Source: Brevibacterium permense (lineage in GTDB: Bacteria > Actinomycetota > Actinomycetes > Actinomycetales > Brevibacteriaceae). From it: 64,000 nucleotides of DNA. This document shows, one piece after another, positions 1 through 64,000 of the stretch (position 1 is its first letter; each line of letters begins with the position of its first letter). Below the pieces are notes generated by a model. It did not search any database and had not been told where the DNA came from. It was given only the letters and a program-made list of their open reading frames with translations. Made by a program: the position numbers and the translations under genes. The stretch covers positions 186,001-250,000 of the forward strand of contig NZ_JABSSX010000005.1 in assembly GCF_013280495.1 (NCBI RefSeq), read 5' to 3'.

Positions 1-32
1 CCAACCATATCCTACGCTGATGATCAAGCTCA

Positions 33-81
33 TACGGTCCAATATGGACGGTATGGTACGGACTATAGGGAACTATAGGGA
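33..81. promoter_or_regulatory. Candidate operator/promoter region of the Mo-hydroxylase operon
   Basis: An inverted repeat TACGGTCCA-ATA-TGGACGGTA (33-53, one mismatch) is followed by two abutting copies of ACTATAGGGA (62-71 and 72-81). The second copy runs into the ribosome binding site GGGAGAGG of the first gene. Placement just before a catabolic operon fits a regulator site, but no regulator gene is visible in the window; it may lie upstream. Confidence 0.4.
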
Positions 82-90
82 GAGGATCGC

Positions 91-2556
91 ATGGACGCGA
101 CCGCCAAGGGCCCGGGCCGTCAGGTCACCCAACCGCTTACCAAAATCCCCGCGACATCTGATGGGCGCATAACCGGCTCACGAATCGAGGATCCGCCGCT
201 TGTGACCGGGCAAGGCCGGTTTCTCGATGATCTCGATCCGCTACCTGGCACATTGGTCGCCGCGATCGTCCGCAGTCCTCATGCGCATGCCAAAATCCGG
301 AAAGTTGACCTAACCCGCGCCAGGTCTCATCCGGGCGTCGCCGCCGTCATCGGACCAGAAGAGGTTCTTGAGACCCTCAAACCCTTTCCGTTGTCTCTAC
401 GCACGAATATGCCTTACTACCCGACTGGGACGGATAAAGTCCGCTATGTCGGTGAGCCAGTGGCGGTTGTCGTTGCCACAGACCGCTACACCGCGGAAGA
501 CGCCGCGGAGCTCGTTCGAGTCGATTACGATGTCCTCCCCGCAGTCGTTGATACCAAAAAGGCGGCCAATCCCGACAGCGCTGTCCTTCACGAAGGTGCG
601 GACAGCAATATCGCCAGCGACCGGAGCTTCACTTTCGGTTCGGTTGATGACGCCTTTGCCCGCGCCGCACACGTAGTCAGCGAGGAGTACAAGTTCCCGC
701 GCTATTCCTCCACGCCCATGGAATGCTACTCCGTCATCGCCGAATGGCGTGATGAATCCACCGGGCCCCAGATCACCGCCTATGCGAACTTCCACGGCCC
801 CTTCTCCATCGTTCCCATTCTGGCCGGCGCACTCGGAATCTCGACTGCCCAACTGCGGATCATCGTCCCGGCGGATAACGGTGGAAGCTTCGGTATCAAA
901 TCCGGGGTCTACCCCTATATCGCCCTCATGGCCCTTGCCAGTCGACATGCTGGCAGACCGGTGCGATGGACCGAGGACCGTATCGAACACCTGCTTTCTA
1001 GCTCAGCAGGTTCAGATCGAATCATGCGTTTCAAGGCTGCTGTATCCGCAACAGGCACTGTTGAGGCGTTGGACGTGGACTTCCAGGAGAACGTCGGCGC
1101 TTACCTCCGTCCGCCAGAACCTGCCACGCTGTACCGCTGTTTCGGCAACATCACCGGCCCCTATGGAATTGACGCTGTGCGCATGAGGGCACGGGCCGTC
1201 GTCACCAACAAGGTGCCCACAGGCCTCAACCGTGGATTTGGCGGGCAGCAACTCTACTTTGGGCTGGAACGATTGATGGACAAAATCGCTGTCACGGTAG
1301 GCAAAGACCCCCTGGAACTCCGGCGAACCAATGCCATCCCGACATCAGCGTTCCCCTATGCCACTCCCACAGGAGGGATTTACGACTCGGGCGATTATGA
1401 AAAGGCCTTCGCAATGCTCACTGAGAGCGCTCAATATGAGAAGTTGCGGGCCGAACAGCAAGCAGCGCGGGAACGCGGTGAGATCATGGGCATTGGCATA
1501 GCCGCTATCGTCGAGCCCTCAGCGACGAACATCGGTTACATCGCTCTCGCCACCCCGCAGGACGAGCGGGTTCGCGGCCGGGACAAGTCTGGTTCCACCG
1601 AACACGTACGAGTCAGCGTTGACCCCCAAGGCGTCGTTTCGGTGCTGCTAGGCACCGTCCCGCAGGGGCAAGGGCACGCGACCGTCGCGCGCGAGATTGT
1701 AGCCAACCAGCTCGGTCTATCTGTCGAACAGGTGGTTCCCAAGATCGACATGGATACCGCGACTACGCCGTGGACGATCACGACCGGCAGCTACTCCTCG
1801 CGATTCTCGCCACTGCTCACGTCAGCGCTCGTAGAAGCGACCGACCGAATCGCGGCAACCATCAAAGTGGCGGCCTCCGTCCTCCTTGCCGAAGACCCGA
1901 CGGAACTGGAACTTGCCGATGGCGAGGTACGAGTCACAGCGGATCCTCAACGATCCGTCCTGTTCCGCCATGCTGCCGGCCTCATCCATTGGGACCCGGG
2001 ATCGCTTCCTGATACCTTCGAGGCCCAGCTCAATGCAGAAGCTGCCTTCACCCCACCGGAATCAACTGCGGCCTCAAAAACAGACCAAATCAACTCCTCG
2101 CTGTGCTACGGCTTCGTCCTCGAGCTAGCCGTTGTGCGCATCGATCCGGAGACGTTGGAGATCGCAATTGAAAAAGTCTTCTCCGTTCACGACCCCGGCA
2201 CCGTACTCAACCCAGTCCTTCTCGAGGGTCAGATACACGGCGCCATGGTGCATGGGCTCGGCGGGGCGATGTATGAGGAGATGTTCTACAGCGAGTCAGG
2301 ACAGCCTACCTCCACTTTCATGGACTACCTCGTCCCTACCTCGGCAGAGGCCGCCTTCCCGTTGACGAGCGAAACCTTCGAGACCCCGTCGCCGCTGAGT
2401 CGACTTGGCGCAAAGGGCGCGGGTGAAGGGAGCAGCATGAGCTTTCCAGCGGTAGTCGCCAACGCAGTATCGGATGCGCTGGCTCCCCATGGCGTGCAAA
2501 TTACCTCACTTCCTTTGCACGGCAATGTCATCCACGAACTCTTGTCCAACAGCTAA
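91..2556 (+). CDS. Xanthine dehydrogenase family molybdopterin-binding large subunit (HmfA-like, putative 2-furoyl-CoA dehydrogenase)
   Basis: This 821-residue protein is the catalytic molybdenum-cofactor subunit of a xanthine-oxidase-family hydroxylase. The hammerhead domain lies at about residues 30-150 (GRFLDDL, RSPHAHAKI), followed by cofactor-binding domains with GGSFGIKSG near 264, LNRGFGGQQ near 378 and the catalytic-Glu segment GAKGAGEG near 772. The active-site signature of true CO dehydrogenase large subunits (AYRCSFR) is absent, so CO oxidation is unlikely. The start at 91 has a good ribosome binding site. It opens a same-strand operon with a crotonase, the FAD and iron-sulfur subunits, a CoA ligase and a transporter. 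That context favours hydroxylation of an aromatic or heteroaromatic acyl-CoA, best matching 2-furoyl-CoA; 4-hydroxybenzoyl-CoA-reductase-like or nicotinate-type substrates are alternatives. Confidence 0.85.
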   Translation: MDATAKGPGRQVTQPLTKIPATSDGRITGSRIEDPPLVTGQGRFLDDLDPLPGTLVAAIVRSPHAHAKIRKVDLTRARSHPGVAAVIGPEEVLETLKPFPLSLRTNMPYYPTGTDKVRYVGEPVAVVVATDRYTAEDAAELVRVDYDVLPAVVDTKKAANPDSAVLHEGADSNIASDRSFTFGSVDDAFARAAHVVSEEYKFPRYSSTPMECYSVIAEWRDESTGPQITAYANFHGPFSIVPILAGALGISTAQLRIIVPADNGGSFGIKSGVYPYIALMALASRHAGRPVRWTEDRIEHLLSSSAGSDRIMRFKAAVSATGTVEALDVDFQENVGAYLRPPEPATLYRCFGNITGPYGIDAVRMRARAVVTNKVPTGLNRGFGGQQLYFGLERLMDKIAVTVGKDPLELRRTNAIPTSAFPYATPTGGIYDSGDYEKAFAMLTESAQYEKLRAEQQAARERGEIMGIGIAAIVEPSATNIGYIALATPQDERVRGRDKSGSTEHVRVSVDPQGVVSVLLGTVPQGQGHATVAREIVANQLGLSVEQVVPKIDMDTATTPWTITTGSYSSRFSPLLTSALVEATDRIAATIKVAASVLLAEDPTELELADGEVRVTADPQRSVLFRHAAGLIHWDPGSLPDTFEAQLNAEAAFTPPESTAASKTDQINSSLCYGFVLELAVVRIDPETLEIAIEKVFSVHDPGTVLNPVLLEGQIHGAMVHGLGGAMYEEMFYSESGQPTSTFMDYLVPTSAEAAFPLTSETFETPSPLSRLGAKGAGEGSSMSFPAVVANAVSDALAPHGVQITSLPLHGNVIHELLSNS

Positions 2557-2583
2557 CCCGACTACAAAAAGGAATCACAGACC

Positions 2584-3363
2584 ATGGCACTTACTGGTGG
2601 AGAAATTCGACTGGACCGCAGCCACGACGGACGCGTTGCGAACTTGACGCTTTCACACGGTCGCTACAACATCGTCACGATGGAGATGCGCAGCGTGATG
2701 AGCGAGCGTTTCGCGGAAATCAATGCGGATCCGCAGATTCAAGTGGTAGTAATTCGTGGGGAGGGTGATCACTTCACCTCCGGCGGCGACATTAGTGGGT
2801 TCATAGAAGTTGAGCCCTATGAGCTGACTGATCTTGGTCAGGACATCACTGCACCGGCGCGTTCTCCCAAACCAGTGATTGCGGCGGTGGATGGATACTG
2901 TTTCGGCGTCGGTTTTGAGCTGGCTTTGGCAACCGACATTCGGCTGGTCACTGATCGCACACAGTTTGCACTACCGGAGATGCGGCTCGGCATGATGCCA
3001 GGAAGCGGCGGCACCCAGCGTTTGGCCCGCCTCGTCGGGCTTTCGCGCGCGAAATACCACGTGCTCACTGCCGCCCGGATCAACGCGCAACAGGCACTCG
3101 ACTGGGGCCTTGCCCCCTCGATCTCGGCAGGTGCTGAGGCGTTGGCTGAAGAAGTGGAACGGGTCGTCCAGACCCTGCTTGGTTACTCACCAATCGCACT
3201 GCGCACGGCTAAGGAAGTTCTCGACCGAGGCGTCGACGGCCCACTGGCTACCGGCGTAGAGCTCGAGCGCAAATCGTACGCGATGCTGCGCTCGACCCAC
3301 GACTTTGCCGAGGGAGTTGCTTCGTTCAACGAAAAGCGCACTCCCACCTTCGAGGGCCGCTAA
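2584..3363 (+). CDS. Enoyl-CoA hydratase/isomerase family protein (HmfE-like acyl-CoA hydrolase candidate)
   Basis: A 259-residue crotonase-fold protein. The oxyanion-hole segments are HFTSGGDISGF (about residue 62) and GYCFGVGFELALATD (about 102), followed by the LPEMRLGMMPGSGGTQRLARLVG helix region. It sits between the large and FAD subunits of the Mo enzyme, which ties it to the same substrate. In the characterised furoate pathway a crotonase-family protein (HmfE) hydrolyses 2-oxoglutaroyl-CoA. The AAPAR..KPVIAA..GYCFGVGFEL stretch resembles that group as I remember it, but this is inference. A hydratase for another CoA ester is the alternative. The start ATG follows AAAAAGGAATCACAGACC. 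Confidence 0.75.
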   Translation: MALTGGEIRLDRSHDGRVANLTLSHGRYNIVTMEMRSVMSERFAEINADPQIQVVVIRGEGDHFTSGGDISGFIEVEPYELTDLGQDITAPARSPKPVIAAVDGYCFGVGFELALATDIRLVTDRTQFALPEMRLGMMPGSGGTQRLARLVGLSRAKYHVLTAARINAQQALDWGLAPSISAGAEALAEEVERVVQTLLGYSPIALRTAKEVLDRGVDGPLATGVELERKSYAMLRSTHDFAEGVASFNEKRTPTFEGR

Positions 3364-3364
3364 C

Positions 3365-4267
3365 GTGAAGGCCGCACCCTTCGCCTACGTTCGTCCGACC
3401 CGGTTGCAGGACGCCGTCACGGAACTTGGTTCCGCCCAGCACGGTGGCGGCAAGGTCATCGCCGGCGGCCAATCCCTGGTACCCGTACTGGCTATGCGGC
3501 TGGGCCGCCCAAGTACCTTGGTGGACATTACCCGAGTGGAGGAACTCACTCACATGACAGTGGATGACCAGTGCCTGCGCGTGGCGGCAGCAGTTCGCCA
3601 ACGCCGGGTCCAGAGAGAGGCATCACAGCTGGTGCCTTTGCTTGGGCTGGCGCTACCGTGGGTCGGCCATCGCGAGATCCGGAGCAGGGGCACAGTGTGT
3701 GGCAGTCTTGCCCACGCAGATCCTTCCGCCGAAATGCCCGCGGTGGCCATGTCACTTAATGCCACGGTTGAAGTCACCGGTCCCAACGGCCGGCGACAGG
3801 TGAGCGCGGCTGATTTCTTCACTGGCGCGATGGCCACGGTCACCGAGCCAACCGAAATCGTCACATCCGTGTCGTTCCCGATCGCGTCGTCCGACGAGGG
3901 ATACGGATTTGCCGAGATTGCTCGTCGGCATGGGGACTATGCCATCGCCGGGGTTGCTGCGCGCGTGCGGTCGACATCTGGCGCAGTGGTAGAGGCCCCT
4001 ATAACCTCTTTTGGAGTCTCTGATAAGCCACAACTACGCGACATGAGCGGTGCATTACAAAGGGCCGTCGACTCCCTGGGCGACCCAGCCGCTCCCACCT
4101 CGGAAATTACCAACGCATTGGAAGAACCTGCCCACGCGATGGCCGAAGACGTCGTCACCACGGCTGGCGACTCACACGGCTCCACGGCATACCGAAAACG
4201 GCTCGTTCGCGTCCTCGCCGCCAGAGAACTCGCGCGGGCCTATCGGTCGAGTCTGAAAGGTGCCTAG
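3365..4267 (+). CDS. FAD-binding subunit of xanthine dehydrogenase family enzyme (CoxM/HmfB-like)
   Basis: A 300-residue medium subunit that passes electrons from the iron-sulfur protein to the final acceptor through FAD. The N-terminal FAD motif GGKVIAGGQSLVPVLAMRLGRP is at about residues 28-49, and a second flavin motif, TVCGSLAHADPSAEMP, is at about 111. The chosen start is GTG at 3365, one base after the TAA of the preceding gene. An in-frame ATG at 3305 lies inside that gene and would add 20 atypical residues. The stop precedes the next ATG by two bases, so the subunits are probably translationally coupled. Confidence 0.87.
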   Translation: MKAAPFAYVRPTRLQDAVTELGSAQHGGGKVIAGGQSLVPVLAMRLGRPSTLVDITRVEELTHMTVDDQCLRVAAAVRQRRVQREASQLVPLLGLALPWVGHREIRSRGTVCGSLAHADPSAEMPAVAMSLNATVEVTGPNGRRQVSAADFFTGAMATVTEPTEIVTSVSFPIASSDEGYGFAEIARRHGDYAIAGVAARVRSTSGAVVEAPITSFGVSDKPQLRDMSGALQRAVDSLGDPAAPTSEITNALEEPAHAMAEDVVTTAGDSHGSTAYRKRLVRVLAARELARAYRSSLKGA

Positions 4268-4269
4268 CC

Positions 4270-5526
4270 ATGACCATCAGATCCATCGCTTCATCCCTAG
4301 GACACACGATCGCTCCCAGCCGGAAGCCTCGCGCGGAGGACGTACCATTGCGGGTCGCCGCCGACGAGGCAGTAACCGTAAGCTTTACGGTTAACGGCCG
4401 TCCGGCCACCGTCCAAGTGGCACCGCGGGTGACTCTTTCCGACGCGTTGCGCGATCATCTCGGCCTCACGGGAACGCACATCGGCTGCGAACACGGTGTC
4501 TGCGGTATGTGCACGGTGATCGTCGACGGTGACGCTGCCCGCGCGTGCCTACTGCTGGCCTGCCAACTAGAAGGTTCTGAGATTATCACCGTCGAAGGGT
4601 TGGGGAAGCCTGATGACCTCCATCCGCTTCAGGCATCCTTTTCGGATCACCACGCTCTCCAGTGCGGATTTTGCACGCCTGGAATGCTCATGAGCTCCTA
4701 TGACCTACTCAAGCATAAGCCCGGGATTTCGGCAGAGGATCTGCCCGACCAAATGTCCGGAGTGCTATGCCGGTGCACGGGGTATCGCCACATCATGGAT
4801 GCAGTCGCTGACGTCTCCGAAAGCTACCCCGGTGGAATTCCAGGGCCCCGCAACTGCGGCCACGCCGCGCTGTTGCCGCGCACGTCGACCGGCGGCGGCT
4901 CAGCCGGCGACGGTGGACATGAAATCGCCGCCGCTGAGGGTCCGAAAGAAATTCATGTTCCTCAGAGTGAGCCAACCGTGACGATCGACGTCGCGAGTGA
5001 AGTCGCCGCAAGTGTCGACGAACTTTGGGTGGTAATCGACGACACCGAACGGATGGCCCGTTGCCTACCCGGAGCAGAGCTGGTCGACGACTTTGGAGAC
5101 GACAAGTATCTGGGGCGCATTCAGGTTGCCCTCGGGCCCGTCAAGCTCTCCTTCGTCGGCGACATACACGTTACTGAGCGTGACCCGGATTCTCATTCGC
5201 TACGCGCTCTCGCTGAGGCGAACGATCCCAGCGGCGGCACCGTACAAGGTGTCGTCCAGCTTGAGATCGATCCGTCGGGAGAAGGAAGCATCATCAATGC
5301 GCACGCCGAGATGCATATGACCGGTCGGATCGCCCAGTTCGGCAGATCGTTGGCGGACGACGTCAGCAACGACATGTTCAACCAATTCACTGCCGCCCTT
5401 GACGCCACCGCGCGGGGCGAAGAACCGGAGGTAGGCGGCGCTCCCCCAAGCGCAGTCAAGATGGCTACCAGGCTCGTATTGGCCCGGGCACGGGCTCTCG
5501 TACAGCGCATCAAGAGAAAGGAATGA
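4270..5526 (+). CDS. Fusion of [2Fe-2S] small subunit (CoxS/HmfC-like) with a CoxG-type SRPBCC domain
   Basis: A 418-residue two-part protein. Residues about 36-185 are the iron-sulfur subunit. The plant-type cluster cysteines are C73, C78, C81 and C93; the second cluster uses C132, C135, C167 and C169 (CGFC...CRCTG). After a Gly/His-rich linker (about 190-235), residues about 238-390 form a polyketide-cyclase-like domain of the CO dehydrogenase subunit G family (VASEVAASVDELWVVIDD, CLPGAEL). A basic C-terminal helix rich in Arg and Lys follows. CoxG proteins are linked to membrane recruitment of the enzyme, so the fusion may hold the complex at the membrane near its electron acceptor; that is inference. 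The small subunit alone is usually about 150-170 residues. Confidence 0.85.
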   Translation: MTIRSIASSLGHTIAPSRKPRAEDVPLRVAADEAVTVSFTVNGRPATVQVAPRVTLSDALRDHLGLTGTHIGCEHGVCGMCTVIVDGDAARACLLLACQLEGSEIITVEGLGKPDDLHPLQASFSDHHALQCGFCTPGMLMSSYDLLKHKPGISAEDLPDQMSGVLCRCTGYRHIMDAVADVSESYPGGIPGPRNCGHAALLPRTSTGGGSAGDGGHEIAAAEGPKEIHVPQSEPTVTIDVASEVAASVDELWVVIDDTERMARCLPGAELVDDFGDDKYLGRIQVALGPVKLSFVGDIHVTERDPDSHSLRALAEANDPSGGTVQGVVQLEIDPSGEGSIINAHAEMHMTGRIAQFGRSLADDVSNDMFNQFTAALDATARGEEPEVGGAPPSAVKMATRLVLARARALVQRIKRKE

Positions 5527-5529
5527 TCA

Positions 5530-7125
5530 ATGGAGATCGGCCGAACACTAACATGGGCAGCGGAAAGATTCCCCGATCGGATTGCCTTCGCGGGTTCTCG
5601 TCGGATGACTTATCCCGAGTGGGACGAGCGTACCAATCGAATTGCCAATTCGATGCTCGCCTTGGGGGTGAAGCCAGGGGACCGTGTTGCGACCTTTCTG
5701 AGCAACTCCGAGGTGATGGCTTCGACACACCTGGCATTGCAAAAGCTGGGCGCAATGTCCACGCCCTTCAACATCCGGCTCTCGGCACCAGAGTTGGCCT
5801 ACTGTCTCGAAAATGCCGAACCAACTGTCATCGTCTGCGACGATCTGGCCTCCGGCATCACGCAGGACGCCCTAAAGAAGTCTACTCCTAGTGCCACGAT
5901 GCTCCACGCCGGGACCAGCCCGATCGAGGGTGCTGCAGATTTCGAAGCCACCGTGGCAGAGGCCGACACTGCACCTCCCGGTATCAACGTGAGTGAATCA
6001 GACGCCAGTGTCATGCTTTACACGTCAGGGACCACAGGCAAACCGAAAGGCGTCCCACGAACTCAGCGCAACGAGTTCGCAGCCTCAGTTGCTCACATCA
6101 TGCAGGCTCAGTACGCGTCCGGTGAGTCCACGCTGGGAGCTATGCCGATGTACCATACCATGGGTCTGCGCTCCCTCCTGTCGATGGTCATCGTCGGAGG
6201 AAAGTTCGTCGAGATGCCAGTGTACGACCCGGAACGTGCCATCGAACTGATCGAGGCAGAGCGAATCTCGGCACTATATCTCGTACCAACTGCCTTTTGG
6301 GCTCTCGCTCAGACCGGAAAGTTGAAGCACGTAGCCTCCACTGTACGCAAACTAGCTTTCGCCGGCGCCGCCATGACCTCGACTCTGTGCCAAAAGCTCG
6401 AGAAAGAAATCGTGCCCGAGGTATTCGTCAACCACTACGGGTCGAGCGAAATATATACCTTCGCCGTCGAGGACAAAGCCTCCAGAAAGCCAGGCAGCGC
6501 CGGACGAGCCGGAATGCTGTCCCAGCTGCGGGTAGTTGACCCAGAGCCTGCAGCTTCGCATACTCCTCTTCCGACGGACGTCGTTGGCGAGATCGTTGTT
6601 TCATTAGACTCCGACGAAGCATTTTCCGGCTATTGGCGTCGGCCTGACGCAAATGCAAAAGCGATACGCGGTGAACGTTGGTACCACACAGGCGACCTCG
6701 GTCACTTCGACGAAGACGGAGATCTCTGGGTGGACGGTCGTGTCGACGACATGATTATCACCGGGGGAGAGAACGTCCATCCCATTGAAGTCGAGGACAT
6801 CCTAAGTCGCCACCCCGACATCGCTGAGGTGTCGGTCGTCGGGCTCAAGGACGAGAAATGGGGACAGGCGGTGACCGCATTCGTCGTTCCTGAAGAGGAG
6901 AACGAGGATCCGCAGGTCTTTGCTGAACGTATCCTCGAATGGACTCGCACCGAGGCCCCCCTCTCCCAGTACAAACGTCCCAAACGTGTTCTCGTGATTG
7001 CCTCGATCCCGAAGAGCCCGGTGGGCAAGATTCTTCGCCGGGAGTTGGTCGCTGGCGCTTATATCCTCAAGGGCGGTACCGGCAGTGATGCCAGTCCTGG
7101 CCATCCACCCGTTGAGACCGTCTAG
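5530..7125 (+). CDS. AMP-dependent acyl-CoA ligase (HmfD-like candidate furoate-CoA ligase)
   Basis: A 531-residue ANL-superfamily enzyme that would activate a carboxylic acid with ATP and CoA. The P-loop-like motif LYTSGTTGKPKGVP is at about residues 162-175, the HYGSSEIY segment at about 302, the YHTGDLGHFDEDG hinge at about 386, and the catalytic lysine region SPVGKILRREL near 497. The ATG at 5530 is three bases after the preceding TGA. Position between the Mo hydroxylase and a carboxylate transporter indicates that the hydroxylase acts on the CoA ester made here. The substrate is not readable from sequence; 2-furoate is the best context-based guess. Confidence 0.8.
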   Translation: MEIGRTLTWAAERFPDRIAFAGSRRMTYPEWDERTNRIANSMLALGVKPGDRVATFLSNSEVMASTHLALQKLGAMSTPFNIRLSAPELAYCLENAEPTVIVCDDLASGITQDALKKSTPSATMLHAGTSPIEGAADFEATVAEADTAPPGINVSESDASVMLYTSGTTGKPKGVPRTQRNEFAASVAHIMQAQYASGESTLGAMPMYHTMGLRSLLSMVIVGGKFVEMPVYDPERAIELIEAERISALYLVPTAFWALAQTGKLKHVASTVRKLAFAGAAMTSTLCQKLEKEIVPEVFVNHYGSSEIYTFAVEDKASRKPGSAGRAGMLSQLRVVDPEPAASHTPLPTDVVGEIVVSLDSDEAFSGYWRRPDANAKAIRGERWYHTGDLGHFDEDGDLWVDGRVDDMIITGGENVHPIEVEDILSRHPDIAEVSVVGLKDEKWGQAVTAFVVPEEENEDPQVFAERILEWTRTEAPLSQYKRPKRVLVIASIPKSPVGKILRRELVAGAYILKGGTGSDASPGHPPVETV

Positions 7126-7137
7126 CAGGGAGACATC

Positions 7138-8460
7138 ATGTCCACGCCCCACAACCAAGACGCACCATCGTCTGTTGCGAGAAACCGGCTCATCGAGCGT
7201 GGCCCCGGTTTCAGGTCCGGTCTTCGCAGCTTACCCAAGCACCTCAACCTCGCCACGTTCGGTGCTGCCATCGTAGCGGCTATCTTCGGTTGCACAGGTC
7301 CCGCGCTCGTCGTGATCAAAGGCGCCCAGGACGGAGGTCTCACACCTGCCCAGAGCGCATCGTGGATCTTCGGGATCTATGTTTTCGGTGGTCTGATCAG
7401 TCTGGTGATGGCCCTTTACTACAAACAGCCGATCACAGGCGCGTACAGCATTCCGGGAGCGGTCCTCGTCGTCGGGGCGTTGCAGGAGTACACGTTCGCA
7501 GAAATGATAGGAGCATATCTTGCGGCTGGCCTGATCGTCCTTATCCTTGGATTGACGGGTGCCATTCGAAAGGTCATTACTTGGATCCCCTTCCCTATAG
7601 TGATGGCCATGATAGCTGGGGCCCTCATCCGATTCGGCACCGCCGTCGTCGACTCGCTCCTGACCGCGCCCATTGTTGTTGGTGCGGCTATCGTGGGCTA
7701 CTTCCTCCTGTCTCGCTTCATCAAAGCGATTCCTGGTGTGCTGGGGGCTCTGGTGTTCGGAAGTATCGCAGCAGCAGTCACCGGCTCCTACGGGTCTCTT
7801 GAAGGCGGCGTCGGACTCACGTCACCGGAACTGGTAGCCCCGGCGTTCAATATCGGAGCGATCCTTGCAGTGGGAGTGCCACTGGCGCTCCTGGTCATCG
7901 GTGCGGAGAACACCCAGGCGATGGGTGTGATGATGGCTGAACGATACCGCCCGCCGTTCAATGCCATGACCATAATCAGCGGCATCGGCGGTCTCCTCGC
8001 GCCGCTCTTTGGAGGGCACAACGCAAACATCGCCGGCCCGATGACCGCAATATGCTCCTCCGAGCAAGCCGGCGAGAATAGGGACGGACGCTACGTGGCC
8101 TCCGTGCTGAATGGCATTCTCTTTTGCCTCTTCGGTGTCTTCGCAGGCGTTGCTTTAGCCCTAGTCACTGCTTTGCCACCGGAGTTGACCGCTACGCTGG
8201 CCGGCCTCGCCATGATTGGCGTGCTATTGTCAGCGTTCCAATCAAGTTTCGCTGAGAAGCGATTCCAACTCGGCGCGTTCGTAGCCCTCGTTATAGCGAT
8301 GAGCGGTGTGACCTTGTTCGAGATCTCCGCTCCCTTCTGGGCGCTGATCGGTGGGGTGCTGACCTCATTGATACTGGAAACAAACGACTTCCGTGTTCGT
8401 GACAAAACGGATGCTGCGGACATGAGCCACGTTCCTCCAGCTACCGAGGAAGCGCGCTGA
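7138..8460 (+). CDS. BenE-family carboxylate/proton symporter
   Basis: A 440-residue polytopic membrane protein with about 12 hydrophobic segments starting near residue 40. The family-typical stretch GGHNANIAGPMTAICSS is at about residues 287-303. BenE proteins import benzoate with protons. Here the neighbours form an acyl-CoA hydroxylation pathway and no ring-cleaving dioxygenase is present, so the cargo is more likely the substrate of the adjacent CoA ligase, for example 2-furoate. The start ATG follows CAGGGAGACATC. The C-terminal tail is hydrophilic and presumably cytoplasmic. Confidence 0.82.
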   Translation: MSTPHNQDAPSSVARNRLIERGPGFRSGLRSLPKHLNLATFGAAIVAAIFGCTGPALVVIKGAQDGGLTPAQSASWIFGIYVFGGLISLVMALYYKQPITGAYSIPGAVLVVGALQEYTFAEMIGAYLAAGLIVLILGLTGAIRKVITWIPFPIVMAMIAGALIRFGTAVVDSLLTAPIVVGAAIVGYFLLSRFIKAIPGVLGALVFGSIAAAVTGSYGSLEGGVGLTSPELVAPAFNIGAILAVGVPLALLVIGAENTQAMGVMMAERYRPPFNAMTIISGIGGLLAPLFGGHNANIAGPMTAICSSEQAGENRDGRYVASVLNGILFCLFGVFAGVALALVTALPPELTATLAGLAMIGVLLSAFQSSFAEKRFQLGAFVALVIAMSGVTLFEISAPFWALIGGVLTSLILETNDFRVRDKTDAADMSHVPPATEEAR

Positions 8461-8553
8461 ACAGAGAAGGCTCGTGAATGGTCAGACCCCGGTGGGGTCA
8501 CGTTGGCAAGGTACAGAGCAACTCCATGCTTCAAAGTAGAACGGAGTGACGCA

Positions 8554-9684
8554 TTGCGTGAAATCTTGAACGATATCCGTGCTTGGACGGAGCCGTTCGC
8601 TGTTGCGACTGTCATCCGGACTTGGAAGTCGTCACCACGTGCACCCGGGGCGGCGATGGCAGTCAACAGCGCGGGAGAAGTGGTTGGCAGTGTGTCCGGA
8701 GGTTGCGTAGAAGGAGACTTGTATCTTCGTTGCCAAGAGGCACTGGCCACAGGAACCCCAGCAGTAGTCCGCTACGGTGTGAGCGACGACGAGGCCTTCG
8801 AGATTGGGCTCACCTGCGGAGGCGTTCTCGAAGTGTTCATTCACAGGATCGATCCCAACCTGCACCCGATAGAGAAACTGGCGGCGGCCGTCGACGTACG
8901 TGAACCGGCGGCGGTTGCCACGGTTGTCGTAGGCCCCAACGTTGGGTCCCAAGTGTTGATCGTTGGAGGCGAATGCTACGGCTCAACCGGACACGCGCCT
9001 CTGGATGAAGCCGTGGTGGCAGACGCATTGGGACTCCTAGAGCAGGGAGCAAACAGCCTGCTTCACCTCGGCTTCGAGGGGGAGCGACGCAAAGAAGACG
9101 TGTCGGTTTTCGTCGAGTCTTTTGCAACGCCACCACGCATGCTGATTTTCGGAGCGATCGATTTCGCTGCCGCGTTGACCGAGCTTGGATCGTTTCTCGG
9201 ATATCATGTCACGGTGTGCGACGCTCGGCCGATATTCACAACGGCTGCACGGTTTCCAGCAGCAGATAATGTAGTCGTGGAGTGGCCACATAGGTACCTC
9301 AACCAGGTCCAAGTTGACCGTCGAACGGCCATCTGTGTCCTCACCCATGATCCGAAGTTCGACGTGCCCGTTCTGGAAGAGGCTCTAAAGACGCACGCTG
9401 GATACATCGGGGTGATGGGCAGTCGGCGTACTCACGCCGACCGCGATAAGCGGTTGCGCGAACGGGGTATCACCGAGGCACAGCGTGACCGCCTGTCGTC
9501 TCCTATCGGACTGGACCTTGGGACCTGCACCCCCGAGGAAACGGCGATCTCTATCTGCGCAGAAATCATTGCTCAACGTACAGGGGCAACTGGTAGGCCC
9601 CTTTCAGAGTTGACTACCTCGATCCATCGACCGAAGCCGAGCAGATCAAATCCGATATCTGGCCTAGCTCAACATCAACCATGA
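8554..9684 (+). CDS. xdhC: XdhC/CoxI family molybdoenzyme maturation protein
   Basis: About 376 residues. The N-terminal XdhC_CoxI domain has SSPRAPGAAMAV and SVSGGCVEGDL; the C-terminal Rossmann-type domain has the stretches RMLIFGAIDFAAAL, TVCDARPIF, GYIGVMGSRR and GLDLGTCTPEETAISI. XdhC proteins bind molybdenum cofactor and help load its sulfurated form into xanthine-oxidase-family enzymes, here presumably the island hydroxylase. I chose TTG at 8554, preceded by ACGGAG; a TTG at 8503 would add 17 residues. The family normally ends near the PLSELTTSIHR segment, so the last 17 or so residues and the stop may come from the adjoining decayed IS element. Confidence 0.85.
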   Translation: MREILNDIRAWTEPFAVATVIRTWKSSPRAPGAAMAVNSAGEVVGSVSGGCVEGDLYLRCQEALATGTPAVVRYGVSDDEAFEIGLTCGGVLEVFIHRIDPNLHPIEKLAAAVDVREPAAVATVVVGPNVGSQVLIVGGECYGSTGHAPLDEAVVADALGLLEQGANSLLHLGFEGERRKEDVSVFVESFATPPRMLIFGAIDFAAALTELGSFLGYHVTVCDARPIFTTAARFPAADNVVVEWPHRYLNQVQVDRRTAICVLTHDPKFDVPVLEEALKTHAGYIGVMGSRRTHADRDKRLRERGITEAQRDRLSSPIGLDLGTCTPEETAISICAEIIAQRTGATGRPLSELTTSIHRPKPSRSNPISGLAQHQP

Positions 9685-9689
9685 ACGGG

Positions 9690-10745
9690 GACGGACCCTG
9701 GGCACCTGGGTCAAACCCGAGAGAAACCGACGCCGCGTCGACGGTGACCCCACGGGCCCGTTGAACGAGGACGAACGGGCTGGACTGCCCCGATTGAGGC
9801 GGGAGAACTTCGATCTGAGACTGGACAACGAGTTCCTGGGAAAAGCGGCCGCCTTCCTCGCGTCGAAGCCGCAAAACAAGAGAAATTCGAACTGATGGAT
9901 TCGGGGGAAGGCTCGGTACGCGATTCACCGGATGGCATAACTCCTTCAGGTGACGAAATCCGGGTACTACGCGTGGAAGAAGCGCCGGCAAGCCGGACCA
10001 GCGAAACGCGGCAGTGTGCAACGGAGCTTTGATAGGCAAGGCGGGGCGGTCTACGCGGAGTCTGGTGGCGTCTACGCCGCACCGCAGGCGGCAGCGCAAC
10101 TGGCTGGACAAAACGTGTGCGTGGATGAGACGACGGTCACGACATCGCTACGTGGGCAGGGCCTCGAAGAGATCAGCCCGCGCAGGTTCAAGCCAGCTAC
10201 GACGCTGCCGGTAGTGGTGACTCATCACATCCCGGACCTCGTGAAACGGGTCTGGGATGTGATGGGTTGGATGCCCCGCGGGTTAGCGACATTACGTATT
10301 GGCGCACGTGGGATGGGTTCGTGTATTTGTGCGTCATCCGCGATGGGCGCTCAGGCCGAGTGTTTGGGCGGACGATGGTTGCCAGACAGCATTCTGACCT
10401 CGTGGAACGGCCGTTGACGATGGCTCATAAGCTACGAGAAATGGCTCCAGATGACGTCACTTTCTATGCCGACAAAGGAGCGCAGTACACGTCAGCGCAG
10501 TTGCATCAGGCGTCGGTCGAGCTGGCCCCAAGCAATCGGCGCGCCGGACTGGGGTGTGTTGGGATAGCGCAATGTCGGAGCCGCTTTGGTCGTTGTTGAA
10601 ACCGGAGTTCTTCGAGCGGCGAGTCTGGCAAACTCGGGCTGAGGCGATGCGGGAAGTCGCTCCCTGGATCGAGGTGGTCTACGACCGGCGGGGTGAGCTA
10701 CTGCCGCATCGGTTTGCGGGGCGCCAAAGTTGTGGAACTCAGGTC
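9690..10745 (+). mobile_element. Decayed IS3-family insertion sequence (orfA and orfB remnants)
   Basis: Transposase fragments are spread over all three forward frames. At about 9699-9896 an orfA tail reads LNEDERAGLPRLRRENFDLR then LDNEFLGKAAAF. At about 9905-9990 an orfB start reads YAIHRMA-stop-LLQVTKSGYYAWKK. From about 10267 come integrase-core fragments DITYWRTWDGFVYLCVIRDG and FYADKGAQYTSAQL, and an end piece EPLWSLLKPEFFERRVWQTR to about 10745. Multiple frameshifts and stops rule out activity. I could not define the terminal inverted repeats or a target duplication. It separates xdhC from the mocA-like gene and marks past transposition in the island. Confidence 0.85.
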
Positions 10746-11024
10746 TGATGCCCGGTCTTCGATTTCTCCCCCGGCAAAAGGTGGCGCAGTCGACGTCCAT
10801 CACCGGCAGGTGTACCGGCTCGGCGGTACCCTCACGCGACATACAGATTTGCCTAATGGAGGAAGGGCGGGCGCCTGCCAATTGAGAAACTCATCAGTTC
10901 ACATATCGGACTCGAATCAATCAACGAAGCTATGGATTCGCGCGCTGATAGCAAAACAATTCTTCAGATCATCCGCTTGTGAGACAGATCCGAGGGAACA
11001 CAGGGCGCGCGGAGCAATGAGAGC
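10746..11024. other. Non-coding stretch between IS remnant and mocA-like gene
   Basis: No convincing gene, hairpin or repeat is seen here. The base composition is mixed, with an AT-richer part near 10870-10980. It probably consists of further decayed IS or flanking DNA. Confidence 0.5.
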
Positions 11025-11674
11025 TTATGGGCGGCCGTCGTTCCGTTCGGGAAGATTAATCCCTCGTGCCGCAGCCTGAGCCGGCGTATCCACATCGAAA
11101 GGTCCGTTCGCGCCTGGCGTCAGAAGGTCTCCGCCTTCGATCAGTGTGACAGAATCGGAAGCCTCTCTGAATAATCGTTTAGCTCCCGAATCGCCGCCAC
11201 ACGCATCGATCGCTCGAGATATCCAATTACGACCGAACATTACCGGGTGGCCCGGAACCGAGCCCCATGTGCAGCGTGCTAACACACCGTCGGTAGCGTT
11301 CTCTATCAGCCGGGGGTAGATCTCCGCTGGAGTGTCTGTCAGGTCCACCAATGTCACTACGGCAACGTTCGAGTGCGGATCAACTGCCCGCAATCCGGTC
11401 TGCAGAGACCGGCCCATTGCCATCGCATGGTCGAGGTTAAGTATCGTCTTAACGCCTTCCGGAATCAGAGATTGCGCTTGGTGGGCTCCCGCGCCGAGAA
11501 CCACGAGGATCTCAGCTGGATCTACTGCAGCCAGCGCCCTGAGGTGATGAGAAAGCAGCGACGTGCCATCATTCACCCTCCGCAGCACCTTCGGAGTCCC
11601 CATACGGGACCCCTTCCCTGCTGCCACACGATCATGCTGACGCGAGTTTCGAAATCCGTCACATCAGTCACCAT
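11025..11674 (-). pseudogene. MocA/MobA-like molybdenum cofactor nucleotidyltransferase, apparent 1-base frameshift near its start
   Basis: The open part (GTG at 11627 to 11025, 200 residues) begins AAGKGSRMGTPK, the nucleotide-binding motif of MobA/MocA-type NTP transferases, and continues with LVDLTDTPAE and GHPVMFGR. The family motif normally starts a few residues earlier (LAAGxGSRMG). The upstream piece is present in another frame: ATG at 11674 reads MVTDVTDFETRVSMIV and stops matching at about 11627. One added T there would join it to LAAGKGSRMG. MocA attaches CMP to molybdopterin to make the dinucleotide cofactor of xanthine-oxidase-family enzymes, fitting the island. Either a real mutation or a sequencing error could explain the shift. 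Confidence 0.7.
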
Positions 11675-11772
11675 AGATCGTCTCACCCTGTGGCACTGCC
11701 GCGGCAATATTAGCCGCCCAGCCATAGACATCCTCGGCGTCTTCTGGTGAAGTTGAATCAGGAGCTAGGAAG

Positions 11773-12696
11773 GTGACGAGGATGTCAGCAACTGTCCGCG
11801 AATTGGTCGACGAAGCCTACGACCGGCGTGAGTCCACCTGGAGGGCCGCTCTCGAGACGGTCAATGACTGGGTCGAGTCCGTCCGCGCTCCGTCCGCCCT
11901 GCTCTCCGGGGATCGAGTGCGCGTCGTCGACGGTCGGATCAAGGATCGGCTGCGCACGGGCGAGAAGCTGCGCCGCAAGCTCGCCGATGCCAACGACGAG
12001 ATCCACGAATCCGTCGAGGTCGAGAACCAGGTCATCGATGTCGTCGGCGCCCGCGTCATCTGCCGCACCGAACGCGAACAGTCGGCCCTGTGGGGCTTGC
12101 TCACCGAGGTGAGCGACGATACGAACCTCTCCATCGCCGAGGTGCGCGACTATTCCGCAGCCCCGAAACCGTCCGGATACCGCGGCCGCCACCTCATCGT
12201 CGAGGTTCCCTTCGATTCCGAGCCCTCCGTCCTCGTCGAACTCCAGCTGCGCACGATCATGCAGGACGCGTGGTGCGTGCTCGCCGAGGAGCACCTCTTC
12301 AAACCCGGGCAGGCCCTGAAATCCGATGCCCAGCAGGAACGGCTGTCGGTGATCCTCGCAGGTCTGATGGCGCAAGCCGACTCCGTGGCCGGCTACATCG
12401 CCGATGACGTCGGCGCGTATCTGGGCATGGGCAATTCCGCCCCGCCCCGAGCCTTCGCCGAGGCGGACGAACCGACCGATCCGGCCATCGAGGTCACGAT
12501 CCGCGAACTCAACCACTCCTATGTCCTCGCCGCCGACGAGGTGGGCCGCCACGGCATCATCCGCTTGGAGACGCTCGGGCTGACTCCCGACAATCCGGAG
12601 CGCTCCGCCTTCCCCCACCCGGGCGACAAGCTGCAGGTGCGCATGGACGAGTCGAACAACACGCGCTACTTCATTCCCGTCGGCCACGACGGCTGA
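11773..12696 (+). CDS. RelA/SpoT-domain protein (GTP pyrophosphokinase family)
   Basis: A 307-residue protein with a single RelA_SpoT nucleotidyltransferase domain over roughly residues 40-190: IKDRLRTGEKLRRKL, DVVGARVICRTE, PSGYRGRHLIVEVP and VELQLRTIMQDAW. There is no HD hydrolase, TGS or ACT domain, so it resembles a small alarmone synthetase that would make (p)ppGpp. Activity is not certain from sequence because the catalytic stretches are only partly canonical. The start is GTG 11773 with GGAG eight bases upstream; ATG 11782 is an alternative. It is the first gene with backbone-like high G+C after the island. Confidence 0.75.
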   Translation: MTRMSATVRELVDEAYDRRESTWRAALETVNDWVESVRAPSALLSGDRVRVVDGRIKDRLRTGEKLRRKLADANDEIHESVEVENQVIDVVGARVICRTEREQSALWGLLTEVSDDTNLSIAEVRDYSAAPKPSGYRGRHLIVEVPFDSEPSVLVELQLRTIMQDAWCVLAEEHLFKPGQALKSDAQQERLSVILAGLMAQADSVAGYIADDVGAYLGMGNSAPPRAFAEADEPTDPAIEVTIRELNHSYVLAADEVGRHGIIRLETLGLTPDNPERSAFPHPGDKLQVRMDESNNTRYFIPVGHDG

Positions 12697-12846
12697 ACGG
12701 CGGCGCATCAGGCCCGGACAGTCTGCGCTCAGCAGCGGTCGGCCTCTCTGCGCCCGGTCGCGGACTACGCATCTGCGCCCGCCGCCACAGGCACGCCTGC
12801 GAACCCAACAGCCTGGCACACGCTCCACCGACTAGACTTGCGTCCC

Positions 12847-13725
12847 ATGGGAAAGAAGTCGAAGCGCTCCAAGGAAGAACTCATCGCCAAACGCCTCGCC
12901 AGGGCGCAGGCCACGGCATTCGTCGCGCGTCCGTTCGCGGACCTGCCGTTCGAAGCCGACCTCATCTGCCTGCGTGAACTCGTGCCCGCGGCCACCGCGA
13001 CCGCGAAGCTCACCGAGGAGTACGGCGGTCATGAGGTCACGATCACCTCGCTGCTGCCTGCCGCGTGGCAGGCGTGGCGCCGCGACGACGGTGAGATCCT
13101 GGCCGGCATGCAGGTACCCGTGTCATCGACCGATGCCTCCCGCGATGTCGCCCGCGGCATCCTCGCCGCCGCCGAAGCGGAACCCGGCACCTCCATCGAG
13201 GCGACCACCGAACCCGGTGAGGGCCCGCGTCTGCAGGACATCCTCGACACCTCGCACCCGTTCGACGTCCGCGTGCTCGAGAACTTCGACTACTGGGCCC
13301 TGCCCGAAGCCGAGTCCGATGCCGACGTCGCCGCCGCCCTTCAGCAGGCCAACGACTCCGTGGCCCCGACCGAGAAGCTCGCCTCCGTCGACTCCGCCTA
13401 CTGGACCGAGATGTCCGGCCGCACCTACGTCCGCTGGGCCCGCCCCGAAGGTGAGGACCGCGTCGTCGATGCGTTGGCCCGCCTGCAGGCCGAGAACGCC
13501 AACGACCTCGGCGGAATCGGCACCTTCCTCGGCTACTTCCGCGCCCACGGCATCATCGTCCCCGTCTGGGAACTCGAGTTCGGCACCCAGGTCGACGACG
13601 TCGAAGAGCCCATCGCCGCGTTCGGCAAGCGCCTCGACGAAGCGCTGAACACGACCGAGCCGATGAGCACCGAGGCCCGCCGCGTCCGCTCGGGCATCGT
13701 GTCCCGCCAGCTGACCATCCACTGA
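12847..13725 (+). CDS. DUF5926 family protein
   Basis: A 292-residue protein with a basic N-terminus (MGKKSKRSKEELIAKRLAR) followed by an acidic soluble part without membrane segments. It matches the actinobacterial DUF5926 family as I recall it; the function is unknown. The start ATG 12847 lacks a Shine-Dalgarno sequence. A -10-like TAGACT (12833-12838) ends eight bases before it, so a leaderless transcript is likely. A strong hairpin follows at 13744-13782. Confidence 0.75.
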   Translation: MGKKSKRSKEELIAKRLARAQATAFVARPFADLPFEADLICLRELVPAATATAKLTEEYGGHEVTITSLLPAAWQAWRRDDGEILAGMQVPVSSTDASRDVARGILAAAEAEPGTSIEATTEPGEGPRLQDILDTSHPFDVRVLENFDYWALPEAESDADVAAALQQANDSVAPTEKLASVDSAYWTEMSGRTYVRWARPEGEDRVVDALARLQAENANDLGGIGTFLGYFRAHGIIVPVWELEFGTQVDDVEEPIAAFGKRLDEALNTTEPMSTEARRVRSGIVSRQLTIH

Positions 13726-13743
13726 CATCCGCCACCACCCCAT

Positions 13744-13782
13744 CACCGAGGCGGGACCCGAAAAGGGTGCCCCGCCTCGGTG
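13744..13782 (+). terminator. Hairpin between the DUF5926 gene and the glycosyltransferase gene
   Basis: CACCGAGGCGGG pairs perfectly with CCCGCCTCGGTG; inside it ACCC pairs with GGGT around a GAAAA loop. There is no U-tract after it. It sits 19 bases past the DUF5926 stop and 24 bases before the next start, so it is a plausible transcription barrier. The stem contains the recurrent 9-mer CCGAGGCGG on both strands. Confidence 0.6.
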
Positions 13783-13806
13783 CCGGTGACGGACAGGAGA
13801 ACCGAC

Positions 13807-14655
13807 ATGAGCGCACAGCCGCACCCCGCCCCCGAGGCGGTCGCCGCCATCATCCCCGCGATGAACGAATCCCAGCGGATCGGTGCCACCGTCGCTGCGG
13901 CCAAGCGGATCCCCGGGGTCGACATGGTCCTCGTCGTCGACGACGGGTCGGCTGACGATACGGGGACCCGGGCCCGCCGGGCCGGCGCCGAGGTGATCAC
14001 CCACCCAAAGAACAAGGGCAAGGCTGCGGCCATGATGACCGGGGCCTTCGCTCTGCGCAATCGGGAGATCTCCGACGCCGATCCGGGCGTCGACCCGCAC
14101 CACCGGGCGCTGCTGTTCATCGACGGCGACCTCGAAGACTCAGCCGTCAACACCGCTCCCCTGGCCGAGCCCGTGCTCGCGGGTCGAGCGGACATGACGA
14201 TCGCGATCCTGCCCGCGCAGAAACGCAAGGGCGGGGGCTTCGGCTTCGTCGTCGGACTGGCGAAGAAAGGCATCGCCGAACTCTCCGGATTCGACGCCAC
14301 CCAGCCGCTGTCGGGCATGCGCTGTCTGTCGCGAGAGGCCTTCGACGCGGCCCTGCCGTTCGCCGCCGGATGGGGCGTCGAGGCGGCCATGACCATCGAC
14401 GTCGTCAACGCCGGACTGCGCGTGGAAGAGGTCGAATGCGACCTCCACCACCGCGTCACCGGTCGCGATCTGAAAGCCCAGCTGCACCGTGCTGCCCAGT
14501 ACCGCGACGTCGCCCGCGCGATCCTCGTCCGCCGCCTCCGCGCGAAGCGGAATGGCGGGACGCCGGCCCTCGGTGCCTCCTCCGCCCCCGCCGATTCCGG
14601 GTCTTCCGATTCCACGCAGAACTCCCCCGATCCACACAAGGAGACCGGCAAGTGA
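13807..14655 (+). CDS. Family 2 glycosyltransferase
   Basis: A 282-residue GT-A fold enzyme: AAIIPAMNESQRIGATV at the N-terminus, VVDDGSADDTG near residue 45, KNKGKAAAMMTG near 70 and the DXD-type LLFIDGDLEDS near 103. The C-terminal part contains GWGVEAAMTIDVV. Such enzymes transfer sugars from nucleotide donors to lipids, polyprenyl phosphates or glycerate derivatives; the acceptor is not readable. ATG 13807 has AGGAG seven bases upstream, so the in-frame GTG at 13780 is less likely. Its TGA overlaps the GTG of pheA by four bases, which suggests translational coupling without an obvious metabolic link. Confidence 0.8.
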   Translation: MSAQPHPAPEAVAAIIPAMNESQRIGATVAAAKRIPGVDMVLVVDDGSADDTGTRARRAGAEVITHPKNKGKAAAMMTGAFALRNREISDADPGVDPHHRALLFIDGDLEDSAVNTAPLAEPVLAGRADMTIAILPAQKRKGGGFGFVVGLAKKGIAELSGFDATQPLSGMRCLSREAFDAALPFAAGWGVEAAMTIDVVNAGLRVEEVECDLHHRVTGRDLKAQLHRAAQYRDVARAILVRRLRAKRNGGTPALGASSAPADSGSSDSTQNSPDPHKETGK

Positions 14656-15590
14656 GCCTCAACCGTTTCGCGTACCTCGGCCCTGAGGCCACTTTCACCG
14701 AGGCGGCCCTGCTCAGCTTCCTCGACTCCCGGAACCTGCGCGCCGAGGCCACGACTCATCCGATGCGCAACGCCCCTTCGGCGCTCGACGCGGTGCTCGA
14801 GGGCGACTGTGATGCCGCTGTCGTGCCGATCGAGAACTCACTGGAAGGCGGAGTGCCCGCCACGATCGATGCGCTCACCGAGAACGGGCGGCTGCAGATC
14901 ATCGCCGAGGTGGTCGTGCCCGTCCGCTTCGTCCTCGCCGTCAAACCCGGCACCACCAGGGAGGAGATCTCCTCCTTCGGTTCGCACCCGCACGGCGAGG
15001 CACAGGTGCGGGCGTTTATGAACGAGAACTTCCCCGAAGCCGTCTACCTGCCGACGTCCTCGACTGCCGCGGCCGCCAGGGATCTGGCCAATGACGCCGG
15101 TGACCATATGGCTGCCGTCTGCCCGGCCCTGGCCGCTCAGCGCTACGGACTCGAGATCGTCGCCGAGGACATCGGCGACCGCAAAGACGCCGTCACCCGA
15201 TTCGTCGTGGTCACCCGCCCGGGTCCTCTGCCCGCTCCGACAGGGGCCGACAAGACGACCATCGTCGCGGCCCTGCGCTCGGACCGTGCGGGTTCGCTGC
15301 TCGAACTGCTCGAACAGTTCTCCAGCCGCGGGATCAATATGTCCCGCATCGAATCCCGGCCGACCGGTGACGGGCTGGGCCTCTACCAGTTCTCGATCGA
15401 CCTGCTCGGACATATCCACGAGGCACGCATGGCCGAGGCCCTGCAGGGTGTCCACCGAGCGGCCCTCAAGCTGCACTTCCTCGGCAGCTACCCGAGCTCC
15501 GACGGAGCAGTGGTGCCGGTCGACCCGACGACGACGGACGAGTCATTCGCCGCAGCCGCCGATTGGCTGGAGCGCACCCTCGAAGGCTGA
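14652..15590 (+). CDS. pheA: Prephenate dehydratase
   Basis: A 312-residue monofunctional enzyme converting prephenate to phenylpyruvate in phenylalanine synthesis. The catalytic domain starts FAYLGPEATFTEAALL and includes IENSLEGGVPATIDAL and the TRF catalytic motif in KDAVTRFVVV (about residue 180). An ACT regulatory domain follows from about residue 200, with GSLLELLEQFSSRGINMSRI then the ESRP phenylalanine-binding motif, so feedback inhibition by phenylalanine is expected. The start is GTG 14652, overlapping the glycosyltransferase stop. No chorismate mutase domain is fused. Confidence 0.95.
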   Translation: MSLNRFAYLGPEATFTEAALLSFLDSRNLRAEATTHPMRNAPSALDAVLEGDCDAAVVPIENSLEGGVPATIDALTENGRLQIIAEVVVPVRFVLAVKPGTTREEISSFGSHPHGEAQVRAFMNENFPEAVYLPTSSTAAAARDLANDAGDHMAAVCPALAAQRYGLEIVAEDIGDRKDAVTRFVVVTRPGPLPAPTGADKTTIVAALRSDRAGSLLELLEQFSSRGINMSRIESRPTGDGLGLYQFSIDLLGHIHEARMAEALQGVHRAALKLHFLGSYPSSDGAVVPVDPTTTDESFAAAADWLERTLEG

Positions 15591-15678
15591 TGGACGTTGG
15601 GCGAAATTGCGCCTGACTTCGGACCGCCTGTGCCTCTTCACACCGGGAACGTCTGCAATACTGAGGTCTACTGGTAAG

Positions 15679-15734
15679 TAAGTGTGCACAGATCGTCGGA
15701 ATCCGGCCCGTTCCGGACAATCTGCGCACACTTA
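15679..15734. repeat. Long inverted repeat, copy 1 of the TTAAGTGTGCGCAGAT family
   Basis: The 15-base arms at 15679-15693 and 15720-15734 differ at one position, and an inner CGGAA/TTCCG stem lies in the loop. On the reverse strand the right arm reads GTTAAGTGTGCGCAGATTG, identical over 19 bases to the left arm at 63398-63416. It lies between pheA and the FAD dehydrogenase gene, both forward, so it could act as a terminator or be a mobile palindromic repeat. Confidence 0.8.
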
Positions 15735-15776
15735 ACGTCGGTTCAACGGCCGACAGATGCGACAGAGGAGTCGACG

Positions 15777-17582
15777 ATGAGTTCTTTCGACAGCACGGAC
15801 CCGTCCCGCTCACCCGGTGATGGCGGCAACAGCTCCGCGATGGGAGATTCTTTCGCCCAGGGCCGCCCATCTCCCGATGCGATCATCGTCGGAGCCGGTC
15901 TCGCCGGACTCGTCGCCGCCCATGAGCTCACCCAGGCCGGCAAGCGGGTACTCATCCTCGATCAGGAGAACCGCGCCAACCTCGGCGGACAGGCGTTCTG
16001 GTCCCTCGGCGGGCTCTTCCTCATCGACTCCCCCGAACAGCGGCGACTGCGCATCCACGATTCACTCGAGCTCGCCAAGGACGACTGGGCCACCTCGGCG
16101 GGCTTCGACCGCGACGAGGATCATTGGCCCCGGAAATGGGCGGAGGCCTACCTCGAGTTCGCCGCCGGCGAGAAGCGCCAGTACCTGCGTGACCTCGGCT
16201 TACGTCTGACCCCGATTGTCGGTTGGGCCGAACGCGGTGGGTCCGGGGCAGGCGAGCACGGCAATTCCGTGCCCCGGTTCCACCTCACCTGGGGCACCGG
16301 CCCCGAGGTGGTCCGAGTCTTCCGTGAGCCTGTCGAGACCGCGGAGGCCGCCGGAGGCGTCGAGTTCGCCTTCCGTCACCGCGTGGACGAACTCATCACC
16401 GAGGCTGGAGCCGTCGTCGGTGTCCGTGGGCGGACGCTCGTCCCCAGCCACACCGCCCGCGGAGTCGAATCGAACCGCGACGAACTCGCCGACTTCGAAC
16501 TCCGGGCACCCGCCGTCATCGTCACCACCGGCGGCATCGGACACAATTTCGAACTGATGAAGAAGTACTGGCCGGTCGACCGCCTCGGCGAGTTCCCGGA
16601 TACGATGCTCGCCGGAGTGCCCGCTCATGTGGACGGGCGGATGCTGCAGATCGCCGAGGATGCCGGAGCCAGCCTCATCAACCGGGACCGGATCTGGGCG
16701 TATACGGAGGGCATCGAGAACTGGAACCCGATCTGGCCGGGGCACGGGATCCGCATCATTCCGGGGCCGTCGTCGATGTGGTTCGATGCCGAGGGCAATC
16801 GGTTCCCTGCGCCGAACTATCCCGGCTTCGATACGAATCGGACGATGCGCACGATCCTTGAGACCGGGCACGACTATTCGTGGTTCGTGCTCAACGAGTC
16901 GATCATCCGCAAGGAATTCGCGCTCTCCGGTTCGGAGCAGAACCCGGACCTCACGGAGAAGGACATTCGGATCACGCTCGATCGGGTGCGCTCCTCCGAT
17001 GCGCCGGGGCCGATCGAGGCCTTCAAGAAGTACGGCTCCGATTTCGTCGTGGCCGAGACCACCGAGGAACTGGTGGCGGGAATGAACGAACGCTCCCGCG
17101 GGCCGGTCATCGATCACGACCACCTCGTTGAGCAGATCCGGCAGCGGGACCGGCAGACCGAGCACGCTTTTTCGAAGGACGCGCAGGTCCAGGCCATCCA
17201 CAATGCGCGGTCCTATCTGGGCGACAAGATCGTGCGTGCGGTCAAACCGCACAAGATCCTCGACTCGACGCACGGTCCGCTCATTGCTGTGCGTCTGAGC
17301 CTGCTTTCACGCAAGACCCTCGGCGGGCTGGAGACGAACCTCGACGGGCAGGTGCTCGCGGGATCCGGCAAGACTATCCCGGGCCTCTACGCCGCCGGCG
17401 AGGTCACCGGTTTCGGGGGCGGCGGAATGCACGGGTACAACGCGCTCGAGGGAACGTTCCTCGGCGGGTGCATCTTCTCCGGCCTCCGCGCCGGACGCGC
17501 TGCCGCCGAGCAGGCGGGCCGTGCGGTGACATCTGTGCGACCGGAAAACGGGTCTGCACGAGGCGAAGCAGCGCACTCGTGA
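15777..17582 (+). CDS. FAD-binding dehydrogenase (fumarate reductase/3-ketosteroid dehydrogenase-like flavoprotein)
   Basis: A 601-residue flavoprotein. The Rossmann motif DAIIVGAGLAGLVAAHEL is at about residues 35-52, with the acidic ribose-binding end VLILDQE near 65. C-terminal FAD contacts are GLYAAGEVTGFGGGGMHGYN and LGGCIFSGLRAGR near 540-580. The family (old COG3573) is found in many actinobacteria; the substrate is unknown, with KSTD-like dehydrogenation a possibility. ATG 15777 has GAGGAG six bases upstream. Its stop overlaps the GTG of the next SDR gene, so the two oxidoreductases are probably co-expressed and may act on the same compound. Confidence 0.8.
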   Translation: MSSFDSTDPSRSPGDGGNSSAMGDSFAQGRPSPDAIIVGAGLAGLVAAHELTQAGKRVLILDQENRANLGGQAFWSLGGLFLIDSPEQRRLRIHDSLELAKDDWATSAGFDRDEDHWPRKWAEAYLEFAAGEKRQYLRDLGLRLTPIVGWAERGGSGAGEHGNSVPRFHLTWGTGPEVVRVFREPVETAEAAGGVEFAFRHRVDELITEAGAVVGVRGRTLVPSHTARGVESNRDELADFELRAPAVIVTTGGIGHNFELMKKYWPVDRLGEFPDTMLAGVPAHVDGRMLQIAEDAGASLINRDRIWAYTEGIENWNPIWPGHGIRIIPGPSSMWFDAEGNRFPAPNYPGFDTNRTMRTILETGHDYSWFVLNESIIRKEFALSGSEQNPDLTEKDIRITLDRVRSSDAPGPIEAFKKYGSDFVVAETTEELVAGMNERSRGPVIDHDHLVEQIRQRDRQTEHAFSKDAQVQAIHNARSYLGDKIVRAVKPHKILDSTHGPLIAVRLSLLSRKTLGGLETNLDGQVLAGSGKTIPGLYAAGEVTGFGGGGMHGYNALEGTFLGGCIFSGLRAGRAAAEQAGRAVTSVRPENGSARGEAAHS

Positions 17583-18418
17583 CCGGCAGCGCGCGTACAG
17601 CCCTCACCGTCTTAGTCACCGGCGGCACCTCGGGAATCGGTCGAGCCGTCGCCGAGGCGCTGGCGGCGAAAGGCTGCACGGTGCTGGCAACCAGCCGGAA
17701 CCCGGACCGCATCCCCCCTGCCGATCGGATCCCCGGTGTCAGATATCTTCCGCTGGACCTCGCCGACCCGGATGGCCCCAACCGGCTGGCCGCGGAGCTC
17801 GAGGAACTCGGCCTGTTCGACGGCATCGACGTGCTCGTCAACAATGCCGGTGAGAGCCAGTCGGGTCCGTTCGAAGAGCTGCCGGCCGGTGCCGTCGAAC
17901 GGCTCTTCCGTACGAACGTGTTCGGACCGGTTCGACTGAGCCAACTCGTCCTGCCCGGGATGCGTGCGCGGCGGGCGGGACGCATCATCATGGTCGGGTC
18001 GATGCTCGCCAGCTTCCCTTTGGCCCACCGCAGTTCGTATTCTGCGGCGAAGGCGGCTCTGCGCGCTTTCGCCACGGCGGCTCGGCAGGAGCTCTCGCCC
18101 TTCGGCGTCTGGGTGACCACCGTCGAACCGGGATCGATCGCCACGGGTATCGGGCTGCGGCGGACGAAGTACCTCGAAGCGGGGTCGACCTATACGCGGG
18201 ACGTGACGACGATGCTCGAGCACCTCGACGCCAACGAACGCGGCGGCATTCCGGCCGACAAAGTCGCGGCCACGATCGTCGCTGCGATCGTCGCGCCGAG
18301 ACCGCGGGAGTTCTACGCCGTCGGCAGCAGAGCACCGCTGCCGTTCCTGCTGGGGCGTGCGCTTCCGCGCGAGCTTGTATCGAAAATCGTCGCCGCCCAG
18401 CACGGGCTCAAGCGGTAA
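17579..18418 (+). CDS. Short-chain dehydrogenase/reductase
   Basis: A 279-residue classical SDR with the cofactor motif TGGTSGIG (about residue 15), NNAG (about 88), the catalytic Ser in MVGSML and YSAAK (about 154). The GTG start at 17579 overlaps the TGA of the FAD dehydrogenase gene by four bases. The arrangement suggests an NAD(P)-dependent step paired with the flavoprotein. The C-terminal LPRELVSKIVAAQ resembles SDRs with a short membrane-associated tail. The substrate is unknown. Confidence 0.8.
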   Translation: MTGSARTALTVLVTGGTSGIGRAVAEALAAKGCTVLATSRNPDRIPPADRIPGVRYLPLDLADPDGPNRLAAELEELGLFDGIDVLVNNAGESQSGPFEELPAGAVERLFRTNVFGPVRLSQLVLPGMRARRAGRIIMVGSMLASFPLAHRSSYSAAKAALRAFATAARQELSPFGVWVTTVEPGSIATGIGLRRTKYLEAGSTYTRDVTTMLEHLDANERGGIPADKVAATIVAAIVAPRPREFYAVGSRAPLPFLLGRALPRELVSKIVAAQHGLKR

Positions 18419-18502
18419 GCGTCTCAGCCGCCGGGTCCGGCGGATTGGTGTACCGCTGATCTCCGGCTGTACCGCTGAACCTGGTCGCCGGGGCCCAGCG
18501 TC

Positions 18503-19435
18503 CTACTGCAGGCGGGACGGGATGAGGTGTTGGGTGGTCGAGATGCCGAGCACCCGCTGCTGCCGGGACAGGTTGTACGTCCGATCCGACTGCAGGTATC
18601 TGACGAGGAAGAGCTTCGCCCGGTCCCCGCGCTTGAACACGCCCTTGATCTTGAGTCCCAGCTTCGCCGACACCAGCGCCTTGTCCTTCGCGACACCCTC
18701 GATGACGACCTGGTCATAGCCCATCCGAGCGAAGTGAGTGACCACAGCCTCTTTGAGCCGGTACGGAATCGGATCACCGATATTGAAGGGACCCGCCGCC
18801 GAAGGCACGTCGAGGCAGGCGAGCGCGGCCCGCACGACATTGTCGACGTGGGTCAGGGTGACCTTCTGCCTGCCCCCGCCGGGCAGCCGCAGCACACCCT
18901 TCTTCGACATCCGCGACAGGAACGGCATGAGCATCGTCTCCCCCGGACCGTAGACAGCCGCGGGACGCAGGATAGCAGCATCGGGACGGAGCCTCATGAC
19001 GAGCTGCTCGGCGAGAGCATGGGTGCGAGAATATGCGTCGGCGAAGTCGTTGGGGTCCTTCGGACCGGCTTCCTCCCACAGCTCGGCGTGGGGTTCGGAC
19101 TCGGAGTACACCGTCGTCGAGGAGACGTGCACGATGCGGGCCTTCGGAAACGCATCGAGGACATGACGTGTGCCCGTCACCTTCACGTTGTAGAGAGCGT
19201 CGTCATCGGCACTGACCGAGGCGATTCCGGCACAGTGGAAGACCGCGGTCACATTCTTGGCCAGGGAGGTCACCGACGCGGACGCAGGTTCGGTGATGTC
19301 CCAGTGTTGGAAGTTCACCCCGGGGATCTCGGGATCTCGCCGGGACAGCGCGTAGACCGTTTCGTCCCTTTCGGCGAGCGCCCGTGCAATGGCACCACCG
19401 ATGAAGCCGCTGGCTCCGGTCACTATCACCGCCAC
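18503..19435 (-). CDS. NAD-dependent epimerase/dehydratase family protein (extended SDR)
   Basis: A 310-residue extended SDR with GASGFIGG at residues 7-14, FHCAG near 67-71 and VHVSSTTVYSE near 102. The usual YxxxK catalytic pair reads Y135-S-R-T-H139, so the lysine is replaced by histidine; activity may be altered or lost. The GTG start at 19435 has GAGGGA upstream. The gene converges with the SDR at 17579-18418. A crotonase gene lies just upstream in the same direction (33 bases), possibly as one unit. Confidence 0.78.
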   Translation of the reverse strand: MAVIVTGASGFIGGAIARALAERDETVYALSRRDPEIPGVNFQHWDITEPASASVTSLAKNVTAVFHCAGIASVSADDDALYNVKVTGTRHVLDAFPKARIVHVSSTTVYSESEPHAELWEEAGPKDPNDFADAYSRTHALAEQLVMRLRPDAAILRPAAVYGPGETMLMPFLSRMSKKGVLRLPGGGRQKVTLTHVDNVVRAALACLDVPSAAGPFNIGDPIPYRLKEAVVTHFARMGYDQVVIEGVAKDKALVSAKLGLKIKGVFKRGDRAKLFLVRYLQSDRTYNLSRQQRVLGISTTQHLIPSRLQ

Positions 19436-19468
19436 AACGTTCCCTCTCTCATCTTCGCGCCCACCGCC

Positions 19469-20248
19469 TCAGCGGCGGTGCTGCCACTGCGGCTCCCTCT
19501 TCGTCAGAAAGGCGTCGATCCCTTCCTGCGCATCGGCCGCGACGGCATTGTCCGCCATCACCTGCGACATCCGCGCATAGGCGTCGGCCACAGGCAGCTC
19601 CCGCTGTTCGTAGAACGCGGCCTTTCCTAGGGCAACTGTAGCCGACGAGGCGGACGCGACCTTGAGAGCCAATTCCAAGGTGGCGGACTCGAGGTCGGCG
19701 TCGGCGACGACATCGGAGACGAGACCGAACTTCAGCGCATCCTCGGCGGTCACGAAATCACCGGTCAGCAGCATCCGCATCGCCTGCTTCGCCGGCACCG
19801 CACGGGAGAGGGCCACCATCGGAGTCGAACAGAACAGACCGATCTTCACTCCCGGAGTTGCGAATCTGGCGGACTCGGCGGCAACGGCCAGATCGCAGGT
19901 CGCCACCAGCTGGCAGCCGGCCGCCGTGGCCACACCCTGCACCTGCGCGATGACCGGCTGTGGGATGGATTGGATGAGCTGCATCAGTCGGGCACAGGCG
20001 TCGAACGTGGTCTGCTGCGTCTCCAGATCCGCCCCGCGGATCTCGGTGAGATCATGACCGGAGCTGAACACATGACCGGCGGTGATGAGGATGACCGCGC
20101 GCACATCGGTACGCTGCCCCACCTCGGTGAGGGTGTCGATGAGGTCTTCCATGACCTCACGCGACAGTGCGTTGCGCGTGGACGGCCGGTTGATCGTCAC
20201 GGACGCGACTCCGTCGTCGAACTGCGCGAATACAATTGATTCCGACAT
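19469..20248 (-). CDS. Enoyl-CoA hydratase family protein (ECHDC3-like)
   Basis: A 259-residue crotonase: VASVTINRPSTRNALS at the N-terminus, HVFSSGHDLTEIRG (about 60) and GVATAAGCQLVATCDLAVA (about 103), then PGVKIGLFCSTPMVALSRAV. The SSGHDL and IGLFCSTP pattern is that of the enoyl-CoA hydratase domain-containing 3 group, whose natural substrate is unsettled. The reading frame stays open far upstream, but that part is antisense to the antiporter gene, and MSESIVFAQF at 20248 is the natural start. Confidence 0.82.
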   Translation of the reverse strand: MSESIVFAQFDDGVASVTINRPSTRNALSREVMEDLIDTLTEVGQRTDVRAVILITAGHVFSSGHDLTEIRGADLETQQTTFDACARLMQLIQSIPQPVIAQVQGVATAAGCQLVATCDLAVAAESARFATPGVKIGLFCSTPMVALSRAVPAKQAMRMLLTGDFVTAEDALKFGLVSDVVADADLESATLELALKVASASSATVALGKAAFYEQRELPVADAYARMSQVMADNAVAADAQEGIDAFLTKREPQWQHRR

Positions 20249-20356
20249 AGCCTCATTCTGCCAAAGGTCGCCGGGCCCGGCGCGGAATCTGCGCAGACGA
20301 TTTCCGCCCGCCTCCGGACACATCTGCCTCGGTGGGAGCGATTCGGAGGGACTGGC

Positions 20357-21934
20357 ATGACCACACTGCTGATGATCATCGGATTCGGTGCCGCCACCTC
20401 GGTGGTGGTCGGATTGGGGCAGAAGCTCAAGCTTCCGTGGCCGGCGCTCATGGTCCTCATCGGCATCGCCGGTGCGTTCATCCCCACCTTCGCCGAGGTG
20501 GCCATCGATCCGGAGCTCGTCCTCCCTCTCTTCCTGCCGCCCCTGCTCTTCGCCGCCGCACAGAAGACATCGTGGGCGCTGTTCGCGATCCGGTGGCGCA
20601 CGATCCTCGGCATGTCCGTGGCCCTCGTCGGTGTCACCGTGGCCGCCGTCACCGGGTCCGCTGTCTTCCTCATCCCCGGAATCACCATCGCCGCGGCCAT
20701 CGCACTCGGCGCGATGCTCGCCCCACCCGACCCGGTCGCTGTCGAAGCCGTGGCCAGCACCGTGTCGATCCCCCGCCGCATCATGTCGACCCTGCAGAGC
20801 GAAGGCCTGTTCAACGATGCCGCCTCGCTGGTCATCTTCCAGACCGCGATGGCCGCGGTATTGGCCGGCACCGAGGTGGACTACGCAGATCTGGCCGTGT
20901 CGTTCGTCGTCTCCGCCGTCGTGGCGATCATCGTCGGCTTGGTGCTGTCCTTCGCCGCCTGGTGGGTGATGGAGAAGATCGATCACACGATCGCTCGGTC
21001 CTCCCTTATGCTCGTCCTGCCCTTCGGCGTCTACCTCGTGGCCGAGCACTTCCACGCCAGCGGGGTCATCGCCGTCGTCGTAGCCGCTCTCGAAGTGCGG
21101 CGCCGCGATGTCGAGGGGAACTCGGCGGAGCGGGTGACGCAGAATTCGACGTGGCAGGTCCTCGAGATGCTCATCACCGGAATCGCCTTCGGACTCATCG
21201 GCCTCGATCTGCGTCTCATCGTCGAATCCGAGCATGCCGACCTCGGGCGAGCGCTGCTCGTCGGCACGCTCATCGCTCTCATCGTCGTGGCCGTCCGTTT
21301 CGTCTGGCTGCTGCTCGGCACGCTCATCGAACGCAAGCGACGCGAGGAGGATCCGGATGCCGCGCCCTTGAGCGTCCGCGATGCCACGCTGATGACCTGG
21401 GGCGGGATGCGCGGCCTCGCCACGGTCGCCTTGGCGCTGTCGATCCCGGCCACGACGAGTTCCGGTGCCCCGTTCCCCGGGCGGTCCTATGTCGTCGTCG
21501 CGGCCGCGGTGGTCCTGCTGCTCACGCTGGTGCTGGCGGGCCTGAGTTTTCCGACCGTCGTCGCTGTGCTCGGCATCGACGACGAGGCGGAGAAGGAACA
21601 TCAGGCGACCAGGGACATCGCTCTGCGTGCCTACAAGGCTGCGATGCGCGAGATCAAGAATGATGACAGTCTGCCCGACGACGTCATCGAACCCCTGCGG
21701 GCGAGGTTCAAAGTCCTGCACGATCAGCTCAGCGGAACCACCGATGACCAGGCGAGCTCGGAGCAGGCGATGGCGTTCAAGGAACACCGGGAGCAGATGC
21801 TGGCCGTGCAGAAGAAAGCCATGCAGTCCGCGCGCGCCGAGGTGCTCAAGGCCCGGCGCGAACGCGGGACCGATCCCGAGATCGCCGACCGCGTGCTCCA
21901 CCGCTTCGACCTCCAGTCGGTCATCACGAGGTAG
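20357..21934 (+). CDS. CPA1-family monovalent cation/proton antiporter
   Basis: A 525-residue membrane protein with about 11-12 hydrophobic segments over residues 1-405 and a charged cytoplasmic tail of about 115 residues predicted to be helical (EIKNDDSLPDDVIEPLRARF, REQMLAVQKKAMQSARAEVL). The CPA1 signature LAPPDPVAVEAVAS is at about residues 121-134 and contains the conserved Asp; SEGLFNDAASLVIF follows. Such proteins exchange Na+ or K+ for H+ in pH and salt homeostasis. The start has CGGAGGG seven bases upstream. Confidence 0.88.
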   Translation: MTTLLMIIGFGAATSVVVGLGQKLKLPWPALMVLIGIAGAFIPTFAEVAIDPELVLPLFLPPLLFAAAQKTSWALFAIRWRTILGMSVALVGVTVAAVTGSAVFLIPGITIAAAIALGAMLAPPDPVAVEAVASTVSIPRRIMSTLQSEGLFNDAASLVIFQTAMAAVLAGTEVDYADLAVSFVVSAVVAIIVGLVLSFAAWWVMEKIDHTIARSSLMLVLPFGVYLVAEHFHASGVIAVVVAALEVRRRDVEGNSAERVTQNSTWQVLEMLITGIAFGLIGLDLRLIVESEHADLGRALLVGTLIALIVVAVRFVWLLLGTLIERKRREEDPDAAPLSVRDATLMTWGGMRGLATVALALSIPATTSSGAPFPGRSYVVVAAAVVLLLTLVLAGLSFPTVVAVLGIDDEAEKEHQATRDIALRAYKAAMREIKNDDSLPDDVIEPLRARFKVLHDQLSGTTDDQASSEQAMAFKEHREQMLAVQKKAMQSARAEVLKARRERGTDPEIADRVLHRFDLQSVITR

Positions 21935-21996
21935 GTGCGGGGGACAGGGGCACGCATCCGGGCGGGATACTTCGAAGAAGATTCCTCTGGAAATTC

Positions 21997-22023
21997 AAAG
22001 TTGAGCGGAATAGACTCAACTTT
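21997..22023. promoter_or_regulatory. HAIR-type HspR operator upstream of clpB
   Basis: A perfect inverted repeat AAAGTTGAG / CTCAACTTT with a 9-base spacer. The core TTGAG-N9-CTCAA equals the HAIR consensus CTTGAGT-N7-ACTCAAG bound by the HspR repressor in Streptomyces and mycobacteria. It ends 61 bases before the clpB start, so heat-inducible repression of clpB by HspR is likely. No hspR gene is in the window. Confidence 0.75.
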
Positions 22024-22084
22024 GTCGATGTTGTTTTTGGTGAGAGTTCGAATCAGCCCAGAATCTTAAGAAGGAGATGCGCAG

Positions 22085-24691
22085 ATGGACGCACAGATGA
22101 CAACCAAATCCCGGGAGGCTCTGCAGACTGCGGTCAACGACGTCGTCGCCCGGCACAACAACCAGATCGAACCGGCCCACGTCGTGGCCGCGCTGCTCAA
22201 GCAGCCCGACTCCCTGGCCTCGGCCCTGCTGACGAAGGTCGGTGCCGACCCGCAGTCGGTGCTCACCGCGATTGAAGCAGTGATCGCCGGGTTCCCCACG
22301 GTCAGCGGAGCCTCGGTCAGCCAGCCGGGCCTGTCCCGCGCCGGACTCGAGATGATGAACCTCGCGCAGGAGGAGATGACCTCCCTGGGCGATCAGTTCG
22401 TTTCGACCGAGCACCTGCTGCTCGCAGCGGCGGCCGGACATGACGGCGCCGGAGAGACGTTGCGCGCGAATGGGGCGAACCGGGACGCACTGCTTGCGGC
22501 CCTGCCCGAACTGCGCGGAGGCAAGAAGGTCACTTCGGAGAACCCCGAGGAGACCATGCAGTCGCTGGAGAAGTTCGGCGTCGACCTCACCGCCGCCGCC
22601 CGCGAAGGCAAGCTCGACCCGGTGATCGGCCGCGACAAGGAAGTGCGCCGCGTCGTCCAGGTGCTCTCGCGCAGGACGAAGAACAACCCCGTCCTCATCG
22701 GTGATCCCGGCGTCGGCAAGACCGCCGTCGTCGAGGGCCTGGCCCAGCGGATCGTGGCCGGAGACGTGCCCGAATCGCTGCGGGACAAGACGCTGATCAG
22801 CCTCGACCTGTCCGCCATGGTCGCCGGTGCGAAGTACCGCGGCGAGTTCGAGGAGCGGCTCAAGGCCGTGCTCGAGGAGATCAAGAACTCCGACGGGCAG
22901 ATCATCACCTTCATCGACGAGCTCCACACTATCGTCGGAGCCGGCGCCGGCGGGGACTCCTCGATGGACGCGGGCAATATGCTCAAGCCGATGCTCGCCC
23001 GCGGCGAGCTGCGGATGATCGGCGCCACGACCCTGGACGAGTACCGCGAGAACATCGAAAAGGACCCCGCCCTTGAGCGCAGGTTCCAGCAGGTGTTCGT
23101 CGGAGAGCCCAGCGTCGAGGACACGATCGCGATCCTCCGCGGGCTCAAGGAACGCTACGAGGCGCACCACAAGGTCTCGATCAATGACGGCGCGCTGGTG
23201 GCCGCGGCGACGATGTCAGACCGGTACATCACCGGCAGGCAGCTGCCGGACAAGGCCATCGACCTCGTCGACGAGGCGGCCTCCCGCCTGCGGATGGAGA
23301 TCGACTCGGCTCCGGTCGAGATCGATGAGCTCCGCCGCGCCGTGGATCGCCTGAAGATGGAGGAAATGGCCCTGTCGAAGGAGACCGATTCCGCATCGGC
23401 CGAACGCCTGAGCGCCCTACGCGCCGACCTCGCCGACAAAGAGGAGGAGTTGCGTTCGCTCGAAGCGACGTGGGAGTCCCAGCGTGCCGGCCTCAACCGG
23501 GTCGGTGAGCTGAAGACGAAGCTCGACGAACTGCGCTCGCAGGCCGAGAAGGCTCAGCGCGACACGGACCTCGAGACCGCATCCCGCCTGCTCTACGGGG
23601 AGATCCCCGCCGTGCAGAAGGAGATCGCCGAAGCCGAAGCAGCAGAGGCTCAGGCCGAAGCCGGTCAGACCTCGGATCCGATGGTCTCGGACAAGGTCTC
23701 GAGCAGCGATATCGCCGAGGTGGTCTCCTCCTGGACGGGCATCCCCGCAGGACGCCTCGTCCAAGGTGAGGTCGAGAAGCTGCTCGAAGCCGAGAACATC
23801 CTCGGTGAGCGCCTCATCGGTCAGAAGAACGCCGTCGCCGCGGTCTCCGACGCCATCCGCCGTTCGCGTGCGGGTGTCGCCGACCCCGACCGTCCGACCG
23901 GTTCGTTCCTGTTCCTCGGGCCCACCGGTGTGGGTAAGACGGAGCTCGCGAAGTCGCTGGCGGACTTCCTGTTCGACGATGAGAAGGCCCTGATCAGGAT
24001 CGATATGAGCGAATACGGTGAGAAGCACACCGTGTCCCGCCTCGTCGGTGCCCCTCCGGGCTACGTCGGATACGACGAGGGCGGCCAGCTCACCGAAGCG
24101 GTCCGCCGTCGTCCGTACTCCGTCGTCCTGCTCGACGAGGTGGAGAAGGCGCACCCGTCCGTCTTCGACATCCTGCTGCAGGTCCTCGATGACGGCCGCC
24201 TCACCGATGGTCAGGGCCGTACGGTCGATTTCAGGAACACCATCCTGATCCTGACTTCGAACCTCGGTTCGCAGTTCCTCGTCGACAAGAGCCTGTCGAC
24301 CGAGGAGCAGAGGTCCAAGGTGCTTGATGTCGTGCATTCGACGTTCAAGCCCGAGTTCCTCAACCGGCTCGACGACATCGTGCTCTTCGATGCACTCAGC
24401 CAAACCGAGCTCGCGTCGATCGTCGATCTGCAGATCGCGCAGATGTCGCGCAGGCTCTCCGACCGCCGGATCTCGCTCGAGGTCACACAGGCTGCCGAGG
24501 ACTGGCTGGCCCTCGAAGGCTACGATCCGGCGTTCGGCGCCCGGCCGCTGCGGAGACTCGTCCAGCGCGAGATCGGTGACAGGCTGGCCCGCGCACTGCT
24601 CGCCGGAGACATCGTCGACGGGGACACCGTGGTCGTCGACCTGCCCGAAGACCCCGAGGCCACCGGCCTGGAGCTGCGCCCCAAGCGGTAA
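22085..24691 (+). CDS. clpB: ATP-dependent chaperone ClpB
   Basis: An 868-residue Hsp100 disaggregase. The Clp N-terminal domain occupies about residues 1-145. The first AAA+ module has Walker [10 protein letters not shown] near 207 and [14 protein letters not shown] near 278. The coiled-coil middle domain is at about 405-520 ([20 protein letters not shown]). The second AAA+ module has [13 protein letters not shown] near 612 and [10 protein letters not shown] near 681, with a C-terminal domain containing [11 protein letters not shown]. It works with DnaK/DnaJ to resolubilise aggregates in the cytoplasm. The ATG has AAGGAG eight bases upstream and lies behind the HAIR operator. The length is normal for the family. 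Confidence 0.97.
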
Positions 24692-24721
24692 GCCTCACCG
24701 CCGGGGCGTGCTGCGCGGATT

Positions 24722-24783
24722 CAGCCCAGTTTGAGTTGAATAGCCCATGTTCAAACAGGTGCTATTCAACTCAAACTGGGCTG
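24722..24783. repeat. Perfect 23-base inverted repeat between convergent genes
   Basis: The arms 24722-24744 and 24761-24783 are exact complements over 23 bases (CAGCCCAGTTTGAGTTGAAT...) with a 16-base loop. It lies 30 bases past the clpB stop and ahead of the convergent HTTM gene, so it could be a two-way terminator. The arms are longer and more exact than termination needs. Confidence 0.85.
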
Positions 24784-24812
24784 TTTCGCTGACCGCAGCG
24801 CGGCACAGCACA

Positions 24813-24882
24813 GAAATGGGACACCCTGCTCTGGATCGCTCATTTTCTTCGGTGAGCATTTCAGAGCAGGGTGTCCCATTTC
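24813..24882. repeat. Perfect 21-base inverted repeat next to the previous one
   Basis: The arms 24813-24833 (GAAATGGGACACCCTGCTCT...) and 24862-24882 are exact complements. The 28-base loop holds a further GCTCA/TGAGC stem. Its sequence is unrelated to the neighbouring inverted repeat, so two distinct palindromes share one 229-base intergenic gap. Confidence 0.85.
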
Positions 24883-24920
24883 AGCATCTGCCGATTGCTG
24901 AGCGCTATGCGCGACGGTTA

Positions 24921-26126
24921 CTAGCCACGAGAGCCTGAGGACGACCGCGTACGAGTCTTCGCAGACCCGCCCTTGGCAGCACCCGAGACGCCACCAGCGG
25001 AACCGCCCGAAGCCCCACCGACGGACCGCGGGGCCGATGACGCCCACCAATGCCGCAGGTAGGCGCTGACCTTCGCAAATGAACGGTCGCGGATGAAGAT
25101 CGCATCGACGGCAATCATCGTCAGCGAGAACCACGGCAGGCCCATGAGCAGGGCGATGCCCAAGTGGAAGGACAGGATGCCCAGCAGCGCGATGATGCGG
25201 GTGTAGCGGTTGAACAGCATGAACGGGAAGGCGCACTGGAAGAGGATCGATCCCCACGAGATCGCCACGACCATCGGCCCCCACGCCGTCATCAGGTCCG
25301 ACAGCACCGGCCACGTGCCGAACTGCTGAGTGTGCAACGGGTTGTACACGGCGAAACCGTGCTGCCAAGCCTCGCCTCCGGCCTTGTACAGAGCGCCGGA
25401 CATGTAGATCGCGCAAACCTGGAACGCGAGCACGACGATGGCGAGATTATTGGCCATGATGAGCGCCCAGCGCCACTGTCCGCCGTCGTTGTCCGGGAAT
25501 TCCGGGTTCCGCGCGCGCCGCCTGGCATCGAGGGACCATCTGCGGGTCGTATCGGCGAAGAGCAAGGCGATCATGAACATCCGGTAGGCGTTGTCGCCCT
25601 GATCCCCTGCTCCGTCGTTGAGCTCGATGAAGCTCACCCACAGCACGAGGTAGATCGGCAGGACGAGCCGCGTCCGCCACCCGAGGATGATGACGATCGC
25701 CAACAGCGCGAGCCCGATCATCATCGCCGTGAACAGCGGCGGCGTCGTCACCGCACGGTGGAAGAGGGAGAAGAGCCAGATGGTCGGGAAATCGCTCTTG
25801 GGTTCGGCGATCTCCCCGTTCCAGGCCGATCCCACACCGAAGGTGTAATGCCGCGCGCTGAAGTTCGTGAGGATGAGGCCAAGACCGGTGAATCCGATGA
25901 GGATCCGCGTCACCGCCAGCCCGTATGTCGCGTGGTACCGACCGGTGAGCATCTCCTCGAGCCAGGCCCACCCCTGCGCGAGCTTCGTCCGCACCAGGGT
26001 CGTCACCGGGACCAACCCGAATTCAGGAGCCGAATCACGCGCCGAGGCGGCCGTGCCCGTCCGCTGGTCAGTGCCCTCTGCGTCGTGGTCGTCCCCGCCT
26101 GTGCAGGTCGTGTCATCACTGTTCAC
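24921..26126 (-). CDS. HTTM domain membrane protein (vitamin K-dependent gamma-carboxylase-like fold)
   Basis: A 401-residue polytopic membrane protein. The HTTM domain runs over about residues 40-350: ARHYTFGVGSAWNG, WVSFIELNDGAGDQGDNAYR, YMSGALYKAGGEAWQHG and a final hydrophobic stretch near SFHLGIALLMGLPWFS. The tail is Ser/Arg/Gly-rich. The start is GTG 26126 after GAGGTG; a TTG directly before it is also possible. It overlaps the upstream DUF5819 gene by about 11 bases, so the two products probably work together in the membrane. In SdpAB peptide systems of Bacillus an HTTM protein (SdpB) is paired with a small partner, but no toxin-like gene is visible here. Confidence 0.8.
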   Translation of the reverse strand: MNSDDTTCTGGDDHDAEGTDQRTGTAASARDSAPEFGLVPVTTLVRTKLAQGWAWLEEMLTGRYHATYGLAVTRILIGFTGLGLILTNFSARHYTFGVGSAWNGEIAEPKSDFPTIWLFSLFHRAVTTPPLFTAMMIGLALLAIVIILGWRTRLVLPIYLVLWVSFIELNDGAGDQGDNAYRMFMIALLFADTTRRWSLDARRRARNPEFPDNDGGQWRWALIMANNLAIVVLAFQVCAIYMSGALYKAGGEAWQHGFAVYNPLHTQQFGTWPVLSDLMTAWGPMVVAISWGSILFQCAFPFMLFNRYTRIIALLGILSFHLGIALLMGLPWFSLTMIAVDAIFIRDRSFAKVSAYLRHWWASSAPRSVGGASGGSAGGVSGAAKGGSAKTRTRSSSGSRG

Positions 26127-26904
26127 CAACGCACCTCACTTCGTCCGAGGCACAGAAGTACTTCGTGAATTCCTCTTGGGACTGATGGTCTTCGACGACG
26201 AGTGCGCGCCATCCCACGGGGACGGGTTGGATGTTCGGACGCTTCGCGTCTTTGTCGTTGCGTTCGGCGAAAGGCACGACGTTCTGACGGGCGGCCCGGT
26301 GTTGGACGCGCTGGACGTCGTCGCCCCAGATGGCCTTCGCCACCTGCGTCGCATACGCGGTGGCCAGATGTTCGCTCTCCAGGTAGGCGGGAATCGCGTT
26401 CTCCGGGTCGTCGTATTCCCCCAGCTTCGTCTCCAGCCGGTCGACGGAATCATCGCCCTTGAAGTAGTCGAGTTTGACGATCGCCTTCTGATCGTCGGGC
26501 AGCTCTTCCCATGAGCCCTTGATGTCCGAGGCCACTCCGATGCCCAGCCCCGCCGACCGCGGCGGGAACAGCTTGTATGTCGAGTGGTCGAGCTCGACAT
26601 CGGTGGCCCGCACCCATTGAGTGACCTCTTCGCCGCTGTCGGTTGTGATCACGGCGCGCACATCGAAGTAGTAGTCGCCGTTGATCGGCTCGGGGGCGAA
26701 CACGCTCCACGACTGCCCCCACAGCGGGATCATGTATTTGGAGAGCAGGTCGCCGGGAATCACCTCCCTCGCCGTCGAAGCAGGGGCGATCCACAGGAAG
26801 CTGGCGAAGATATGGAACCCTGTGATCGCCATCGCGATGACCATCACGGTCCGTTTCACCGCCGAACGTCTCCGAGGTGTGACCTCGGTCGGCTCATTGT
26901 CCAT
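26116..26904 (-). CDS. DUF5819 family protein, membrane-anchored partner of the HTTM protein
   Basis: A 262-residue protein with one N-terminal membrane segment (VMVIAMAITGFHIFASFLWI, about residues 20-39) after a basic stretch. A large domain follows, probably outside, containing WGQSWSVFAPEPINGDYYFDV, the hallmark of DUF5819. The function is unknown. It is the first gene of a two-gene unit and its end overlaps the start of the HTTM gene. Near the C-terminus are two cysteines (FCASDEVRCVGEQ) that could form a disulfide if the domain is extracytoplasmic. Confidence 0.75.
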   Translation of the reverse strand: MDNEPTEVTPRRRSAVKRTVMVIAMAITGFHIFASFLWIAPASTAREVIPGDLLSKYMIPLWGQSWSVFAPEPINGDYYFDVRAVITTDSGEEVTQWVRATDVELDHSTYKLFPPRSAGLGIGVASDIKGSWEELPDDQKAIVKLDYFKGDDSVDRLETKLGEYDDPENAIPAYLESEHLATAYATQVAKAIWGDDVQRVQHRAARQNVVPFAERNDKDAKRPNIQPVPVGWRALVVEDHQSQEEFTKYFCASDEVRCVGEQ

Positions 26905-27119
26905 CTCGGTTCCGGAACTCTCTTGGGAATACGACTGCCGTCACCGCAGGTCCCGCGCCTCATCGGTCGCTTGGCAGATCTCTCGGTGACAACGCACAGT
27001 GACTAGGGTACTTCAGCTGTGGCACTGCCCGCCCGGGCAGCGGCAGAATCATCCGCGGTCATCAGAAGCACGATGACTTCCTCACGATGACTTGCCGATT
27101 CGCGGCGCACGCACGAAGT

Positions 27120-28289
27120 CTATTCGGCCGCCCGCAGCCAGGCCTTGACCGCTTCGGTGGAATCGCCGAGCGTCGGCGGTGCCAGTTCGTAGCTGGGCGG
27201 GGTCTCAGAAAACCGGATCGGGTTGGCCACGGTGGGGATGACGCGATCGCCCTGACCTGCCTCGGCGACGGGCTCGAGCCCCAGCGACGATGCCAGGTCC
27301 ACACCCTGGGCGATCGAGTTGATCGGCGCACAGGGCAGCCCCGCCTCGGTGAGGATGTCGAACCATTCCTGGTTCGTCTTCTCACTCAGCGCGGCGATGA
27401 GCTCGGGTTCGAGGTCATCGCGGTTGACGTTGCGGTCGGCGAAGTTCGCGAACCGTTCATCGGTCGCCCATTCGGGGTGGCCGAGCACCTCGGCGAGCCG
27501 GGCGAACTGTTTGTCGTTGCCGCACGCGATGATGATCTGACCCTCCGCCGTGGGCATCGGCTGATACGGGTAGAGGCTCGGGTGCTTGTTGCCCATCGCC
27601 TGCGGTACCACGCCGCCGGCCACATATGCCGAGGTCTGGTTCGCCAGCCCGGACAGCGCCGAGGACAGCAGGTTCGTCTCGACCAGCTGACCGACCCCGG
27701 TGTCCTTGCGGTGGTTGAGCGCGCCGAGGATGCCGACCGCCGTATGCAGTCCCGTGATCACGTCGACGACGGCGACACCCGCCTTCACCGGGCCCGACTC
27801 CTCGGAGCCGGTGACCGACATGAATCCGGACAAGCCCTGGATGAGCAGATCGTAGCCCGGCTGAGGATTGTCGCGACCGAAACCCGTCACCGAGGCGTAG
27901 ACGATGCCCGGATTGACGGCGCTGACCGTCTCATAGTCGAGGCCGTACTTCGCCAGTCCCCCGGCCTTGAAGTTCTCCACGAGCACATCCGCGCGAGCGG
28001 CGAGCTGCTGGGCGCAGGCAAGGTCGTCGGAGTCCTTGAAATCGAGGACGACGGAGTGCTTGTTCCGGTTCGCTGTGAGGAAATACGTCGCATCATCCCC
28101 GCGCCGAGGCGGTGCCCAGTGACGTGTATCGTCCCCGGTCTTCCCCTCCACCTTGATGACCGTGGCACCCAGATCCGCAAGCATCATCGTCGCGTAGGGG
28201 CCGGCGAGGACTCGGGAGAAATCGGCCACGATGGTTCCGGCCAGAGGCCCCGTCCCCTGCCGTCCGAATGCTGCGTCTGCTGCTGACAC
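27120..28289 (-). CDS. CaiB/BaiF family CoA-transferase
   Basis: A 389-residue family III CoA-transferase that moves CoA between carboxylic acids. It starts PLAGTIVADFSRVLAGPYATM, followed by GATVIKVEGKTGDDTRHWAPP with the catalytic Asp expected near residue 170 (GLSGFMSVTGSEESGPVKAG region), and VENFKAGGLAKYGLDYE. The start GTG 28289 has AAAGGAGG seven bases upstream. No acyl-CoA catabolic genes flank it, so the substrate pair cannot be guessed. Two 17-base direct repeats lie between its -10-like element and the start. Confidence 0.85.
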   Translation of the reverse strand: MSAADAAFGRQGTGPLAGTIVADFSRVLAGPYATMMLADLGATVIKVEGKTGDDTRHWAPPRRGDDATYFLTANRNKHSVVLDFKDSDDLACAQQLAARADVLVENFKAGGLAKYGLDYETVSAVNPGIVYASVTGFGRDNPQPGYDLLIQGLSGFMSVTGSEESGPVKAGVAVVDVITGLHTAVGILGALNHRKDTGVGQLVETNLLSSALSGLANQTSAYVAGGVVPQAMGNKHPSLYPYQPMPTAEGQIIIACGNDKQFARLAEVLGHPEWATDERFANFADRNVNRDDLEPELIAALSEKTNQEWFDILTEAGLPCAPINSIAQGVDLASSLGLEPVAEAGQGDRVIPTVANPIRFSETPPSYELAPPTLGDSTEAVKAWLRAAE

Positions 28290-28311
28290 TTGATGCCTCC
28301 TTTGGCACGTT

Positions 28312-28356
28312 CTACTTGCCTGTTCTTCCTACTTGCCTGTTCTTCGCCTGACTATA
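28312..28356 (-). promoter_or_regulatory. Tandem 17-base repeat and -10-like element upstream of the CoA-transferase gene
   Basis: Two perfect abutting copies of CTACTTGCCTGTTCTTC occupy 28312-28328 and 28329-28345. On the minus strand TATAGT (28356-28351) is a good -10 hexamer just upstream, which places the repeats in the 5' leader of the CoA-transferase transcript. They could be an operator or an RNA feature. The promoter assignment is by eye. Confidence 0.5.
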
Positions 28357-28506
28357 CGGAATCGACATGGCCGCCCTGGCCTGTGGGGTGAGCGTCCGCG
28401 GAAACGGGCCGAGAGCCGGGCGGGCGGCAACGAAATCCGTCGACCGCCTCGGCGGGATTCTGGCTACACTCGGCTCAGCGACAGTCCACCAGCGAAGGGA
28501 CGAACG

Positions 28507-29541
28507 ATGACGTTGCACATGCCGGCGGAGACCGCCGCCCAGGACCGAGTCTGGATGGCATTCCCATCCTCCGGCTACGCGCTCGGCGACACGGAAGCCG
28601 AGGCCGAGGCGGCACGCGCCACGTGGTCCGCCGTTGCCCGCGCCACCAGCGAATTCACCCCTGTCACGGTCGTGGTGACCAGTGCACAGACCGATCATGC
28701 CAAGCGCCACCTCGGCGAGGGGATCAACCACGCGATCACGATCGTCAACGCTGAACTCGACGATGCGTGGATGCGCGATATCGGGCCGAGCTTCGTCGTC
28801 GACGAGGCAGGTGCCCTGCATGCGGTGGACTGGGTGTTCAACGGGTGGGGCGCGCAGGAATGGGCGAGCTGGGACCACGATGAGCACATCGGAGAATTCG
28901 TCGCGGGCCTCGCCGGGACTCCCGTGGTGTCCTCGGATCTGCGCAACGAAGGCGGCGGATTCCACGTCGACGGTCAGGGAACGGTGCTTGCAACGCGCAG
29001 CGTGCAGCTCGATCCCGGCCGCAACCCGGGACTGACCGAAGCCGATGTGGAAGCCGAATTCGCGCGCACGATCGGGGCGAAGAAGGTCATCTGGCTCGAC
29101 CGCGGACTCCACCGGGACAATCAGACCTTCGGCACCCGGGGACACGTCGACATCGTCGCCGCGATGCCCAGCCCCGGCGTCGTCCTCGTCCACGATCAGC
29201 GCAATCCCGACCATCCGGACTACGAATTCAGTCGTGCGCTCAAGGAGCAGTTCGCGGCCGAGACCACCGCCGACGGGACGCCCTTCGAAGTGGTGCCGAT
29301 CCCGGCTCCCGAGGTGCTGCGCGACGAGGAAGGGTGGGTCGACTATTCGTATGTCAATCACCTTGTCACCAACCGCGGGGTCATCGCCTGCACCTTCGAC
29401 GATCCGATGGACGCCGAGGCGGCAGCCGTGCTCGAGCGCGTCTACCCGGGGCGGAAGGTCGTCGGAGTCGATGCGCGAGAGCTCTTCGCCCGCGGCGGCG
29501 GAATCCACTGCATCACCCAGCAGCAGCCGAGTCTCGACTGA
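28507..29541 (+). CDS. aguA: Agmatine deiminase family protein
   Basis: A 344-residue protein of the peptidyl-arginine-deiminase superfamily. The conserved stretches are WMRDIGPSFVVD (about residue 92), NEGGGFHVDGQGT (about 150), GTRGHVDIVA (about 210) and the C-terminal GGGIHCITQQQP with the nucleophile Cys335. The family hydrolyses agmatine to N-carbamoylputrescine in polyamine synthesis; a general guanidine deiminase is an alternative. The start ATG 28507 follows AAGGGACGAACG. No other polyamine genes are adjacent. Confidence 0.85.
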   Translation: MTLHMPAETAAQDRVWMAFPSSGYALGDTEAEAEAARATWSAVARATSEFTPVTVVVTSAQTDHAKRHLGEGINHAITIVNAELDDAWMRDIGPSFVVDEAGALHAVDWVFNGWGAQEWASWDHDEHIGEFVAGLAGTPVVSSDLRNEGGGFHVDGQGTVLATRSVQLDPGRNPGLTEADVEAEFARTIGAKKVIWLDRGLHRDNQTFGTRGHVDIVAAMPSPGVVLVHDQRNPDHPDYEFSRALKEQFAAETTADGTPFEVVPIPAPEVLRDEEGWVDYSYVNHLVTNRGVIACTFDDPMDAEAAAVLERVYPGRKVVGVDARELFARGGGIHCITQQQPSLD

Positions 29542-29590
29542 ATCGAGCCGGAACCTGCTGCAGGTCCCGGCTTCCAACCCCGGGCCGTGC

Positions 29591-29725
29591 GTGCCGAGCC
29601 GGGTTCCCCGCGTGTCGAGCAGGGTTACCACGTGCCGAGCCGGGTTACCACGTGCCGAGTCGGGTTACCACGTGCCGAGTCGGGTTACCACGTGCCGAGC
29701 CGGGTTCCCCGCGTGTCGGGCCGGG
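29591..29725. repeat. Tandem array of about seven 20-21 base units
   Basis: The units read GTGCCGAGCCGGGTTACCAC with minor variants: outer copies carry TTCCCCGC instead of TTACCAC, and T replaces C in GAGTC. Junctions between inner units create four CACGTG palindromes at 29629, 29649, 29669 and 29689, exactly 20 bases apart. The array fills most of the 359-base gap between aguA and the YtxH-like gene. There are no unique spacers, so it is not a CRISPR. Short reading frames through it encode only repeated peptides. Confidence 0.85.
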
Positions 29726-29900
29726 GATCGTCGAGAATCTGCGATGACGGCGCGGGCGAATCCATACCCGTACGAGCCCGACTCGGTATAAGCTGGATCT
29801 TGAGGGCACAGTGCCCGTGCGCTGCCACATCGCTGCCCGGACCTGTACCGCACAACAGCGCCGAATACGGTGACGTCGAGTTGCGAAGAGGAGCAAGACC

Positions 29901-30341
29901 ATGAAGAAGAGATTGATTCTCCTGGCCGGTCTCGGAGTCGGATTCATACTGGGATCACGCACCGGGCGGCAGAGCTACGAACGGCTGAAGGCCCAGGCTC
30001 AGGATCTGTGGACCGACCCGCGCGTCCAGGACACCGTCGAGAAGGCCAACCAGTCCATCCGCGAGAAGTCGCCGGCCGTCGCCGATGCCGTTCAGACCGC
30101 CGCCGACAAGGTCAATGCCGCCGCTGCCACGAACACTCCCGTCTCCGAATTCGACGGTGACGAGGATTCGGCTGGTGCGACGACCGACACGACGGCGAAG
30201 AGCACCACGGCCGCGCAGGAAACAGCGAAGTCGAACACCACGGCGAAGCACAAGTCCTCGCCGAAGGCCCAGGACTCGATCACCGATCCCGAGCGTCACC
30301 TCGAGGACGAAGGTCCGGCCGGAGTCGCCGACGACCACTGA
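29901..30341 (+). CDS. YtxH-like small membrane-anchored protein
   Basis: A 146-residue protein starting MKKRLILLAGLGVGFILGSRTGRQSYERLKA, the typical YtxH pattern of one short N-terminal membrane segment with a glycine-rich face, then a charged helix. From about residue 75 the sequence is low-complexity Ala/Thr/Ser (TTDTTAKSTTAAQETAKSNT), and it ends acidic. The family is often general-stress related, with no known activity. A clear GAGGAG site precedes the ATG. Confidence 0.72.
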   Translation: MKKRLILLAGLGVGFILGSRTGRQSYERLKAQAQDLWTDPRVQDTVEKANQSIREKSPAVADAVQTAADKVNAAAATNTPVSEFDGDEDSAGATTDTTAKSTTAAQETAKSNTTAKHKSSPKAQDSITDPERHLEDEGPAGVADDH

Positions 30342-30412
30342 GCATCGGCAGGCCGGCTGAGTCGCCGCGCACTTCGGTCAGCGCGACCCCGACCTAGTTC
30401 GCTACGGCCCAA

Positions 30413-30458
30413 AAATAGGCGTATAGCCTAGTTTTGAAACTGGGCTATACGCCTATTT
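30413..30458. repeat. 46-base almost perfect palindrome between convergent genes
   Basis: AAATAGGCGTATAGCC (30413-30428) pairs perfectly with 30443-30458. Pairing continues inward (one T-G wobble, then AGTTT/AAACT) to a two-base loop, giving 22-base arms. It lies between the YtxH-like gene and the convergent cardiolipin synthase gene, in a terminator position. Its AT-rich arms stand out from the backbone. Confidence 0.85.
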
Positions 30459-30583
30459 CTGTGCTGTTTGCGGATCCCGCCGCCTTCGACGTCCGCGGCT
30501 TCCACCCGCTCCCTCCCGCCGCGATGACGACGGCACTCCAGTTCGCAGGTACCACCGCCGCTGCAGGCAACGTCCCCGCGCGC

Positions 30584-32113
30584 CTACAGCAGCGAGCTCG
30601 TCAGGCGGGCGACGTTCTCCAGATACTTCTTCAGCAGCGGCCGCGCCTGCCACTCCTCCGCATTGAGCTCGACCGAATTCGGTGCATAGCGTTCGGCCTC
30701 GAGGTCGTACATGCGCTGCGTGAATTCCTTGTTGACGATGAAGAGCGTGACCTCGAGGTTCATCGCGAAGGACCGTTCGTCCATATTCGACGAGCCGATG
30801 ATCGAAACCTCGTCGTCGATCATGAGGAACTTCGAGTGCAGCACCGTCGGCGCGTGGTACATGAAGATCCGCACCCCGGCGCGCACCAACTCGTCATAGT
30901 ACGACTGCTGCGCCTTATGGGTCAGCCAATGGTCGCTCGTCTCACCGACGTACAAACGCACATCGACTCCCGATCTGGCCTCGGTCGTCAGCGCGTGCAG
31001 CAGGGACTCGTCGGGTACGAAATACGGTGAGCAGACGACGACGCGACGATTCGCATTGTAGATGAGGTGGTTGAACAGGCGCAGATTGTTCTCGTCTTCG
31101 AAGCCCGGGCCCGACGGCACGATCTGAGCTTGGATGCCGCCGAATTCGGGAGCTTTGAGCTCGAAGCTGTCGGGTTCGTCGAGGATCTCGTCGGTCTCCG
31201 AATACCAGTCGGTGATGAACACGGCATCGAGCTCTTCGACGACCGGTCCACGACATTCCACCGACAGGTCCTTCCACTGGAAGCCCTTCCGGCGGTTGCG
31301 AGCCTTGTTGTAGCTGCGGTCGATGATGTTCTGCGAACCGGTGAACGCGACCTCCCCGTCGACGACGAGGATCTTGCGGTGATTGCGCAGGTCGGGCCGC
31401 TGGTACTCGCCCTTCCAAGGGCGGATCGGCAGCGCCCGGCGCCAGCTGATGCCCGAAGCGTCGAGCTTCTTCACCAGCTCCGAATAGCCCGGGTAGCCCA
31501 GCGACCCCACATGGTCGATGAGGACCCGCACACTCACACCGCGCCGGTGCGCGGCCAGCAGCGATTCGAGCAGCCGCCTCGTCGTGTCGTCGATGGCGAC
31601 GATGTAGAACTCGAAGTGGACGAACCGCTGTGCTCGGTCGACGGCATCGGCCATCGCCTCCATGCAGGCGTGGTTGTCGACGTGGAGGTCGAAGGAGTTG
31701 CCGTGGGTCATGGGCAGGGCACCGAGGTCGAAGTTGAGCTGCGCTGCGGTGCTCAGCGGTTCGGGCATATGGTCCTGGCGTCCGACGATCGCCTGGTGGC
31801 GGATCTGATCGCGGAAGAGGTCATTCATCTTCGACTGTTTGTCCCGCCGCCGCTTCGGCAGCTTCGACGACCCCAGCAGCAGGAACGCCGCAATGCCCAC
31901 ATACGGGATGAGGAAGATCGCAAGCAGCCAGCCGAGCGCGACCGACGGCCTGCGATTGTGCGGAATCCACCCGAGCGCGATGATGCGGATGATCATGTCG
32001 ACCAACAGCAGGATGATGATCAGCCAGTTCGGCCAAGCCTGGTTGATGTTGAAGAACGGATAGACCCCGAAACTGCTCATATAGTGCCCGTTCAGCCCCG
32101 CCCTGTTCGTCAC
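30584..32113 (-). CDS. cls: Cardiolipin synthase (phospholipase D family)
   Basis: A 509-residue membrane enzyme joining phospholipid headgroups to make cardiolipin. Two N-terminal membrane helices (WLIIILLLVDMIIRIIAL and a second near residue 48-70 ending FLLLGSSKL) precede two PLD domains with HKD motifs: HRKILVVDGEVAFTGSQN (about 245) and HSKFLMIDDEVSIIGSSN (about 420). The start is uncertain: GTG 32113 as given, or ATG 32080, which would drop 11 residues; neither has a strong ribosome binding site. It is divergent from the Nudix gene. Confidence 0.9.
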   Translation of the reverse strand: MTNRAGLNGHYMSSFGVYPFFNINQAWPNWLIIILLLVDMIIRIIALGWIPHNRRPSVALGWLLAIFLIPYVGIAAFLLLGSSKLPKRRRDKQSKMNDLFRDQIRHQAIVGRQDHMPEPLSTAAQLNFDLGALPMTHGNSFDLHVDNHACMEAMADAVDRAQRFVHFEFYIVAIDDTTRRLLESLLAAHRRGVSVRVLIDHVGSLGYPGYSELVKKLDASGISWRRALPIRPWKGEYQRPDLRNHRKILVVDGEVAFTGSQNIIDRSYNKARNRRKGFQWKDLSVECRGPVVEELDAVFITDWYSETDEILDEPDSFELKAPEFGGIQAQIVPSGPGFEDENNLRLFNHLIYNANRRVVVCSPYFVPDESLLHALTTEARSGVDVRLYVGETSDHWLTHKAQQSYYDELVRAGVRIFMYHAPTVLHSKFLMIDDEVSIIGSSNMDERSFAMNLEVTLFIVNKEFTQRMYDLEAERYAPNSVELNAEEWQARPLLKKYLENVARLTSSLL

Positions 32114-32273
32114 CGGTTGGGTTATCGGCCTCAGATGGAGGATGTCAGATTGTCACCCATCGTATCCTGCCCGCCCCGCACGCACGCACTCGCCCCACCC
32201 CGCCGTCGGCCGTCTGCCCGAGTCCGGGCATACTGAAAGCAGACATCAATTGCTGAGAGCGAAGGTGCTGAAC

Positions 32274-32975
32274 GTGATTCGAGACATCCGCCCCGAAGGC
32301 TCAGACCGTTCGGATACCGCCGACAGCGCAAGCCGCGGTCCCGATATCGCCGACGCCGAGGCGGTCCCGATCAAGCCCGCCGTCAGCGTGCTCATGCTCC
32401 GTGACGGGGACGAGGGGCTCGAGGTGTTCGTCCAGCACCGGGTATCGACGATGGATTTCGCGGCCGGTGTCGTCGTCTTCCCCGGCGGTCGCGTCGACCC
32501 TGTCGATGCGACGACCGCACCGACCATCGCCGTCCCCGATCCGCAGGTGCACACCTCCGCATGGTCCGATTCGACCATCGCCGAGGATGCCGAGGGTTGG
32601 CGCGTCCTGCTCGCCACCGCTGTGCGCGAGGTCGAGGAGGAGACGGGCGCGGTCCTCGACCCGGTCGGGCTCAAACCGTGGGCGAACTGGGTGACTCCAT
32701 TGGGTCGGCCCAAACGCTTCGATACGTACTTCTATACGATCGCAGCTCCCGAGCTCGCCGCCGCCCAGCATCAGACGACGGAGGCGCACACGAGCGAGTG
32801 GCGCTCGGTGACCGGGATCCTCGCAGATGAGGGAGCCGGGCGGCTGAAGCTCATGCGTCCGACGTTCGTGCTGCTGCGTGAGCTCGCGGAATTCTCCACC
32901 GCCGCCGAGGCGATCACCGCCGAGAGGATCATCGATCCCGTACGCCCGGAGTTCCCCTCCAACCGCGGTTCTTAG
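32274..32975 (+). CDS. Nudix hydrolase domain protein
   Basis: A 233-residue protein. The Nudix core starts at about residue 33 (AVSVLMLRDG). The Nudix box is split: GGRVDPVD near residue 70 is separated by roughly 40 residues (VHTSAWSDSTIAEDAEGW) from AVREVEEETGAVLD near 119-132, which carries the metal-binding REVEEE. Such long insertions occur in actinobacterial and RNA-related Nudix proteins. The substrate is unknown. GTG 32274 after GAAGGTG is the preferred start; the in-frame ATG at 32142 is far upstream and lies close to the divergent cls gene. Confidence 0.75.
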   Translation: MIRDIRPEGSDRSDTADSASRGPDIADAEAVPIKPAVSVLMLRDGDEGLEVFVQHRVSTMDFAAGVVVFPGGRVDPVDATTAPTIAVPDPQVHTSAWSDSTIAEDAEGWRVLLATAVREVEEETGAVLDPVGLKPWANWVTPLGRPKRFDTYFYTIAAPELAAAQHQTTEAHTSEWRSVTGILADEGAGRLKLMRPTFVLLRELAEFSTAAEAITAERIIDPVRPEFPSNRGS

Positions 32976-33058
32976 GTCACCTCATTCGCCTGAGTCCGAC
33001 TTCCCGCGCCTGAGTCCAGGATCTCGCTGTTCGCAGCAGGACCCCGGCGATCTCGACC

Positions 33059-33958
33059 TCAGCCCTTGGCGCGGGCCCTCATCGCGGCCAGGCGCGTGGC
33101 TACGACCTGCTTCTGCTCGTCGGTGCCCAACAGCGCCGCGAGGGCTTCCTGTTCGGCGTCGAGTCCGGTGCTGAAGTCGGAGTCATAGGACAGGTCGACG
33201 AGCCGCTTCGCCCACACCAGCGCCGACCGTGACTGGCCCGCGATCTGCCCGGCCAGTTCGAGAGCACGGGCCAGAGGGTCCTCGACGACCTCTTCGACGA
33301 GGCCGATGCGCAGAGCTTCTTCGGCACCGATTGTATCGGCGGTGACGATGAGCTTCTTCGCCTGAGCGGGTCCGACGAGTCGCGGCAGCAGCTGGGTGCC
33401 GCACATATCGGGGATGATCCCCCAGTTGAGTTCCATGAGTGAGAGCTTCGCGTCCGGTCCGGCCACACGCATGTCCGCACCGAGAGCGATCTGCAGCCCG
33501 CCGCCGAGCGCCGGTCCGCGCACCGCCGCGATGACCGGAACCTCGACGAGCGACCACACGTGCACGGCTTTCTGCGCCAGGGCCCGGGCCGAACCGAGTC
33601 GCTCGCCGATATCGACGGCGGTGGCCACGGAGTCCGCCGCTTCCGATTCACCGGCGTTCCGCTCGGCCGCTGCCTCGGCCTGCTCGGCGACTTCCTCAGC
33701 GGATGAGCGGGTCGCTGCTCCGGCCCCGGCGATCCGGGCCATCTCGGTGAAGTCGAGACCGGCGCTGAAGGCACGACCGCGACCGGACAGGACCACGGCC
33801 TTGACCTCGCTCGAATCCTTCAGTGCCAGCCCCGCCTCGACGAGGTCTTCGAAGACCTCGCGGGTGAGCGAATTGAGCTTGTCGGCACGGTCGATCTCGA
33901 CGTGGGCGACGCCGTCAGTGATCGCGTAGACGACGGTCGAGTTGGTGGTCTCGGACAT
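33059..33958 (-). CDS. Enoyl-CoA hydratase/isomerase family protein with a charged insert
   Basis: A 299-residue crotonase. GRAFSAGLDFTEMARI (about 62) and GPALGGGLQIALGADMRVAG (about 148) form the oxyanion hole, followed by LMELNWGIIPDMCGTQLLPRLVG. Between them, at about residues 80-125, is an Ala/Glu-rich insert (SSAEEVAEQAEAAAERNAGE) longer than in typical 260-residue members. MSETTNSTVV at 33958 is the start; the frame remains open upstream but runs antisense to the MFS gene. The substrate is unknown. Confidence 0.82.
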   Translation of the reverse strand: MSETTNSTVVYAITDGVAHVEIDRADKLNSLTREVFEDLVEAGLALKDSSEVKAVVLSGRGRAFSAGLDFTEMARIAGAGAATRSSAEEVAEQAEAAAERNAGESEAADSVATAVDIGERLGSARALAQKAVHVWSLVEVPVIAAVRGPALGGGLQIALGADMRVAGPDAKLSLMELNWGIIPDMCGTQLLPRLVGPAQAKKLIVTADTIGAEEALRIGLVEEVVEDPLARALELAGQIAGQSRSALVWAKRLVDLSYDSDFSTGLDAEQEALAALLGTDEQKQVVATRLAAMRARAKG

Positions 33959-34065
33959 GAACTGGCCTTTCGACGACGATGCCGGCGCGGAAGTCACCGG
34001 CGGATGAGGAGCACGACGCAACCGCAGGCGACAGGCCACCGACGCCGGCGACACTGAACGAGCGA

Positions 34066-35457
34066 TCAGCTGCGTTTCCTGAAGCCTAGCGGAGCACCGG
34101 TCAGGGTCAAGACGAAGACCACGATGAGGGAGCTCGCGCACATGGCGACGACTCCCGGCCAAGCGAAGTCGGAGAAGAGGACCGCCGAGAGCCAGGCGCC
34201 GAGGCTCGTACCCAGGTAGTAGACGGTGAGGTAGATGGCCGCAGAACGTGTGGAGTCGACTCCCGGCCGGGCGGCACTCGCCGCCGCGGAAGCACCCGTA
34301 TGTCCGAGGAAGAATCCGGCGGTGAGCAGCGACATGCCGATGATGATCACCACGAGCGAATCGACCAGAGTCAGCCCCGCACCGGCGAGCGCGATGACCA
34401 TTCCCGCCAGGGTGATCCGAGTGCGTGAGTACTTCGTGGCCAAGCGGCCGTAATACGTGGTGACGACGGTGCCGACGAGGTAGATGAGGAAGAACAGGGC
34501 GACCGCGCCCTCGCTCAGGTGCCACGGATCGTGCTGCAGGCGGGTGCCGAGCATCGTGAATGATCCGCCGAAGACGATCATGCACAGGAACCCGGTGAGG
34601 TAGATCCGCCACAGACCTCCGCGCAGCGGAATCGCTCGCCGAGGCGGCTGCGCGCTCCCAGCCCCACCGTCGTCGGCGGCGTCGCCGGCAGAGTCGGCAT
34701 CGTCGTCGACGGACCCGTCGGTAGCGGCCGGGACGCCATCACCGTCGGCGAGAGCATTGCTGGCCCTGCCGTCACCTGCGGCGACAGCGTCAGGGTCGGC
34801 CGCCTCGGTGGGGGTGGGATCCGTATCGGACGGAGCGGAATCGTCCGAATCGAGGACGGCCCGGCTGCGGGCGGTGGAGAAAAGATCGTGGCGCAGCAGC
34901 CAGACGACGATGAGCCCGAAGATCAGTGACACGACCGCGGTGAACGCAAGCCCGCCGTGCCAGCCGAGGAATTCCGACGCCAGCCCGGTGAGCAGCCTCG
35001 AGCAAAGCCCGCCGATCGTGTTTCCGGCGATGTAGACCCCGATCGCTCCGGGCAGCGCGGCCGGCGGCAGACGCAAAGAGAGATAGGCCATGGCCGTGGC
35101 CGGCACCGAAGCGATCGCCAGTCCCTGGAGGAACCGGACGACGATGAGCAGCTCCGGGGTCGGAGTGAAAGGAAGGACGAGCGCGAGGATCGCCGCAACG
35201 ATCACCCCCGCGCCGATCTGGCGGGCGTGGCCGATGCGCGGGGCGAGCATCGAGAAGGGAATGAGGAAACAGGCCATGGCCACGTTCGTCGCGGACACGG
35301 TCAGGCTCGCCGTCGGACCGTCGATTCCGTAGGCGTCCCGGATCGCCGGCAGCAGTCCCTGGGTCTCATAGAGGACGAGAAAGACGGAGATTCCCGCTAG
35401 GAAGACCGCGGCTACGGTACGCCGAGTGCTCGTCGGACTCGGCTCACCTGTGCTCAT
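34066..35457 (-). CDS. MFS transporter with a long acidic central loop
   Basis: A 463-residue, 12-segment major facilitator: an N-terminal half to about residue 195 and a C-terminal half from about 275. The cytoplasmic loop between them holds about 80 residues very rich in Asp and Ala (SDDSAPSDTDPTPTEAADPD, DDDADSAGDAADDGGAGS). It resembles drug or acetate-type exporters of the CynX/NimT or AraJ kind; the cargo is not readable. ATG 35457 is the start. Confidence 0.78.
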   Translation of the reverse strand: MSTGEPSPTSTRRTVAAVFLAGISVFLVLYETQGLLPAIRDAYGIDGPTASLTVSATNVAMACFLIPFSMLAPRIGHARQIGAGVIVAAILALVLPFTPTPELLIVVRFLQGLAIASVPATAMAYLSLRLPPAALPGAIGVYIAGNTIGGLCSRLLTGLASEFLGWHGGLAFTAVVSLIFGLIVVWLLRHDLFSTARSRAVLDSDDSAPSDTDPTPTEAADPDAVAAGDGRASNALADGDGVPAATDGSVDDDADSAGDAADDGGAGSAQPPRRAIPLRGGLWRIYLTGFLCMIVFGGSFTMLGTRLQHDPWHLSEGAVALFFLIYLVGTVVTTYYGRLATKYSRTRITLAGMVIALAGAGLTLVDSLVVIIIGMSLLTAGFFLGHTGASAAASAARPGVDSTRSAAIYLTVYYLGTSLGAWLSAVLFSDFAWPGVVAMCASSLIVVFVLTLTGAPLGFRKRS

Positions 35458-35612
35458 GAGCCCTACGCTATGCCTCCGGCAAGCAGCGGCTCAAACGATT
35501 CCGGGTCCCGGACCGTGTGAGTCCGGACACCGCGGGGATGCGGAGGATAACCCCATCGCCGAGGCGGTCCTGGGACTTCTAGGCTGAAGACCTGAAGTTC
35601 GACGAGCAGTGA

Positions 35613-36107
35613 ATGGACGTGCCAGCGATGACGGCGACCAGCGAGATTCCCGCACTCAGCGCAGACCACGCGAACCGCCCTGCCGCGCCCTCTGACTCGT
35701 CAGCCGCTCCACAGAACCCGGCCCTGCCCTCCCCTGGTGTCTCTGCTTCGTCCCTGGAATCGCTTGCGCCGACCGATAGCCGACACACGGGCGTGCCCGG
35801 CAATCGGTCCTTCGTCATCACCTGGCTGCTGTCGATGCTCTTCGGGGCCCTCGGTTTCGATCGGCTCTATACCGGCCGGTACCTCACGGGCGCGCTCAAG
35901 CTGCTCAGCCTCGGCGGAATGGGGATCTGGTGGATCATCGATCTCGGCATCGTCCTCGCCTGCGGTCTGCGCTATCGGCGGGAGCCGCTGCGCGGTTACG
36001 CGCAGGACAAGGAGATCGCGTGGATCGCCACCGGGTTCACCCTCATCGTCGCCTATTCGATGCAGGTCGACGAGCTCGTCACGACGTTCCTCGGCAGCCT
36101 CTTCTGA
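35613..36107 (+). CDS. TM2 domain-containing protein
   Basis: A 164-residue protein with a disordered Ala/Pro/Ser-rich N-terminus to about residue 62, then the TM2 domain: SFVITWLLSMLFGALGFDRLY, GRYLTGALKLLSLGGMGIWW and IDLGIVLACGLRYR. A third hydrophobic stretch (WIATGFTLIVAYSM) follows. TM2 proteins are two-helix membrane proteins of unknown function. The ATG 35613 has only a weak ribosome binding site; ATG 35628 is an alternative. Confidence 0.78.
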   Translation: MDVPAMTATSEIPALSADHANRPAAPSDSSAAPQNPALPSPGVSASSLESLAPTDSRHTGVPGNRSFVITWLLSMLFGALGFDRLYTGRYLTGALKLLSLGGMGIWWIIDLGIVLACGLRYRREPLRGYAQDKEIAWIATGFTLIVAYSMQVDELVTTFLGSLF

Positions 36108-36253
36108 GACGGTCCCGCCGCCTGTTCTGATGCGCCTCGGCAGCCTGTCCTGAGACGGTTCGCCGACAGTTCACGACTGTCTCAGGTCTGCCTTTCCTGA
36201 AAACTGCACGTTCTCGGTCTAGGCTCGAGATCAGGACAGTTCAAGGAGGCACA

Positions 36254-37837
36254 ATGAAACGGCAATTCCCCATTGTCCGGATGCTCACCGGCGAATCGGC
36301 AGGCAAGCAGATCGCCGGAGCGGCGGCGGCCGCCTCGGCGCTCGGACTCGGCGCACTCGCCGCATGGGATCTCACGCAGAAGAAGCACTCGATCCTGCGC
36401 AACTATCCGATCGCCGGGCACGCCCGATTCCTGCTGGAGTCGATCCGGCCGGAGATCCAGCAGTACTTCATCGAACGCAACTGGGACGGGCGCCCGTTCA
36501 ATCGCGACATCCGCACCACCATCTACGAACGAGCCAAAGGCACTCACTCAGAACACGCGTTCGGCACCGAGCACGATGTCGACCGCGCCGGCTACGAGGC
36601 GCTCATGCACTCGAACATGCCGATCCCCAATCCGCCCAGGCCACCACGCGTGCGCGTCGGCGGTGACGAGTGCACCCAGCCCTACGACATCTCGCTGCTC
36701 AACGTCTCGGCAATGAGCTTCGGCTCGCTGAGCAACAACGCCATCCGAGCCCTGAACAAGGGTGCGGCGCTGGGCGGATTCGCCCACGACACCGGTGAGG
36801 GATCGATTTCGCCGTATCACCGTGAGCACGGCGGCGACCTCATCTGGGAGCTCGGCACCGGATACTTCGGAGCCCGCACCCCCGAAGGAAAATTCTCCCC
36901 CGAGATCTTCGCCGAGAAGGCGCAGGACCCGCAGGTGAAGATGGTCTCGCTCAAGCTCTCCCAGGGCGCGAAGCCGGGCATCGGCGGTGTGCTGCCAGGG
37001 CCGAAGGTCACCGAGGAGATCTCCGAGATCCGCGGCATCCCCGTCGGCCAGACCTGCATCAGCCCTCCCGGACACACGGTGTTCTCGACTCCGATCGAAC
37101 TGCTCGAGTTCATCCGGCAGATGCGAGAACTCTCCGGCGGCAAGCCGGCTGGTTTCAAACTGTGCATCGGCTCGCGCACGGAGTTCCTCTCGATCGTCAA
37201 GGCCATGGTGGAGACCCAGATCCTGCCGGACTTCATCATCGTCGACGGCTCCGAAGGCGGCACGGGTGCTGCACCATTGGAGTTCGAGGACAATGTCGGT
37301 CTGCCTCTGACCCAGGGGCTGATGATCGTCCACAACGCGCTCGTCGGCGCGGGCCTGCGGAAGAAGATCAAGGTCGGCGCCTCGGGCAAGATCGCCACCG
37401 GCACCGATATCGTCAAACGCCTCATCCAGGGTGCCGACTTCACGAACTCGGCGCGGGCGATGATGATGGCCGTCGGCTGCATCCAGGCCCAGGCCTGCCA
37501 CACGGGCAAATGCCCCGTCGGCGTCGCCACACAGGATCCGCGGCGAGCGCGCGCCATCGACGTGCCCACCAAGGCAGAACGTGTGCGCAACTACCACGAC
37601 GGAGTCGTCGCCGAGGCGGTCCGCCTCATGGCATCGATGGGTGCGGCAGCACCGGACGAGCTGGAGCCGACGATGCTGCGACGCAATGTCTCGGCCTCCG
37701 AATCCTGGTCCTATGCTCGCCTCTACGACTGGCTGAAGCCCGGCGAGCTCCTTGATGACACCCCCTCGGAGTGGGCCGACGACTGGGCCACGGCCCGCGC
37801 GGACACCTTCACCATCCCCCGCGGACACAGCCGCTGA
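36254..37837 (+). CDS. FMN-binding glutamate synthase-like protein
   Basis: A 527-residue protein equal to the FMN/iron-sulfur synthase domain of the glutamate synthase large subunit without the amidotransferase part. One N-terminal membrane segment (IAGAAAAASALGLGALAAW, about residues 17-35) precedes the barrel, which contains NVSAMSFGSLSNNAIRALNKGA, GEGSISPYH, IIVDGSEGGTGAAP and the [3Fe-4S] pattern C-x5-C-H-x3-C-P in CIQAQACHTGKCPVG. Stand-alone members are common; the physiological reaction is unclear. AAGGAGG lies five bases before the ATG. The dienelactone-hydrolase gene follows after 28 bases and may share the transcript. Confidence 0.85.
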   Translation: MKRQFPIVRMLTGESAGKQIAGAAAAASALGLGALAAWDLTQKKHSILRNYPIAGHARFLLESIRPEIQQYFIERNWDGRPFNRDIRTTIYERAKGTHSEHAFGTEHDVDRAGYEALMHSNMPIPNPPRPPRVRVGGDECTQPYDISLLNVSAMSFGSLSNNAIRALNKGAALGGFAHDTGEGSISPYHREHGGDLIWELGTGYFGARTPEGKFSPEIFAEKAQDPQVKMVSLKLSQGAKPGIGGVLPGPKVTEEISEIRGIPVGQTCISPPGHTVFSTPIELLEFIRQMRELSGGKPAGFKLCIGSRTEFLSIVKAMVETQILPDFIIVDGSEGGTGAAPLEFEDNVGLPLTQGLMIVHNALVGAGLRKKIKVGASGKIATGTDIVKRLIQGADFTNSARAMMMAVGCIQAQACHTGKCPVGVATQDPRRARAIDVPTKAERVRNYHDGVVAEAVRLMASMGAAAPDELEPTMLRRNVSASESWSYARLYDWLKPGELLDDTPSEWADDWATARADTFTIPRGHSR

Positions 37838-37865
37838 GCCGCCGTCGCTTCCGAAAGGATTGCCC

Positions 37866-38435
37866 ATGACCACCCTTGTCCTTCTCCACTCGGCTCTGGG
37901 GCGGACGTCCGGGATGGACGCCATCGCCGAACGCTTCGCCCTGGCCGGATATACCGTGCACACTCCCGACATCTACGCGGGCAGGACCTTCGACGACGCA
38001 GAATCGGGAGTCGCCCATTCCCAGGAGGTCGGGTTCTCGACCCTCGTGGATCGGGTGAAGGACGCCTGCGAGGACCTCGGCGCCGATCTCGTCTTCGGCG
38101 GATTCTCACTCGGTGCCGCGCTCGCTCAGCAGATGGGCAAGAACGATCCGCGTGCCCGCGGAGTCCTGCTCTTCCACGGCGGTGGCTTCCCCAAGCCGAC
38201 GCGCTGGCAGGTAGGAGTGCCAGTGCAGGCTCATTTCGCCGTCGACGACTCCTGGCGCAGCCCGGGCACGATCGAGACGCTGATGGAGTCTGCGACGCAG
38301 GCGGGTGCGCAGGCAGAGTACTTCCTCTACCCGGGAAGCACCCACCTGTTCAGCGACCCGACCACTCCGGACTACCGCGAGGACAGCGCCGAACTGCTCT
38401 ACGAACGGGCCTTGGCCTTCCTCGACCGGTTCTGA
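37866..38435 (+). CDS. Dienelactone hydrolase family alpha/beta hydrolase
   Basis: A 189-residue alpha/beta hydrolase. The nucleophile elbow is GGFSLGA (about residue 77), so a serine replaces the cysteine of classical dienelactone hydrolase. The Asp is likely in FAVDDSW and the His in GSTHLFSD. It probably acts as a small esterase or lipase-like hydrolase of unknown substrate. ATG 37866 has AAAGGA upstream; longer in-frame extensions overlap the preceding gene. Confidence 0.82.
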   Translation: MTTLVLLHSALGRTSGMDAIAERFALAGYTVHTPDIYAGRTFDDAESGVAHSQEVGFSTLVDRVKDACEDLGADLVFGGFSLGAALAQQMGKNDPRARGVLLFHGGGFPKPTRWQVGVPVQAHFAVDDSWRSPGTIETLMESATQAGAQAEYFLYPGSTHLFSDPTTPDYREDSAELLYERALAFLDRF

Positions 38436-38538
38436 AATCCACTCCCCGGCTCCGGGGCCGCCCTTGCACGCAGCCCACCCGCCGCTCACCCCCGTCGATG
38501 CTGGCGGGCGCTGCCCACACATGTCACAGTCGGCCGTC

Positions 38539-39342
38539 TCAGCCCATGACGAGGCCGTTGTCGACGATAAGGTTCTGACCGGTCACCGCACGCGAAGCGG
38601 GAGAAGCGAAGAACACCACCGCCGAGGCGAAGTCCTCCGGAGTCGTCACACGTCGCAGCGCACTGGCGGCCGCGATCTGGTCGAAGACCTCTTCGGGCGT
38701 CGCCGAGGACGCATCGGTGGTGCGCAGCAGTCCGCCGGAGACCATGTTCACCCGCACCCCGGCCGGACCGAGATCCTTCGCGAACGTCCTGGTCAGCGAC
38801 AGCAGCGCCGCCTTGCCTGCCGTGTAGTCGTGGTACGGGACAACCGGGTCCTGGAAGAGGTTGGTGCCGATGTTGATGACCCGGCCAGATCCGAGCTCTC
38901 GGAAACCATGCATCGCGGCTTGGATCGTGTTGACCGCGCCCTCGACGGAACCGCGGAACTGGTCGGCGAAATCCGAATAGTCGATCTCATCGGCCGGTTG
39001 GCGTTCATCGCCGTTGAACGAGAAGTCTGCGAGAGCGTTGTTGACCACAGTGGATACGGGAGTACCGAACTCGGCGGCGGCGGTTTCGAACATGGCGTCG
39101 ACGGCGCGGGAGTCCGTGACATCGGCTTCGATGGCCACTGCACGTCCACCACGAGCGCGGACCGCCTCGGCGAGCTCTTCTGCAGTCTCGGCCGAGTATC
39201 GATAGTTGATGACCAGCGCCGCACCTTCCGGTGCGAAGGCCTTCGCGATCGCAGCGCCCAGGCCGCGTCCGGACCCGGTGACGAGCACGACCTGCTCATC
39301 GAGAGGCAGGGCTTCGGAGGTGAATGCCTGTGGGTTGCTCAT
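38539..39342 (-). CDS. SDR family oxidoreductase (3-oxoacyl-ACP reductase-like)
   Basis: A 267-residue classical SDR: TGSGRGLG (about residue 22), NNALADF instead of the usual NNAG (about 95), and YHDYTAGKAALL with the YxxxK pair (about 169), then SGGLLRTT. It ends with the FabG-like tail TGQNLIVDNGLVMG. It likely reduces a ketone with NAD(P)H; the substrate is unknown. ATG 39342 is chosen because GGAGA lies seven bases upstream. Confidence 0.82.
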   Translation of the reverse strand: MSNPQAFTSEALPLDEQVVLVTGSGRGLGAAIAKAFAPEGAALVINYRYSAETAEELAEAVRARGGRAVAIEADVTDSRAVDAMFETAAAEFGTPVSTVVNNALADFSFNGDERQPADEIDYSDFADQFRGSVEGAVNTIQAAMHGFRELGSGRVINIGTNLFQDPVVPYHDYTAGKAALLSLTRTFAKDLGPAGVRVNMVSGGLLRTTDASSATPEEVFDQIAAASALRRVTTPEDFASAVVFFASPASRAVTGQNLIVDNGLVMG

Positions 39343-39686
39343 CGCGTGTCTCCTTCGAACGTCGGTGGGCGGATCCTGACCCCACCATACCCACGAACCA
39401 CGCGTGCCAGGACGGAGCTGTGCCAGGACGGAGTCGTGCGCGACGGCGCTGCAGTGCGAAACCACCGTGGTACGTGGCGATTGTTGGGTCGATCCACGGT
39501 GATACCGCGGCTCAGAACACCGTGGATCGACCTAACAATCGTGCGACGGCCGTGTTCGCACCCCGCTCAGCAAGGAGCAAATCGCCCCGAACCGCGCGCA
39601 CATGGGCGACGGAACGTGCTCTGAGCGGCATGAGTCCATAGACTGAAAAGAAGACCACCGTTGTCCATCCCCAGGAAGTCACCCTT
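39343..39686. other. Intergenic gap between divergent genes
   Basis: This 344-base gap separates the SDR (minus) from the membrane protein (plus). It should contain both promoters, but I see no clear -35/-10 pair. It also holds the long inverted repeat at 39478-39541 and a short direct repeat TGCCAGGACGGAG (about 39407-39434). Confidence 0.6.
39478..39541. repeat. 24-base inverted repeat between divergent genes
   Basis: CGATTGTTGGGTCGATCCAC... (39478-39501) pairs with 39518-39541 with a single mismatch. The flanking genes point away from each other, so this copy cannot be explained as a gene-end terminator. It may be a regulatory palindrome or a member of a mobile repeat class. Confidence 0.85.
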
Positions 39687-40715
39687 ATGAACGAGCTCGG
39701 CGCCGGCATCTCCATCGGAGTCCTCGCGGCTCTCGTCGTCTTCGTCATCTACTTCATCGGAGCGAAGCTCGGACGATGGCAGCCCAGGAACCCCGCCAGT
39801 GGAGGCGGCGCCCAGGGCGGCTACCCGCAGACTCAGTACGGTCAGAACCCCTACGGCCAGCCCGGCTACAACCAGTCCGGTCGCCCGTGGAGCAGCGAGG
39901 ATGAGACCCGCGTTCTGCCCAGCAACGCGCAGGGCTACAACGCGCAGGGCTACGACGACGTCGACGCCGATCTGCCGCGAGCGACGAAGAACGAACTCGC
40001 CGCCAACATCCAGTACTCCGGCCAGATGATCGAGGCCAACCGACGAGCCGCCACCGCGGCCAACGGCGACACCGTCGCAGTGTTCACCTACATCCTCGGC
40101 GCCGCACTCATCGCCGTCGTCGCCTTCGTGTTCTTCAACAACCTGCTGCTGCCGGCCACCATCGGCGCGCTGACGGGCGCGATCATCTGCGTGGCTCTCT
40201 CGGCGACCTACACGATCAAGCACCTGGACTTCTGGCCGGACAACGCGACGATCTCCATCATCAACCTGCTCGTCGCTTTGGCCGCGTCGATCTTCATGTA
40301 CATCGGCTCCGTGCAGACAGTGCGCGACAACATCAGCTTGTCCACGATCACCGACTCGTTCGACGCCCTGCCCTTCAGCGACGGCTTCTCCGCCTTCGCC
40401 GTGGCCATCGGCGACCGGGTGGTGACGTTCTTCAAGGACTTCGGCTTCTTCGGCTTCGTGTTCCTGCTGTTCATGGGCATCGGCTGCATCATCGTCTTCA
40501 CCCTCGCCGCGAAGTCGCTCGTCGACGTGATGGATTGGCGGATCTTCGCCCAGTTCGGCCACAACGTCACCGATCGTCCCATGTCGTATTCGCGTGCCGT
40601 GCGCTTCCAGACGTCGAAGGTCTCGCACACTGTGACCTCGCTCGTCCTCGCCGTCATTGCTGTGCTCGCCGCCACAGGATTGCTCTATGACGGCTTCACC
40701 TGGTTCACACGCTGA
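39687..40715 (+). CDS. Multi-pass membrane protein of unknown function
   Basis: A 342-residue protein I do not recognise. One membrane segment (GISIGVLAALVVFVIYFIGA, about 7-26) is followed by a Gly/Tyr/Gln-rich linker (QTQYGQNPYGQPGYNQSG, about 46-65) and an acidic stretch. From about residue 128 there are six or seven more membrane segments, ending ATGLLYDGFTWFTR. AGGAAG precedes the ATG. It lies directly upstream of oleA on the same strand, 124 bases away; whether it belongs to olefin formation is open. Confidence 0.7.
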   Translation: MNELGAGISIGVLAALVVFVIYFIGAKLGRWQPRNPASGGGAQGGYPQTQYGQNPYGQPGYNQSGRPWSSEDETRVLPSNAQGYNAQGYDDVDADLPRATKNELAANIQYSGQMIEANRRAATAANGDTVAVFTYILGAALIAVVAFVFFNNLLLPATIGALTGAIICVALSATYTIKHLDFWPDNATISIINLLVALAASIFMYIGSVQTVRDNISLSTITDSFDALPFSDGFSAFAVAIGDRVVTFFKDFGFFGFVFLLFMGIGCIIVFTLAAKSLVDVMDWRIFAQFGHNVTDRPMSYSRAVRFQTSKVSHTVTSLVLAVIAVLAATGLLYDGFTWFTR

Positions 40716-40765
40716 TGAACATCCCAGAAACCGGGCGGTAAGATAGGTCCGGAATTCCCCCGTGG

Positions 40766-40785
40766 TGACGCGTCAGGCGCGCGCC
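40766..40785. promoter_or_regulatory. Two abutting 10-base palindromes upstream of oleA
   Basis: TGACGCGTCA (40766-40775) and GGCGCGCGCC (40776-40785) are each perfect palindromes and touch each other, 54 bases before the oleA start. A -10-like TAAGAT (about 40738) lies upstream. They could be operator half-sites for control of the ole genes. GC-rich short palindromes can also occur by chance. Confidence 0.4.
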
Positions 40786-40839
40786 TCTGCGGACGATATC
40801 GACACCGACGAACGACCCGAAAAGGGATGAGTACTTCAA

Positions 40840-41868
40840 TTGGCGAATGGCAACGCAACATTTCGGCACTCCAACGTGGCCCTGCTCGGCCTGACCGAGA
40901 CCCTGGCCCCGAACGAAGTGACCTCGCAGGAATTCGACGACCGCCTCGCCGATACGCTGTCATCTCTCAAACTGCCCCAGGGTCTGCTCCAACGCGTCGC
41001 CGGTGTGTACGCCCGCCGCAACTGGGATGAGCCCCACCAGTTCGCCGATGGTGCGATCGCGGCCGGAAAGAAGGCCCTCGCCGAGGCGGGGGTCCCTCCC
41101 GACGCCATCGGACTGATGGTCAACACCTCCGTGACCCGTGAGCACCTGGAACCGTCCGTGGCCGTCGGCGTCCACGCCGGCATCGGGCTCGGCCCGCAGG
41201 CGATGAACTTCGACATCGCCAACGCATGCCTGGGATTCGTCAACGGAATGACCCTGGCCGCGAACATGATCGACGCCGGGCAGATCGAATACGCCCTCAT
41301 CGTCGCCGGCGAAGACGCCTCCCGCGTCCAAGACGCGACGCTGCGTCGCCTCAACCGCCCGGAGATCACCCGCGAGGAGTACCTCAACGAATTCGCGTCC
41401 CTGACCTTGGGATCCGGCGCTGCCGCCGCCGTCCTCGGACCGGCCGACAGACATCCGGAGGGCCACCGCATCCTCGGCGGGATCACCCGTGCGGCCACCC
41501 AGCATCACGAGCTGTGCGTCGGCGATCACAACGGAATGTTCACCGACACGAAGGGGCTGCTCTCCGGCGGCATGGAACTCGTCGTCGCTGCGTGGGAGGA
41601 AGCCCACGAGACCGGGTGGAACTGGCGGGAGATGGACCGCTACGTCATGCACCAGGTCTCCGATGTGCACACGAATTCGATCACGAAGGCCGCGAACCTC
41701 GACCCCGACCGGATCCCCGTGAGCTACCCGGAGCTGGGCAACGTCGGCCCCGCCTCACTGCCCATCACCCTGTCCCGTGAGGCCGAGAACCTCAGACCCG
41801 GCGACCGCATCCTGTGCATGGGCGTCGGCTCCGGCCTCAACACCGCCATGACCGAGATCGAGTGGTAG
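40840..41868 (+). CDS. oleA: OleA: acyl-CoA condensing thiolase-fold enzyme of olefin biosynthesis (3-oxoacyl-ACP synthase III family)
   Basis: A 342-residue FabH-like enzyme. The catalytic cysteine is C130 in DIANACLGF, with His271 in MHQVSDVHTN and Asn301 in ELGNVGPASL. OleA joins two fatty acyl-CoAs head to head to a beta-keto acid. The identification rests on the adjoining OleB-OleC and OleD genes. The only usable start in frame is TTG 40840; AAGGGA lies 12 bases upstream, which is rather far. The stop overlaps or abuts the oleBC start, so translation is probably coupled. Confidence 0.88.
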   Translation: MANGNATFRHSNVALLGLTETLAPNEVTSQEFDDRLADTLSSLKLPQGLLQRVAGVYARRNWDEPHQFADGAIAAGKKALAEAGVPPDAIGLMVNTSVTREHLEPSVAVGVHAGIGLGPQAMNFDIANACLGFVNGMTLAANMIDAGQIEYALIVAGEDASRVQDATLRRLNRPEITREEYLNEFASLTLGSGAAAAVLGPADRHPEGHRILGGITRAATQHHELCVGDHNGMFTDTKGLLSGGMELVVAAWEEAHETGWNWREMDRYVMHQVSDVHTNSITKAANLDPDRIPVSYPELGNVGPASLPITLSREAENLRPGDRILCMGVGSGLNTAMTEIEW

Positions 41869-41876
41869 AGACCTTC

Positions 41877-44705
41877 ATGAGATTTCCTGCACGGCCGGCC
41901 ACGCTTCCCCCGCAGCTGCCCGAGTGGGACCCCGCCTGGTCCCGAATCGTCGAGGCGAGAACCTCCGACGGGACGCATGCGTTCCATGTGCTCGACACGC
42001 TGCCCGCCCTGACCGCAGCCGGTGTGGAGCCGGCGGGCACGATCGTCGCCCTCCACGGCAACCCGACCTGGTCGTATCTGTGGCGCAGGCTGGCACAGGC
42101 CACCATCGATGCCGCGCAGTCCGGCGGCCGCGCCTGGCGGCTCATCGCCCCCGACCAGCTCGAGATGGGCTTCTCCGAACGGCTCGCCCACTCCTCGATG
42201 CCGGCCCCGAAATCCGCAGAGGTCCGTCGCATCGCCGATCGCATCAGCGATTTCGATGGGGTCGTCTCCAACCTGTTCGCCGAGGTGGCCGCCACCGGAT
42301 CCGCCACCCACCCGATCGTGACGATCGGTCACGACTGGGGCGGAGTCCTCTCACTCGGCTGGGCCGCCAGGAACACCGAACTGGTGTCCGCGGCGATCAG
42401 CCTCAACACGGCCGTCCACCAGCCCGAGGACGCCCCGGTTCCTGCGCCGCTGCGCGCGACCCTGGCCGGGCCCATGCTGCCTGCGGCCACCGTGCTCACC
42501 GACGGCTTCCTGCGCGTCACCCTCGCCTTGGGCGACCTCGACGCCGAAACCAAGGACGCCTTCCACGCCCCGTACCGGAGGGCAGAGGACCGGTGGGCGA
42601 TCGGCAACTTCGTCGCCGACATCCCCGTCGATGACACTCATGCCTCCGATCCCGAACTCCAGCGCATCGGCCAGGACATCGCTGCCTTCGACAAACCGGC
42701 GCTGCTCGTCTGGGGCCCGAAGGATCCGGCGTTCCTCGAACGCTATCTGCGCGACCTGCGCCAGCGCCTGCCCCAGGCCGATGTGCACCGGTTCGAAACG
42801 GCCTCCCACCTCGTCAGCGAAGATCACGATGTTCCCGGTCTCGTCCTCGACTGGCTGAGCGCCCAGTTCGATGCGCCCACCACCGCGAACACCCCCACCG
42901 AGGCGGCCCCCGCGAAAGGATCGTCCGAGCGGAAGGGCGCGGCCGCCTCGGCGACGGAAGCAGCGTCTGCGCGGTCGGGAACGCCCTCCTCGGCGAGGGG
43001 ATCGACTTCCGATGTCGCGGATGACTCCGCCACCGGCAACGGATCTGCGGAGGTCCGCGCGGTGACGGCGATCCTCGATGCCCGCCGTGACGACGAGGCG
43101 CTCGCCTCGGTCGACTTCGCGCAGAATCCGGCGCAGCAGATCACCTGGCACCACCTGTGGCACGTGACGACGTCGATCGCGAACGGACTGCTCGACCTCG
43201 GCGTGAAGCCCGGGGACCGGGTGTCCATGCTTGTGCCTCCGGGAAACAATCTCACCGCTGCCCTCTATGCGTGCCTGAAGATCGGCGCGGTCGCCGTCGT
43301 CGCCGATGCCGGACTCGGCCCGAAGGGAATGACTCGGGCGATCACCTCGGCCGATCCGCAGTGGATCATCGGCGAGCTGCCCGGACTCGCTCTGGCCCGC
43401 GCCTTCGGCTGGCCCGGCCGGCGGATCTCCGTGCGTCGGCTCGGACCCGTGCGCTCGCGCGTGTTCAAGGCAGAGACGAGCCTGACGGAACTCTCCCGCA
43501 CCCCGCACCGGGCCGAGCTGCCGACCCCGTCACCGGATGCCGACGCGGCGATCCTCTTCACCTCCGGGTCGACAGGACCCGCGAAGGGCGTGCGCTATAC
43601 GCATGCGGACATCTCCGCGCTGGCGGCCGTACTGACCAGGACCTTCAACGTCACCGAAGGCACTGGGCTGGTTGCCGGGTTCCCACCGTTCGCCCTGTTG
43701 GGACCGGCCATCGGAGCCACCTCGGTGACACCGGACATGTCGGTGACGAAACCGAAGACGCTCACGGCCACTGCGATCGCCGATGCGATCATCGCCGGAC
43801 GGGCCACCATGGTCTTCGCCTCCCCGGCCGCATACACGAATGTCGCCGCGACCGCCGGCGAGCTCGATGACCGGCAGCGGGAAGCGTGTGCCGGGGTCGA
43901 ACTCGTGCTCTCGGCGGGTGCGCCCGTGCCCCTGGAGCTCATGGATGCCATTGCCGAGGTGTTCCCGAACGCGTCCATCCACTCCCCCTACGGCATGACC
44001 GAGGGTCTCCTGCTCACCGACATCGACCGTGACGGCGTGGCCGCCGCCGATGCCACCGGTGGTCTCGGGGTCTGCGTGGGGCAGCCGATCGACGGCGTCG
44101 AACTCGCTCTGGCCCCCATCGATGAGTCGGGACGTTCGGCCGATGAGCTGCTGCAGGGCGCGACCGCGCAGGGCCGCCTCGGCGAATTCGTCGTCAGTGC
44201 CGCCCATATCAAGTCCGGCTACGACAATCTGTGGCACACGACTGCGGATTCGGCCCGTGATGATCTGCGTGGTCTGACCTGGCACCGCACGAACGACATC
44301 GGCCACATCGATGAGAACGGTCGGGTGTGGCTCGAGGGACGTCTGCAGCATGTCGTCACGACGCCGTGCGGACCGGTCGGGCCCGGAGGCCTTGAAGCGC
44401 TCATCGACGCCGATGTGCAGGTCAGCCGCAGCTCCGTCGTCGGCATCGGTCCGGTCGGCACCCAGGCGCTTGTGGCCGTGCTCGATGCCGAGGGCACCTC
44501 GCTGTCTCCCGGTCTCGCGCCCTTGGACCTGACGGCGCGCCTGCGGGAGAAGGTCGCCGAGGCGGTCGGCCATGATCTGACCGCTGTGCTCGTGGCGCCC
44601 GAGTTCCCCACCGACATCCGCCACAATTCGAAGATCGACCGCTCCCGCCTCGCCGCCTGGGCCGGCAGCGTCCTGGCCGGTGGGCCGGTGCGGGGAAGCG
44701 TCTAG
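41877..44705 (+). CDS. oleBC: OleB-OleC fusion: beta-lactone decarboxylase joined to beta-lactone synthetase
   Basis: A 942-residue fusion. Residues about 1-335 are OleB, a haloalkane-dehalogenase-like hydrolase with HGNPTWS at 60-66, nucleophile Asp153 in GHDWGG, likely acid Asp283 and His311; it decarboxylates the beta-lactone to an alkene. Residues about 340-395 form a disordered Ala/Ser/Thr linker. Residues about 396-942 are OleC, an ANL ligase with LFTSGSTGPAKG near 560 and YGMTEG near 704, which closes the beta-lactone with ATP. Fused OleBC is a known actinobacterial arrangement; many Gram-negative bacteria have separate genes. ATG 41877 is chosen; GTG 41862 would overlap the oleA stop. 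Confidence 0.9.
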   Translation: MRFPARPATLPPQLPEWDPAWSRIVEARTSDGTHAFHVLDTLPALTAAGVEPAGTIVALHGNPTWSYLWRRLAQATIDAAQSGGRAWRLIAPDQLEMGFSERLAHSSMPAPKSAEVRRIADRISDFDGVVSNLFAEVAATGSATHPIVTIGHDWGGVLSLGWAARNTELVSAAISLNTAVHQPEDAPVPAPLRATLAGPMLPAATVLTDGFLRVTLALGDLDAETKDAFHAPYRRAEDRWAIGNFVADIPVDDTHASDPELQRIGQDIAAFDKPALLVWGPKDPAFLERYLRDLRQRLPQADVHRFETASHLVSEDHDVPGLVLDWLSAQFDAPTTANTPTEAAPAKGSSERKGAAASATEAASARSGTPSSARGSTSDVADDSATGNGSAEVRAVTAILDARRDDEALASVDFAQNPAQQITWHHLWHVTTSIANGLLDLGVKPGDRVSMLVPPGNNLTAALYACLKIGAVAVVADAGLGPKGMTRAITSADPQWIIGELPGLALARAFGWPGRRISVRRLGPVRSRVFKAETSLTELSRTPHRAELPTPSPDADAAILFTSGSTGPAKGVRYTHADISALAAVLTRTFNVTEGTGLVAGFPPFALLGPAIGATSVTPDMSVTKPKTLTATAIADAIIAGRATMVFASPAAYTNVAATAGELDDRQREACAGVELVLSAGAPVPLELMDAIAEVFPNASIHSPYGMTEGLLLTDIDRDGVAAADATGGLGVCVGQPIDGVELALAPIDESGRSADELLQGATAQGRLGEFVVSAAHIKSGYDNLWHTTADSARDDLRGLTWHRTNDIGHIDENGRVWLEGRLQHVVTTPCGPVGPGGLEALIDADVQVSRSSVVGIGPVGTQALVAVLDAEGTSLSPGLAPLDLTARLREKVAEAVGHDLTAVLVAPEFPTDIRHNSKIDRSRLAAWAGSVLAGGPVRGSV

Positions 44706-44767
44706 AGGCATCGCCGATATCTGCGCCACCCCCGAATCTGCGTCGTCCCCATTCACGAGGAGCTGAA

Positions 44768-45733
44768 GTGAGAATCACCGTCACCGGAGCCTCCGGGCTG
44801 CTCGGTTCGTCCGTCGCCCGTGCGCTCGTCACCGCCGGTCACGAGGTCACGACCCTGCAGCGCCGTCCCTCAGGGGTCGACGGTGCCGTCGATGTCATCG
44901 GTTCGGTGACCGATGCGGCTGCCGTCGATCAGGCCGTCACCGGCGCCGAGGCGGTCGTGCACTTGGCCGCGAAGGTGTCCATGATGGGCGATCCCAAGGA
45001 ATTCGAGGCCGTGAACATCGGCGGCACCCGCACCCTCGTCGACGCTGCTCGGGCCGCCGGCGTACAGCGGCTGGTCCATATCTCCTCGCCGTCGGTGGCG
45101 CATACCGGTGAGTCGATCATCGGCGACGGTGCCGAACCGGCGTCTCCCGAGTTCGCGCGCGGCGAGTATGCGCGGACGAAGGGGGCCGGTGAGCGGATTG
45201 CTCTGGGCGCGGACTCGTCCGACTTCCGGGTGCTCGTCCTGCGTCCGCACCTCATGTGGGGTCCCGGTGATGCCCAGCTCACTGAACGGGTCATCGACCG
45301 TGCGCGATCGGGACGGATGCCGATGCTCGGTTCGGGAGCGGCGCTGGTCGACACTCTGTTCGTCGACAATGCAGTGGAGGCGATCGTCACGGCGGTGACC
45401 GCAGTCGATTCCACCCATGGTGAGGCATTGGTGGTGACGAACGGCCAGCCTCGGCCGATCGGTGAGCTGATGTCACGCATCGCGATCGCCGGCGGTGCGG
45501 CGGAGCCGAAGCTTCGCATTCCGGTGGCGCCGGCGCTGGCAGCAGGGTCTGTGGTCGAAAAGGTGTGGGAGCTCGGAGAGCATGACGACGAACCGCCGTT
45601 GACGAGGTTCCTCGCTGAACAGCTGTCGACCGCGCATTGGTTCGATCAGCGGCGGACGCAGGAAGTCCTCGGGTGGACTCCCCGCGTCAGCATCGAAGAG
45701 GGCCTGCAGATCCTCGCCGCGCACTACGCCTGA
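44768..45733 (+). CDS. oleD: OleD: NADPH-dependent 2-alkyl-3-ketoalkanoic acid reductase
   Basis: A 321-residue extended SDR with TGASGLLGS at 6-14, HLAAKVS near 65, HISSPS near 109 and the catalytic pair Y134-x3-K138 (YARTK). It would reduce the OleA product to the beta-hydroxy acid used by the OleC part. The start GTG 44768 has GAGGAGC upstream, 62 bases after oleBC. The family match alone fits 3-beta-HSD-type epimerases; the operon makes OleD the best reading. Confidence 0.87.
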   Translation: MRITVTGASGLLGSSVARALVTAGHEVTTLQRRPSGVDGAVDVIGSVTDAAAVDQAVTGAEAVVHLAAKVSMMGDPKEFEAVNIGGTRTLVDAARAAGVQRLVHISSPSVAHTGESIIGDGAEPASPEFARGEYARTKGAGERIALGADSSDFRVLVLRPHLMWGPGDAQLTERVIDRARSGRMPMLGSGAALVDTLFVDNAVEAIVTAVTAVDSTHGEALVVTNGQPRPIGELMSRIAIAGGAAEPKLRIPVAPALAAGSVVEKVWELGEHDDEPPLTRFLAEQLSTAHWFDQRRTQEVLGWTPRVSIEEGLQILAAHYA

Positions 45734-45745
45734 GGGTGTGCCGGC

Positions 45746-47095
45746 TCAGAGCCGGTACTGGTTGTTCTCCTCGGCCGACGGTTCCTCCCGTTCAGGAGAC
45801 TGGTCGTCCGCGGTTTCGTCTTCGGCAAGCTCTTCCTCGGCCGAGTCCGCCGACTCCTTGGCCTCGTCCGGCATCTTGCCGGAGAGCGCGTCGGCTGACA
45901 TCCCCGGTTCACCGATCGGCGGTTCCTCGAGCGAGGAGCCGCTGGCGGATTCGTCGAATTCCCCCGGGGCGAGCGTCGCCGGGTCTTCGGCCGGTCCTTC
46001 GAGTTCGGGGTCGGACGCCGAGGCGGACCCGCTGTCACTGACATCGTCCTTATTCAGCGACGGAGCCGCGGACATGTCGTCGTTCTTCGTATCGGGTGCA
46101 CCGGCCTGTGGGGCGCTGGTGGGCTGAGCCGGGAACGACGGCGGAATCGGCGGAGGCGGCGGCAGTTCGGGCGAATCCTCTGGGTGCGCGGCAGGCTTTT
46201 CAGCGGGCAGATCCGGTTCATCCTTGACAGCGGCTGTGCCGGCGGTTTCGGTGTCACCGACGCGGGTGCTTCCCGCTTCGGTGTCTGCGCCGCTGGCGTC
46301 GGCGGCTTCGGAGCCACCGGACGGTGCGGAGGCGGATGGCTGCGCGGAGGCGACGGGCGCTGCCGACTGCGCGGGCTTCACCACCACTGCGGGCTTCGCA
46401 GAATCGGTGGGTCGCTCCCCGTCCGTCGAGGCCTCGTCGCCTTCGGTTCCGTCCGACTCCAGGGACGAGTCCTTCTCACTGTTCTGTTCAGCTGCGTGCT
46501 CGGCCGCGTCGGTCTCAGACGCCTCGTCCGACCCAGCGGTCGTCGCCTCGTTCGGCGCAGCGGTCGCCGCACCGTCGGCTGCGGCGCTGGTCTCAGCAGA
46601 TTCCTCGCCCTCGGTCGTCTCCGCGGCCTCAGCCACGTCCGAGCCTTCAGCCGTCGCACTGCCGGCGGACTCGCTTGAAGTCGGAACCGCTTCGGTGGGT
46701 GTCGACTGAGCCGATGCGCCCTCAGTGGAAGCCTCCTCGGCGGACCCAACCGACGGGGCCGCCTCGGACGATCGGGCGGTCGAGCCCGGCAGGGCGCCGT
46801 CGATGCCTTCGAGGCTCACTCCCGCCTCGGCGGCGAGTCGGGCACGTCGTTCGGCACGGGCCTTCGCCCGCTCGTCTTCGCTCTTCTGCGCCTTCGCCTT
46901 GGCCTTCGCCGATTCGCCCTTCGGCTGGGTCGGGCGCACGGCCTCCCAGATGAGCAGGACGACGAGCATGGTCAGCCCGACGATGAGGCCCATGAGGATC
47001 GAACCCCACGGTCGTGCCATCGCGAAGAAGTCGAAGATGGCGTTCAAACCGAACATGACGGCGAGGCCGAGGATCAGTGCAACCAGGAATCTCAT
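45746..47095 (-). CDS. Membrane-anchored protein with a long disordered acidic tail
   Basis: A 449-residue protein. Two hydrophobic helices (VALILGLAVMFGLNAIFDFF, about 5-24, and ILMGLIVGLTMLVVLLIW, about 33-50) are followed by a Lys/Ala/Arg-rich helix (ESAKAKAKAQKSEDERAKAR) and about 330 residues of low-complexity Ala/Ser/Glu/Thr with a proline run (LPPPPPIPP, near 310). No enzyme domain is visible. It converges with oleD with only 12 bases between the stops. ATG 47095 opens the hydrophobic region; longer extensions are hydrophilic and unlikely. Confidence 0.68.
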   Translation of the reverse strand: MRFLVALILGLAVMFGLNAIFDFFAMARPWGSILMGLIVGLTMLVVLLIWEAVRPTQPKGESAKAKAKAQKSEDERAKARAERRARLAAEAGVSLEGIDGALPGSTARSSEAAPSVGSAEEASTEGASAQSTPTEAVPTSSESAGSATAEGSDVAEAAETTEGEESAETSAAADGAATAAPNEATTAGSDEASETDAAEHAAEQNSEKDSSLESDGTEGDEASTDGERPTDSAKPAVVVKPAQSAAPVASAQPSASAPSGGSEAADASGADTEAGSTRVGDTETAGTAAVKDEPDLPAEKPAAHPEDSPELPPPPPIPPSFPAQPTSAPQAGAPDTKNDDMSAAPSLNKDDVSDSGSASASDPELEGPAEDPATLAPGEFDESASGSSLEEPPIGEPGMSADALSGKMPDEAKESADSAEEELAEDETADDQSPEREEPSAEENNQYRL

Positions 47096-47217
47096 ATCCC
47101 CATTGTGCCCTCTCCTGGTCCGAGTGCAGGGAAATGGGTCCACTTTCGTGCCGGTGGCTATCCCCGAGGATGTGCCCCACCTCGGCACGCAACTGTGCCA
47201 TGAGTCACAATAGGAGC

Positions 47218-49149
47218 ATGAACACCACCATCGAGAACTCCGCTGAAAGCTACGACGACATCGTGGCCCGCATCGCCGAGGACGCGCACGGTTTCTGGCT
47301 CGAGCAGGCCAAGAACCACATCGACTGGGTCACCGAGCCGACGAAGGCCGTCGACGATTCGAATGCGCCGATCTATCGCTGGTTCCCCGACGGCGAGCTC
47401 AACGTCTGCTATAACGCGCTCGACCGACATGTCGCGAACGGCCGCGGCGACCAGGCAGCCATCATCTACGATTCGCCGGTCACAGGCACCGTCCGTTCGA
47501 TCACCTACGCCGCGCTTCTCGACGAGGTCTCCCGCTTCGCTCGGGCTCTGGCGGACAGAGGGGTGACCAAGGGCGATCGCGTCGTCATCTACATGCCGAT
47601 GATCCCCGAGGCAGCCGTGGCCATGCTCGCGTGCGCCCGCCTCGGCGCGATCCACTCGGTCGTCTTCGGCGGCTTCGCCCCGAACGAGCTCGCCGTGCGC
47701 ATCGACGACACCGCCCCGAAAGCCGTCATCTCCACTTCCTGCGGAGTCGAGAAGAGCCGAGTCCTCGAATACAAGCCGATGCTCGATGAGGCCATCGAGA
47801 TCGCTGAGAACAAACCTGACTTCACCGTCATCGTCCAACGCGACGAGCATCGCTGCGAACTCGGCGAGAACGACCTCGACTACGCCGAACTGCTCGCCCA
47901 GACGCCCGAGGGCATCGACCCGGTGACCGTGAAAGCCACCGACGAGCTCTACGTCCTCTACACCTCGGGCACTACCGGCAAACCGAAGGGAATCGTCCGC
48001 GACTCGGGCGGATATGCGGTGGCCGGAGCCTTCTCGATGCCGACCGTCTTCGGCCTCCACCCGGGCGACACGATGTTCACAGCCTCCGACGTCGGGTGGG
48101 TCGTCGGGCACACATACATCATCTACGCACCCCTGCTGGCCGGCGTCACCTCGGTGCTCTACGAGGGCAAACCCGTGGGCACACCCGATGCCGGAGCCTT
48201 CTTCCGCGCCATCGAGCAGCACAAGGTCAACGTCCACTTCACCGCCCCGACCGCCATGCGCGTGGTGCGCAAGGAGGACCCGAACGGCGAGCTGATGAAG
48301 AAGTACGATCTGTCGAGTCTGCGTGCGGAATTCCTCGCCGGCGAGCGCCTCGATCCTGACACGTATGAGTGGACGACGAAGATCCTCGCCGAGGCGACCG
48401 GACGCGACGTCCCCGTCGTCGACAACTGGTGGCAGACGGAGACCGGCTGGCCGATCACGGCGAATCCGCTGGGACTGACCCGGTTCCCGCTCAAGGCGGG
48501 GTCCTCGACGAAGCCGAATCCCGGCTTCCACGTCGAGGTCGTCGACCCCGGCGGTCAGCCCGTTCGCGCTGGGGAGGAAGGACTCATCGTCATCCGGCTG
48601 CCGCTGCCTCCGGGCACCATGGCCACGGTGTGGGGTGACGACGAGCGGTTCATCTCCTCTTACCTCGCTGCCTTCGACGGCTATTACCTCACCGGCGATT
48701 CCGGCTATCTCGATGAGGATGGGTACGTCTTCGTCATGGGTCGCACCGACGATGTCATCAACGTCGCCGGGCACCGCCTGTCCACCGGCATCATCGAGGC
48801 GGTCGTCGCCTCCCACCCGGCCGTGGCCGAGGCCGCTGTCATCGGCGCCCACGATGACATGAAGGGACAGATCCCACGTGCGCTGGTCGTACTCGGGGAT
48901 TCCGCCGCGGCGGCCGACCCGGACACCGTCATCAACGAACTCGTGGCGCTCGTCCGCAAAGAGATCGGGCCGGTCGCCGCATTCAAACGGGTCGACATCG
49001 TCGCGGGTCTGCCGAAGACCCGGTCGGGCAAGATCCTGCGCAAGACGATGCGCCAGATCGCCGATGGCGTCGACGATCCGGCAGTGCCGTCGACGATCGA
49101 GGATCGCAGCGTGCTCGATGACATCGGGGCGGTGCTCTCCCGCGGCTGA
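47218..49149 (+). CDS. prpE: Propionyl-CoA/acetyl-CoA synthetase (PrpE-like)
   Basis: A 643-residue ANL ligase with the acetyl-CoA-synthetase N-terminal domain (DIVARIAEDAHGFWLEQAK), YTSGTTGKPKGIVRDSGG near 245, the VDNWWQTETGWP motif near 405, LTGDSGYLDEDGYVFVMGR near 490 and the acetylatable lysine region TRSGKILRKTM near 605. The IVRDSGGYAVA stretch is more like PrpE than Acs, so propionate is the favoured substrate. AGGAG lies only one base before ATG 47218. A -10-like CACAAT ends six bases before it, so a leaderless transcript is possible; ATG 47200 is an alternative start. Confidence 0.85.
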   Translation: MNTTIENSAESYDDIVARIAEDAHGFWLEQAKNHIDWVTEPTKAVDDSNAPIYRWFPDGELNVCYNALDRHVANGRGDQAAIIYDSPVTGTVRSITYAALLDEVSRFARALADRGVTKGDRVVIYMPMIPEAAVAMLACARLGAIHSVVFGGFAPNELAVRIDDTAPKAVISTSCGVEKSRVLEYKPMLDEAIEIAENKPDFTVIVQRDEHRCELGENDLDYAELLAQTPEGIDPVTVKATDELYVLYTSGTTGKPKGIVRDSGGYAVAGAFSMPTVFGLHPGDTMFTASDVGWVVGHTYIIYAPLLAGVTSVLYEGKPVGTPDAGAFFRAIEQHKVNVHFTAPTAMRVVRKEDPNGELMKKYDLSSLRAEFLAGERLDPDTYEWTTKILAEATGRDVPVVDNWWQTETGWPITANPLGLTRFPLKAGSSTKPNPGFHVEVVDPGGQPVRAGEEGLIVIRLPLPPGTMATVWGDDERFISSYLAAFDGYYLTGDSGYLDEDGYVFVMGRTDDVINVAGHRLSTGIIEAVVASHPAVAEAAVIGAHDDMKGQIPRALVVLGDSAAAADPDTVINELVALVRKEIGPVAAFKRVDIVAGLPKTRSGKILRKTMRQIADGVDDPAVPSTIEDRSVLDDIGAVLSRG

Positions 49150-49287
49150 GCGGTCAGCGGCCCGTACCGTCGCATGACCGCTGCTCCGGCAAAAGTGCCG
49201 TGGACACACCTGGGCACCGTGCCGGGAGTCTCGGCGCACAGACGCAGACGCGGCCGCCGGCGGAGAGCACTCCACCGGCGGAGCCGC

Positions 49288-50235
49288 TTACGAGTTGCGT
49301 CCCTTTTCGAAGCCCGCGGCGAATCCGCGTTCGAAGGCCTCTTGGACCTCCTGCTCGCGGCTGCGGCGCTCATCGGCCCAGCCGAAGGGGTCGAATCCTC
49401 GTCGGCCCGGGCCGAAGCCGGGACCGAAGCTCGGGCCGAACCCCCGCCGTCCGCGGCCTCCCCCGCGGCGCCGGTCGCGGTCGCCGTTCCCACCGCGGGG
49501 TCCATGAGCCTTGCGACGGTCAGGGCCGCCTCGGTGATCGTCATGGTCGTGGGGGTGTTCGCGGTCGTGCGGTCCGTCATGGCGGTCCGAGTCGTCTCCG
49601 CAGCGGTCGGAACCGAAGTTGTCGACGATCTTCGACAGCGAGGCCTTGAGGTTCTCGAACTCTTCGGAGGTGAGCACCTCTTCGACGCGGTCGCCGACTC
49701 CGTCGCGCATATCCCGGAAGCGCTGGCGCAGCTCTTCGGGATCGATGTTCTTCGATGGTCCCCATCCACCTCGGCCACGCGGCGGACCGTAGGTCACAGG
49801 CTCTTCCGGGTAGGCGGCACCGTCGGCGACGACCTCATCGGAATCCCAGCGGCGACGCCCTCGCCGCATACGTCCGAATTCGCGGGGGTCGAATCCGGAG
49901 TCGGCGGCGGCCGCACGGAATTCGCGACGCAGCACGTGGCTGAACTCGCGCAGCAGCTGCGGCAGATCGGCCTCGGTGTCATCGCCCTTGCCGTCGCCGG
50001 ATTCGGCGTCGTTCACGGGCTCAGTGCGTGCGGCCGAATCATTCTCTGTCGCCTCGGCCTTGTCCGCTTCGCCGGATCGGTCGCGATCGGCCTCGGGGCG
50101 CGATGCATCGCCGGCAGCAGTGTTCTCGTCGGTATTCGGCGAGTCCTTCCGGTCATCGGCACCTGCTGCACCGGCTCCTCCGGTCGGGGTGGTGAAGTCG
50201 TCGTTGTCGTCATTGAAGTCATTGTGTGCAGTCAT
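49288..50235 (-). CDS. Low-complexity charged protein divergent from a MarR regulator
   Basis: A 315-residue hydrophilic protein I do not recognise. The N-terminal third is acidic (about 1-85). A middle segment, about 86-195, is more ordered (LPQLLREFSHVLRREFRAAA, NIDPEELRQRFRDMRDGVGD, EEVLTSEEFENLKASLSKIV). Then comes a His/Asp/Arg/Gly-rich stretch with GFGPSFGPGFGPGRRGF, and a final helix (EVQEAFERGFAAGFEKGRNS). GAGGAG precedes ATG 50235. The Gly/Phe/Pro repeats resemble those in the N-terminus of the divergent MarR protein, so the two may be functionally linked. Confidence 0.65.
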   Translation of the reverse strand: MTAHNDFNDDNDDFTTPTGGAGAAGADDRKDSPNTDENTAAGDASRPEADRDRSGEADKAEATENDSAARTEPVNDAESGDGKGDDTEADLPQLLREFSHVLRREFRAAAADSGFDPREFGRMRRGRRRWDSDEVVADGAAYPEEPVTYGPPRGRGGWGPSKNIDPEELRQRFRDMRDGVGDRVEEVLTSEEFENLKASLSKIVDNFGSDRCGDDSDRHDGPHDREHPHDHDDHRGGPDRRKAHGPRGGNGDRDRRRGGGRGRRGFGPSFGPGFGPGRRGFDPFGWADERRSREQEVQEAFERGFAAGFEKGRNS

Positions 50236-50274
50236 GTCATCTCCTCAGTTGTCATCTGACATGTATATGCAGAA

Positions 50275-50314
50275 TGACATGCAATTCGATTGCATGTCAA
50301 GTGGCATGTAAAAT
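50275..50314 (+). promoter_or_regulatory. MarR operator and leaderless promoter
   Basis: A perfect 11-base inverted repeat TGACATGCAAT / ATTGCATGTCA with a TCG spacer covers 50275-50299. Further half-sites (GACATGTA near 50258 and GGCATGTA near 50303) flank it. A -35-like TTCGAT (50285) sits inside the palindrome and -10 TAAAAT (50309-50314) ends six bases before the marR ATG at 50321, with no ribosome binding site. This indicates a leaderless mRNA repressed by its own product, with control of the divergent gene as well. Confidence 0.72.
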
Positions 50315-50320
50315 CGAATC

Positions 50321-50908
50321 ATGAGCACGAACGATGACATTCAGGCGATCGCCGAGGCGCTCACCCGCCTGCAGTGGCGGCGCGGGCCCGGCGGTCCGCG
50401 CGGATTCGGCCCCTTCGGCGGGTTCGGAGAGCACGGCGGCCCTGGCCAGCGCGGGGGCTCTGGTGAACGCGGTGGATTCGGAGACCGTGGTGGATTCGGC
50501 GGCGGCCGGAACTCAGACGACTTCCCCTTCGGCGGCAAGCGTCATCCCGGTGGACCGTTCGCCGCACACGGCCGTGGGCGTGCGCTCATCCGTCTGCTCG
50601 TCTCACTCGTCCAGGCGGGCACGGCGCTGGGAGTCAGCGCACTCGGCGATGCGATCGGCGTCGATCAGCCGCGAGCGTCCAGGCTCGTATCCCAAGGCGT
50701 CGAGCTCGGCCTACTGCGTCGCGAGGCAGACCCGGATGATGCCCGGCGAACCCTCATCGCGCTGACGGACAAGGGCCGCGCGATCACCAACAGATTCCGC
50801 GGCGCCCAGCGTGACAACGTCGATCAGGCATTGAGCACATTCACCGAGGACGAACGGGCACAGCTGGCATCGCTGCTCACGCGCCTCGCCGACGCCTGGC
50901 CGAAGTGA
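50321..50908 (+). CDS. MarR family transcriptional regulator with a glycine-rich N-terminal insert
   Basis: A 195-residue regulator. After a short helix (IQAIAEALTRLQWRR) comes a Gly/Phe/Arg-rich segment (about residues 22-75: GPFGGFGEHGGPGQRGG), then a winged helix: RALIRLLVSLVQAGTALGVS, DAIGVDQPRASRLVSQGVELG (recognition helix) and LLRREADPDDARRTLIALTD (wing, about 135-150). The disordered insert inside the N-terminal part is unusual for MarR. The palindrome overlapping its promoter suggests autorepression. The ligand is unknown. Confidence 0.8.
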   Translation: MSTNDDIQAIAEALTRLQWRRGPGGPRGFGPFGGFGEHGGPGQRGGSGERGGFGDRGGFGGGRNSDDFPFGGKRHPGGPFAAHGRGRALIRLLVSLVQAGTALGVSALGDAIGVDQPRASRLVSQGVELGLLRREADPDDARRTLIALTDKGRAITNRFRGAQRDNVDQALSTFTEDERAQLASLLTRLADAWPK

Positions 50909-50977
50909 GCGCCGCTATCCGTCTGTTCTGACCGGACTGCTGTCCCGGCGGAACGGGCTCTCGGATGCGGTAAGCAG

Positions 50978-51502
50978 TCAGGCCTCGGCCGCGGCTGTCA
51001 GCCAGGCGCCTGATCTCAGCCTTTCGGCGAGCTGCTTGAGTCTCTTGAGCGAGGCGAGCAGATTCGCCGCGGTCGTCGACTGCGCCCGCGACAGACGCTT
51101 CGGATCGCGCAGCTCGGTCCAGTCATAGGTGTGACGAACCAGGACCGTATCGTCCCCGGTCGGTTCGATGTCCCACACCCACTTCTGACCGAACGGCTCT
51201 CCACCCACTTCGGAGGGCTTCCAGGCGATGCGCCTGCCCTCGGCGAAGTCGACGATGTGGTTCTCCCGGTCCACGCCCTTGGTCAGAGTCGCGATGAACG
51301 AGCCCCCGGCCCCCTGCACTCGCTGGCCCTCGACGGCCGAGCCGAGGTTGTCGTTGCCGTCCCATTCCGGCTGTAGCTGCGGGTCGGCGATGAGTTCGAA
51401 GACCGCCTCGGCGGGAGCTGAGATCTCGATCTCGGCAGTGACGACCTTGAGGACCGGGTCGATCGAATCGAACACGGAAGCATCGGGGGTCTGCTCGGTC
51501 AT
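50978..51502 (-). CDS. SRPBCC family protein (polyketide cyclase/START-like)
   Basis: A 174-residue protein with a single SRPBCC fold: TAEIEISAPAEAVFELIADP (about 24-43), QPEWDGND, then VDFAEGRRIAWKPSEVGGEP and TVLVRHTYDWTEL. These proteins bind hydrophobic ligands or act as cyclases or stress proteins; the ligand is unknown. ATG 51502 has AGGA five bases upstream. Confidence 0.8.
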   Translation of the reverse strand: MTEQTPDASVFDSIDPVLKVVTAEIEISAPAEAVFELIADPQLQPEWDGNDNLGSAVEGQRVQGAGGSFIATLTKGVDRENHIVDFAEGRRIAWKPSEVGGEPFGQKWVWDIEPTGDDTVLVRHTYDWTELRDPKRLSRAQSTTAANLLASLKRLKQLAERLRSGAWLTAAAEA

Positions 51503-51610
51503 GGAGTCCTGCCTTCGTGCGTGGTCCAACCTCGTCGTCAAGCTGAAGTGCGGAGTGCGGAGTGGATCGGACACGGTCAGAATACACGGACCCGCCGCCC
51601 CGTTCCTCGC

Positions 51611-51668
51611 GGGCGGGAACCCGCCGCGTCAGTCCTCGAGGGCGGGAACCCGCCGCGTCAGTCCTCGA
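51611..51668. repeat. Two tandem 29-base units
   Basis: Units 51611-51639 and 51640-51668 are identical and each contains a GGGCGGGAACCCGCC hairpin. The second unit covers the stop codon of the LssY_C gene, so the repeat has shaped the end of that protein. A third, partial unit start follows. Confidence 0.8.
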
Positions 51669-53127
51669 GGGCGCGGTCCTGTCGTTCGGCACGCAGAGCT
51701 GCCGTGCTGAACCGGGTGAACATTCGGGAGGAGTCGCTCGACAGCGCCAGCAGCACCGCCACCTGCATGGCGATGGTCGTCAGCGCATACATGTTCGTCG
51801 CCAGGTCGCGGTCTCCGGTGAAGTAGTTCGTCATCGACACGATCACGGAGATCGTCGAGAGTGTGAGGATCCACAGCCTGGCCCGGTTGCTGCCGCGGAA
51901 CACCGACGTCGAGGCGATGACCTGCAGACACCCGATGAGGAGGCTGACGCCGACGAGGACTCCAGCGACGATGCGCGTGGCCGTGTCGTCGCTGATGGCT
52001 GCGATGTCCGAGCTGTAGCCGACGACTTCGGAGCGCAGTCCGTTCCAATCGAGGAGCATACTGATCACATCCCACGCTTGGAAGAGCAGCAGGACGAGCA
52101 CGAGGGCAGCCCCGACGACGGTCTGCAGCGGGCGCTGTCGCCACAGCGTCTTCGTGACTTCGGACACGCTGCGTGAATCAGAGTAGATGCGGGTGGCGTC
52201 GAGCGCCAGCTCCAGGCGTTCGGGGTGATCGGCCTCGTCGGCGACCACCTCGGTGACGTCGACGATCGGCAGGTGCCCGTCGGTGATGATCGCATCGCCG
52301 CCGCCGTTGCGGGAATGGTATCCGGTGGAGAAGTCCTTGATCCGATCGACCGCGATCACTTCATTGGCACGGGTGACTGTGTCGACGATATGGTCTCGTT
52401 CGACGTCGGTGTTCTCTTCGATCTTGTGGGTCAGCTGGAGGGTGAACAGGGAGATGCCGACGGCTTTGTCATAGGTACCGGCGGCCAGCCAATCGGCCTG
52501 ATGTCCGCCGGGCAGCAGCCATCCGCGCGGGCATTTCCAGAACCGCACATGGTGGCGCTGGCCCGGGTCTCCGTCGACTTCCTGCTGGTAGGCGAAGTCC
52601 TGACGGCGGCCGAACAGCAGCAGCGGGGACACCGGAGCCTGCGGGTAGCTGCGCTTCGTCACCGTCGACCGGATGATCTCCCACGTCGATGCGGGAGTGA
52701 TGCTGTCGGCGAGGATCCATCCGGCTTCGCGCATCGCATGGTGGATCTGCGCTTCCTCACCGCGCCAGGCGAGATTGACCGGATCGCCGAGCAGACCGTC
52801 AGAGGTGCGAGTGCGGCCAATGAAGTAGTTCGGCACATAGATCTGGGACAGGATGCGGTGCAGCCGGGGCAGAGCCAGGTACGACACGACTCCCCAGAAT
52901 ACGAGCAGCGTGAGCACCTGCCACCAGCCGAGGCTGAATCCCTTGAGCAGGATGAGCAGCGCCAGCCAAGTCGAGGCAGCGCCGGCGAACAGGAAGAACA
53001 GGTAGTCGAGCACCCCGGTGGGCGTGAAGTGGTGTCGCCGATAGACGAACGGCTGCCTCAGCCGCCGCTTCTGCCCGACCGCCGCACCGGCCGCATCCGT
53101 TCCGTCCGTCGTCCCGCCCGTTGTCAT
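51658..53127 (-). CDS. LssY C-terminal domain membrane protein
   Basis: A 489-residue protein. Two N-terminal membrane segments (about 38-80: GVLDYLFFLFAGAASTWLAL, VLTLLVFWGVVSYLAL) precede a soluble LssY_C domain (about 110-290) with GWILADSITPASTWEIIRST, LFGRRQDFAYQQEVDG and DKAVGISLFTLQLTHKIEEN. Four more membrane segments follow toward the C-terminus. LssY_C proteins are often tied to envelope lipids or secretion, without a proven activity. The last codons lie in a tandem repeat. Confidence 0.78.
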   Translation of the reverse strand: MTTGGTTDGTDAAGAAVGQKRRLRQPFVYRRHHFTPTGVLDYLFFLFAGAASTWLALLILLKGFSLGWWQVLTLLVFWGVVSYLALPRLHRILSQIYVPNYFIGRTRTSDGLLGDPVNLAWRGEEAQIHHAMREAGWILADSITPASTWEIIRSTVTKRSYPQAPVSPLLLFGRRQDFAYQQEVDGDPGQRHHVRFWKCPRGWLLPGGHQADWLAAGTYDKAVGISLFTLQLTHKIEENTDVERDHIVDTVTRANEVIAVDRIKDFSTGYHSRNGGGDAIITDGHLPIVDVTEVVADEADHPERLELALDATRIYSDSRSVSEVTKTLWRQRPLQTVVGAALVLVLLLFQAWDVISMLLDWNGLRSEVVGYSSDIAAISDDTATRIVAGVLVGVSLLIGCLQVIASTSVFRGSNRARLWILTLSTISVIVSMTNYFTGDRDLATNMYALTTIAMQVAVLLALSSDSSRMFTRFSTAALRAERQDRALED

Positions 53128-53188
53128 GAGGGCCAGTTTAGTGATCAGTGCTCAGCCGCCGGAATGAGGAAGACCCGACATCCCTTCG

Positions 53189-53276
53189 CCGAGGCGGTCG
53201 GAACGCGGATTCCCGTCTTCCCCTCACCGAGGCGGCCGGAACGCGGATTCCCGTCTTCCCCTCACCGAGGCGGCCC
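53189..53276. repeat. 38-base tandem repeat carrying CCGAGGCGG
   Basis: About 2.3 copies with period 38: CCGAGGCGG occurs at 53189, 53227 and 53265, with GGAACGCGGATTCCCGTCTT between. It lies between the LssY_C gene start and the end of the MerR-HEAT gene. Confidence 0.85.
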
Positions 53277-53288
53277 GACCGGAATCGG

Positions 53289-54359
53289 TCAGGTTCGTCC
53301 CTTGCTCGATGTCTGCTCCCGTCGGCGGCGACCGAGTGCGGCGAGAGCGGTGGCTGCGAGCTCCGGGCTGTCGTCGTCGCTGAGCTCGGCAATGAGGTCA
53401 CCGCTGCGGTCGCCGGACATCTCGAGGAGGACCTGGAGCACTCGGAACCGTATCTGCGGATCGTTCGAGTCCGCTTGTCGGTGCAGTTCGGTGAGTACCC
53501 GTTCGCCGATGTCGGCAGTCGGTCCGGTCGCGTCGACGATGAAGCCGAGTGTCTCGGCGGCCTCGATGTCCTTCGGTCCATTCATTGCCATGTCGAGCAG
53601 CACGGGTACAGCTTTCTCATCACCTGAGCGGCCGAGGGTGAGTGCGGCGATGCTGCGGATATCAGGGTCGACATCGTCGAGTCCCTTGTCCAGCGCCTGC
53701 CGGATCATCGAAATCGAGCGTGAGTCGAGTTTCTCATCAGGTGTGGTCCTGCGGATCTCGTCGAGGGCCAGCAGTGCATTGCGACGCACTTGGGCAGATG
53801 CGTCGTCCATTCCGACCACCACATGGGGCACGGCCTCGGCACTGGCCTGGGCGAGCGCCCACCGCATGGCCCCGGCCGCGTTGAGCACGGTCTCCTGCAG
53901 GACTGCCTGCGACAGGGCCTCGATCGGCATTCCTCCGTCGACTCCGCTGCCGAGTGCGGCCTTGTGCCGTTGGATGGCATCGCCGGATTCGAGAGAGCGC
54001 ATGAGATCGATGGTGTACAGGAGAGACTCGCCGTCGGCTCGACCGAGCCGAGCGACGGACTGGAGGTGGTCGAGCAGACGCTGCTCGGCCGCGATCCGCT
54101 CACGTGCCTGGTCGATGAGGTCCCCGAGCACTGTGCCGGGGTCGAAGTCCGGCTCGGACAACACCCGACCGACTTCGGTCAGAGACATCCCGAGTTTGCG
54201 CAGACCCTCGATGTGGAAGATGCGCCCGATATCGGCATCGGAGTACTCCCGGTAGCCGGCAGGCGTCCGCTGGCTGGGCGAGACGAGGCCCAATGATTCG
54301 TAGTGGCGCAGCATGCGTGCGCTCACGCCGGAGCGCCGGGCCACTTCGCCGATGAGCAT
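53289..54359 (-). CDS. MerR family regulator with C-terminal HEAT repeats
   Basis: A 356-residue chimera. Residues 1-70 are a MerR winged helix (LIGEVARRSGVSARMLRHYE, GLVSPSQRTPAGYREYSDAD), followed by a dimerisation coiled coil to about 125 (GDLIDQARERIAAEQRLLDH). Residues about 145-350 are alpha-helical HEAT-like repeats (VVVGMDDASAQVRRNALLAL, DPDIRSIAALTLGRSGDEKA, DPQIRFRVLQVLLEMSGDRS). A HEAT array in place of a ligand-binding domain suggests regulation by a protein partner. ATG 54359 follows AAGAGGTGAC. The upstream same-strand gene encodes another HEAT protein, an obvious candidate partner. Confidence 0.82.
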   Translation of the reverse strand: MLIGEVARRSGVSARMLRHYESLGLVSPSQRTPAGYREYSDADIGRIFHIEGLRKLGMSLTEVGRVLSEPDFDPGTVLGDLIDQARERIAAEQRLLDHLQSVARLGRADGESLLYTIDLMRSLESGDAIQRHKAALGSGVDGGMPIEALSQAVLQETVLNAAGAMRWALAQASAEAVPHVVVGMDDASAQVRRNALLALDEIRRTTPDEKLDSRSISMIRQALDKGLDDVDPDIRSIAALTLGRSGDEKAVPVLLDMAMNGPKDIEAAETLGFIVDATGPTADIGERVLTELHRQADSNDPQIRFRVLQVLLEMSGDRSGDLIAELSDDDSPELAATALAALGRRRREQTSSKGRT

Positions 54360-54594
54360 TGTCACCTCTTCTCTGCTGTCAGCCACTCTATGCCGCAATC
54401 GCGGCGCTCCGGGTGCATTGTTCCGAAGTTCACCGATGCCTGGGACCTTTCGGACATCGCTCAACGGTCGCAGGCGGACTTCGCACAGGTGCTGGAACAG
54501 CGCCCTGAAGGAAGGGATCCGAGACCTCGGCCGTGTGTCGGCGGGCTTGCCCCACCCGTCGGCACACGCACGATCGGACCTTCCCTGTGCCGAT

Positions 54595-55230
54595 CTAGAC
54601 CGTGGTCTCGGACCCCAGTGCGACCACCCGCTTGGCTGCGTCCAAGACGTGGGCGAAGCCGGCATCCGGGTCATCGAACATGTCCCGGGTCGCCATGGCG
54701 TGAGCCCGCACTGTGTCGTCCTCTGCGTGAAGCCTCTCATCGACCACTGACACGAGATCCTCGCCGAGGGCCACAATCGCTCGGCTGAGGCTCTTCTGCA
54801 TCTCGAGATCCCCTCGCCCCAACTGCGCCACCAGGGCGGATGCCAGCTCATCACGATCTTCACCGGGCACAAGGGCAACGGCGGCTCTCCACGCGCTGCG
54901 GGCCACCTCGGTGTCGGCATGGGCGATGAGGGCGTTGCCGATCCGGGCCGGGTCCATGGCCGGCCAGGCGCGGACGTCACCGATCTTCGACAGGGTGTGC
55001 AGGGATTGGCTGATCGCCTGCGGCAGCGGCGAGTCGAGTTCGGCGACGAGGCGGGCAACGGTGTCGTCGGCGGGCAGTCGAGTGAGCGCCCAGGTGAGCA
55101 TGTCGCGGACGAAGAAGTCCGGTTCGATGCGGCACCGGGCGATGAGCACGTCGAGGTCACGGGGCTCGGCCCGGGTGCCGATAGCCATCGCCGCTTGCAG
55201 GCGCTGGTGGCTGTTGAGTGGATGTGTCAT
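54595..55230 (-). CDS. HEAT repeat protein
   Basis: A 211-residue all-helical protein made of HEAT-like repeats (EPDFFVRDMLTWALTRLPAD, LDSPLPQAISQSLHTLSKIG, HADTEVARSAWRAAVALVPG, EDDTVRAHAMATRDMFDDPD). It has no enzyme motif or membrane segment. ATG 55230 has an excellent AAGGAGG site; a longer frame from 55269 is less likely. It is transcribed toward the MerR-HEAT gene 235 bases downstream. It may bind or modulate that regulator; this is inference from shared repeats and order. Confidence 0.75.
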   Translation of the reverse strand: MTHPLNSHQRLQAAMAIGTRAEPRDLDVLIARCRIEPDFFVRDMLTWALTRLPADDTVARLVAELDSPLPQAISQSLHTLSKIGDVRAWPAMDPARIGNALIAHADTEVARSAWRAAVALVPGEDRDELASALVAQLGRGDLEMQKSLSRAIVALGEDLVSVVDERLHAEDDTVRAHAMATRDMFDDPDAGFAHVLDAAKRVVALGSETTV

Positions 55231-55328
55231 GGTCTCCACCTCCTTGTCACTCAGTGAAGACCCTGACATCGTGTCAAGGTCAAGCAGATCAGACTGAACT
55301 CATTCCCACCCCTGGAGCGGAGCCTCGA

Positions 55329-55505
55329 ATGGACAAGATCGATTTCAAGAGATCGCTGCCGAGTTTCTGCGCGAAGCAGGGGCGATTCGACCTCATCGAG
55401 GTGCCGGAATCGCAGTACCTCATGATCGATGGCCCCGGGGACTCGAACACCTCGCCGGATTTCGCATCGGCGCTGACGGGCCTCTATCCGCTCGCCTATG
55501 GGTGC
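55329..55505 (+). pseudogene. N-terminal remnant of a GyrI-like small-molecule-binding protein
   Basis: The first 58 or so codons (MDKIDFKRSLPSFCAKQGRF, then FDLIEVPESQYLMIDGPGD and TSPDFASALTGLYPLAYG) match the start of GyrI-like proteins, which are normally about 200 residues. After about 55505 the frame becomes Cys/Pro/Glu-rich and antisense to the next gene, so homology stops. The ATG has a GGAG-containing leader. It is probably a truncated relic; GyrI domains bind ligands and often accompany MerR-type regulators, such as the one nearby. Confidence 0.6.
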
Positions 55506-55555
55506 CGACGATGCTGCTCGCCCGTCCTACCAGGGACTCAGCCGCGGCCCGAGAC

Positions 55556-55822
55556 TCAGCCTCCGCTCGTCCAACCTCCGGACACCGGAGCAGTGGTGCT
55601 CGGACCGGGGCCGCCGTCCGAGTCGGAATCGGAGGATGAGGATCCGATCGACGAGGAGTCCGAGGTCGGCGATGAACCTGTCGACGACGATTCCGAAGAC
55701 AGAAAGATGACGGCGACGAGGATGCCGGCAACGGTCAGGATGCCGAGAGCGACGAAGGAGAAGACCACAATGAGGCAGGTCATCAGAGGTGGGCGGTTGT
55801 TGCGCCGAACGATTCTCACCAT
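55556..55822 (-). CDS. Small single-pass membrane protein with a Ser/Asp-rich tail
   Basis: An 88-residue protein: a basic N-terminus (MVRIVRRNNRPP), one membrane segment (CLIVVFSFVALGILTVAGIL, about 15-40) and a low-complexity tail of Ser and Asp ending TTAPVSGGWTSGG. I recognise no family. The charge pattern predicts the tail outside. It is short enough to be doubtful, but the membrane segment favours a real gene. Confidence 0.5.
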   Translation of the reverse strand: MVRIVRRNNRPPLMTCLIVVFSFVALGILTVAGILVAVIFLSSESSSTGSSPTSDSSSIGSSSSDSDSDGGPGPSTTAPVSGGWTSGG

Positions 55823-55973
55823 GGTTCAAGCCTAAGCTGTGCGGGGTCATCCGAAACCGGTCCGCACTCGGCTCCGCTCGCCCCCTCACCGCCACTCGGC
55901 CGTGACCTTCCTGTGATAAGAACCTCGGCGTTGCCTCATGCAGTCTTAAGTTTGTTGCATTATCGTTATATTC

Positions 55974-56561
55974 ATGCCTCGTCTGACATCATCTCGCAAG
56001 GGCCGCCGGTCCGTGCTCACTGGTGCCCTCATCGGGCTCGGGGCTGCAGTGATGGCACTGGTCGTGGGCGCCGTCATCATCCTCAATTCCCCCATTTCGT
56101 TCGGGTCCACGAAGATCAGGCAGATGCAGATGGCTTCGGTCAACCAGCTCAGTCAGCAGCAGATCGACAATGCTCGGCTCATCATCGGCGTCGGCCGCGG
56201 CGGCAACTTCGACGACCATGCGATCAGGATCGCCCTGATGACGGCGCTGCAGGAGTCTTCGCTGCGCAATCTGGATTCCGGCGATCGTGATTCGGTGGGC
56301 CTGTTCCAGCAGCGTCCTTCACAGGGCTGGGGCGAGCCCCATCAGCTCACCGATCCCATCTACGCGGCCAAGGCGTTCTATGGGATCAACCCCGAGGTCG
56401 AGAACCCCGGCCTCAATCAGATCGACGGCTGGGATTCGATGTCGCCGACCGAAGCCGCACAGTCCGTGCAGCGCTCAGCATTGCCAGATGCCTATGGGCA
56501 GTGGGAGTCCTTGGCCCATGACCTCCTCGGATCGCAGGCCGACGTCGAAGCCCTCGACTGA
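55974..56561 (+). CDS. Secreted or membrane-anchored lytic-transglycosylase-like protein
   Basis: A 195-residue protein with an N-terminal signal anchor (about 14-38: VLTGALIGLGAAVMALVVGA). The domain IALMTALQESSLRNLDSGDR, then DSVGLFQQRPSQGWGEPHQL, is the actinobacterial pattern often found beside peptidoglycan hydrolase domains; the Glu in QESSL is the candidate catalytic residue. It may cut or bind cell wall glycan. Such proteins are sometimes mislabelled as metal transporters. The upstream region is AT-rich (TTGTTGCATTATCGTTATA). Confidence 0.7.
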   Translation: MPRLTSSRKGRRSVLTGALIGLGAAVMALVVGAVIILNSPISFGSTKIRQMQMASVNQLSQQQIDNARLIIGVGRGGNFDDHAIRIALMTALQESSLRNLDSGDRDSVGLFQQRPSQGWGEPHQLTDPIYAAKAFYGINPEVENPGLNQIDGWDSMSPTEAAQSVQRSALPDAYGQWESLAHDLLGSQADVEALD

Positions 56562-56661
56562 GGCGCGGGCAGCTCCGACCGCCCGAACCCCGCGACAGCC
56601 ACGACCACTCCACAGTGCCGGATATCGCACGACCACCCCGGTTGTCCGGTAATCTGCACTC

Positions 56662-57021
56662 ATGGCTTCCGTTCCCGATTCCGTTCCCGTCAATGACGAC
56701 GTCGAGCAGCTCCTGCTCAATCCCGAGGACCATCTCGAAGCCATCACCGAGACTGCCGACCTCTTCAAGGCACTTGCCACACCCTCCCGGCTGAAGATGC
56801 TGCTCGTCCTCACCCACGGCGAGGCCACTGTCACCCACATCGTCGAGGCGACCGGACTGTCCCAGCCGCTGGTGTCCCAGCACCTGAAGTTCCTCCGCGG
56901 ACTCCACCTCGTCGGAGTGAATCGGATCGGCCGCGAAGCCTACTATTCGCTCAAGGACGACCACGTCGCCCACATCATCGTCGACGCCATCGCCCACACG
57001 ATCGAGGCCCACGAACACTGA
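56662..57021 (+). CDS. ArsR/SmtB family metal-sensing repressor
   Basis: A 119-residue winged-helix regulator with core LFKALATPSRLKMLLVLTHG and recognition helix ATGLSQPLVSQHLKFLRGL. The last helix contains D99-x-H101-x10-H112-x2-E115, the exact spacing of the zinc site of SmtB (D-x-H-x10-H-x2-E), so zinc or cobalt/nickel sensing is likely. A -10-like TAATCT (56650-56655) ends six bases before the ATG with no ribosome binding site, indicating a leaderless transcript. No metal transporter is adjacent in the window. Confidence 0.82.
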   Translation: MASVPDSVPVNDDVEQLLLNPEDHLEAITETADLFKALATPSRLKMLLVLTHGEATVTHIVEATGLSQPLVSQHLKFLRGLHLVGVNRIGREAYYSLKDDHVAHIIVDAIAHTIEAHEH

Positions 57022-57059
57022 GTTCCACCCGGGGCGCTGCTTCCGCAGCGATTCCTTCG

Positions 57060-57163
57060 CCGAGACGGCCCACCGTTCCCAGCCCACAGCAGCGAATCTC
57101 TGGCCGAGGCGGCCCACCGTTCCCAGCCCACAGCAGCGAATCCCTCGCCGAGGCAGCCCACCC
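57060..57163. repeat. 44-base tandem repeat carrying CCGAGGCGG variants
   Basis: About 2.3 copies with period 44, starting at 57060 (CCGAGACGG), 57104 (CCGAGGCGG) and 57148 (CCGAGGCAG), each followed by CCCACCGTTCCCAGCCCACA or a truncated form. It fills the gap between the convergent ArsR and EamA genes and ends at the EamA stop codon. Confidence 0.85.
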
Positions 57164-58099
57164 CTACCGACGGCGCCGACGTGTCAAAGCCTCGGGTCCT
57201 CCACCGACGACCCAGACGATGAGGGCCACGAGGACGGCGCCGATCCACTGGCCCGCCTGCAGCCGCTCCCCGGCAACGAGGGATCCGAGCACCACTGCGG
57301 ACAGCGGTTGGAGCAGCATGAGCGCCGCGGTCATCGGCACCGGCACCAGCGGGCTGGAGATGCTCAGCAGCACCCACGACAGCGCCTGACCGCATACGGC
57401 CAGGGCGATCATCCAGCCCCAACCGGCCCAGCCGAGGTCGAAGTCGAGTCCGCCGAGGGTCAGCCCGGCGACCGCGGTCATCATCCCGGCGGCAATCGTG
57501 CCCACCTGGACCGGGGCGACGACGAAGTCTCCGGCGACCTTCCGGCTGTGGTGGATGCCGAAGATGTAGACGCCGTAGAGCACACCGGACAGGACCCCGA
57601 AGATCGCTCCCCGCATCGGATTCGCTGCCGTCTCGTCGGCGCCGAACACTCCCCCGGTCAGCAGCATGCCGATGATCATGATCGGCACACAGCAGATGAA
57701 CAGCCATCCCGGCCGGGACCCGCCGAACACCCACACCAGCGCCGGGAACACGATGACCTGCACGCTGATGAGGACCGTGGACACGCCCAGACCGGCGTCG
57801 AGCACGCTCTGCGCCCACAGCACATAGTCGATTCCGAGCGCCGCTCCGGAGACCGCGGCGATGAGGATCGCCTTCGGCGGGAAACGGCCGTGCCGGCGCA
57901 GCTCGAGCACCGCCAACGGGGCGAGCACAATGACCGCTATCCAACACCGCAGGAAGGCAGCGGTGGGAGCGGTAGCCTCGGCGAGGATGACGAACAATCC
58001 GGCCGATCCGAGCAGGACGGCGGCCAGGATGATGCCGAGAACCGGCAAGGACTTTGGCGTTGGAGGCGGCCCTCCCGACGGCACATCCTCGGCGCTCAT
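57164..58099 (-). CDS. EamA/DMT family transporter
   Basis: A 311-residue protein with ten hydrophobic segments in two EamA repeats (about 18-145 and 170-300); typical stretches are LGSAGLFVILAEATAPTAAF, SGAALGIDYVLWAQSVLDAG and LMLLQPLSAVVLGSLVAGERL near the second repeat end. It probably exports small metabolites such as amino acids; the cargo is unknown. The start ATG 58099 follows AAGGATATCCG. The aminotransferase gene ends 40 bases upstream in the same direction, so co-transcription and export of an amino-acid-like compound is possible. Confidence 0.83.
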   Translation of the reverse strand: MSAEDVPSGGPPPTPKSLPVLGIILAAVLLGSAGLFVILAEATAPTAAFLRCWIAVIVLAPLAVLELRRHGRFPPKAILIAAVSGAALGIDYVLWAQSVLDAGLGVSTVLISVQVIVFPALVWVFGGSRPGWLFICCVPIMIIGMLLTGGVFGADETAANPMRGAIFGVLSGVLYGVYIFGIHHSRKVAGDFVVAPVQVGTIAAGMMTAVAGLTLGGLDFDLGWAGWGWMIALAVCGQALSWVLLSISSPLVPVPMTAALMLLQPLSAVVLGSLVAGERLQAGQWIGAVLVALIVWVVGGGPEALTRRRRR

Positions 58100-58139
58100 C
58101 GGATATCCTTGTCGGAACTCATCTCACGACGTTCGGGGC

Positions 58140-59402
58140 TCAGCCCATGAAGTCGAGGATGCGGTCGATGGCTTCGGCCGTGCGGTCCGCTCCGACGGCC
58201 AGCGACAGGCGCACCGAACGGGGGCCGTCTACGGAGTCGAAGTCGTCACCGGGGGCGAGCGCGACGCCGGTGGCGTCGAGCACCTGCGCGCACCACTGGC
58301 CGGCGGTGGCGAGTCCTGCGCGGTCGAGGATGTCGTCGACTCTCGCGTACATGTAGAAGGCGCCGTCGGGTGGGGCCATCTCGCCGAAGCCGAGGTCGGC
58401 AACGGCACCCAGCACATGTTCGCGTGCACCGGCGAACGAAGCCACTGCGGCCTCGCATTCGGCATAGGACTCGTCCGTGAAAGCCGCGACCGCCGCGTAC
58501 TGCGCCGGAACCGGGGCGCACAGGGAGAGGTTGCCGGTGACGTTCTGGGCCGGGGCGACGAGCGCTTCGGGCAGGATCGCCCAGCCGAGGCGCCAACCGG
58601 TCATGCCCCAGTATTTGGAGAACGAGGAGATGACGATCGCATTGTCGTCGTGGGCGAGTGCGCATTCTCCGCGGGTGCCGATGTAGCTGATGCCGTGGTA
58701 GATCTCGTCGGAGATCACCTGCACCCCGTTGTCCCGGCACCACTCGACGAGGCGGCCGAGCGCCTCGGGGCCGATCATCGTGCCGGTCGGGTTCGCAGGC
58801 GAGGCGAGCATGAGCCCCTTGAGCGGGGCCTTCGCATGGGCGGCGGCCAAGAGGTCGACGGTGGGCTGGAACCCTTCGTCGGCACCGCAGTCGAGTTCGA
58901 CGACCTCGCAGCCGAGTGCCGCGAGGATGTTCTTGTACGCGCCGTAGCCGGGTCGGGCCAGGGCCACCCGGTCGCCGACGTCGAAACAGGTGAGGAACGT
59001 CGTCTGGAAGGCGCCGGAGGATCCGGTCGTCACGGCGATGCGGTCGGGTGCGATGTCGAGTCCGTACCAGTCGCGGTAGTGGGAGGCGATGGCTTCGCGC
59101 AGTTCGGGGATGCCGAAGATCGGCGAGTATCCGAGTCCGGTGCCGTCGGTCATGACCTCGGCGGCACGGGCGAGCACGGGGCTGGGCGCGCCCTGGGTCG
59201 GTTCGCCCAGACACATGGCGATCGTGTCGCGACCGGCGCGCTGCATCTGCCCGACGGTGGCGACGATGCCCATCGCGGCGAACGGTTTGACGAGCCCGGA
59301 CCGGGCAGAGGCAGCCGGGATGTTTTTGGCGGAGGCGGCCGGACCGGACACGGCGTTGGCACGGGTGGTGGGGTCCGCCTCGGCGGGGGTGGATGAGGTC
59401 AT
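58140..59402 (-). CDS. PLP-dependent aminotransferase (class I/II)
   Basis: A 420-residue fold-type I enzyme. After a disordered leader of about 35 residues come CLGEPTQGAPSPVLARAAEV, GYSPIFGIPELREAIASHY, ASPANPTGTMIGPEAL, VISDEIYHGISY and SSFSKYWGMTGWRLGW with the PLP lysine near residue 263. It resembles aspartate/aromatic-type aminotransferases; the amino donor is unknown. ATG 59402 is chosen; it lies five bases after the AhpD-like gene, indicating an operon. Confidence 0.83.
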   Translation of the reverse strand: MTSSTPAEADPTTRANAVSGPAASAKNIPAASARSGLVKPFAAMGIVATVGQMQRAGRDTIAMCLGEPTQGAPSPVLARAAEVMTDGTGLGYSPIFGIPELREAIASHYRDWYGLDIAPDRIAVTTGSSGAFQTTFLTCFDVGDRVALARPGYGAYKNILAALGCEVVELDCGADEGFQPTVDLLAAAHAKAPLKGLMLASPANPTGTMIGPEALGRLVEWCRDNGVQVISDEIYHGISYIGTRGECALAHDDNAIVISSFSKYWGMTGWRLGWAILPEALVAPAQNVTGNLSLCAPVPAQYAAVAAFTDESYAECEAAVASFAGAREHVLGAVADLGFGEMAPPDGAFYMYARVDDILDRAGLATAGQWCAQVLDATGVALAPGDDFDSVDGPRSVRLSLAVGADRTAEAIDRILDFMG

Positions 59403-59406
59403 CGGT

Positions 59407-59988
59407 TCACTTCTTCTCACGCGGGAGGCGGCCGAGGGTGTAGAACTCCGGGTTCGGGAGCATTCCGGAGATGTGGGCCATGCGGTTGGACAGGCCGAAG
59501 AAGCCGGTGATCGCGGCGATGTCCCAGGCGTCTTCGGCGTCGAATCCGTGGTCGGCAAGCCTCTGGTGGTCGGCGTCGCCCACGGCCCATGGTTCCTCGC
59601 AGACCTTGACGGCGAAGTCGATCATGGCCATCTGACGTGGGCTGATATCAGCCTGTCGGTAGTTCGTGGCGACGACATCGGCGATGAGCGCGTCTTTCTG
59701 GAAGATCCGCAGCATCGCTCCGTGCGCGACGACGCAGTAGAGGCAGTGATTGATCGCCGAGGTGGCCACGACGATCATCTCCCGATCGGCCTTGGTCAGG
59801 TTCCCCGTCTCCTTCTCCATGAGCGCGTCATAGTAGGCGAAGAAAGCGCGGAATTCGTCCGGCCGGCGGGCCAGGGCGAGAAAGACATTGGGCACGAAGC
59901 CCGACTTCTCGGCGACTTCGAGGATCTGGGCGCGGATGTCATCGTCGACGTTGTCGATGTCAGCAAGTGGGTATCGCATATCACTCAT
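59407..59988 (-). CDS. Carboxymuconolactone decarboxylase/AhpD-like peroxidase-related protein
   Basis: A 193-residue protein with the AhpD-type redox motif H81-C82-L-Y-C85-x3-H89 (NHCLYCVVAHGAML), followed by helical DISPRQMAMIDFAVKVCEEP and GFFGLSNRMAHISG. Such proteins reduce peroxides or have related activities. It is the first gene of a unit with the aminotransferase and possibly the EamA exporter. ATG 59988 is preferred; no strong ribosome binding site is seen. Confidence 0.82.
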   Translation of the reverse strand: MSDMRYPLADIDNVDDDIRAQILEVAEKSGFVPNVFLALARRPDEFRAFFAYYDALMEKETGNLTKADREMIVVATSAINHCLYCVVAHGAMLRIFQKDALIADVVATNYRQADISPRQMAMIDFAVKVCEEPWAVGDADHQRLADHGFDAEDAWDIAAITGFFGLSNRMAHISGMLPNPEFYTLGRLPREKK

Positions 59989-60108
59989 GCTAGCCCGGGT
60001 GGATCGGTTCAAGTCGAGCCATCTCAGGGCGATACAGTGAAGACGTCAGGTCCGTCCCAGCTTCCACTCGATTCCACCGGAGCCGCTCGCGTATCGAAGG
60101 AGATCACC

Positions 60109-60414
60109 ATGACCGCAGACAATGCAGCAGACACCGGTTCGACCGGCGAGGTCCAGCTCGACAACGGCGTGTTCCGAGTGACGAAGTGGACGATCCGCCC
60201 CGACGGCGTCATCCCGATGCACAAGCACGAGTACGAATACGTCGTCGTGCCGATGGTCACGGACACGATGCTCGTACGCAATTCGGACGGCACCGAGATC
60301 CGCGCCGAACTCGAGGCCGGAGTCTCCTACACGCGTCCGGCAGGATCGGAACACGAGGTCTCGAACCCCGGAGGCAGCGCCGACGTCGTCTTCGTCGAGG
60401 TCGAGAGCCTCTGA
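60109..60414 (+). CDS. Small cupin-fold protein
   Basis: A 101-residue single cupin domain: VTKWTIRPDGVIPMHKHEYE with metal-type histidines and glutamate (HKHEYEY), then ELEAGVSYTRPAGSEHEVSN carrying the second histidine. It could bind a metal and a small ligand; the function is unknown. ATG 60109 has GAAGGAGA six bases upstream. It is divergent from the AhpD-like gene and converges with the glutamate-cysteine ligase gene. Confidence 0.78.
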   Translation: MTADNAADTGSTGEVQLDNGVFRVTKWTIRPDGVIPMHKHEYEYVVVPMVTDTMLVRNSDGTEIRAELEAGVSYTRPAGSEHEVSNPGGSADVVFVEVESL

Positions 60415-60439
60415 ACGAAGTCGTTCATCAAGCACGTTC

Positions 60440-60497
60440 CCTGTGGGTGGATCCACCTCGAATTCTGCTGCGATATCGGTGTGGATCCACCCACAGG
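60440..60497. repeat. 17-base perfect inverted repeat between convergent genes
   Basis: CCTGTGGGTGGATCCAC (60440-60456) pairs perfectly with 60481-60497, with a 24-base loop. It lies between the ends of the cupin and glutamate-cysteine ligase genes, in a two-way terminator position, without a T-tract. Confidence 0.85.
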
Positions 60498-60555
60498 AGA
60501 CAATCCAGCTCGAGGCACACCACCCGAGCGCCTCAGAGGCGACGAGAAATCAGCC

Positions 60556-62037
60556 TCAGCGGGTAGGGATCTCCCAGGTGTGGACGGGCTTCCCTTTCGT
60601 CTGGTTCGCGAGGTAGGCGTCCATCATCGCCGTGATGCCCTCGGCGCGTTCGGGTGAGTCCTGGCGGCTGCCGGGCGCGAGGGACTCGAGGGCCTTCAGC
60701 TGCCAGGTTGCACCGTTGACACGGCTTTCGGCACGACCTTCGATGATCGACATGTATTCGTCGATGACGTCCTCGTCGATGTTCAGTCGTGAGAGTCCGC
60801 GCCTGGCCTGCGGTGCGAGCACATCTGTCACGAGGTCGGCCACGCCGATGCGTCCGATCTTCGGCCAGGTCACCCGGGCCTCGATTCCGTCTTTGGCGCA
60901 GGCGTTGAAGTTCTCCTCCGCCTCGGCGAACGACATCCGCGACCACACGGGACGGTTCTCCCCGACAAGGAACTCGGCCAGTCCGTAGTAGAAGGCGGCG
61001 TCGGCGACCATGTCGACCGGTGTCGGACCGGCCGGGAGCAGTCGGTTCTCGACCCGGATGTGCGCGCCTCCGTCTCCGGAGTTGTAGATGGGGCGGTTCC
61101 AGCGCCACACCGTGCCGTTGTGCAGATTGAGTTCGAAGAGCTTCGGTGCATCGGCGGCACGGAATTCGACGAAGTCCTTGATCTCGGGCAGCAGCGGCGG
61201 GAAGTAGCGGACGTTCTCCTCGAAGAGGTCGAAGACGCTGGTGATCCACCGTTCGCCGAACCATACGCGGGGACGCACACCTTGGTTGACGAGTTCGGGC
61301 GTGCGGGTGTCGATGGACTGCGCGAAGATCGGGATTCGGGATTCGTGCCACAGCTTGCGGCCGACGAACAGCGGTGAGTTCGCGGCCATCGCCACTTGCG
61401 CCCCGGCGATCGCCTGCGAGGCGTTCCACGCGTCGGCGAACCGGTTCGGCGCCACCTGCAGGTGCAGCTGCATCGACGTGCAGGAGGATTCCGGAGCGAT
61501 ATCGGCGAACTCCGTCTTGTACCGCTCTTCACGACCGAGTTCGATGCGGACGTACTCGCCGCGGGCGTCGATGACCGAGTTGCTCAGCGCCTCGTAGCGG
61601 TTCTCCTCGGTCATCCACTTCTCGTCGGTGAGGAATTCGGTGGTCAGGGTCGGCAGGGTGCCGATCGACACCACCTTGAGTCCGTCCTCCTCGGCGGCCT
61701 TCTGCGCTTTCTCCAAGCGGTGGGCGACACCGGCCTCCAGGGTCTTCAGCCCCCGCCCGGCAACCTGAAGCACGGGATGGTTGAGCTCGAGGTTGAAGCC
61801 GCCGATCTCGGACTGGTACTCGTCATCGAGGCGATCGAGCACCTCCTTGTTGCGCAGGCTCGGCTGATTGCCCTCGCCGACGAGGTTGAGCTCGAGCTCG
61901 AGCCCGATCGTGCCCGCCGATTTGAAATCCGCATGACGAAGGTAGGTATCGAAGAGCTCGAGGTTCTCCGCGAGCTTCTCCCGATACAGTGTGCGTTCCT
62001 CCGGCGTGTACCGCTTCGAGCTGACTGCCTCACCCAT
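60556..62037 (-). CDS. Glutamate-cysteine ligase family protein
   Basis: A 493-residue carboxylate-amine ligase of the GCS2-like superfamily that would couple glutamate to cysteine or another amine with ATP. It contains GTIGLELELNLVG (about residue 36, metal and ATP region), FNLELNHPVLQVAG (about 72), SSCTSMQLHLQVAPNRFADAWNAS (about 178) and HNGTVWRWNRPIY (about 310). Actinobacteria use mycothiol or ergothioneine, so the product could be an ergothioneine precursor (EgtA-type) rather than glutathione; no other egt genes are adjacent. ATG 62037 begins MGEAVSSKRYT; the longer frame is unlikely. Confidence 0.8.
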   Translation of the reverse strand: MGEAVSSKRYTPEERTLYREKLAENLELFDTYLRHADFKSAGTIGLELELNLVGEGNQPSLRNKEVLDRLDDEYQSEIGGFNLELNHPVLQVAGRGLKTLEAGVAHRLEKAQKAAEEDGLKVVSIGTLPTLTTEFLTDEKWMTEENRYEALSNSVIDARGEYVRIELGREERYKTEFADIAPESSCTSMQLHLQVAPNRFADAWNASQAIAGAQVAMAANSPLFVGRKLWHESRIPIFAQSIDTRTPELVNQGVRPRVWFGERWITSVFDLFEENVRYFPPLLPEIKDFVEFRAADAPKLFELNLHNGTVWRWNRPIYNSGDGGAHIRVENRLLPAGPTPVDMVADAAFYYGLAEFLVGENRPVWSRMSFAEAEENFNACAKDGIEARVTWPKIGRIGVADLVTDVLAPQARRGLSRLNIDEDVIDEYMSIIEGRAESRVNGATWQLKALESLAPGSRQDSPERAEGITAMMDAYLANQTKGKPVHTWEIPTR

Positions 62038-62141
62038 AGGACTAGCAAACCACAGACAGCGGGGTTTGTGCGCGGCCGCCGTCCACAGGCACCATCCGGA
62101 CACCTGCGATGCCGGCAACCGACCTTCCGTAGACTCGCCCT

Positions 62142-63314
62142 ATGACTACCACCACTTCACCCACGTCCCAGCCTGCCGACTTCGTCGAAGAGGCGAAGCG
62201 ACGCCTGCCCGACATGCTCGCCGACATCGAACGGGTCATCTCCATCGAGACCCCCTCACATGACCAGGCGGCCGTGGCCGCAGGAGCACGGGACTTCGCC
62301 GCGCTCCTGGGGGACCGCCTCGGCGCCGAGGCGGAACTGCTCGAGGTCGACGGCACCGCCCACCTGCGCCTGCGCTTCGGCACCGGGCCCGCACGCGTCG
62401 TCCTGCTCAACCACCAGGACACGGTGTGGCCGCACGGCACCCTCGACCGCATCCCGTTCTCCACCGAGGACGGCATCCTCCACGGTCCCGGCAGCTTCGA
62501 CATGCTCACCGGGGCGATCATGAGCGTGCACGCGACCGCGATGGTGGCCGACCACCTCGGCGAGGGCGGACTGGACGGTCTGTCGATCCTCGTCACCGGT
62601 GATGAGGAGATCGGCTCCGTGTCCTCGTCGGACCTCATCCGCGCCGAGGCGGCCGAGGCGAAGGCCGTGTTCGTCATGGAGGCGAGCGCGGGCGGGGCGC
62701 TCAAACTCGAGCGCAAGGGGACGAGCAACTACGTGCTGAAGTTCACCGGCAAGGCCTCGCACGCGGGCCTCGAACCGGAGAAGGGCATCAACGCAGGCAT
62801 GGCCCTAGCCCTGACTCTGCCGTTGGTGGCCGATCTGGCCGACGCCGAGGCGGGGACAACGGTGGTGCCGACCGTGATCAGCGCGGGGACCACGTCGAAC
62901 ACTGTGCCGGCCGAGGCGCGGGTGGACATCGATGTGCGCGCCCGTACTGCGGCTGAGCTCGAACGAGTGGATGCGCAGATCCGTGAGTTGGCCGCGAAGC
63001 CGCAGGTGGAGGGCTCGACGACGGAGGTGCTCGGCGGGATCAACCGGCCACCATTCGAACGGGAGCAGTCGGCTGCGCTCTTCGACCGGGCGACGGCCCT
63101 TGCGGGCGAACTCGGACTGCCCGCGCCGCAGGGAGTGTCGGTGGGCGGCGCCTCGGATGGGAACTTCACCGCCGGTGACGGCATCGCCACCCTCGACGGT
63201 CTGGGCGCCGTCGGTGATGGGGCGCATGCCGAACACGAACACGCCGTCGTCGACGAGATCGCCCCGCGCACCGCGCTGCTGGCTGCTCTCATCGCCGATC
63301 AGCTGCAGAGCTGA
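62142..63314 (+). CDS. M20 family metallopeptidase (carboxypeptidase G2-like)
   Basis: A 390-residue zinc-dependent peptidase or amidohydrolase. The ligand-bearing segments are LLNHQDTVWPHG (about 86), GSFDMLTGAIMS (about 117), VTGDEEIGSVSS (about 149, catalytic Glu) and a C-terminal DGAHAEHEHAVVDEI (about 362). The dimerisation domain begins near KGTSNYVLKFTGKASHAGLE (about 188). It likely cleaves a C-terminal glutamate or other acyl-amino acid. The start ATG 62142 has no strong ribosome binding site. Confidence 0.85.
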   Translation: MTTTTSPTSQPADFVEEAKRRLPDMLADIERVISIETPSHDQAAVAAGARDFAALLGDRLGAEAELLEVDGTAHLRLRFGTGPARVVLLNHQDTVWPHGTLDRIPFSTEDGILHGPGSFDMLTGAIMSVHATAMVADHLGEGGLDGLSILVTGDEEIGSVSSSDLIRAEAAEAKAVFVMEASAGGALKLERKGTSNYVLKFTGKASHAGLEPEKGINAGMALALTLPLVADLADAEAGTTVVPTVISAGTTSNTVPAEARVDIDVRARTAAELERVDAQIRELAAKPQVEGSTTEVLGGINRPPFEREQSAALFDRATALAGELGLPAPQGVSVGGASDGNFTAGDGIATLDGLGAVGDGAHAEHEHAVVDEIAPRTALLAALIADQLQS

Positions 63315-63395
63315 GGCGGGTCGGGCGGGCTGCCGCAACCCAGTCCCGCTGCCACCACCCAGTCCCGCTGCCAATGCGCCGGGGCCTCCCATACG

Positions 63396-63459
63396 CAGTT
63401 AAGTGTGCGCAGATTGCCAGTTTCGAGCCGAGAATGTGCAATCTGCGCACAGTTAACTG
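63396..63459. repeat. Long inverted repeat, copy 2 of the TTAAGTGTGCGCAGAT family
   Basis: The 21-base arms at 63396-63416 and 63439-63459 differ at one position. The left arm contains GTTAAGTGTGCGCAGATTG, identical to the reverse strand of the repeat at 15716-15734. It lies between the convergent M20 peptidase and FkbM genes. Confidence 0.85.
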
Positions 63460-63484
63460 TCGGTAACCGCGGTCAGCTCGGCGG

Positions 63485-64000
63485 CTAATCGACTGGGTAA
63501 CCCGCCGCGCGCATCTGATCCGGTGATTTCAGCGTGAACAGCCAGTCGCGCAGCTGCGGATCCGGCCGAATCGTCGTCCGCGTGTACAATCGATCTTCGC
63601 CGACGAGGTAGTAGTGGTAGCCATGCTCGCCGAGGTGGCCCACGAGTTCGCGTGGTTTCGCGCGGTCATCGAGGACTTCGCAGAGGATGTCCGGGTGCAG
63701 CGCGGCGAGAAAGTCCTGCCCGTGAGCGAATACGTCGTTCTCACCGCCTTCGACATCGATCTTCACCGTCACCCGCGGTGCCTCGCCTCGACCTGAAACG
63801 TTCGTGACGTCTTCGCCGGCGTGCGACCGCACATCGCGCCCCGAGGTCTCTTCCAGCACCTCGGGCAGGAGTGCGTCGAGGGAGGTGAAGCGCACCTCGG
63901 CGTCGGAATCGAAGTGCATATCGGAGGAGTAGAACGACGGCAGCGCCGATCCCCCGTCCCCGATCGGCACCTTCATCCAGGTGTCGGGGCTGCCGACTCC
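63485..64000 (-). CDS. FkbM family methyltransferase, C-terminal part (gene continues beyond the window)
   Basis: The last 172 or so codons are present. VTVKIDVEGGENDVFAHGQD is the FkbM motif with the conserved DVEG after the SAM-binding part; DILCEVLDDR follows. The frame is open through the end of the window (VGSPDTWMKVPIGDGGSALP), so the true start and the N-terminal Rossmann motifs lie outside. Members methylate sugars or polyketide-like molecules; the substrate is unknown. Confidence 0.78.
   Translation of the reverse strand, partial: GVGSPDTWMKVPIGDGGSALPSFYSSDMHFDSDAEVRFTSLDALLPEVLEETSGRDVRSHAGEDVTNVSGRGEAPRVTVKIDVEGGENDVFAHGQDFLAALHPDILCEVLDDRAKPRELVGHLGEHGYHYYLVGEDRLYTRTTIRPDPQLRDWLFTLKSPDQMRAAGYPVD

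Follow-up and report, generated by a model that had tools for sequence, protein, structure and literature searches.

In lignocellulose processing, furfural and furoate rank among the major inhibitors. The hmfABCDE genes of Cupriavidus basilensis HMF14 and its relatives encode the same five enzymes, with the same inferred chemistry, as the locus described here, and the hmf (furoic acid) pathway assignments were taken from published work (PMC6678421; PMC12064950, Table 2). The hmf locus of Pseudomonas pseudoalcaligenes CECT 5344 has an adjacent benE gene, psfD for Mo-enzyme maturation, flanking mobile elements and atypical GC content (PMC6678421). We analyzed a window of 64,000 nt from Brevibacterium permense (GCF_013280495.1, NZ_JABSSX010000005.1, 186,001–250,000, forward strand), the coordinates of which are used throughout, with negative values lying left of the window. 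With a probability of roughly 0.86, we read the genes at its left end as a horizontally acquired operon of an actinobacterial hmf type. This locus differs from the CECT 5344 locus, which is proteobacterial, has an AraC regulator and follows the order A-B-C-D-E.

Positions 91–9684 form a single tight plus-strand operon, hmfA-E-B-(C+CoxG)-D-benE-xdhC, in which adjacent open reading frames (ORFs) overlap or are separated by gaps of at most 42 nt. All seven ORFs are intact and retain their active-site motifs. The gene set, homologies, orthology clades, island boundaries and domain architecture were all read from the DNA and its translations; profile matches and ORF coordinates recovered every gene that the first-pass annotation had listed, and the island has neither a ring dioxygenase nor a thiolase, as that annotation had stated. 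The genes for HmfA, B, C, D and E are present together, and the A–E genes, including the ligase and the crotonase, co-occur in 74 of 89 loci. Each of the five enzymes is 34–56% identical to its own counterpart in the Geobacillus, Dinoroseobacter and Cupriavidus hmf clusters, the Cupriavidus reference being the C. pinatubonensis HN-2 plasmid cluster, used in place of C. basilensis HMF14 HmfA–E (ADE20399–ADE20403). Because identity to proteins of the characterized type is only 34–56%, it does not fix the acyl group.

The putative molybdopterin large subunit of furoyl-CoA dehydrogenase, HmfA (821 aa; 91–2556, plus strand), was assigned from PF02738/PF20256, its position in a tree and its motifs. 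All 45 hmf rows fell on one side of a branch (SH-aLRT 99), with the CoxL and 4-hydroxybenzoyl-CoA reductase (4-HBCR) proteins that exceed their model cut-offs outside, and the B. permense protein belonged to an actinobacterial subclade (support 100). HmfA carries a GAKGxGEG motif and, in place of the CO dehydrogenase AYRxSFR, the active-site loop PTGLNRGFGGQ found in most hmf HmfA proteins, which bears out the earlier remark that the CO dehydrogenase signature is missing. The highest NCBIfam scores, to CO dehydrogenase group 5 and glyceraldehyde dehydrogenase, and the presence of a CoxG domain would favor a divergent enzyme among unrelated neighbors, either an aerobic CO dehydrogenase or an aldehyde/glyceraldehyde dehydrogenase. 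However, all large-subunit scores reached only about half of their cut-offs (425–469 bits versus 950–991 for the CO dehydrogenase models), and the missing loop, the clade apart from CoxL and the joint occurrence of A–E make such an enzyme extremely unlikely; an identity as an aerobic Mo-CO dehydrogenase was rejected.

A second alternative is a Mo-hydroxylase route acting on an acyl-CoA with a six-membered ring (4-HBCR-like or nicotinoyl-CoA-like), which shares the superfamily and would account for a BenE importer and a CoA ligase. The evidence from several proteins nevertheless renders it highly improbable. HmfA scored 373.5 bits against the 4-HBCR model TIGR03194 (cut-off 994.55), is 28% identical to a true 4-HBCR and falls in a separate clade, so that a 4-HBCR identity was also rejected. 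The predicted 2-furoate-CoA ligase HmfD (AMP-binding, 531 aa; 5530–7125, plus strand) is 45–47% identical to its hmf counterparts and only 25% identical to benzoate-CoA ligases, and it lies in an hmf ligase clade (support 100), with two benzoate-CoA ligases that exceed the model cut-off outside. Thus, neither the large subunit nor the ligase clusters with another characterized clade, the outcome that the first-pass annotation had named as refuting its reading. The HmfD clade also includes one paralogue from the Geobacillus plasmid that carries the hmf-type cluster. The BenE-family protein (440 aa; 7138–8460, plus strand) scored above the Pfam BenE cut-off and at 199.8 bits against TIGR00843 (cut-off 203.4); its tree placed it in an hmf-linked clade (support 99), apart from the other genomic BenE proteins. 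Finally, ring-reduction or ring-cleavage genes are absent from the island. The suggestion that BenE extends the known pathway did not hold, as the association was already published in 2019 (PMC6678421) and benE adjoins 25 of the 88 compared loci.

The remaining catalytic subunits likewise match the hmf operon. The FAD subunit HmfB (303 aa; 3356–4267, plus strand) is 34–39% identical to its counterparts, and the crotonase-fold HmfE (259 aa; 2584–3363, plus strand) is 43–47% identical to its own. Glu132 is retained in 75/75 HmfE proteins, while the second catalytic Glu of the hydratases is found in 0/75; the signature also includes FGVG and GSGG motifs. Alignments with solved hydratase-type structures show Glu at the position that the HmfE proteins have lost. 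Judged from these alignments, the HmfE-type crotonase has hydrolase rather than hydratase residues, a signature that the first-pass annotation had not noted.

By analogy with characterized hmf systems, 2-furoate would be imported by BenE and activated to 2-furoyl-CoA by HmfD, after which the Mo-enzyme HmfA-B-C would use water to hydroxylate ring carbon 5. Opening of the resulting 5-hydroxy/5-oxo form to 2-oxoglutaroyl-CoA would be spontaneous or possibly assisted by HmfE, which would cleave the thioester to 2-oxoglutarate and CoA. The earlier reading of the genes as a furoate to 2-oxoglutarate module is well supported by the counterparts in hmf clusters, the HmfA and HmfD clades, the HmfE signature and the BenE subfamily. 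The island lacks furfural oxidation genes and the B. permense genome lacks an HmfFG-type UbiD, so the substrate would be furoate itself, unless other host enzymes oxidize furfural.

The same chemistry, namely CoA activation, Mo-hydroxylation at C5 and hydrolysis, would also apply to thiophene-2-carboxylate or pyrrole-2-carboxylate. An operon that degrades these or other five-membered heteroaryl carboxylates to 2-oxoglutarate plus sulfide or ammonia would use identical reactions, and the actinobacterial HmfA and HmfD proteins do form separate, fairly deep branches. This substrate range is nonetheless improbable, since none of HmfE, HmfA, HmfD and BenE has been replaced in comparison with the hmf clusters and the island has no visible sulfur- or amine-handling gene. 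Furthermore, related loci contain furan upper-pathway genes: UbiX and aldehyde dehydrogenase genes lie downstream of the Prauserella hmf locus, UbiD/UbiX/aldehyde dehydrogenase genes adjoin the hmf genes on another actinobacterial contig (L015), and UbiD, of the FDCA-decarboxylase family of hmf pathways, is encoded in two of the three compared annotated clusters. A literature search on thiophene-2-carboxylate returned nothing relevant. 

The [2Fe-2S] subunit HmfC (418 aa; 4270–5526, plus strand) carries a C-terminal CoxG domain (residues ~237–386), followed by a basic helix. The fusion is absent from the first-pass annotation. The domain matched PF06240 at 43.8 bits (cut-off 22.2), and its closest CoxG match by sequence was 8uds from Mycobacterium smegmatis (E = 6e-17), which also ranked first in a Foldseek search (TM 0.88 by target). 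For the full-length fusion, AlphaFold gave a model with a mean pLDDT of 60.5 that was poor outside the CoxG domain. With regard to a possible lipid-anchoring C-terminus, a helix is predicted at residues 395–417 and basic tails occur in 13/13 proteins, but as an amphipathic anchor the tail fared no better than shuffled tails in hydrophobic moment. The placement of CoxG follows phylum, with fusion to HmfA in Proteobacteria, a separate gene in Firmicutes and fusion to HmfC in Actinobacteria. PDB 2PCS, until now annotated simply as a 'conserved protein', is the CoxG of the Geobacillus hmf cluster, a link that the first-pass annotation had not made and that gives the structure a likely role.

In Mo-CO dehydrogenase, CoxG binds (mena)quinone and acts as an electron relay (PMC13240472), and its fusion to the 2Fe-2S subunit suggests a dedicated quinone shuttle. 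The CoxG domain on HmfC might accordingly hand the electrons of the enzyme on to the quinone pool. From the sequences, we give an even chance to the proposal that furoyl-CoA dehydrogenase is quinone-coupled, with CoxG serving as its own membrane-tethered quinone carrier, which shifted from subunit to subunit in evolution. If this were true, the respiratory chain would receive electrons directly from furoate oxidation, with menaquinone or ubiquinone as the natural acceptor. The recurring CoxG domain thus offers a concrete, testable answer on the fate of the furoyl-CoA dehydrogenase electrons.

A divergent padR gene (192 aa; PF03551, 42 bits) occupies contig positions 185430–186008, with its first codons in the window (1–8, minus strand). 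PadR proteins 56–68% identical to it are encoded at 11 of the 12 actinobacterial hmf loci, the contig of the twelfth being cut. Between padR and hmfA lies an intact 25-nt near-perfect palindrome, CATACGGTCCAATATGGACGGTATG (31–55), predicted by palindrome comparison to be the PadR operator. In most actinobacterial loci, the top or nearly top-ranking matches were related palindromes between padR and the operon (best ACCATCTGAAACAGATGGT and ACGGTCCGAAATGGACGGT), with a consensus derived from the same set. PadR would repress the operon through this operator and may sense furoate or its CoA ester. The regulator, the palindrome and the exact insertion site had escaped the first-pass annotation.

The island, an insertion that separates xthA from a RelA/SpoT-like gene, spans −1616 to 11677 (13,294 bp; 1–11677 within the window). 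The site is empty in six sister Brevibacterium species, with 5–28 nt from the xthA stop codon to the relA-like flank, and the GC content of the island is 59.3% versus 65–67%. The self-contained island first proposed at 33–11674 was accurate at its right end, to within 3 bp, while its true start lies 1.6 kb before the window. Among 24 congeners sampled, no other has a comparable hmfA. A search of the island ends for terminal direct or inverted repeats found none, and megablast of the island against plasmids gave zero matches.

Both island ends carry insertion sequence remnants: decayed IS3-family transposase remnants on the right (9690–10900, plus strand; NF033516, E = 1e-7, ORF 9950–10417) and an IS4/5-type remnant left of the operon. 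These remnants, together with a fragment of XdhC_C on the left and a mocA that is probably frameshifted, could point to a decaying island that has lost its function, which is very unlikely given the seven intact ORFs with conserved motifs, the intact palindrome and the presence of moaA, for molybdenum cofactor synthesis, in the host genome. The XdhC-family maturation factor (8503–9684, plus strand; start codon uncertain), assigned from profiles and comparison with hmf clusters, would mature the Mo cofactor. The MobA/MocA-like cytidylyltransferase ORF noted earlier is present (11025–11627, minus strand), but the gene is probably not intact, because its frame begins within the first beta-strand motif and coding upstream runs on in another frame. 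Since this gene is apparently broken, maturation may depend on host genes.

The same operon occurs in 12 other actinobacteria (HmfA 65–71% identical), so that the actinobacterial host, put forward earlier as an extension of the known pathway, is not unique and the actinobacterial form is widespread; this form does appear previously undescribed, as far as our literature search on actinobacterial furoate catabolism, which gave nothing useful, shows. The operons of Janibacter, Nocardioides, Amycolatopsis, Streptomyces, Pseudonocardia, Blastococcus and others share PadR and the E-B-(C+CoxG) order. Janibacter has the exact A-E-B-CG-D order of B. permense, whereas in most others hmfD comes first, and of these only Halosaccharopolyspora has an adjoining benE. 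These operons mark out a compact and mobile branch of the hmf pathway in actinobacteria, apparently under simple PadR/operator control.

The B. permense operon differs from the C. pinatubonensis HN-2 plasmid cluster, whose proteins are 39–56% identical, in its A-E-B-C-D order, in CoxG on HmfC rather than HmfA, in PadR rather than LysR and in BenE rather than an MFS transporter. The hmf-type cluster of Geobacillus kaustophilus pHTA426 has the closest annotated HmfA relative in the plasmid set (47%) and also includes XdhC and MocA-like genes; it differs in its separate CoxG gene and its regulator, with UbiD, R2-like oxidase, moaA and modB alongside. The M. smegmatis Mo-CO dehydrogenase with CoxG (8UEM/8UDS) belongs to the same superfamily and has the CoxG closest by sequence and fold, whereas the B. 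permense large subunit differs in clade and active-site loop and its CoxG is part of the same polypeptide as the 2Fe-2S subunit. The actinobacterial branch with CoxG on HmfC is a variant of the already known hmf pathway.

ORF calling and HMM scans identified a single plus-strand operon spanning window positions 91–9684, which encodes a molybdopterin large subunit (HmfA, 821 aa), a crotonase (HmfE, 259 aa), an FAD subunit (HmfB, 303 aa), a [2Fe-2S] subunit (HmfC, 418 aa), an AMP-binding ligase (HmfD, 531 aa), BenE (440 aa), and XdhC (393 aa). Neighbouring genes are separated by no more than 42 nt, with an overlap between those for the crotonase and the FAD subunit. HmfC is fused to a CoxG domain, with Fer2/Fer2_2 at residues 39–179 and CoxG (PF06240) at residues 244–378. 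Divergent from the operon is a PadR regulator gene, which starts at position 8 and has its body left of the window; to the right lie IS3 remnants and a minus-strand MocA-like ORF detected by HMM scan (11025–11627), completing the gene set listed in the first-pass annotation. In the stretch 11025–11680, this MocA-like ORF seems to carry a frameshift near its N-terminus, through either genuine decay or a sequencing error, and its upstream coding likely goes on in another frame.

The first-pass annotation had read this set as a furoate to 2-oxoglutarate module, and the large subunit and ligase indeed fell into hmf clades. The HmfA tree contained 71 sequences: 45 from hmf loci, one CO dehydrogenase large subunit (CoxL) and one 4-hydroxybenzoyl-CoA reductase, both scoring above their curated cut-offs, and 24 paralogues whose source genomes have hmf clusters as well. 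A branch with SH-aLRT 99 separated the hmf sequences from all others, which speaks against a CO dehydrogenase or 4-hydroxybenzoyl-CoA reductase identity. The HmfD hmf clade (support 100) was likewise apart from two benzoate-CoA ligases above cut-off; both were quick trees supported by SH-aLRT alone. The CO dehydrogenase signature is missing, as noted initially: its AYRxSFR loop is replaced by PTGLNRGFGGQ, as in most hmf sequences, and the motif carrying the catalytic Glu, GAKGxGEG, is retained. In the BenE tree, the window protein, represented by the genome's own copy, grouped with 24 hmf-linked BenE proteins (support 99) apart from the remaining BenE proteins that these genomes encode; the Priestia copy fell outside. 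Furoate is the predicted substrate of the actinobacterial operons, including this one.

Glu132 of HmfE, the counterpart of the first of the two catalytic Glu residues in enoyl-CoA hydratase, is invariant (75/75), as are FGV(G) and GSGG. The second hydratase Glu, present in the four solved relatives shown, occurs in 0/75, its site being mostly Asp, Tyr, His, or Asn. This pattern suits a hydrolase better than a hydratase, in line with the published annotation of HmfE (PMC12064950). For P. umsongensis GO16, PMC12064950 lists a distinct gene, hyd, as a putative ring-opening hydrolase. Since no hyd-type gene was found within the island, ring opening would be spontaneous or performed by HmfE or a host enzyme.

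CoxG was fused to HmfA in 51 of 89 loci, separate in 10, fused to HmfC in 13, and not detected in 15, several owing to cut contigs. The HmfC fusions coincide exactly with the actinobacterial clade, and two changes on the HmfA tree suffice for these states. Five deep-branching loci (L059, L065, L092, L093, and L035; alphaproteobacterial, one Eremiobacterota) carry the A–E genes with CoxG not detected, and may rely on a different electron acceptor or act on a different substrate. The window domain is closest, in sequence (E = 6e-17) and fold, to M. smegmatis CoxG 8UDS, which by its title lacks the lipid-anchoring C-terminus. PMC13240472, citing Kropp et al. 2025, describes CoxG as a menaquinone-binding protein through which electrons of CO dehydrogenase reach the quinone pool; we infer that the furoyl-CoA dehydrogenase may hand electrons to quinone. 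The hmf CoxG of Geobacillus kaustophilus (L004:14400–14858) equals PDB 2PCS, a 'conserved protein', except for the start residue. Because its gene sits inside the pHTA426 hmf cluster, 2PCS likely has a role in furoyl-CoA dehydrogenase electron transfer. The hmf papers searched do not mention CoxG.

CATACGGTCCAATATGGACGGTATG lies at window positions 31–55, between padR and hmfA. Related palindromes, often recurring every 14 nt, rank first or nearly so among the consensus matches in most actinobacterial loci and are placed between padR and the operon. They support a predicted PadR operator, although not independently, as the consensus was built from the same sequences. Further operator-like sites 3' of hmfC in Streptomyces (L017:7841) and Prauserella (L022:5892) suggest that the regulon has another transcription unit in these two.

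The operon lies on a 13,294-bp island (window −1616 to 11677) with a GC content of ~59%, versus 65–67% in the flanks. Alignment with six congeneric species gave a clear-cut empty site: similarity reaches the xthA stop codon and resumes at 11678, ahead of a RelA/SpoT-like gene, with only 5–28 nt at the corresponding site of the relatives. Among 24 sampled congeners, no other had a comparable large subunit, and a search for terminal repeats at the island ends found none. The left end (window −1616 to −600; contig 184385–185430) contains part of an IS4/5-type transposase together with the decayed C-terminal portion of a second XdhC. Outside the island, the tmRNA call made by ARAGORN at 58510–59092 is starred and its tag peptide is unusual. 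A host protein (12838–13725) has a homologue, full-length and 40% identical, in MT835771.1, a 'Bacteriophage sp.' record that lacks annotation, comes from human faeces and perhaps includes bacterial DNA. Kinship of the operon and of the host's other genes places the host among the actinobacteria. The host genome carries moaA. It contains no UbiD, and FDCA or HMF use via the HmfFG route is therefore not expected.

The five enzymes were compared with hmf clusters of other species, in place of the Cupriavidus basilensis HmfA–E that the first-pass annotation had proposed. By tblastn, the nearest annotated plasmid relatives included Geobacillus pHTA426, Dinoroseobacter pDSHI01, Priestia pNCT2_4, and Cupriavidus pinatubonensis p2, all with hmf-like gene sets, Priestia without the ligase at that place; the first two additionally carry UbiD-type genes. 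Identities to the respective counterparts were 45–47% (A), 43–47% (E), 34–39% (B), 49–56% (C), and 45–47% (D). An R2-like ligand-binding oxidase, often accompanied by alcohol and aldehyde dehydrogenases, recurs near hmf genes in Firmicutes and one actinobacterial contig (L004, L015, L029–L032); it could conceivably act in the oxidation of furfuryl alcohol or furfural. The genome collection yielded 12 actinobacterial loci (HmfA 65–71% identical) sharing the E-B-(C+CoxG) block and HmfD, with PadR (56–68%) in 11. The Janibacter locus matches the window in its A-E-B-C-D order and groups with it as sister in both the HmfA and the HmfD tree.

The hmf pathway is established in C. basilensis HMF14, P. 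putida Fu1, and others (PMC6678421, PMC12064950). BenE does not extend it, since benE adjoining hmf was published in 2019 with a suggestion of furoate import (PMC6678421). The actinobacterial host would, in that the searched literature holds no earlier description, but the 12 further loci show that it is not alone. Judged by that literature, the novel elements are the actinobacterial type of operon, the shift of CoxG between subunits, the pairing of PadR with its predicted operator, and the connection to 2PCS.

Follow-up and report, generated by a model that had tools for sequence, protein, structure and literature searches.

Promoters of the MerR type have a 19- to 20-bp spacer that holds a dyad, and the regulators CueR, BmrR and MtaN share a helix-turn-helix (HTH), a dimer helix and a dyad in a 19-nt spacer (PMC9909328). 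TipA (TipAL/TipAS) is presented in PMC7762955 as a minimal, autoregulated multidrug-resistance system of the MerR class, in which antibiotics are sensed and sequestered and TipAL activates multiple genes. HTH and HEAT signatures together have been reported for some homologues of Ccr1 of Streptomyces, which is nucleoid-associated-protein-like according to PMC11272600 and is set beside our regulator by description only. A literature search made mostly outside subscription journals turned up no account of a MerR-HEAT regulator accompanied by a second HEAT protein, nor of TipAS combined with HEAT. Here, we describe such a pair from Brevibacterium permense; the two genes recur as a module in actinobacteria, also on some of their large plasmids, and no target of the module other than itself was detected.

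The window is a 64,000-nt stretch of B. permense DNA (NCBI RefSeq assembly GCF_013280495.1, contig NZ_JABSSX010000005.1, positions 186,001 to 250,000), and all coordinates count from its first letter. The MerR-HEAT regulator (356 amino acids [aa]; 53289..54359, minus strand; open reading frame, Pfam, AlphaFold2) comprises a winged HTH (about residues 1 to 72), a dimer helix (74 to 104) and a HEAT sensor domain (about 106 to 354). Its N-terminal MerR winged HTH was recognized by the Pfam models MerR_1 (E 1.6e-16, residues 1 to 68, above the curated cutoff) and MerR (E 7.1e-16), and its C-terminal part by HEAT_2 (E 9.6e-13; 48.7 bits versus a cutoff of 27.7). TipAS (PF07739) was absent among the 11 Pfam families listed up to E 0.1, which separates the regulator from TipA, and all 20 NCBIfam models listed scored below their own cutoffs. 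The AlphaFold2 model (24-sequence alignment; pLDDT 89.4, pTM 0.68) has a long helix at 74 to 104, followed by stacked helices from 110 to 354 that form a helical solenoid; in this monomer model, helix 74 to 104 would be the long post-HTH helix expected for antiparallel MerR dimerization. Structural matches of the head were MtaN, the TipAL N-domain and CadR (Foldseek/VIA-align), with MtaN 1jbg ranked best (Z 14.2; rmsd, 2.6; 105 residues aligned). The regulator thus resembles CueR, BmrR and MtaN in HTH, dimer helix and operator geometry and differs from them in having a HEAT solenoid as sensor; the claim of the initial annotation that a MerR DNA-binding part is fused to a HEAT domain and no known ligand domain was borne out by Pfam and AlphaFold2. 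By this protein, the nearest relatives with a name belong to Brevibacterium (95 to 96% identity), and its PADLOC matches were mad1 (E 3.6e-8, on the MerR part) and HEAT-ARM_XIII (E 7.7e-6).

A second HEAT gene lies upstream on the same strand, where the initial annotation had placed it (55230 to 54595, minus strand), and encodes a HEAT-only protein of 211 aa, the predicted effector (54595..55230; open reading frame, Pfam, AlphaFold2, alignment); a ribosome binding site, AAGGAGGTGG, was read from the sequence at 55236..55245 (minus strand). HEAT_2 matched it with E 3.9e-6 and 27.5 bits, just under the cutoff of 27.7. Its AlphaFold2 model (22 sequences; pLDDT 91.7, pTM 0.85) is all helices, and both models are solenoids, the fold expected of each protein at the outset. 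Five of 69 loci (L022, L079, L088, L089 and L097) read ATC where most have ATG after the ribosome binding site, which may, by eye, be a rare start codon. A defense role was considered and set aside: PADLOC matched no model to the HEAT-only protein up to E 0.01, and no relative was found on viral contigs with the query used.

The pairing of the two genes, which the initial annotation had proposed to survey, proved to be conserved. Out of 36 loci, 24 from nine actinobacterial genera (L009 to L032) hold MerR-HEAT relatives that extend past the head, and the remaining 12 match the MerR head only. The HEAT-only gene is upstream of the regulator in 23 of the 24 (in two pieces in L014), and in L018 the contig ends there. 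The spacing of the two genes is −14 to +19 nt outside Brevibacterium, where they overlap or adjoin, and 128 to 265 nt in Brevibacterium. Among 57 Brevibacterium genomes, both genes occur in the same 43, on the same contig and strand with the regulator downstream in all 43. In profile searches of an even sample of 396 actinobacterial genomes, 14 had the HEAT-only family (E ≤5.1e-79). The sensor domain (E ≤7.0e-74) was confined to 13 of these, and the genes were adjacent in 13/13. Weaker matches in this sample were three HEAT-EF-Ts proteins and four generic HEAT proteins. An orphan HEAT-only gene without regulator occurs in genome G307 (locus L091).

The HEAT-only gene was also present on 20 actinobacterial plasmids (16 from Streptomyces, 2 from Embleya, 1 from Nocardia and 1 from Tsukamurella). 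Three of these regions were read: the regulator follows the HEAT-only gene in L096 and L098, and in L097, where the gene table is empty after the HEAT-only gene, the DNA matches the regulator profile. In genome G445, neither regulator nor operator was found and only the last 55 codons of the HEAT-only gene are left. With the exception of G307, the three elements (regulator, operator and HEAT-only gene) are either retained or degraded as a unit in the loci examined. Two decayed copies of the cassette retain different ends, L099 (G235, contig C52) the operator and the HEAT-only start and L189 (G445, contig C5) the HEAT-only end and an RNA element described below. Gene neighborhoods gave no hint of function and differed between genera (39 loci plus the window; most with flanks of about 4 to 5 kb, some truncated where the contig stops). 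The same neighbors recurred outside Brevibacterium only in L026, L027, L032 and L087 (three of them Gordonia), and when ten proteins chosen from such loci and related ones were run against Pfam, the neighbors fell into varied families, e.g., glycosyl hydrolases, a methionyl-tRNA synthetase-type protein and phosphoketolase.

Ahead of the HEAT-only gene lies a putative MerR-type promoter/operator (55253..55283, minus strand), with a −35 element TTGACC (55283 to 55278), a 19-nt spacer and a −10 element TTCACT (55258 to 55253). The spacer holds the dyad CCTTGACA-CGA-TGTCAGGG, which reaches into the −35 element and whose score was reached by 4 of 1,000 shuffles. The ungapped 31-mer TTGACC-N19-TTCACT was fitted with at least 22 matches upstream of the HEAT-only start in 67/69 loci, a partly redundant set in which some Brevibacterium genomes occur twice, and the same 67 have a 19-nt spacer with the dyad, within the 19 to 20 bp of MerR-family promoters. 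The exceptions were L015, whose upstream part is off the contig, and the orphan L091 (best fit, 14/31). Random 330-nt pieces of the same loci mostly scored 13 to 16 of 31, with a tail above 20 that includes true sites. The consensus dyad is CCTTGACAC-N-GTGACAAGG, and the first six bases are invariant over the 67 promoter loci save one base in one locus. Divergent Brevibacterium loci (L190 to L193) keep the site with 21 to 25 of 31 matches, and in L190 both half-sites have changed to CCTCACACGGTGTGAGG. The initial annotation had left the MerR operator to be identified; a candidate is now located, and its position and co-occurrence with the regulator point to it as the regulator's target.

Distant relatives of the HEAT-only protein are tied to TipAS and to EF-Ts. 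Two Deinococcus plasmid proteins (L094, 4245 to 5786; L095, 4245 to 5774) combine MerR, TipAS and HEAT in one chain (TipAS E 2.8e-5 and 3.3e-9, respectively, both above cutoff), with TTGACT-N19-TACxGT 17 to 18 nt ahead of the start. L158 has a HEAT gene of this family and, transcribed divergently from it, a MerR-TipAS gene (E 2.7e-13); TTGACC-N19-TAGCGT lies about 8 nt before the HEAT gene start at 5887. The evidence for the TipA link consists of these three records, which include two from a single genus and have about 30 to 38% identity. In three genomes from other actinobacterial classes (L059, L060 and L061; G162, G258 and G097), proteins of the HEAT-only family carry a fused EF-Ts domain (E 9.4e-11, 9.3e-15 and 7.3e-10). 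L158 (MT835720.1) is a gut contig filed as "Bacteriophage sp." that encodes a DHDPS family protein and a response regulator (Pfam) and, by eye, an NAD-dependent-ligase-like open reading frame; these genes look bacterial, and the record is probably not a phage.

A conserved polar motif runs through these proteins. In a 16-row alignment of the HEAT-only family, R10, R32, E36, F39, R42, W47, R51, H78, K82 and H177 are invariant, and the motif E-x-[DE]-F-x-x-R-[DE]-x-[LI]-[ST]-W-A-x-x-R...H-x-[LV]-[SG]-K is present in 21/22 small HEAT proteins, the orphan, 2/2 Deinococcus proteins, 3/3 EF-Ts fusions and the single L158 protein. It was found in 0/20 sensor domains and in 0/90 decoy open reading frames (taken at 17 loci that encode other HEAT proteins; many are chance open reading frames), so that it tells the predicted effector apart from generic HEAT proteins. 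Scored on the HEAT-only profile by their best single domain, members and orphan gave 265 to 346 bits, the Deinococcus proteins 105 to 107, L158 98 and the EF-Ts fusions 81 to 98, compared with at most 46 for generic HEAT proteins and at most 31 for sensors. By whole-protein score, some long generic HEAT proteins reached 122 bits, above the Deinococcus and EF-Ts proteins, because they have many repeats. Profile A5, which some of the rows concerned helped to build, set 17 genomes (E ≤5.3e-72) apart from generic HEAT proteins (5.8e-21 and weaker).

The two genes would form one autoregulated cassette, and that they are a dedicated, autoregulated MerR pair we consider highly probable. MerR-HEAT would bind the dyad in the overlong 19-nt spacer ahead of the HEAT-only gene and keep the promoter low; a signal received by its own HEAT domain would, as in the standard MerR mechanism, distort the DNA and turn the promoter on, yielding HEAT-only protein and more regulator. 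Binding, activation, signal and effector action are steps proposed from sequence, and the HEAT-only protein is most likely the regulator's output. Since relatives of the HEAT-only protein are joined to MerR-TipAS regulators and TipA senses antibiotics, we infer that it is the effector of a TipA-like response, most likely by binding, or shielding against, an antibiotic (a small molecule or a peptide) or its target. The likeness to TipA extends to a MerR head with a C-terminal sensor, a soluble protein without DNA-binding head made beside the regulator, and the wiring of some HEAT-only relatives to true MerR-TipAS regulators. The operator, detected only at the regulator's own operon, would allow TipA-like autoregulation as well. 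The likeness ends at the soluble product, which has its own gene upstream and belongs to a different HEAT subfamily rather than being an in-frame short form. The explanation as a whole, autoregulated cassette plus TipA-like effector, we hold with moderate confidence; it is weakest in the drug part. The pair has the appearance of an unstudied module for drug response, for which a predicted operator is now given, and because its relatives are joined to TipAS sensors, the inducer might be found with a promoter reporter and a plain set of antibiotics.

A bolder and rather unlikely reading makes the HEAT-only family an unrecognized class of drug-induced target protection on the translation apparatus (EF-Tu/ribosome). 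The EF-Ts fusion would name the target, a Brevibacterium-specific RNA would set effector over regulator, and the family would stand under three MerR controls, namely the HEAT sensor in actinobacteria, TipAS in trans in L158 and TipAS in cis in Deinococcus. Should the EF-Ts link prove right, the family would represent a new kind of protection for translation.

The best-surviving rival is titration or feedback, in which the HEAT-only protein would dampen or reset MerR-HEAT by attaching to its HEAT domain, the sensed partner being a protein or peptide. The initial annotation had suggested titration by the small HEAT protein; we regard it as possible at a low probability and do not favor it. It fits the conserved gene pairing, and pairwise identities correlate more strongly between sensor and HEAT-only protein (0.92) than between DNA-binding domain and HEAT-only protein (0.83), although shared descent can also produce the former value. 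Fold neighbors of the solenoid were HEAT, alphaRep and armadillo proteins (Foldseek/VIA-align), and they include protein binders (alphaReps, PP2A A subunit). The likenesses to alphaRep 3ltm_A (Z 13.8; rmsd, 4.5; 170 aligned) and to the CpcE/CpcF lyase complex chain 5n3u_B (Z 13.1; rmsd, 3.2; 155 aligned) are of fold class and imply no common function; spliceosomal SF3B1-type HEAT chains ranked higher (Z up to 15.0). The NCBIfam CpcE model scored 18.9 bits versus a cutoff of 330, and the absence of the DNA glycosylase AlkD among the structural matches listed excludes nothing. Against titration, G307 keeps an orphan HEAT-only gene without regulator or operator, relatives have ties to an EF-Ts domain and to MerR regulators that use a different sensor, TipAS, the polar motif is absent from the sensor domain, and the HEAT-only gene is the first behind the only operator detected in carrier genomes. 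It is also more conserved than the sensor, with mean pairwise identities between loci of 75.5% for the DNA-binding domain, 62.0% for the HEAT-only protein and 46.4% for the sensor domain (55 distinct pairs from 62 loci with near full-length proteins, 68 tried).

Sensor and HEAT-only protein align with 97.2% probability (hhalign; E 4.3e-11). On the sensor profile, generic HEAT decoys scored up to 65.9 bits by best single domain, above the small HEAT proteins (up to 39.7) and the orphan (44.6), so that the sensor domain is no nearer to the HEAT-only family than to HEAT proteins in general. A specific duplicate pair, and with it a freed sensor copy of the TipAL/TipAS kind, is therefore no more than possible.

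MerR regulators commonly control other genes and feed back on their own operon, and TipAL, with its multiple target genes, is a precedent for MerR-HEAT acting mainly on a pathway elsewhere. The target range makes this improbable. Eighteen genomes (13 carriers and 5 without the regulator) were scanned with TTGACCTTGACACNRTGNCAAGG at up to 2 mismatches. Twelve of the carriers had a single site, G235 had two (the second at the head of the decayed cassette copy), and the 5 genomes without regulator had none; a reversed control pattern gave 0 sites in all 18. In the 57 Brevibacterium genomes, one site each was found in 34 at 3 mismatches, all 34 being carriers; at these limits of 2 to 3 mismatches, degenerate extra targets could be missed. 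Nine Brevibacterium carriers had no site at 3 mismatches, and the six inspected (L116, L123 and L190 to L193) matched the general consensus at 21 to 28 of 31 positions. With sites in the 13 carriers only at the cassette or its decayed copy, MerR-HEAT probably serves its own operon.

Divergent from the cassette is a GyrI-like 5′ remnant of 58 to 60 codons (55329..55502, end approximate, plus strand; tblastn, Pfam on a relative). It is the first quarter of a gene that is near full length in relatives, in agreement with the truncated GyrI-like gene of the initial annotation. The intact relative in L013 matches GyrI-like PF06445 (E 1.6e-10, Pfam), and only the first 60 residues of its protein align in the window (83% identity; E 2.8e-29, tblastn; other hits, E at least 7); Pfam on the 58-aa relic alone gave no hit. 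No GyrI-like gene was found in the open reading frames of the non-Brevibacterium loci L018 to L032. A three-part system, with this small-molecule binder as main output or sensor partner in Brevibacterium, is very improbable: the gene is divergently adjacent in 21/43 carriers, sharing the intergenic region, yet is not adjacent in 22/43 (in G428 a contig end may hide it), occurs without an intact cassette in G405, G415 and G445 and as a fragment in G403, is truncated in the window and G422 and split in two in G409, and shows by eye no MerR promoter geometry towards it. The GyrI-like gene is outside the conserved core and decays independently.

The wider intergenic spacing in Brevibacterium holds a structured RNA of about 90 nt that starts at the HEAT-only stop codon (54507..54595, minus strand; covariation, covariance model), a separate, putatively regulatory feature of the Brevibacterium cassette. 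Helix P1 pairs 54595 to 54590 with 54577 to 54572 around a loop containing GGGAAGG (54585 to 54579), and P2 pairs 54568 to 54555 with 54545 to 54532; the inner nine pairs of P2 (54562 to 54554/54546 to 54538) were counted and its outer part was assigned by eye. Of 32 distinct sequences, 20 were used; the two helices have 21 pairs, of which 9 had changes on both sides, in 43 cells (shuffled mean, 13.0; 0/500 shuffles reached 43; slid controls, 2 to 5 cells); the count of covarying pairs was reached by 6/500 shuffles. Single-sequence folding of the whole intergenic region was no better than for shuffles (z −0.48; 67/200 folded as well), and support for the RNA thus comes from covariation and not from energy. 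A conserved CCTTCC (54515 to 54510) could pair with GGGAAGG; this pairing had no both-side changes and four unpaired cells, and a pseudoknot is therefore only possible. Covariance-model scans, both run with stricter filters, found the RNA once per genome in 37/43 carriers, once as a remnant in G445 and in 0/361 genomes of other genera in a sample of the order. Against Rfam 15, the element had no match up to E 5, and the window had none at gathering score.

As a guess, the RNA may be a 3′ end that gives more effector than regulator and so sets their ratio. A classical terminator was rejected, as none was called and the fold energy is at shuffle level; readthrough or frameshifting from the HEAT-only stop into the regulator was rejected as well, the intergenic lengths not being constant modulo 3. 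Many Brevibacterium loci have, by eye, a TATAGT-like sequence ahead of the regulator start, and the regulator may therefore have its own promoter as well. At the other end of the cassette, just 3′ of the regulator gene, two direct copies of GGAACGCGGATTCCCGTCTTCCCCTCACCGAGGCGG lie at 53190 to 53275, and tails from similar repeats seem by eye to lengthen the regulator in L016 and L017.
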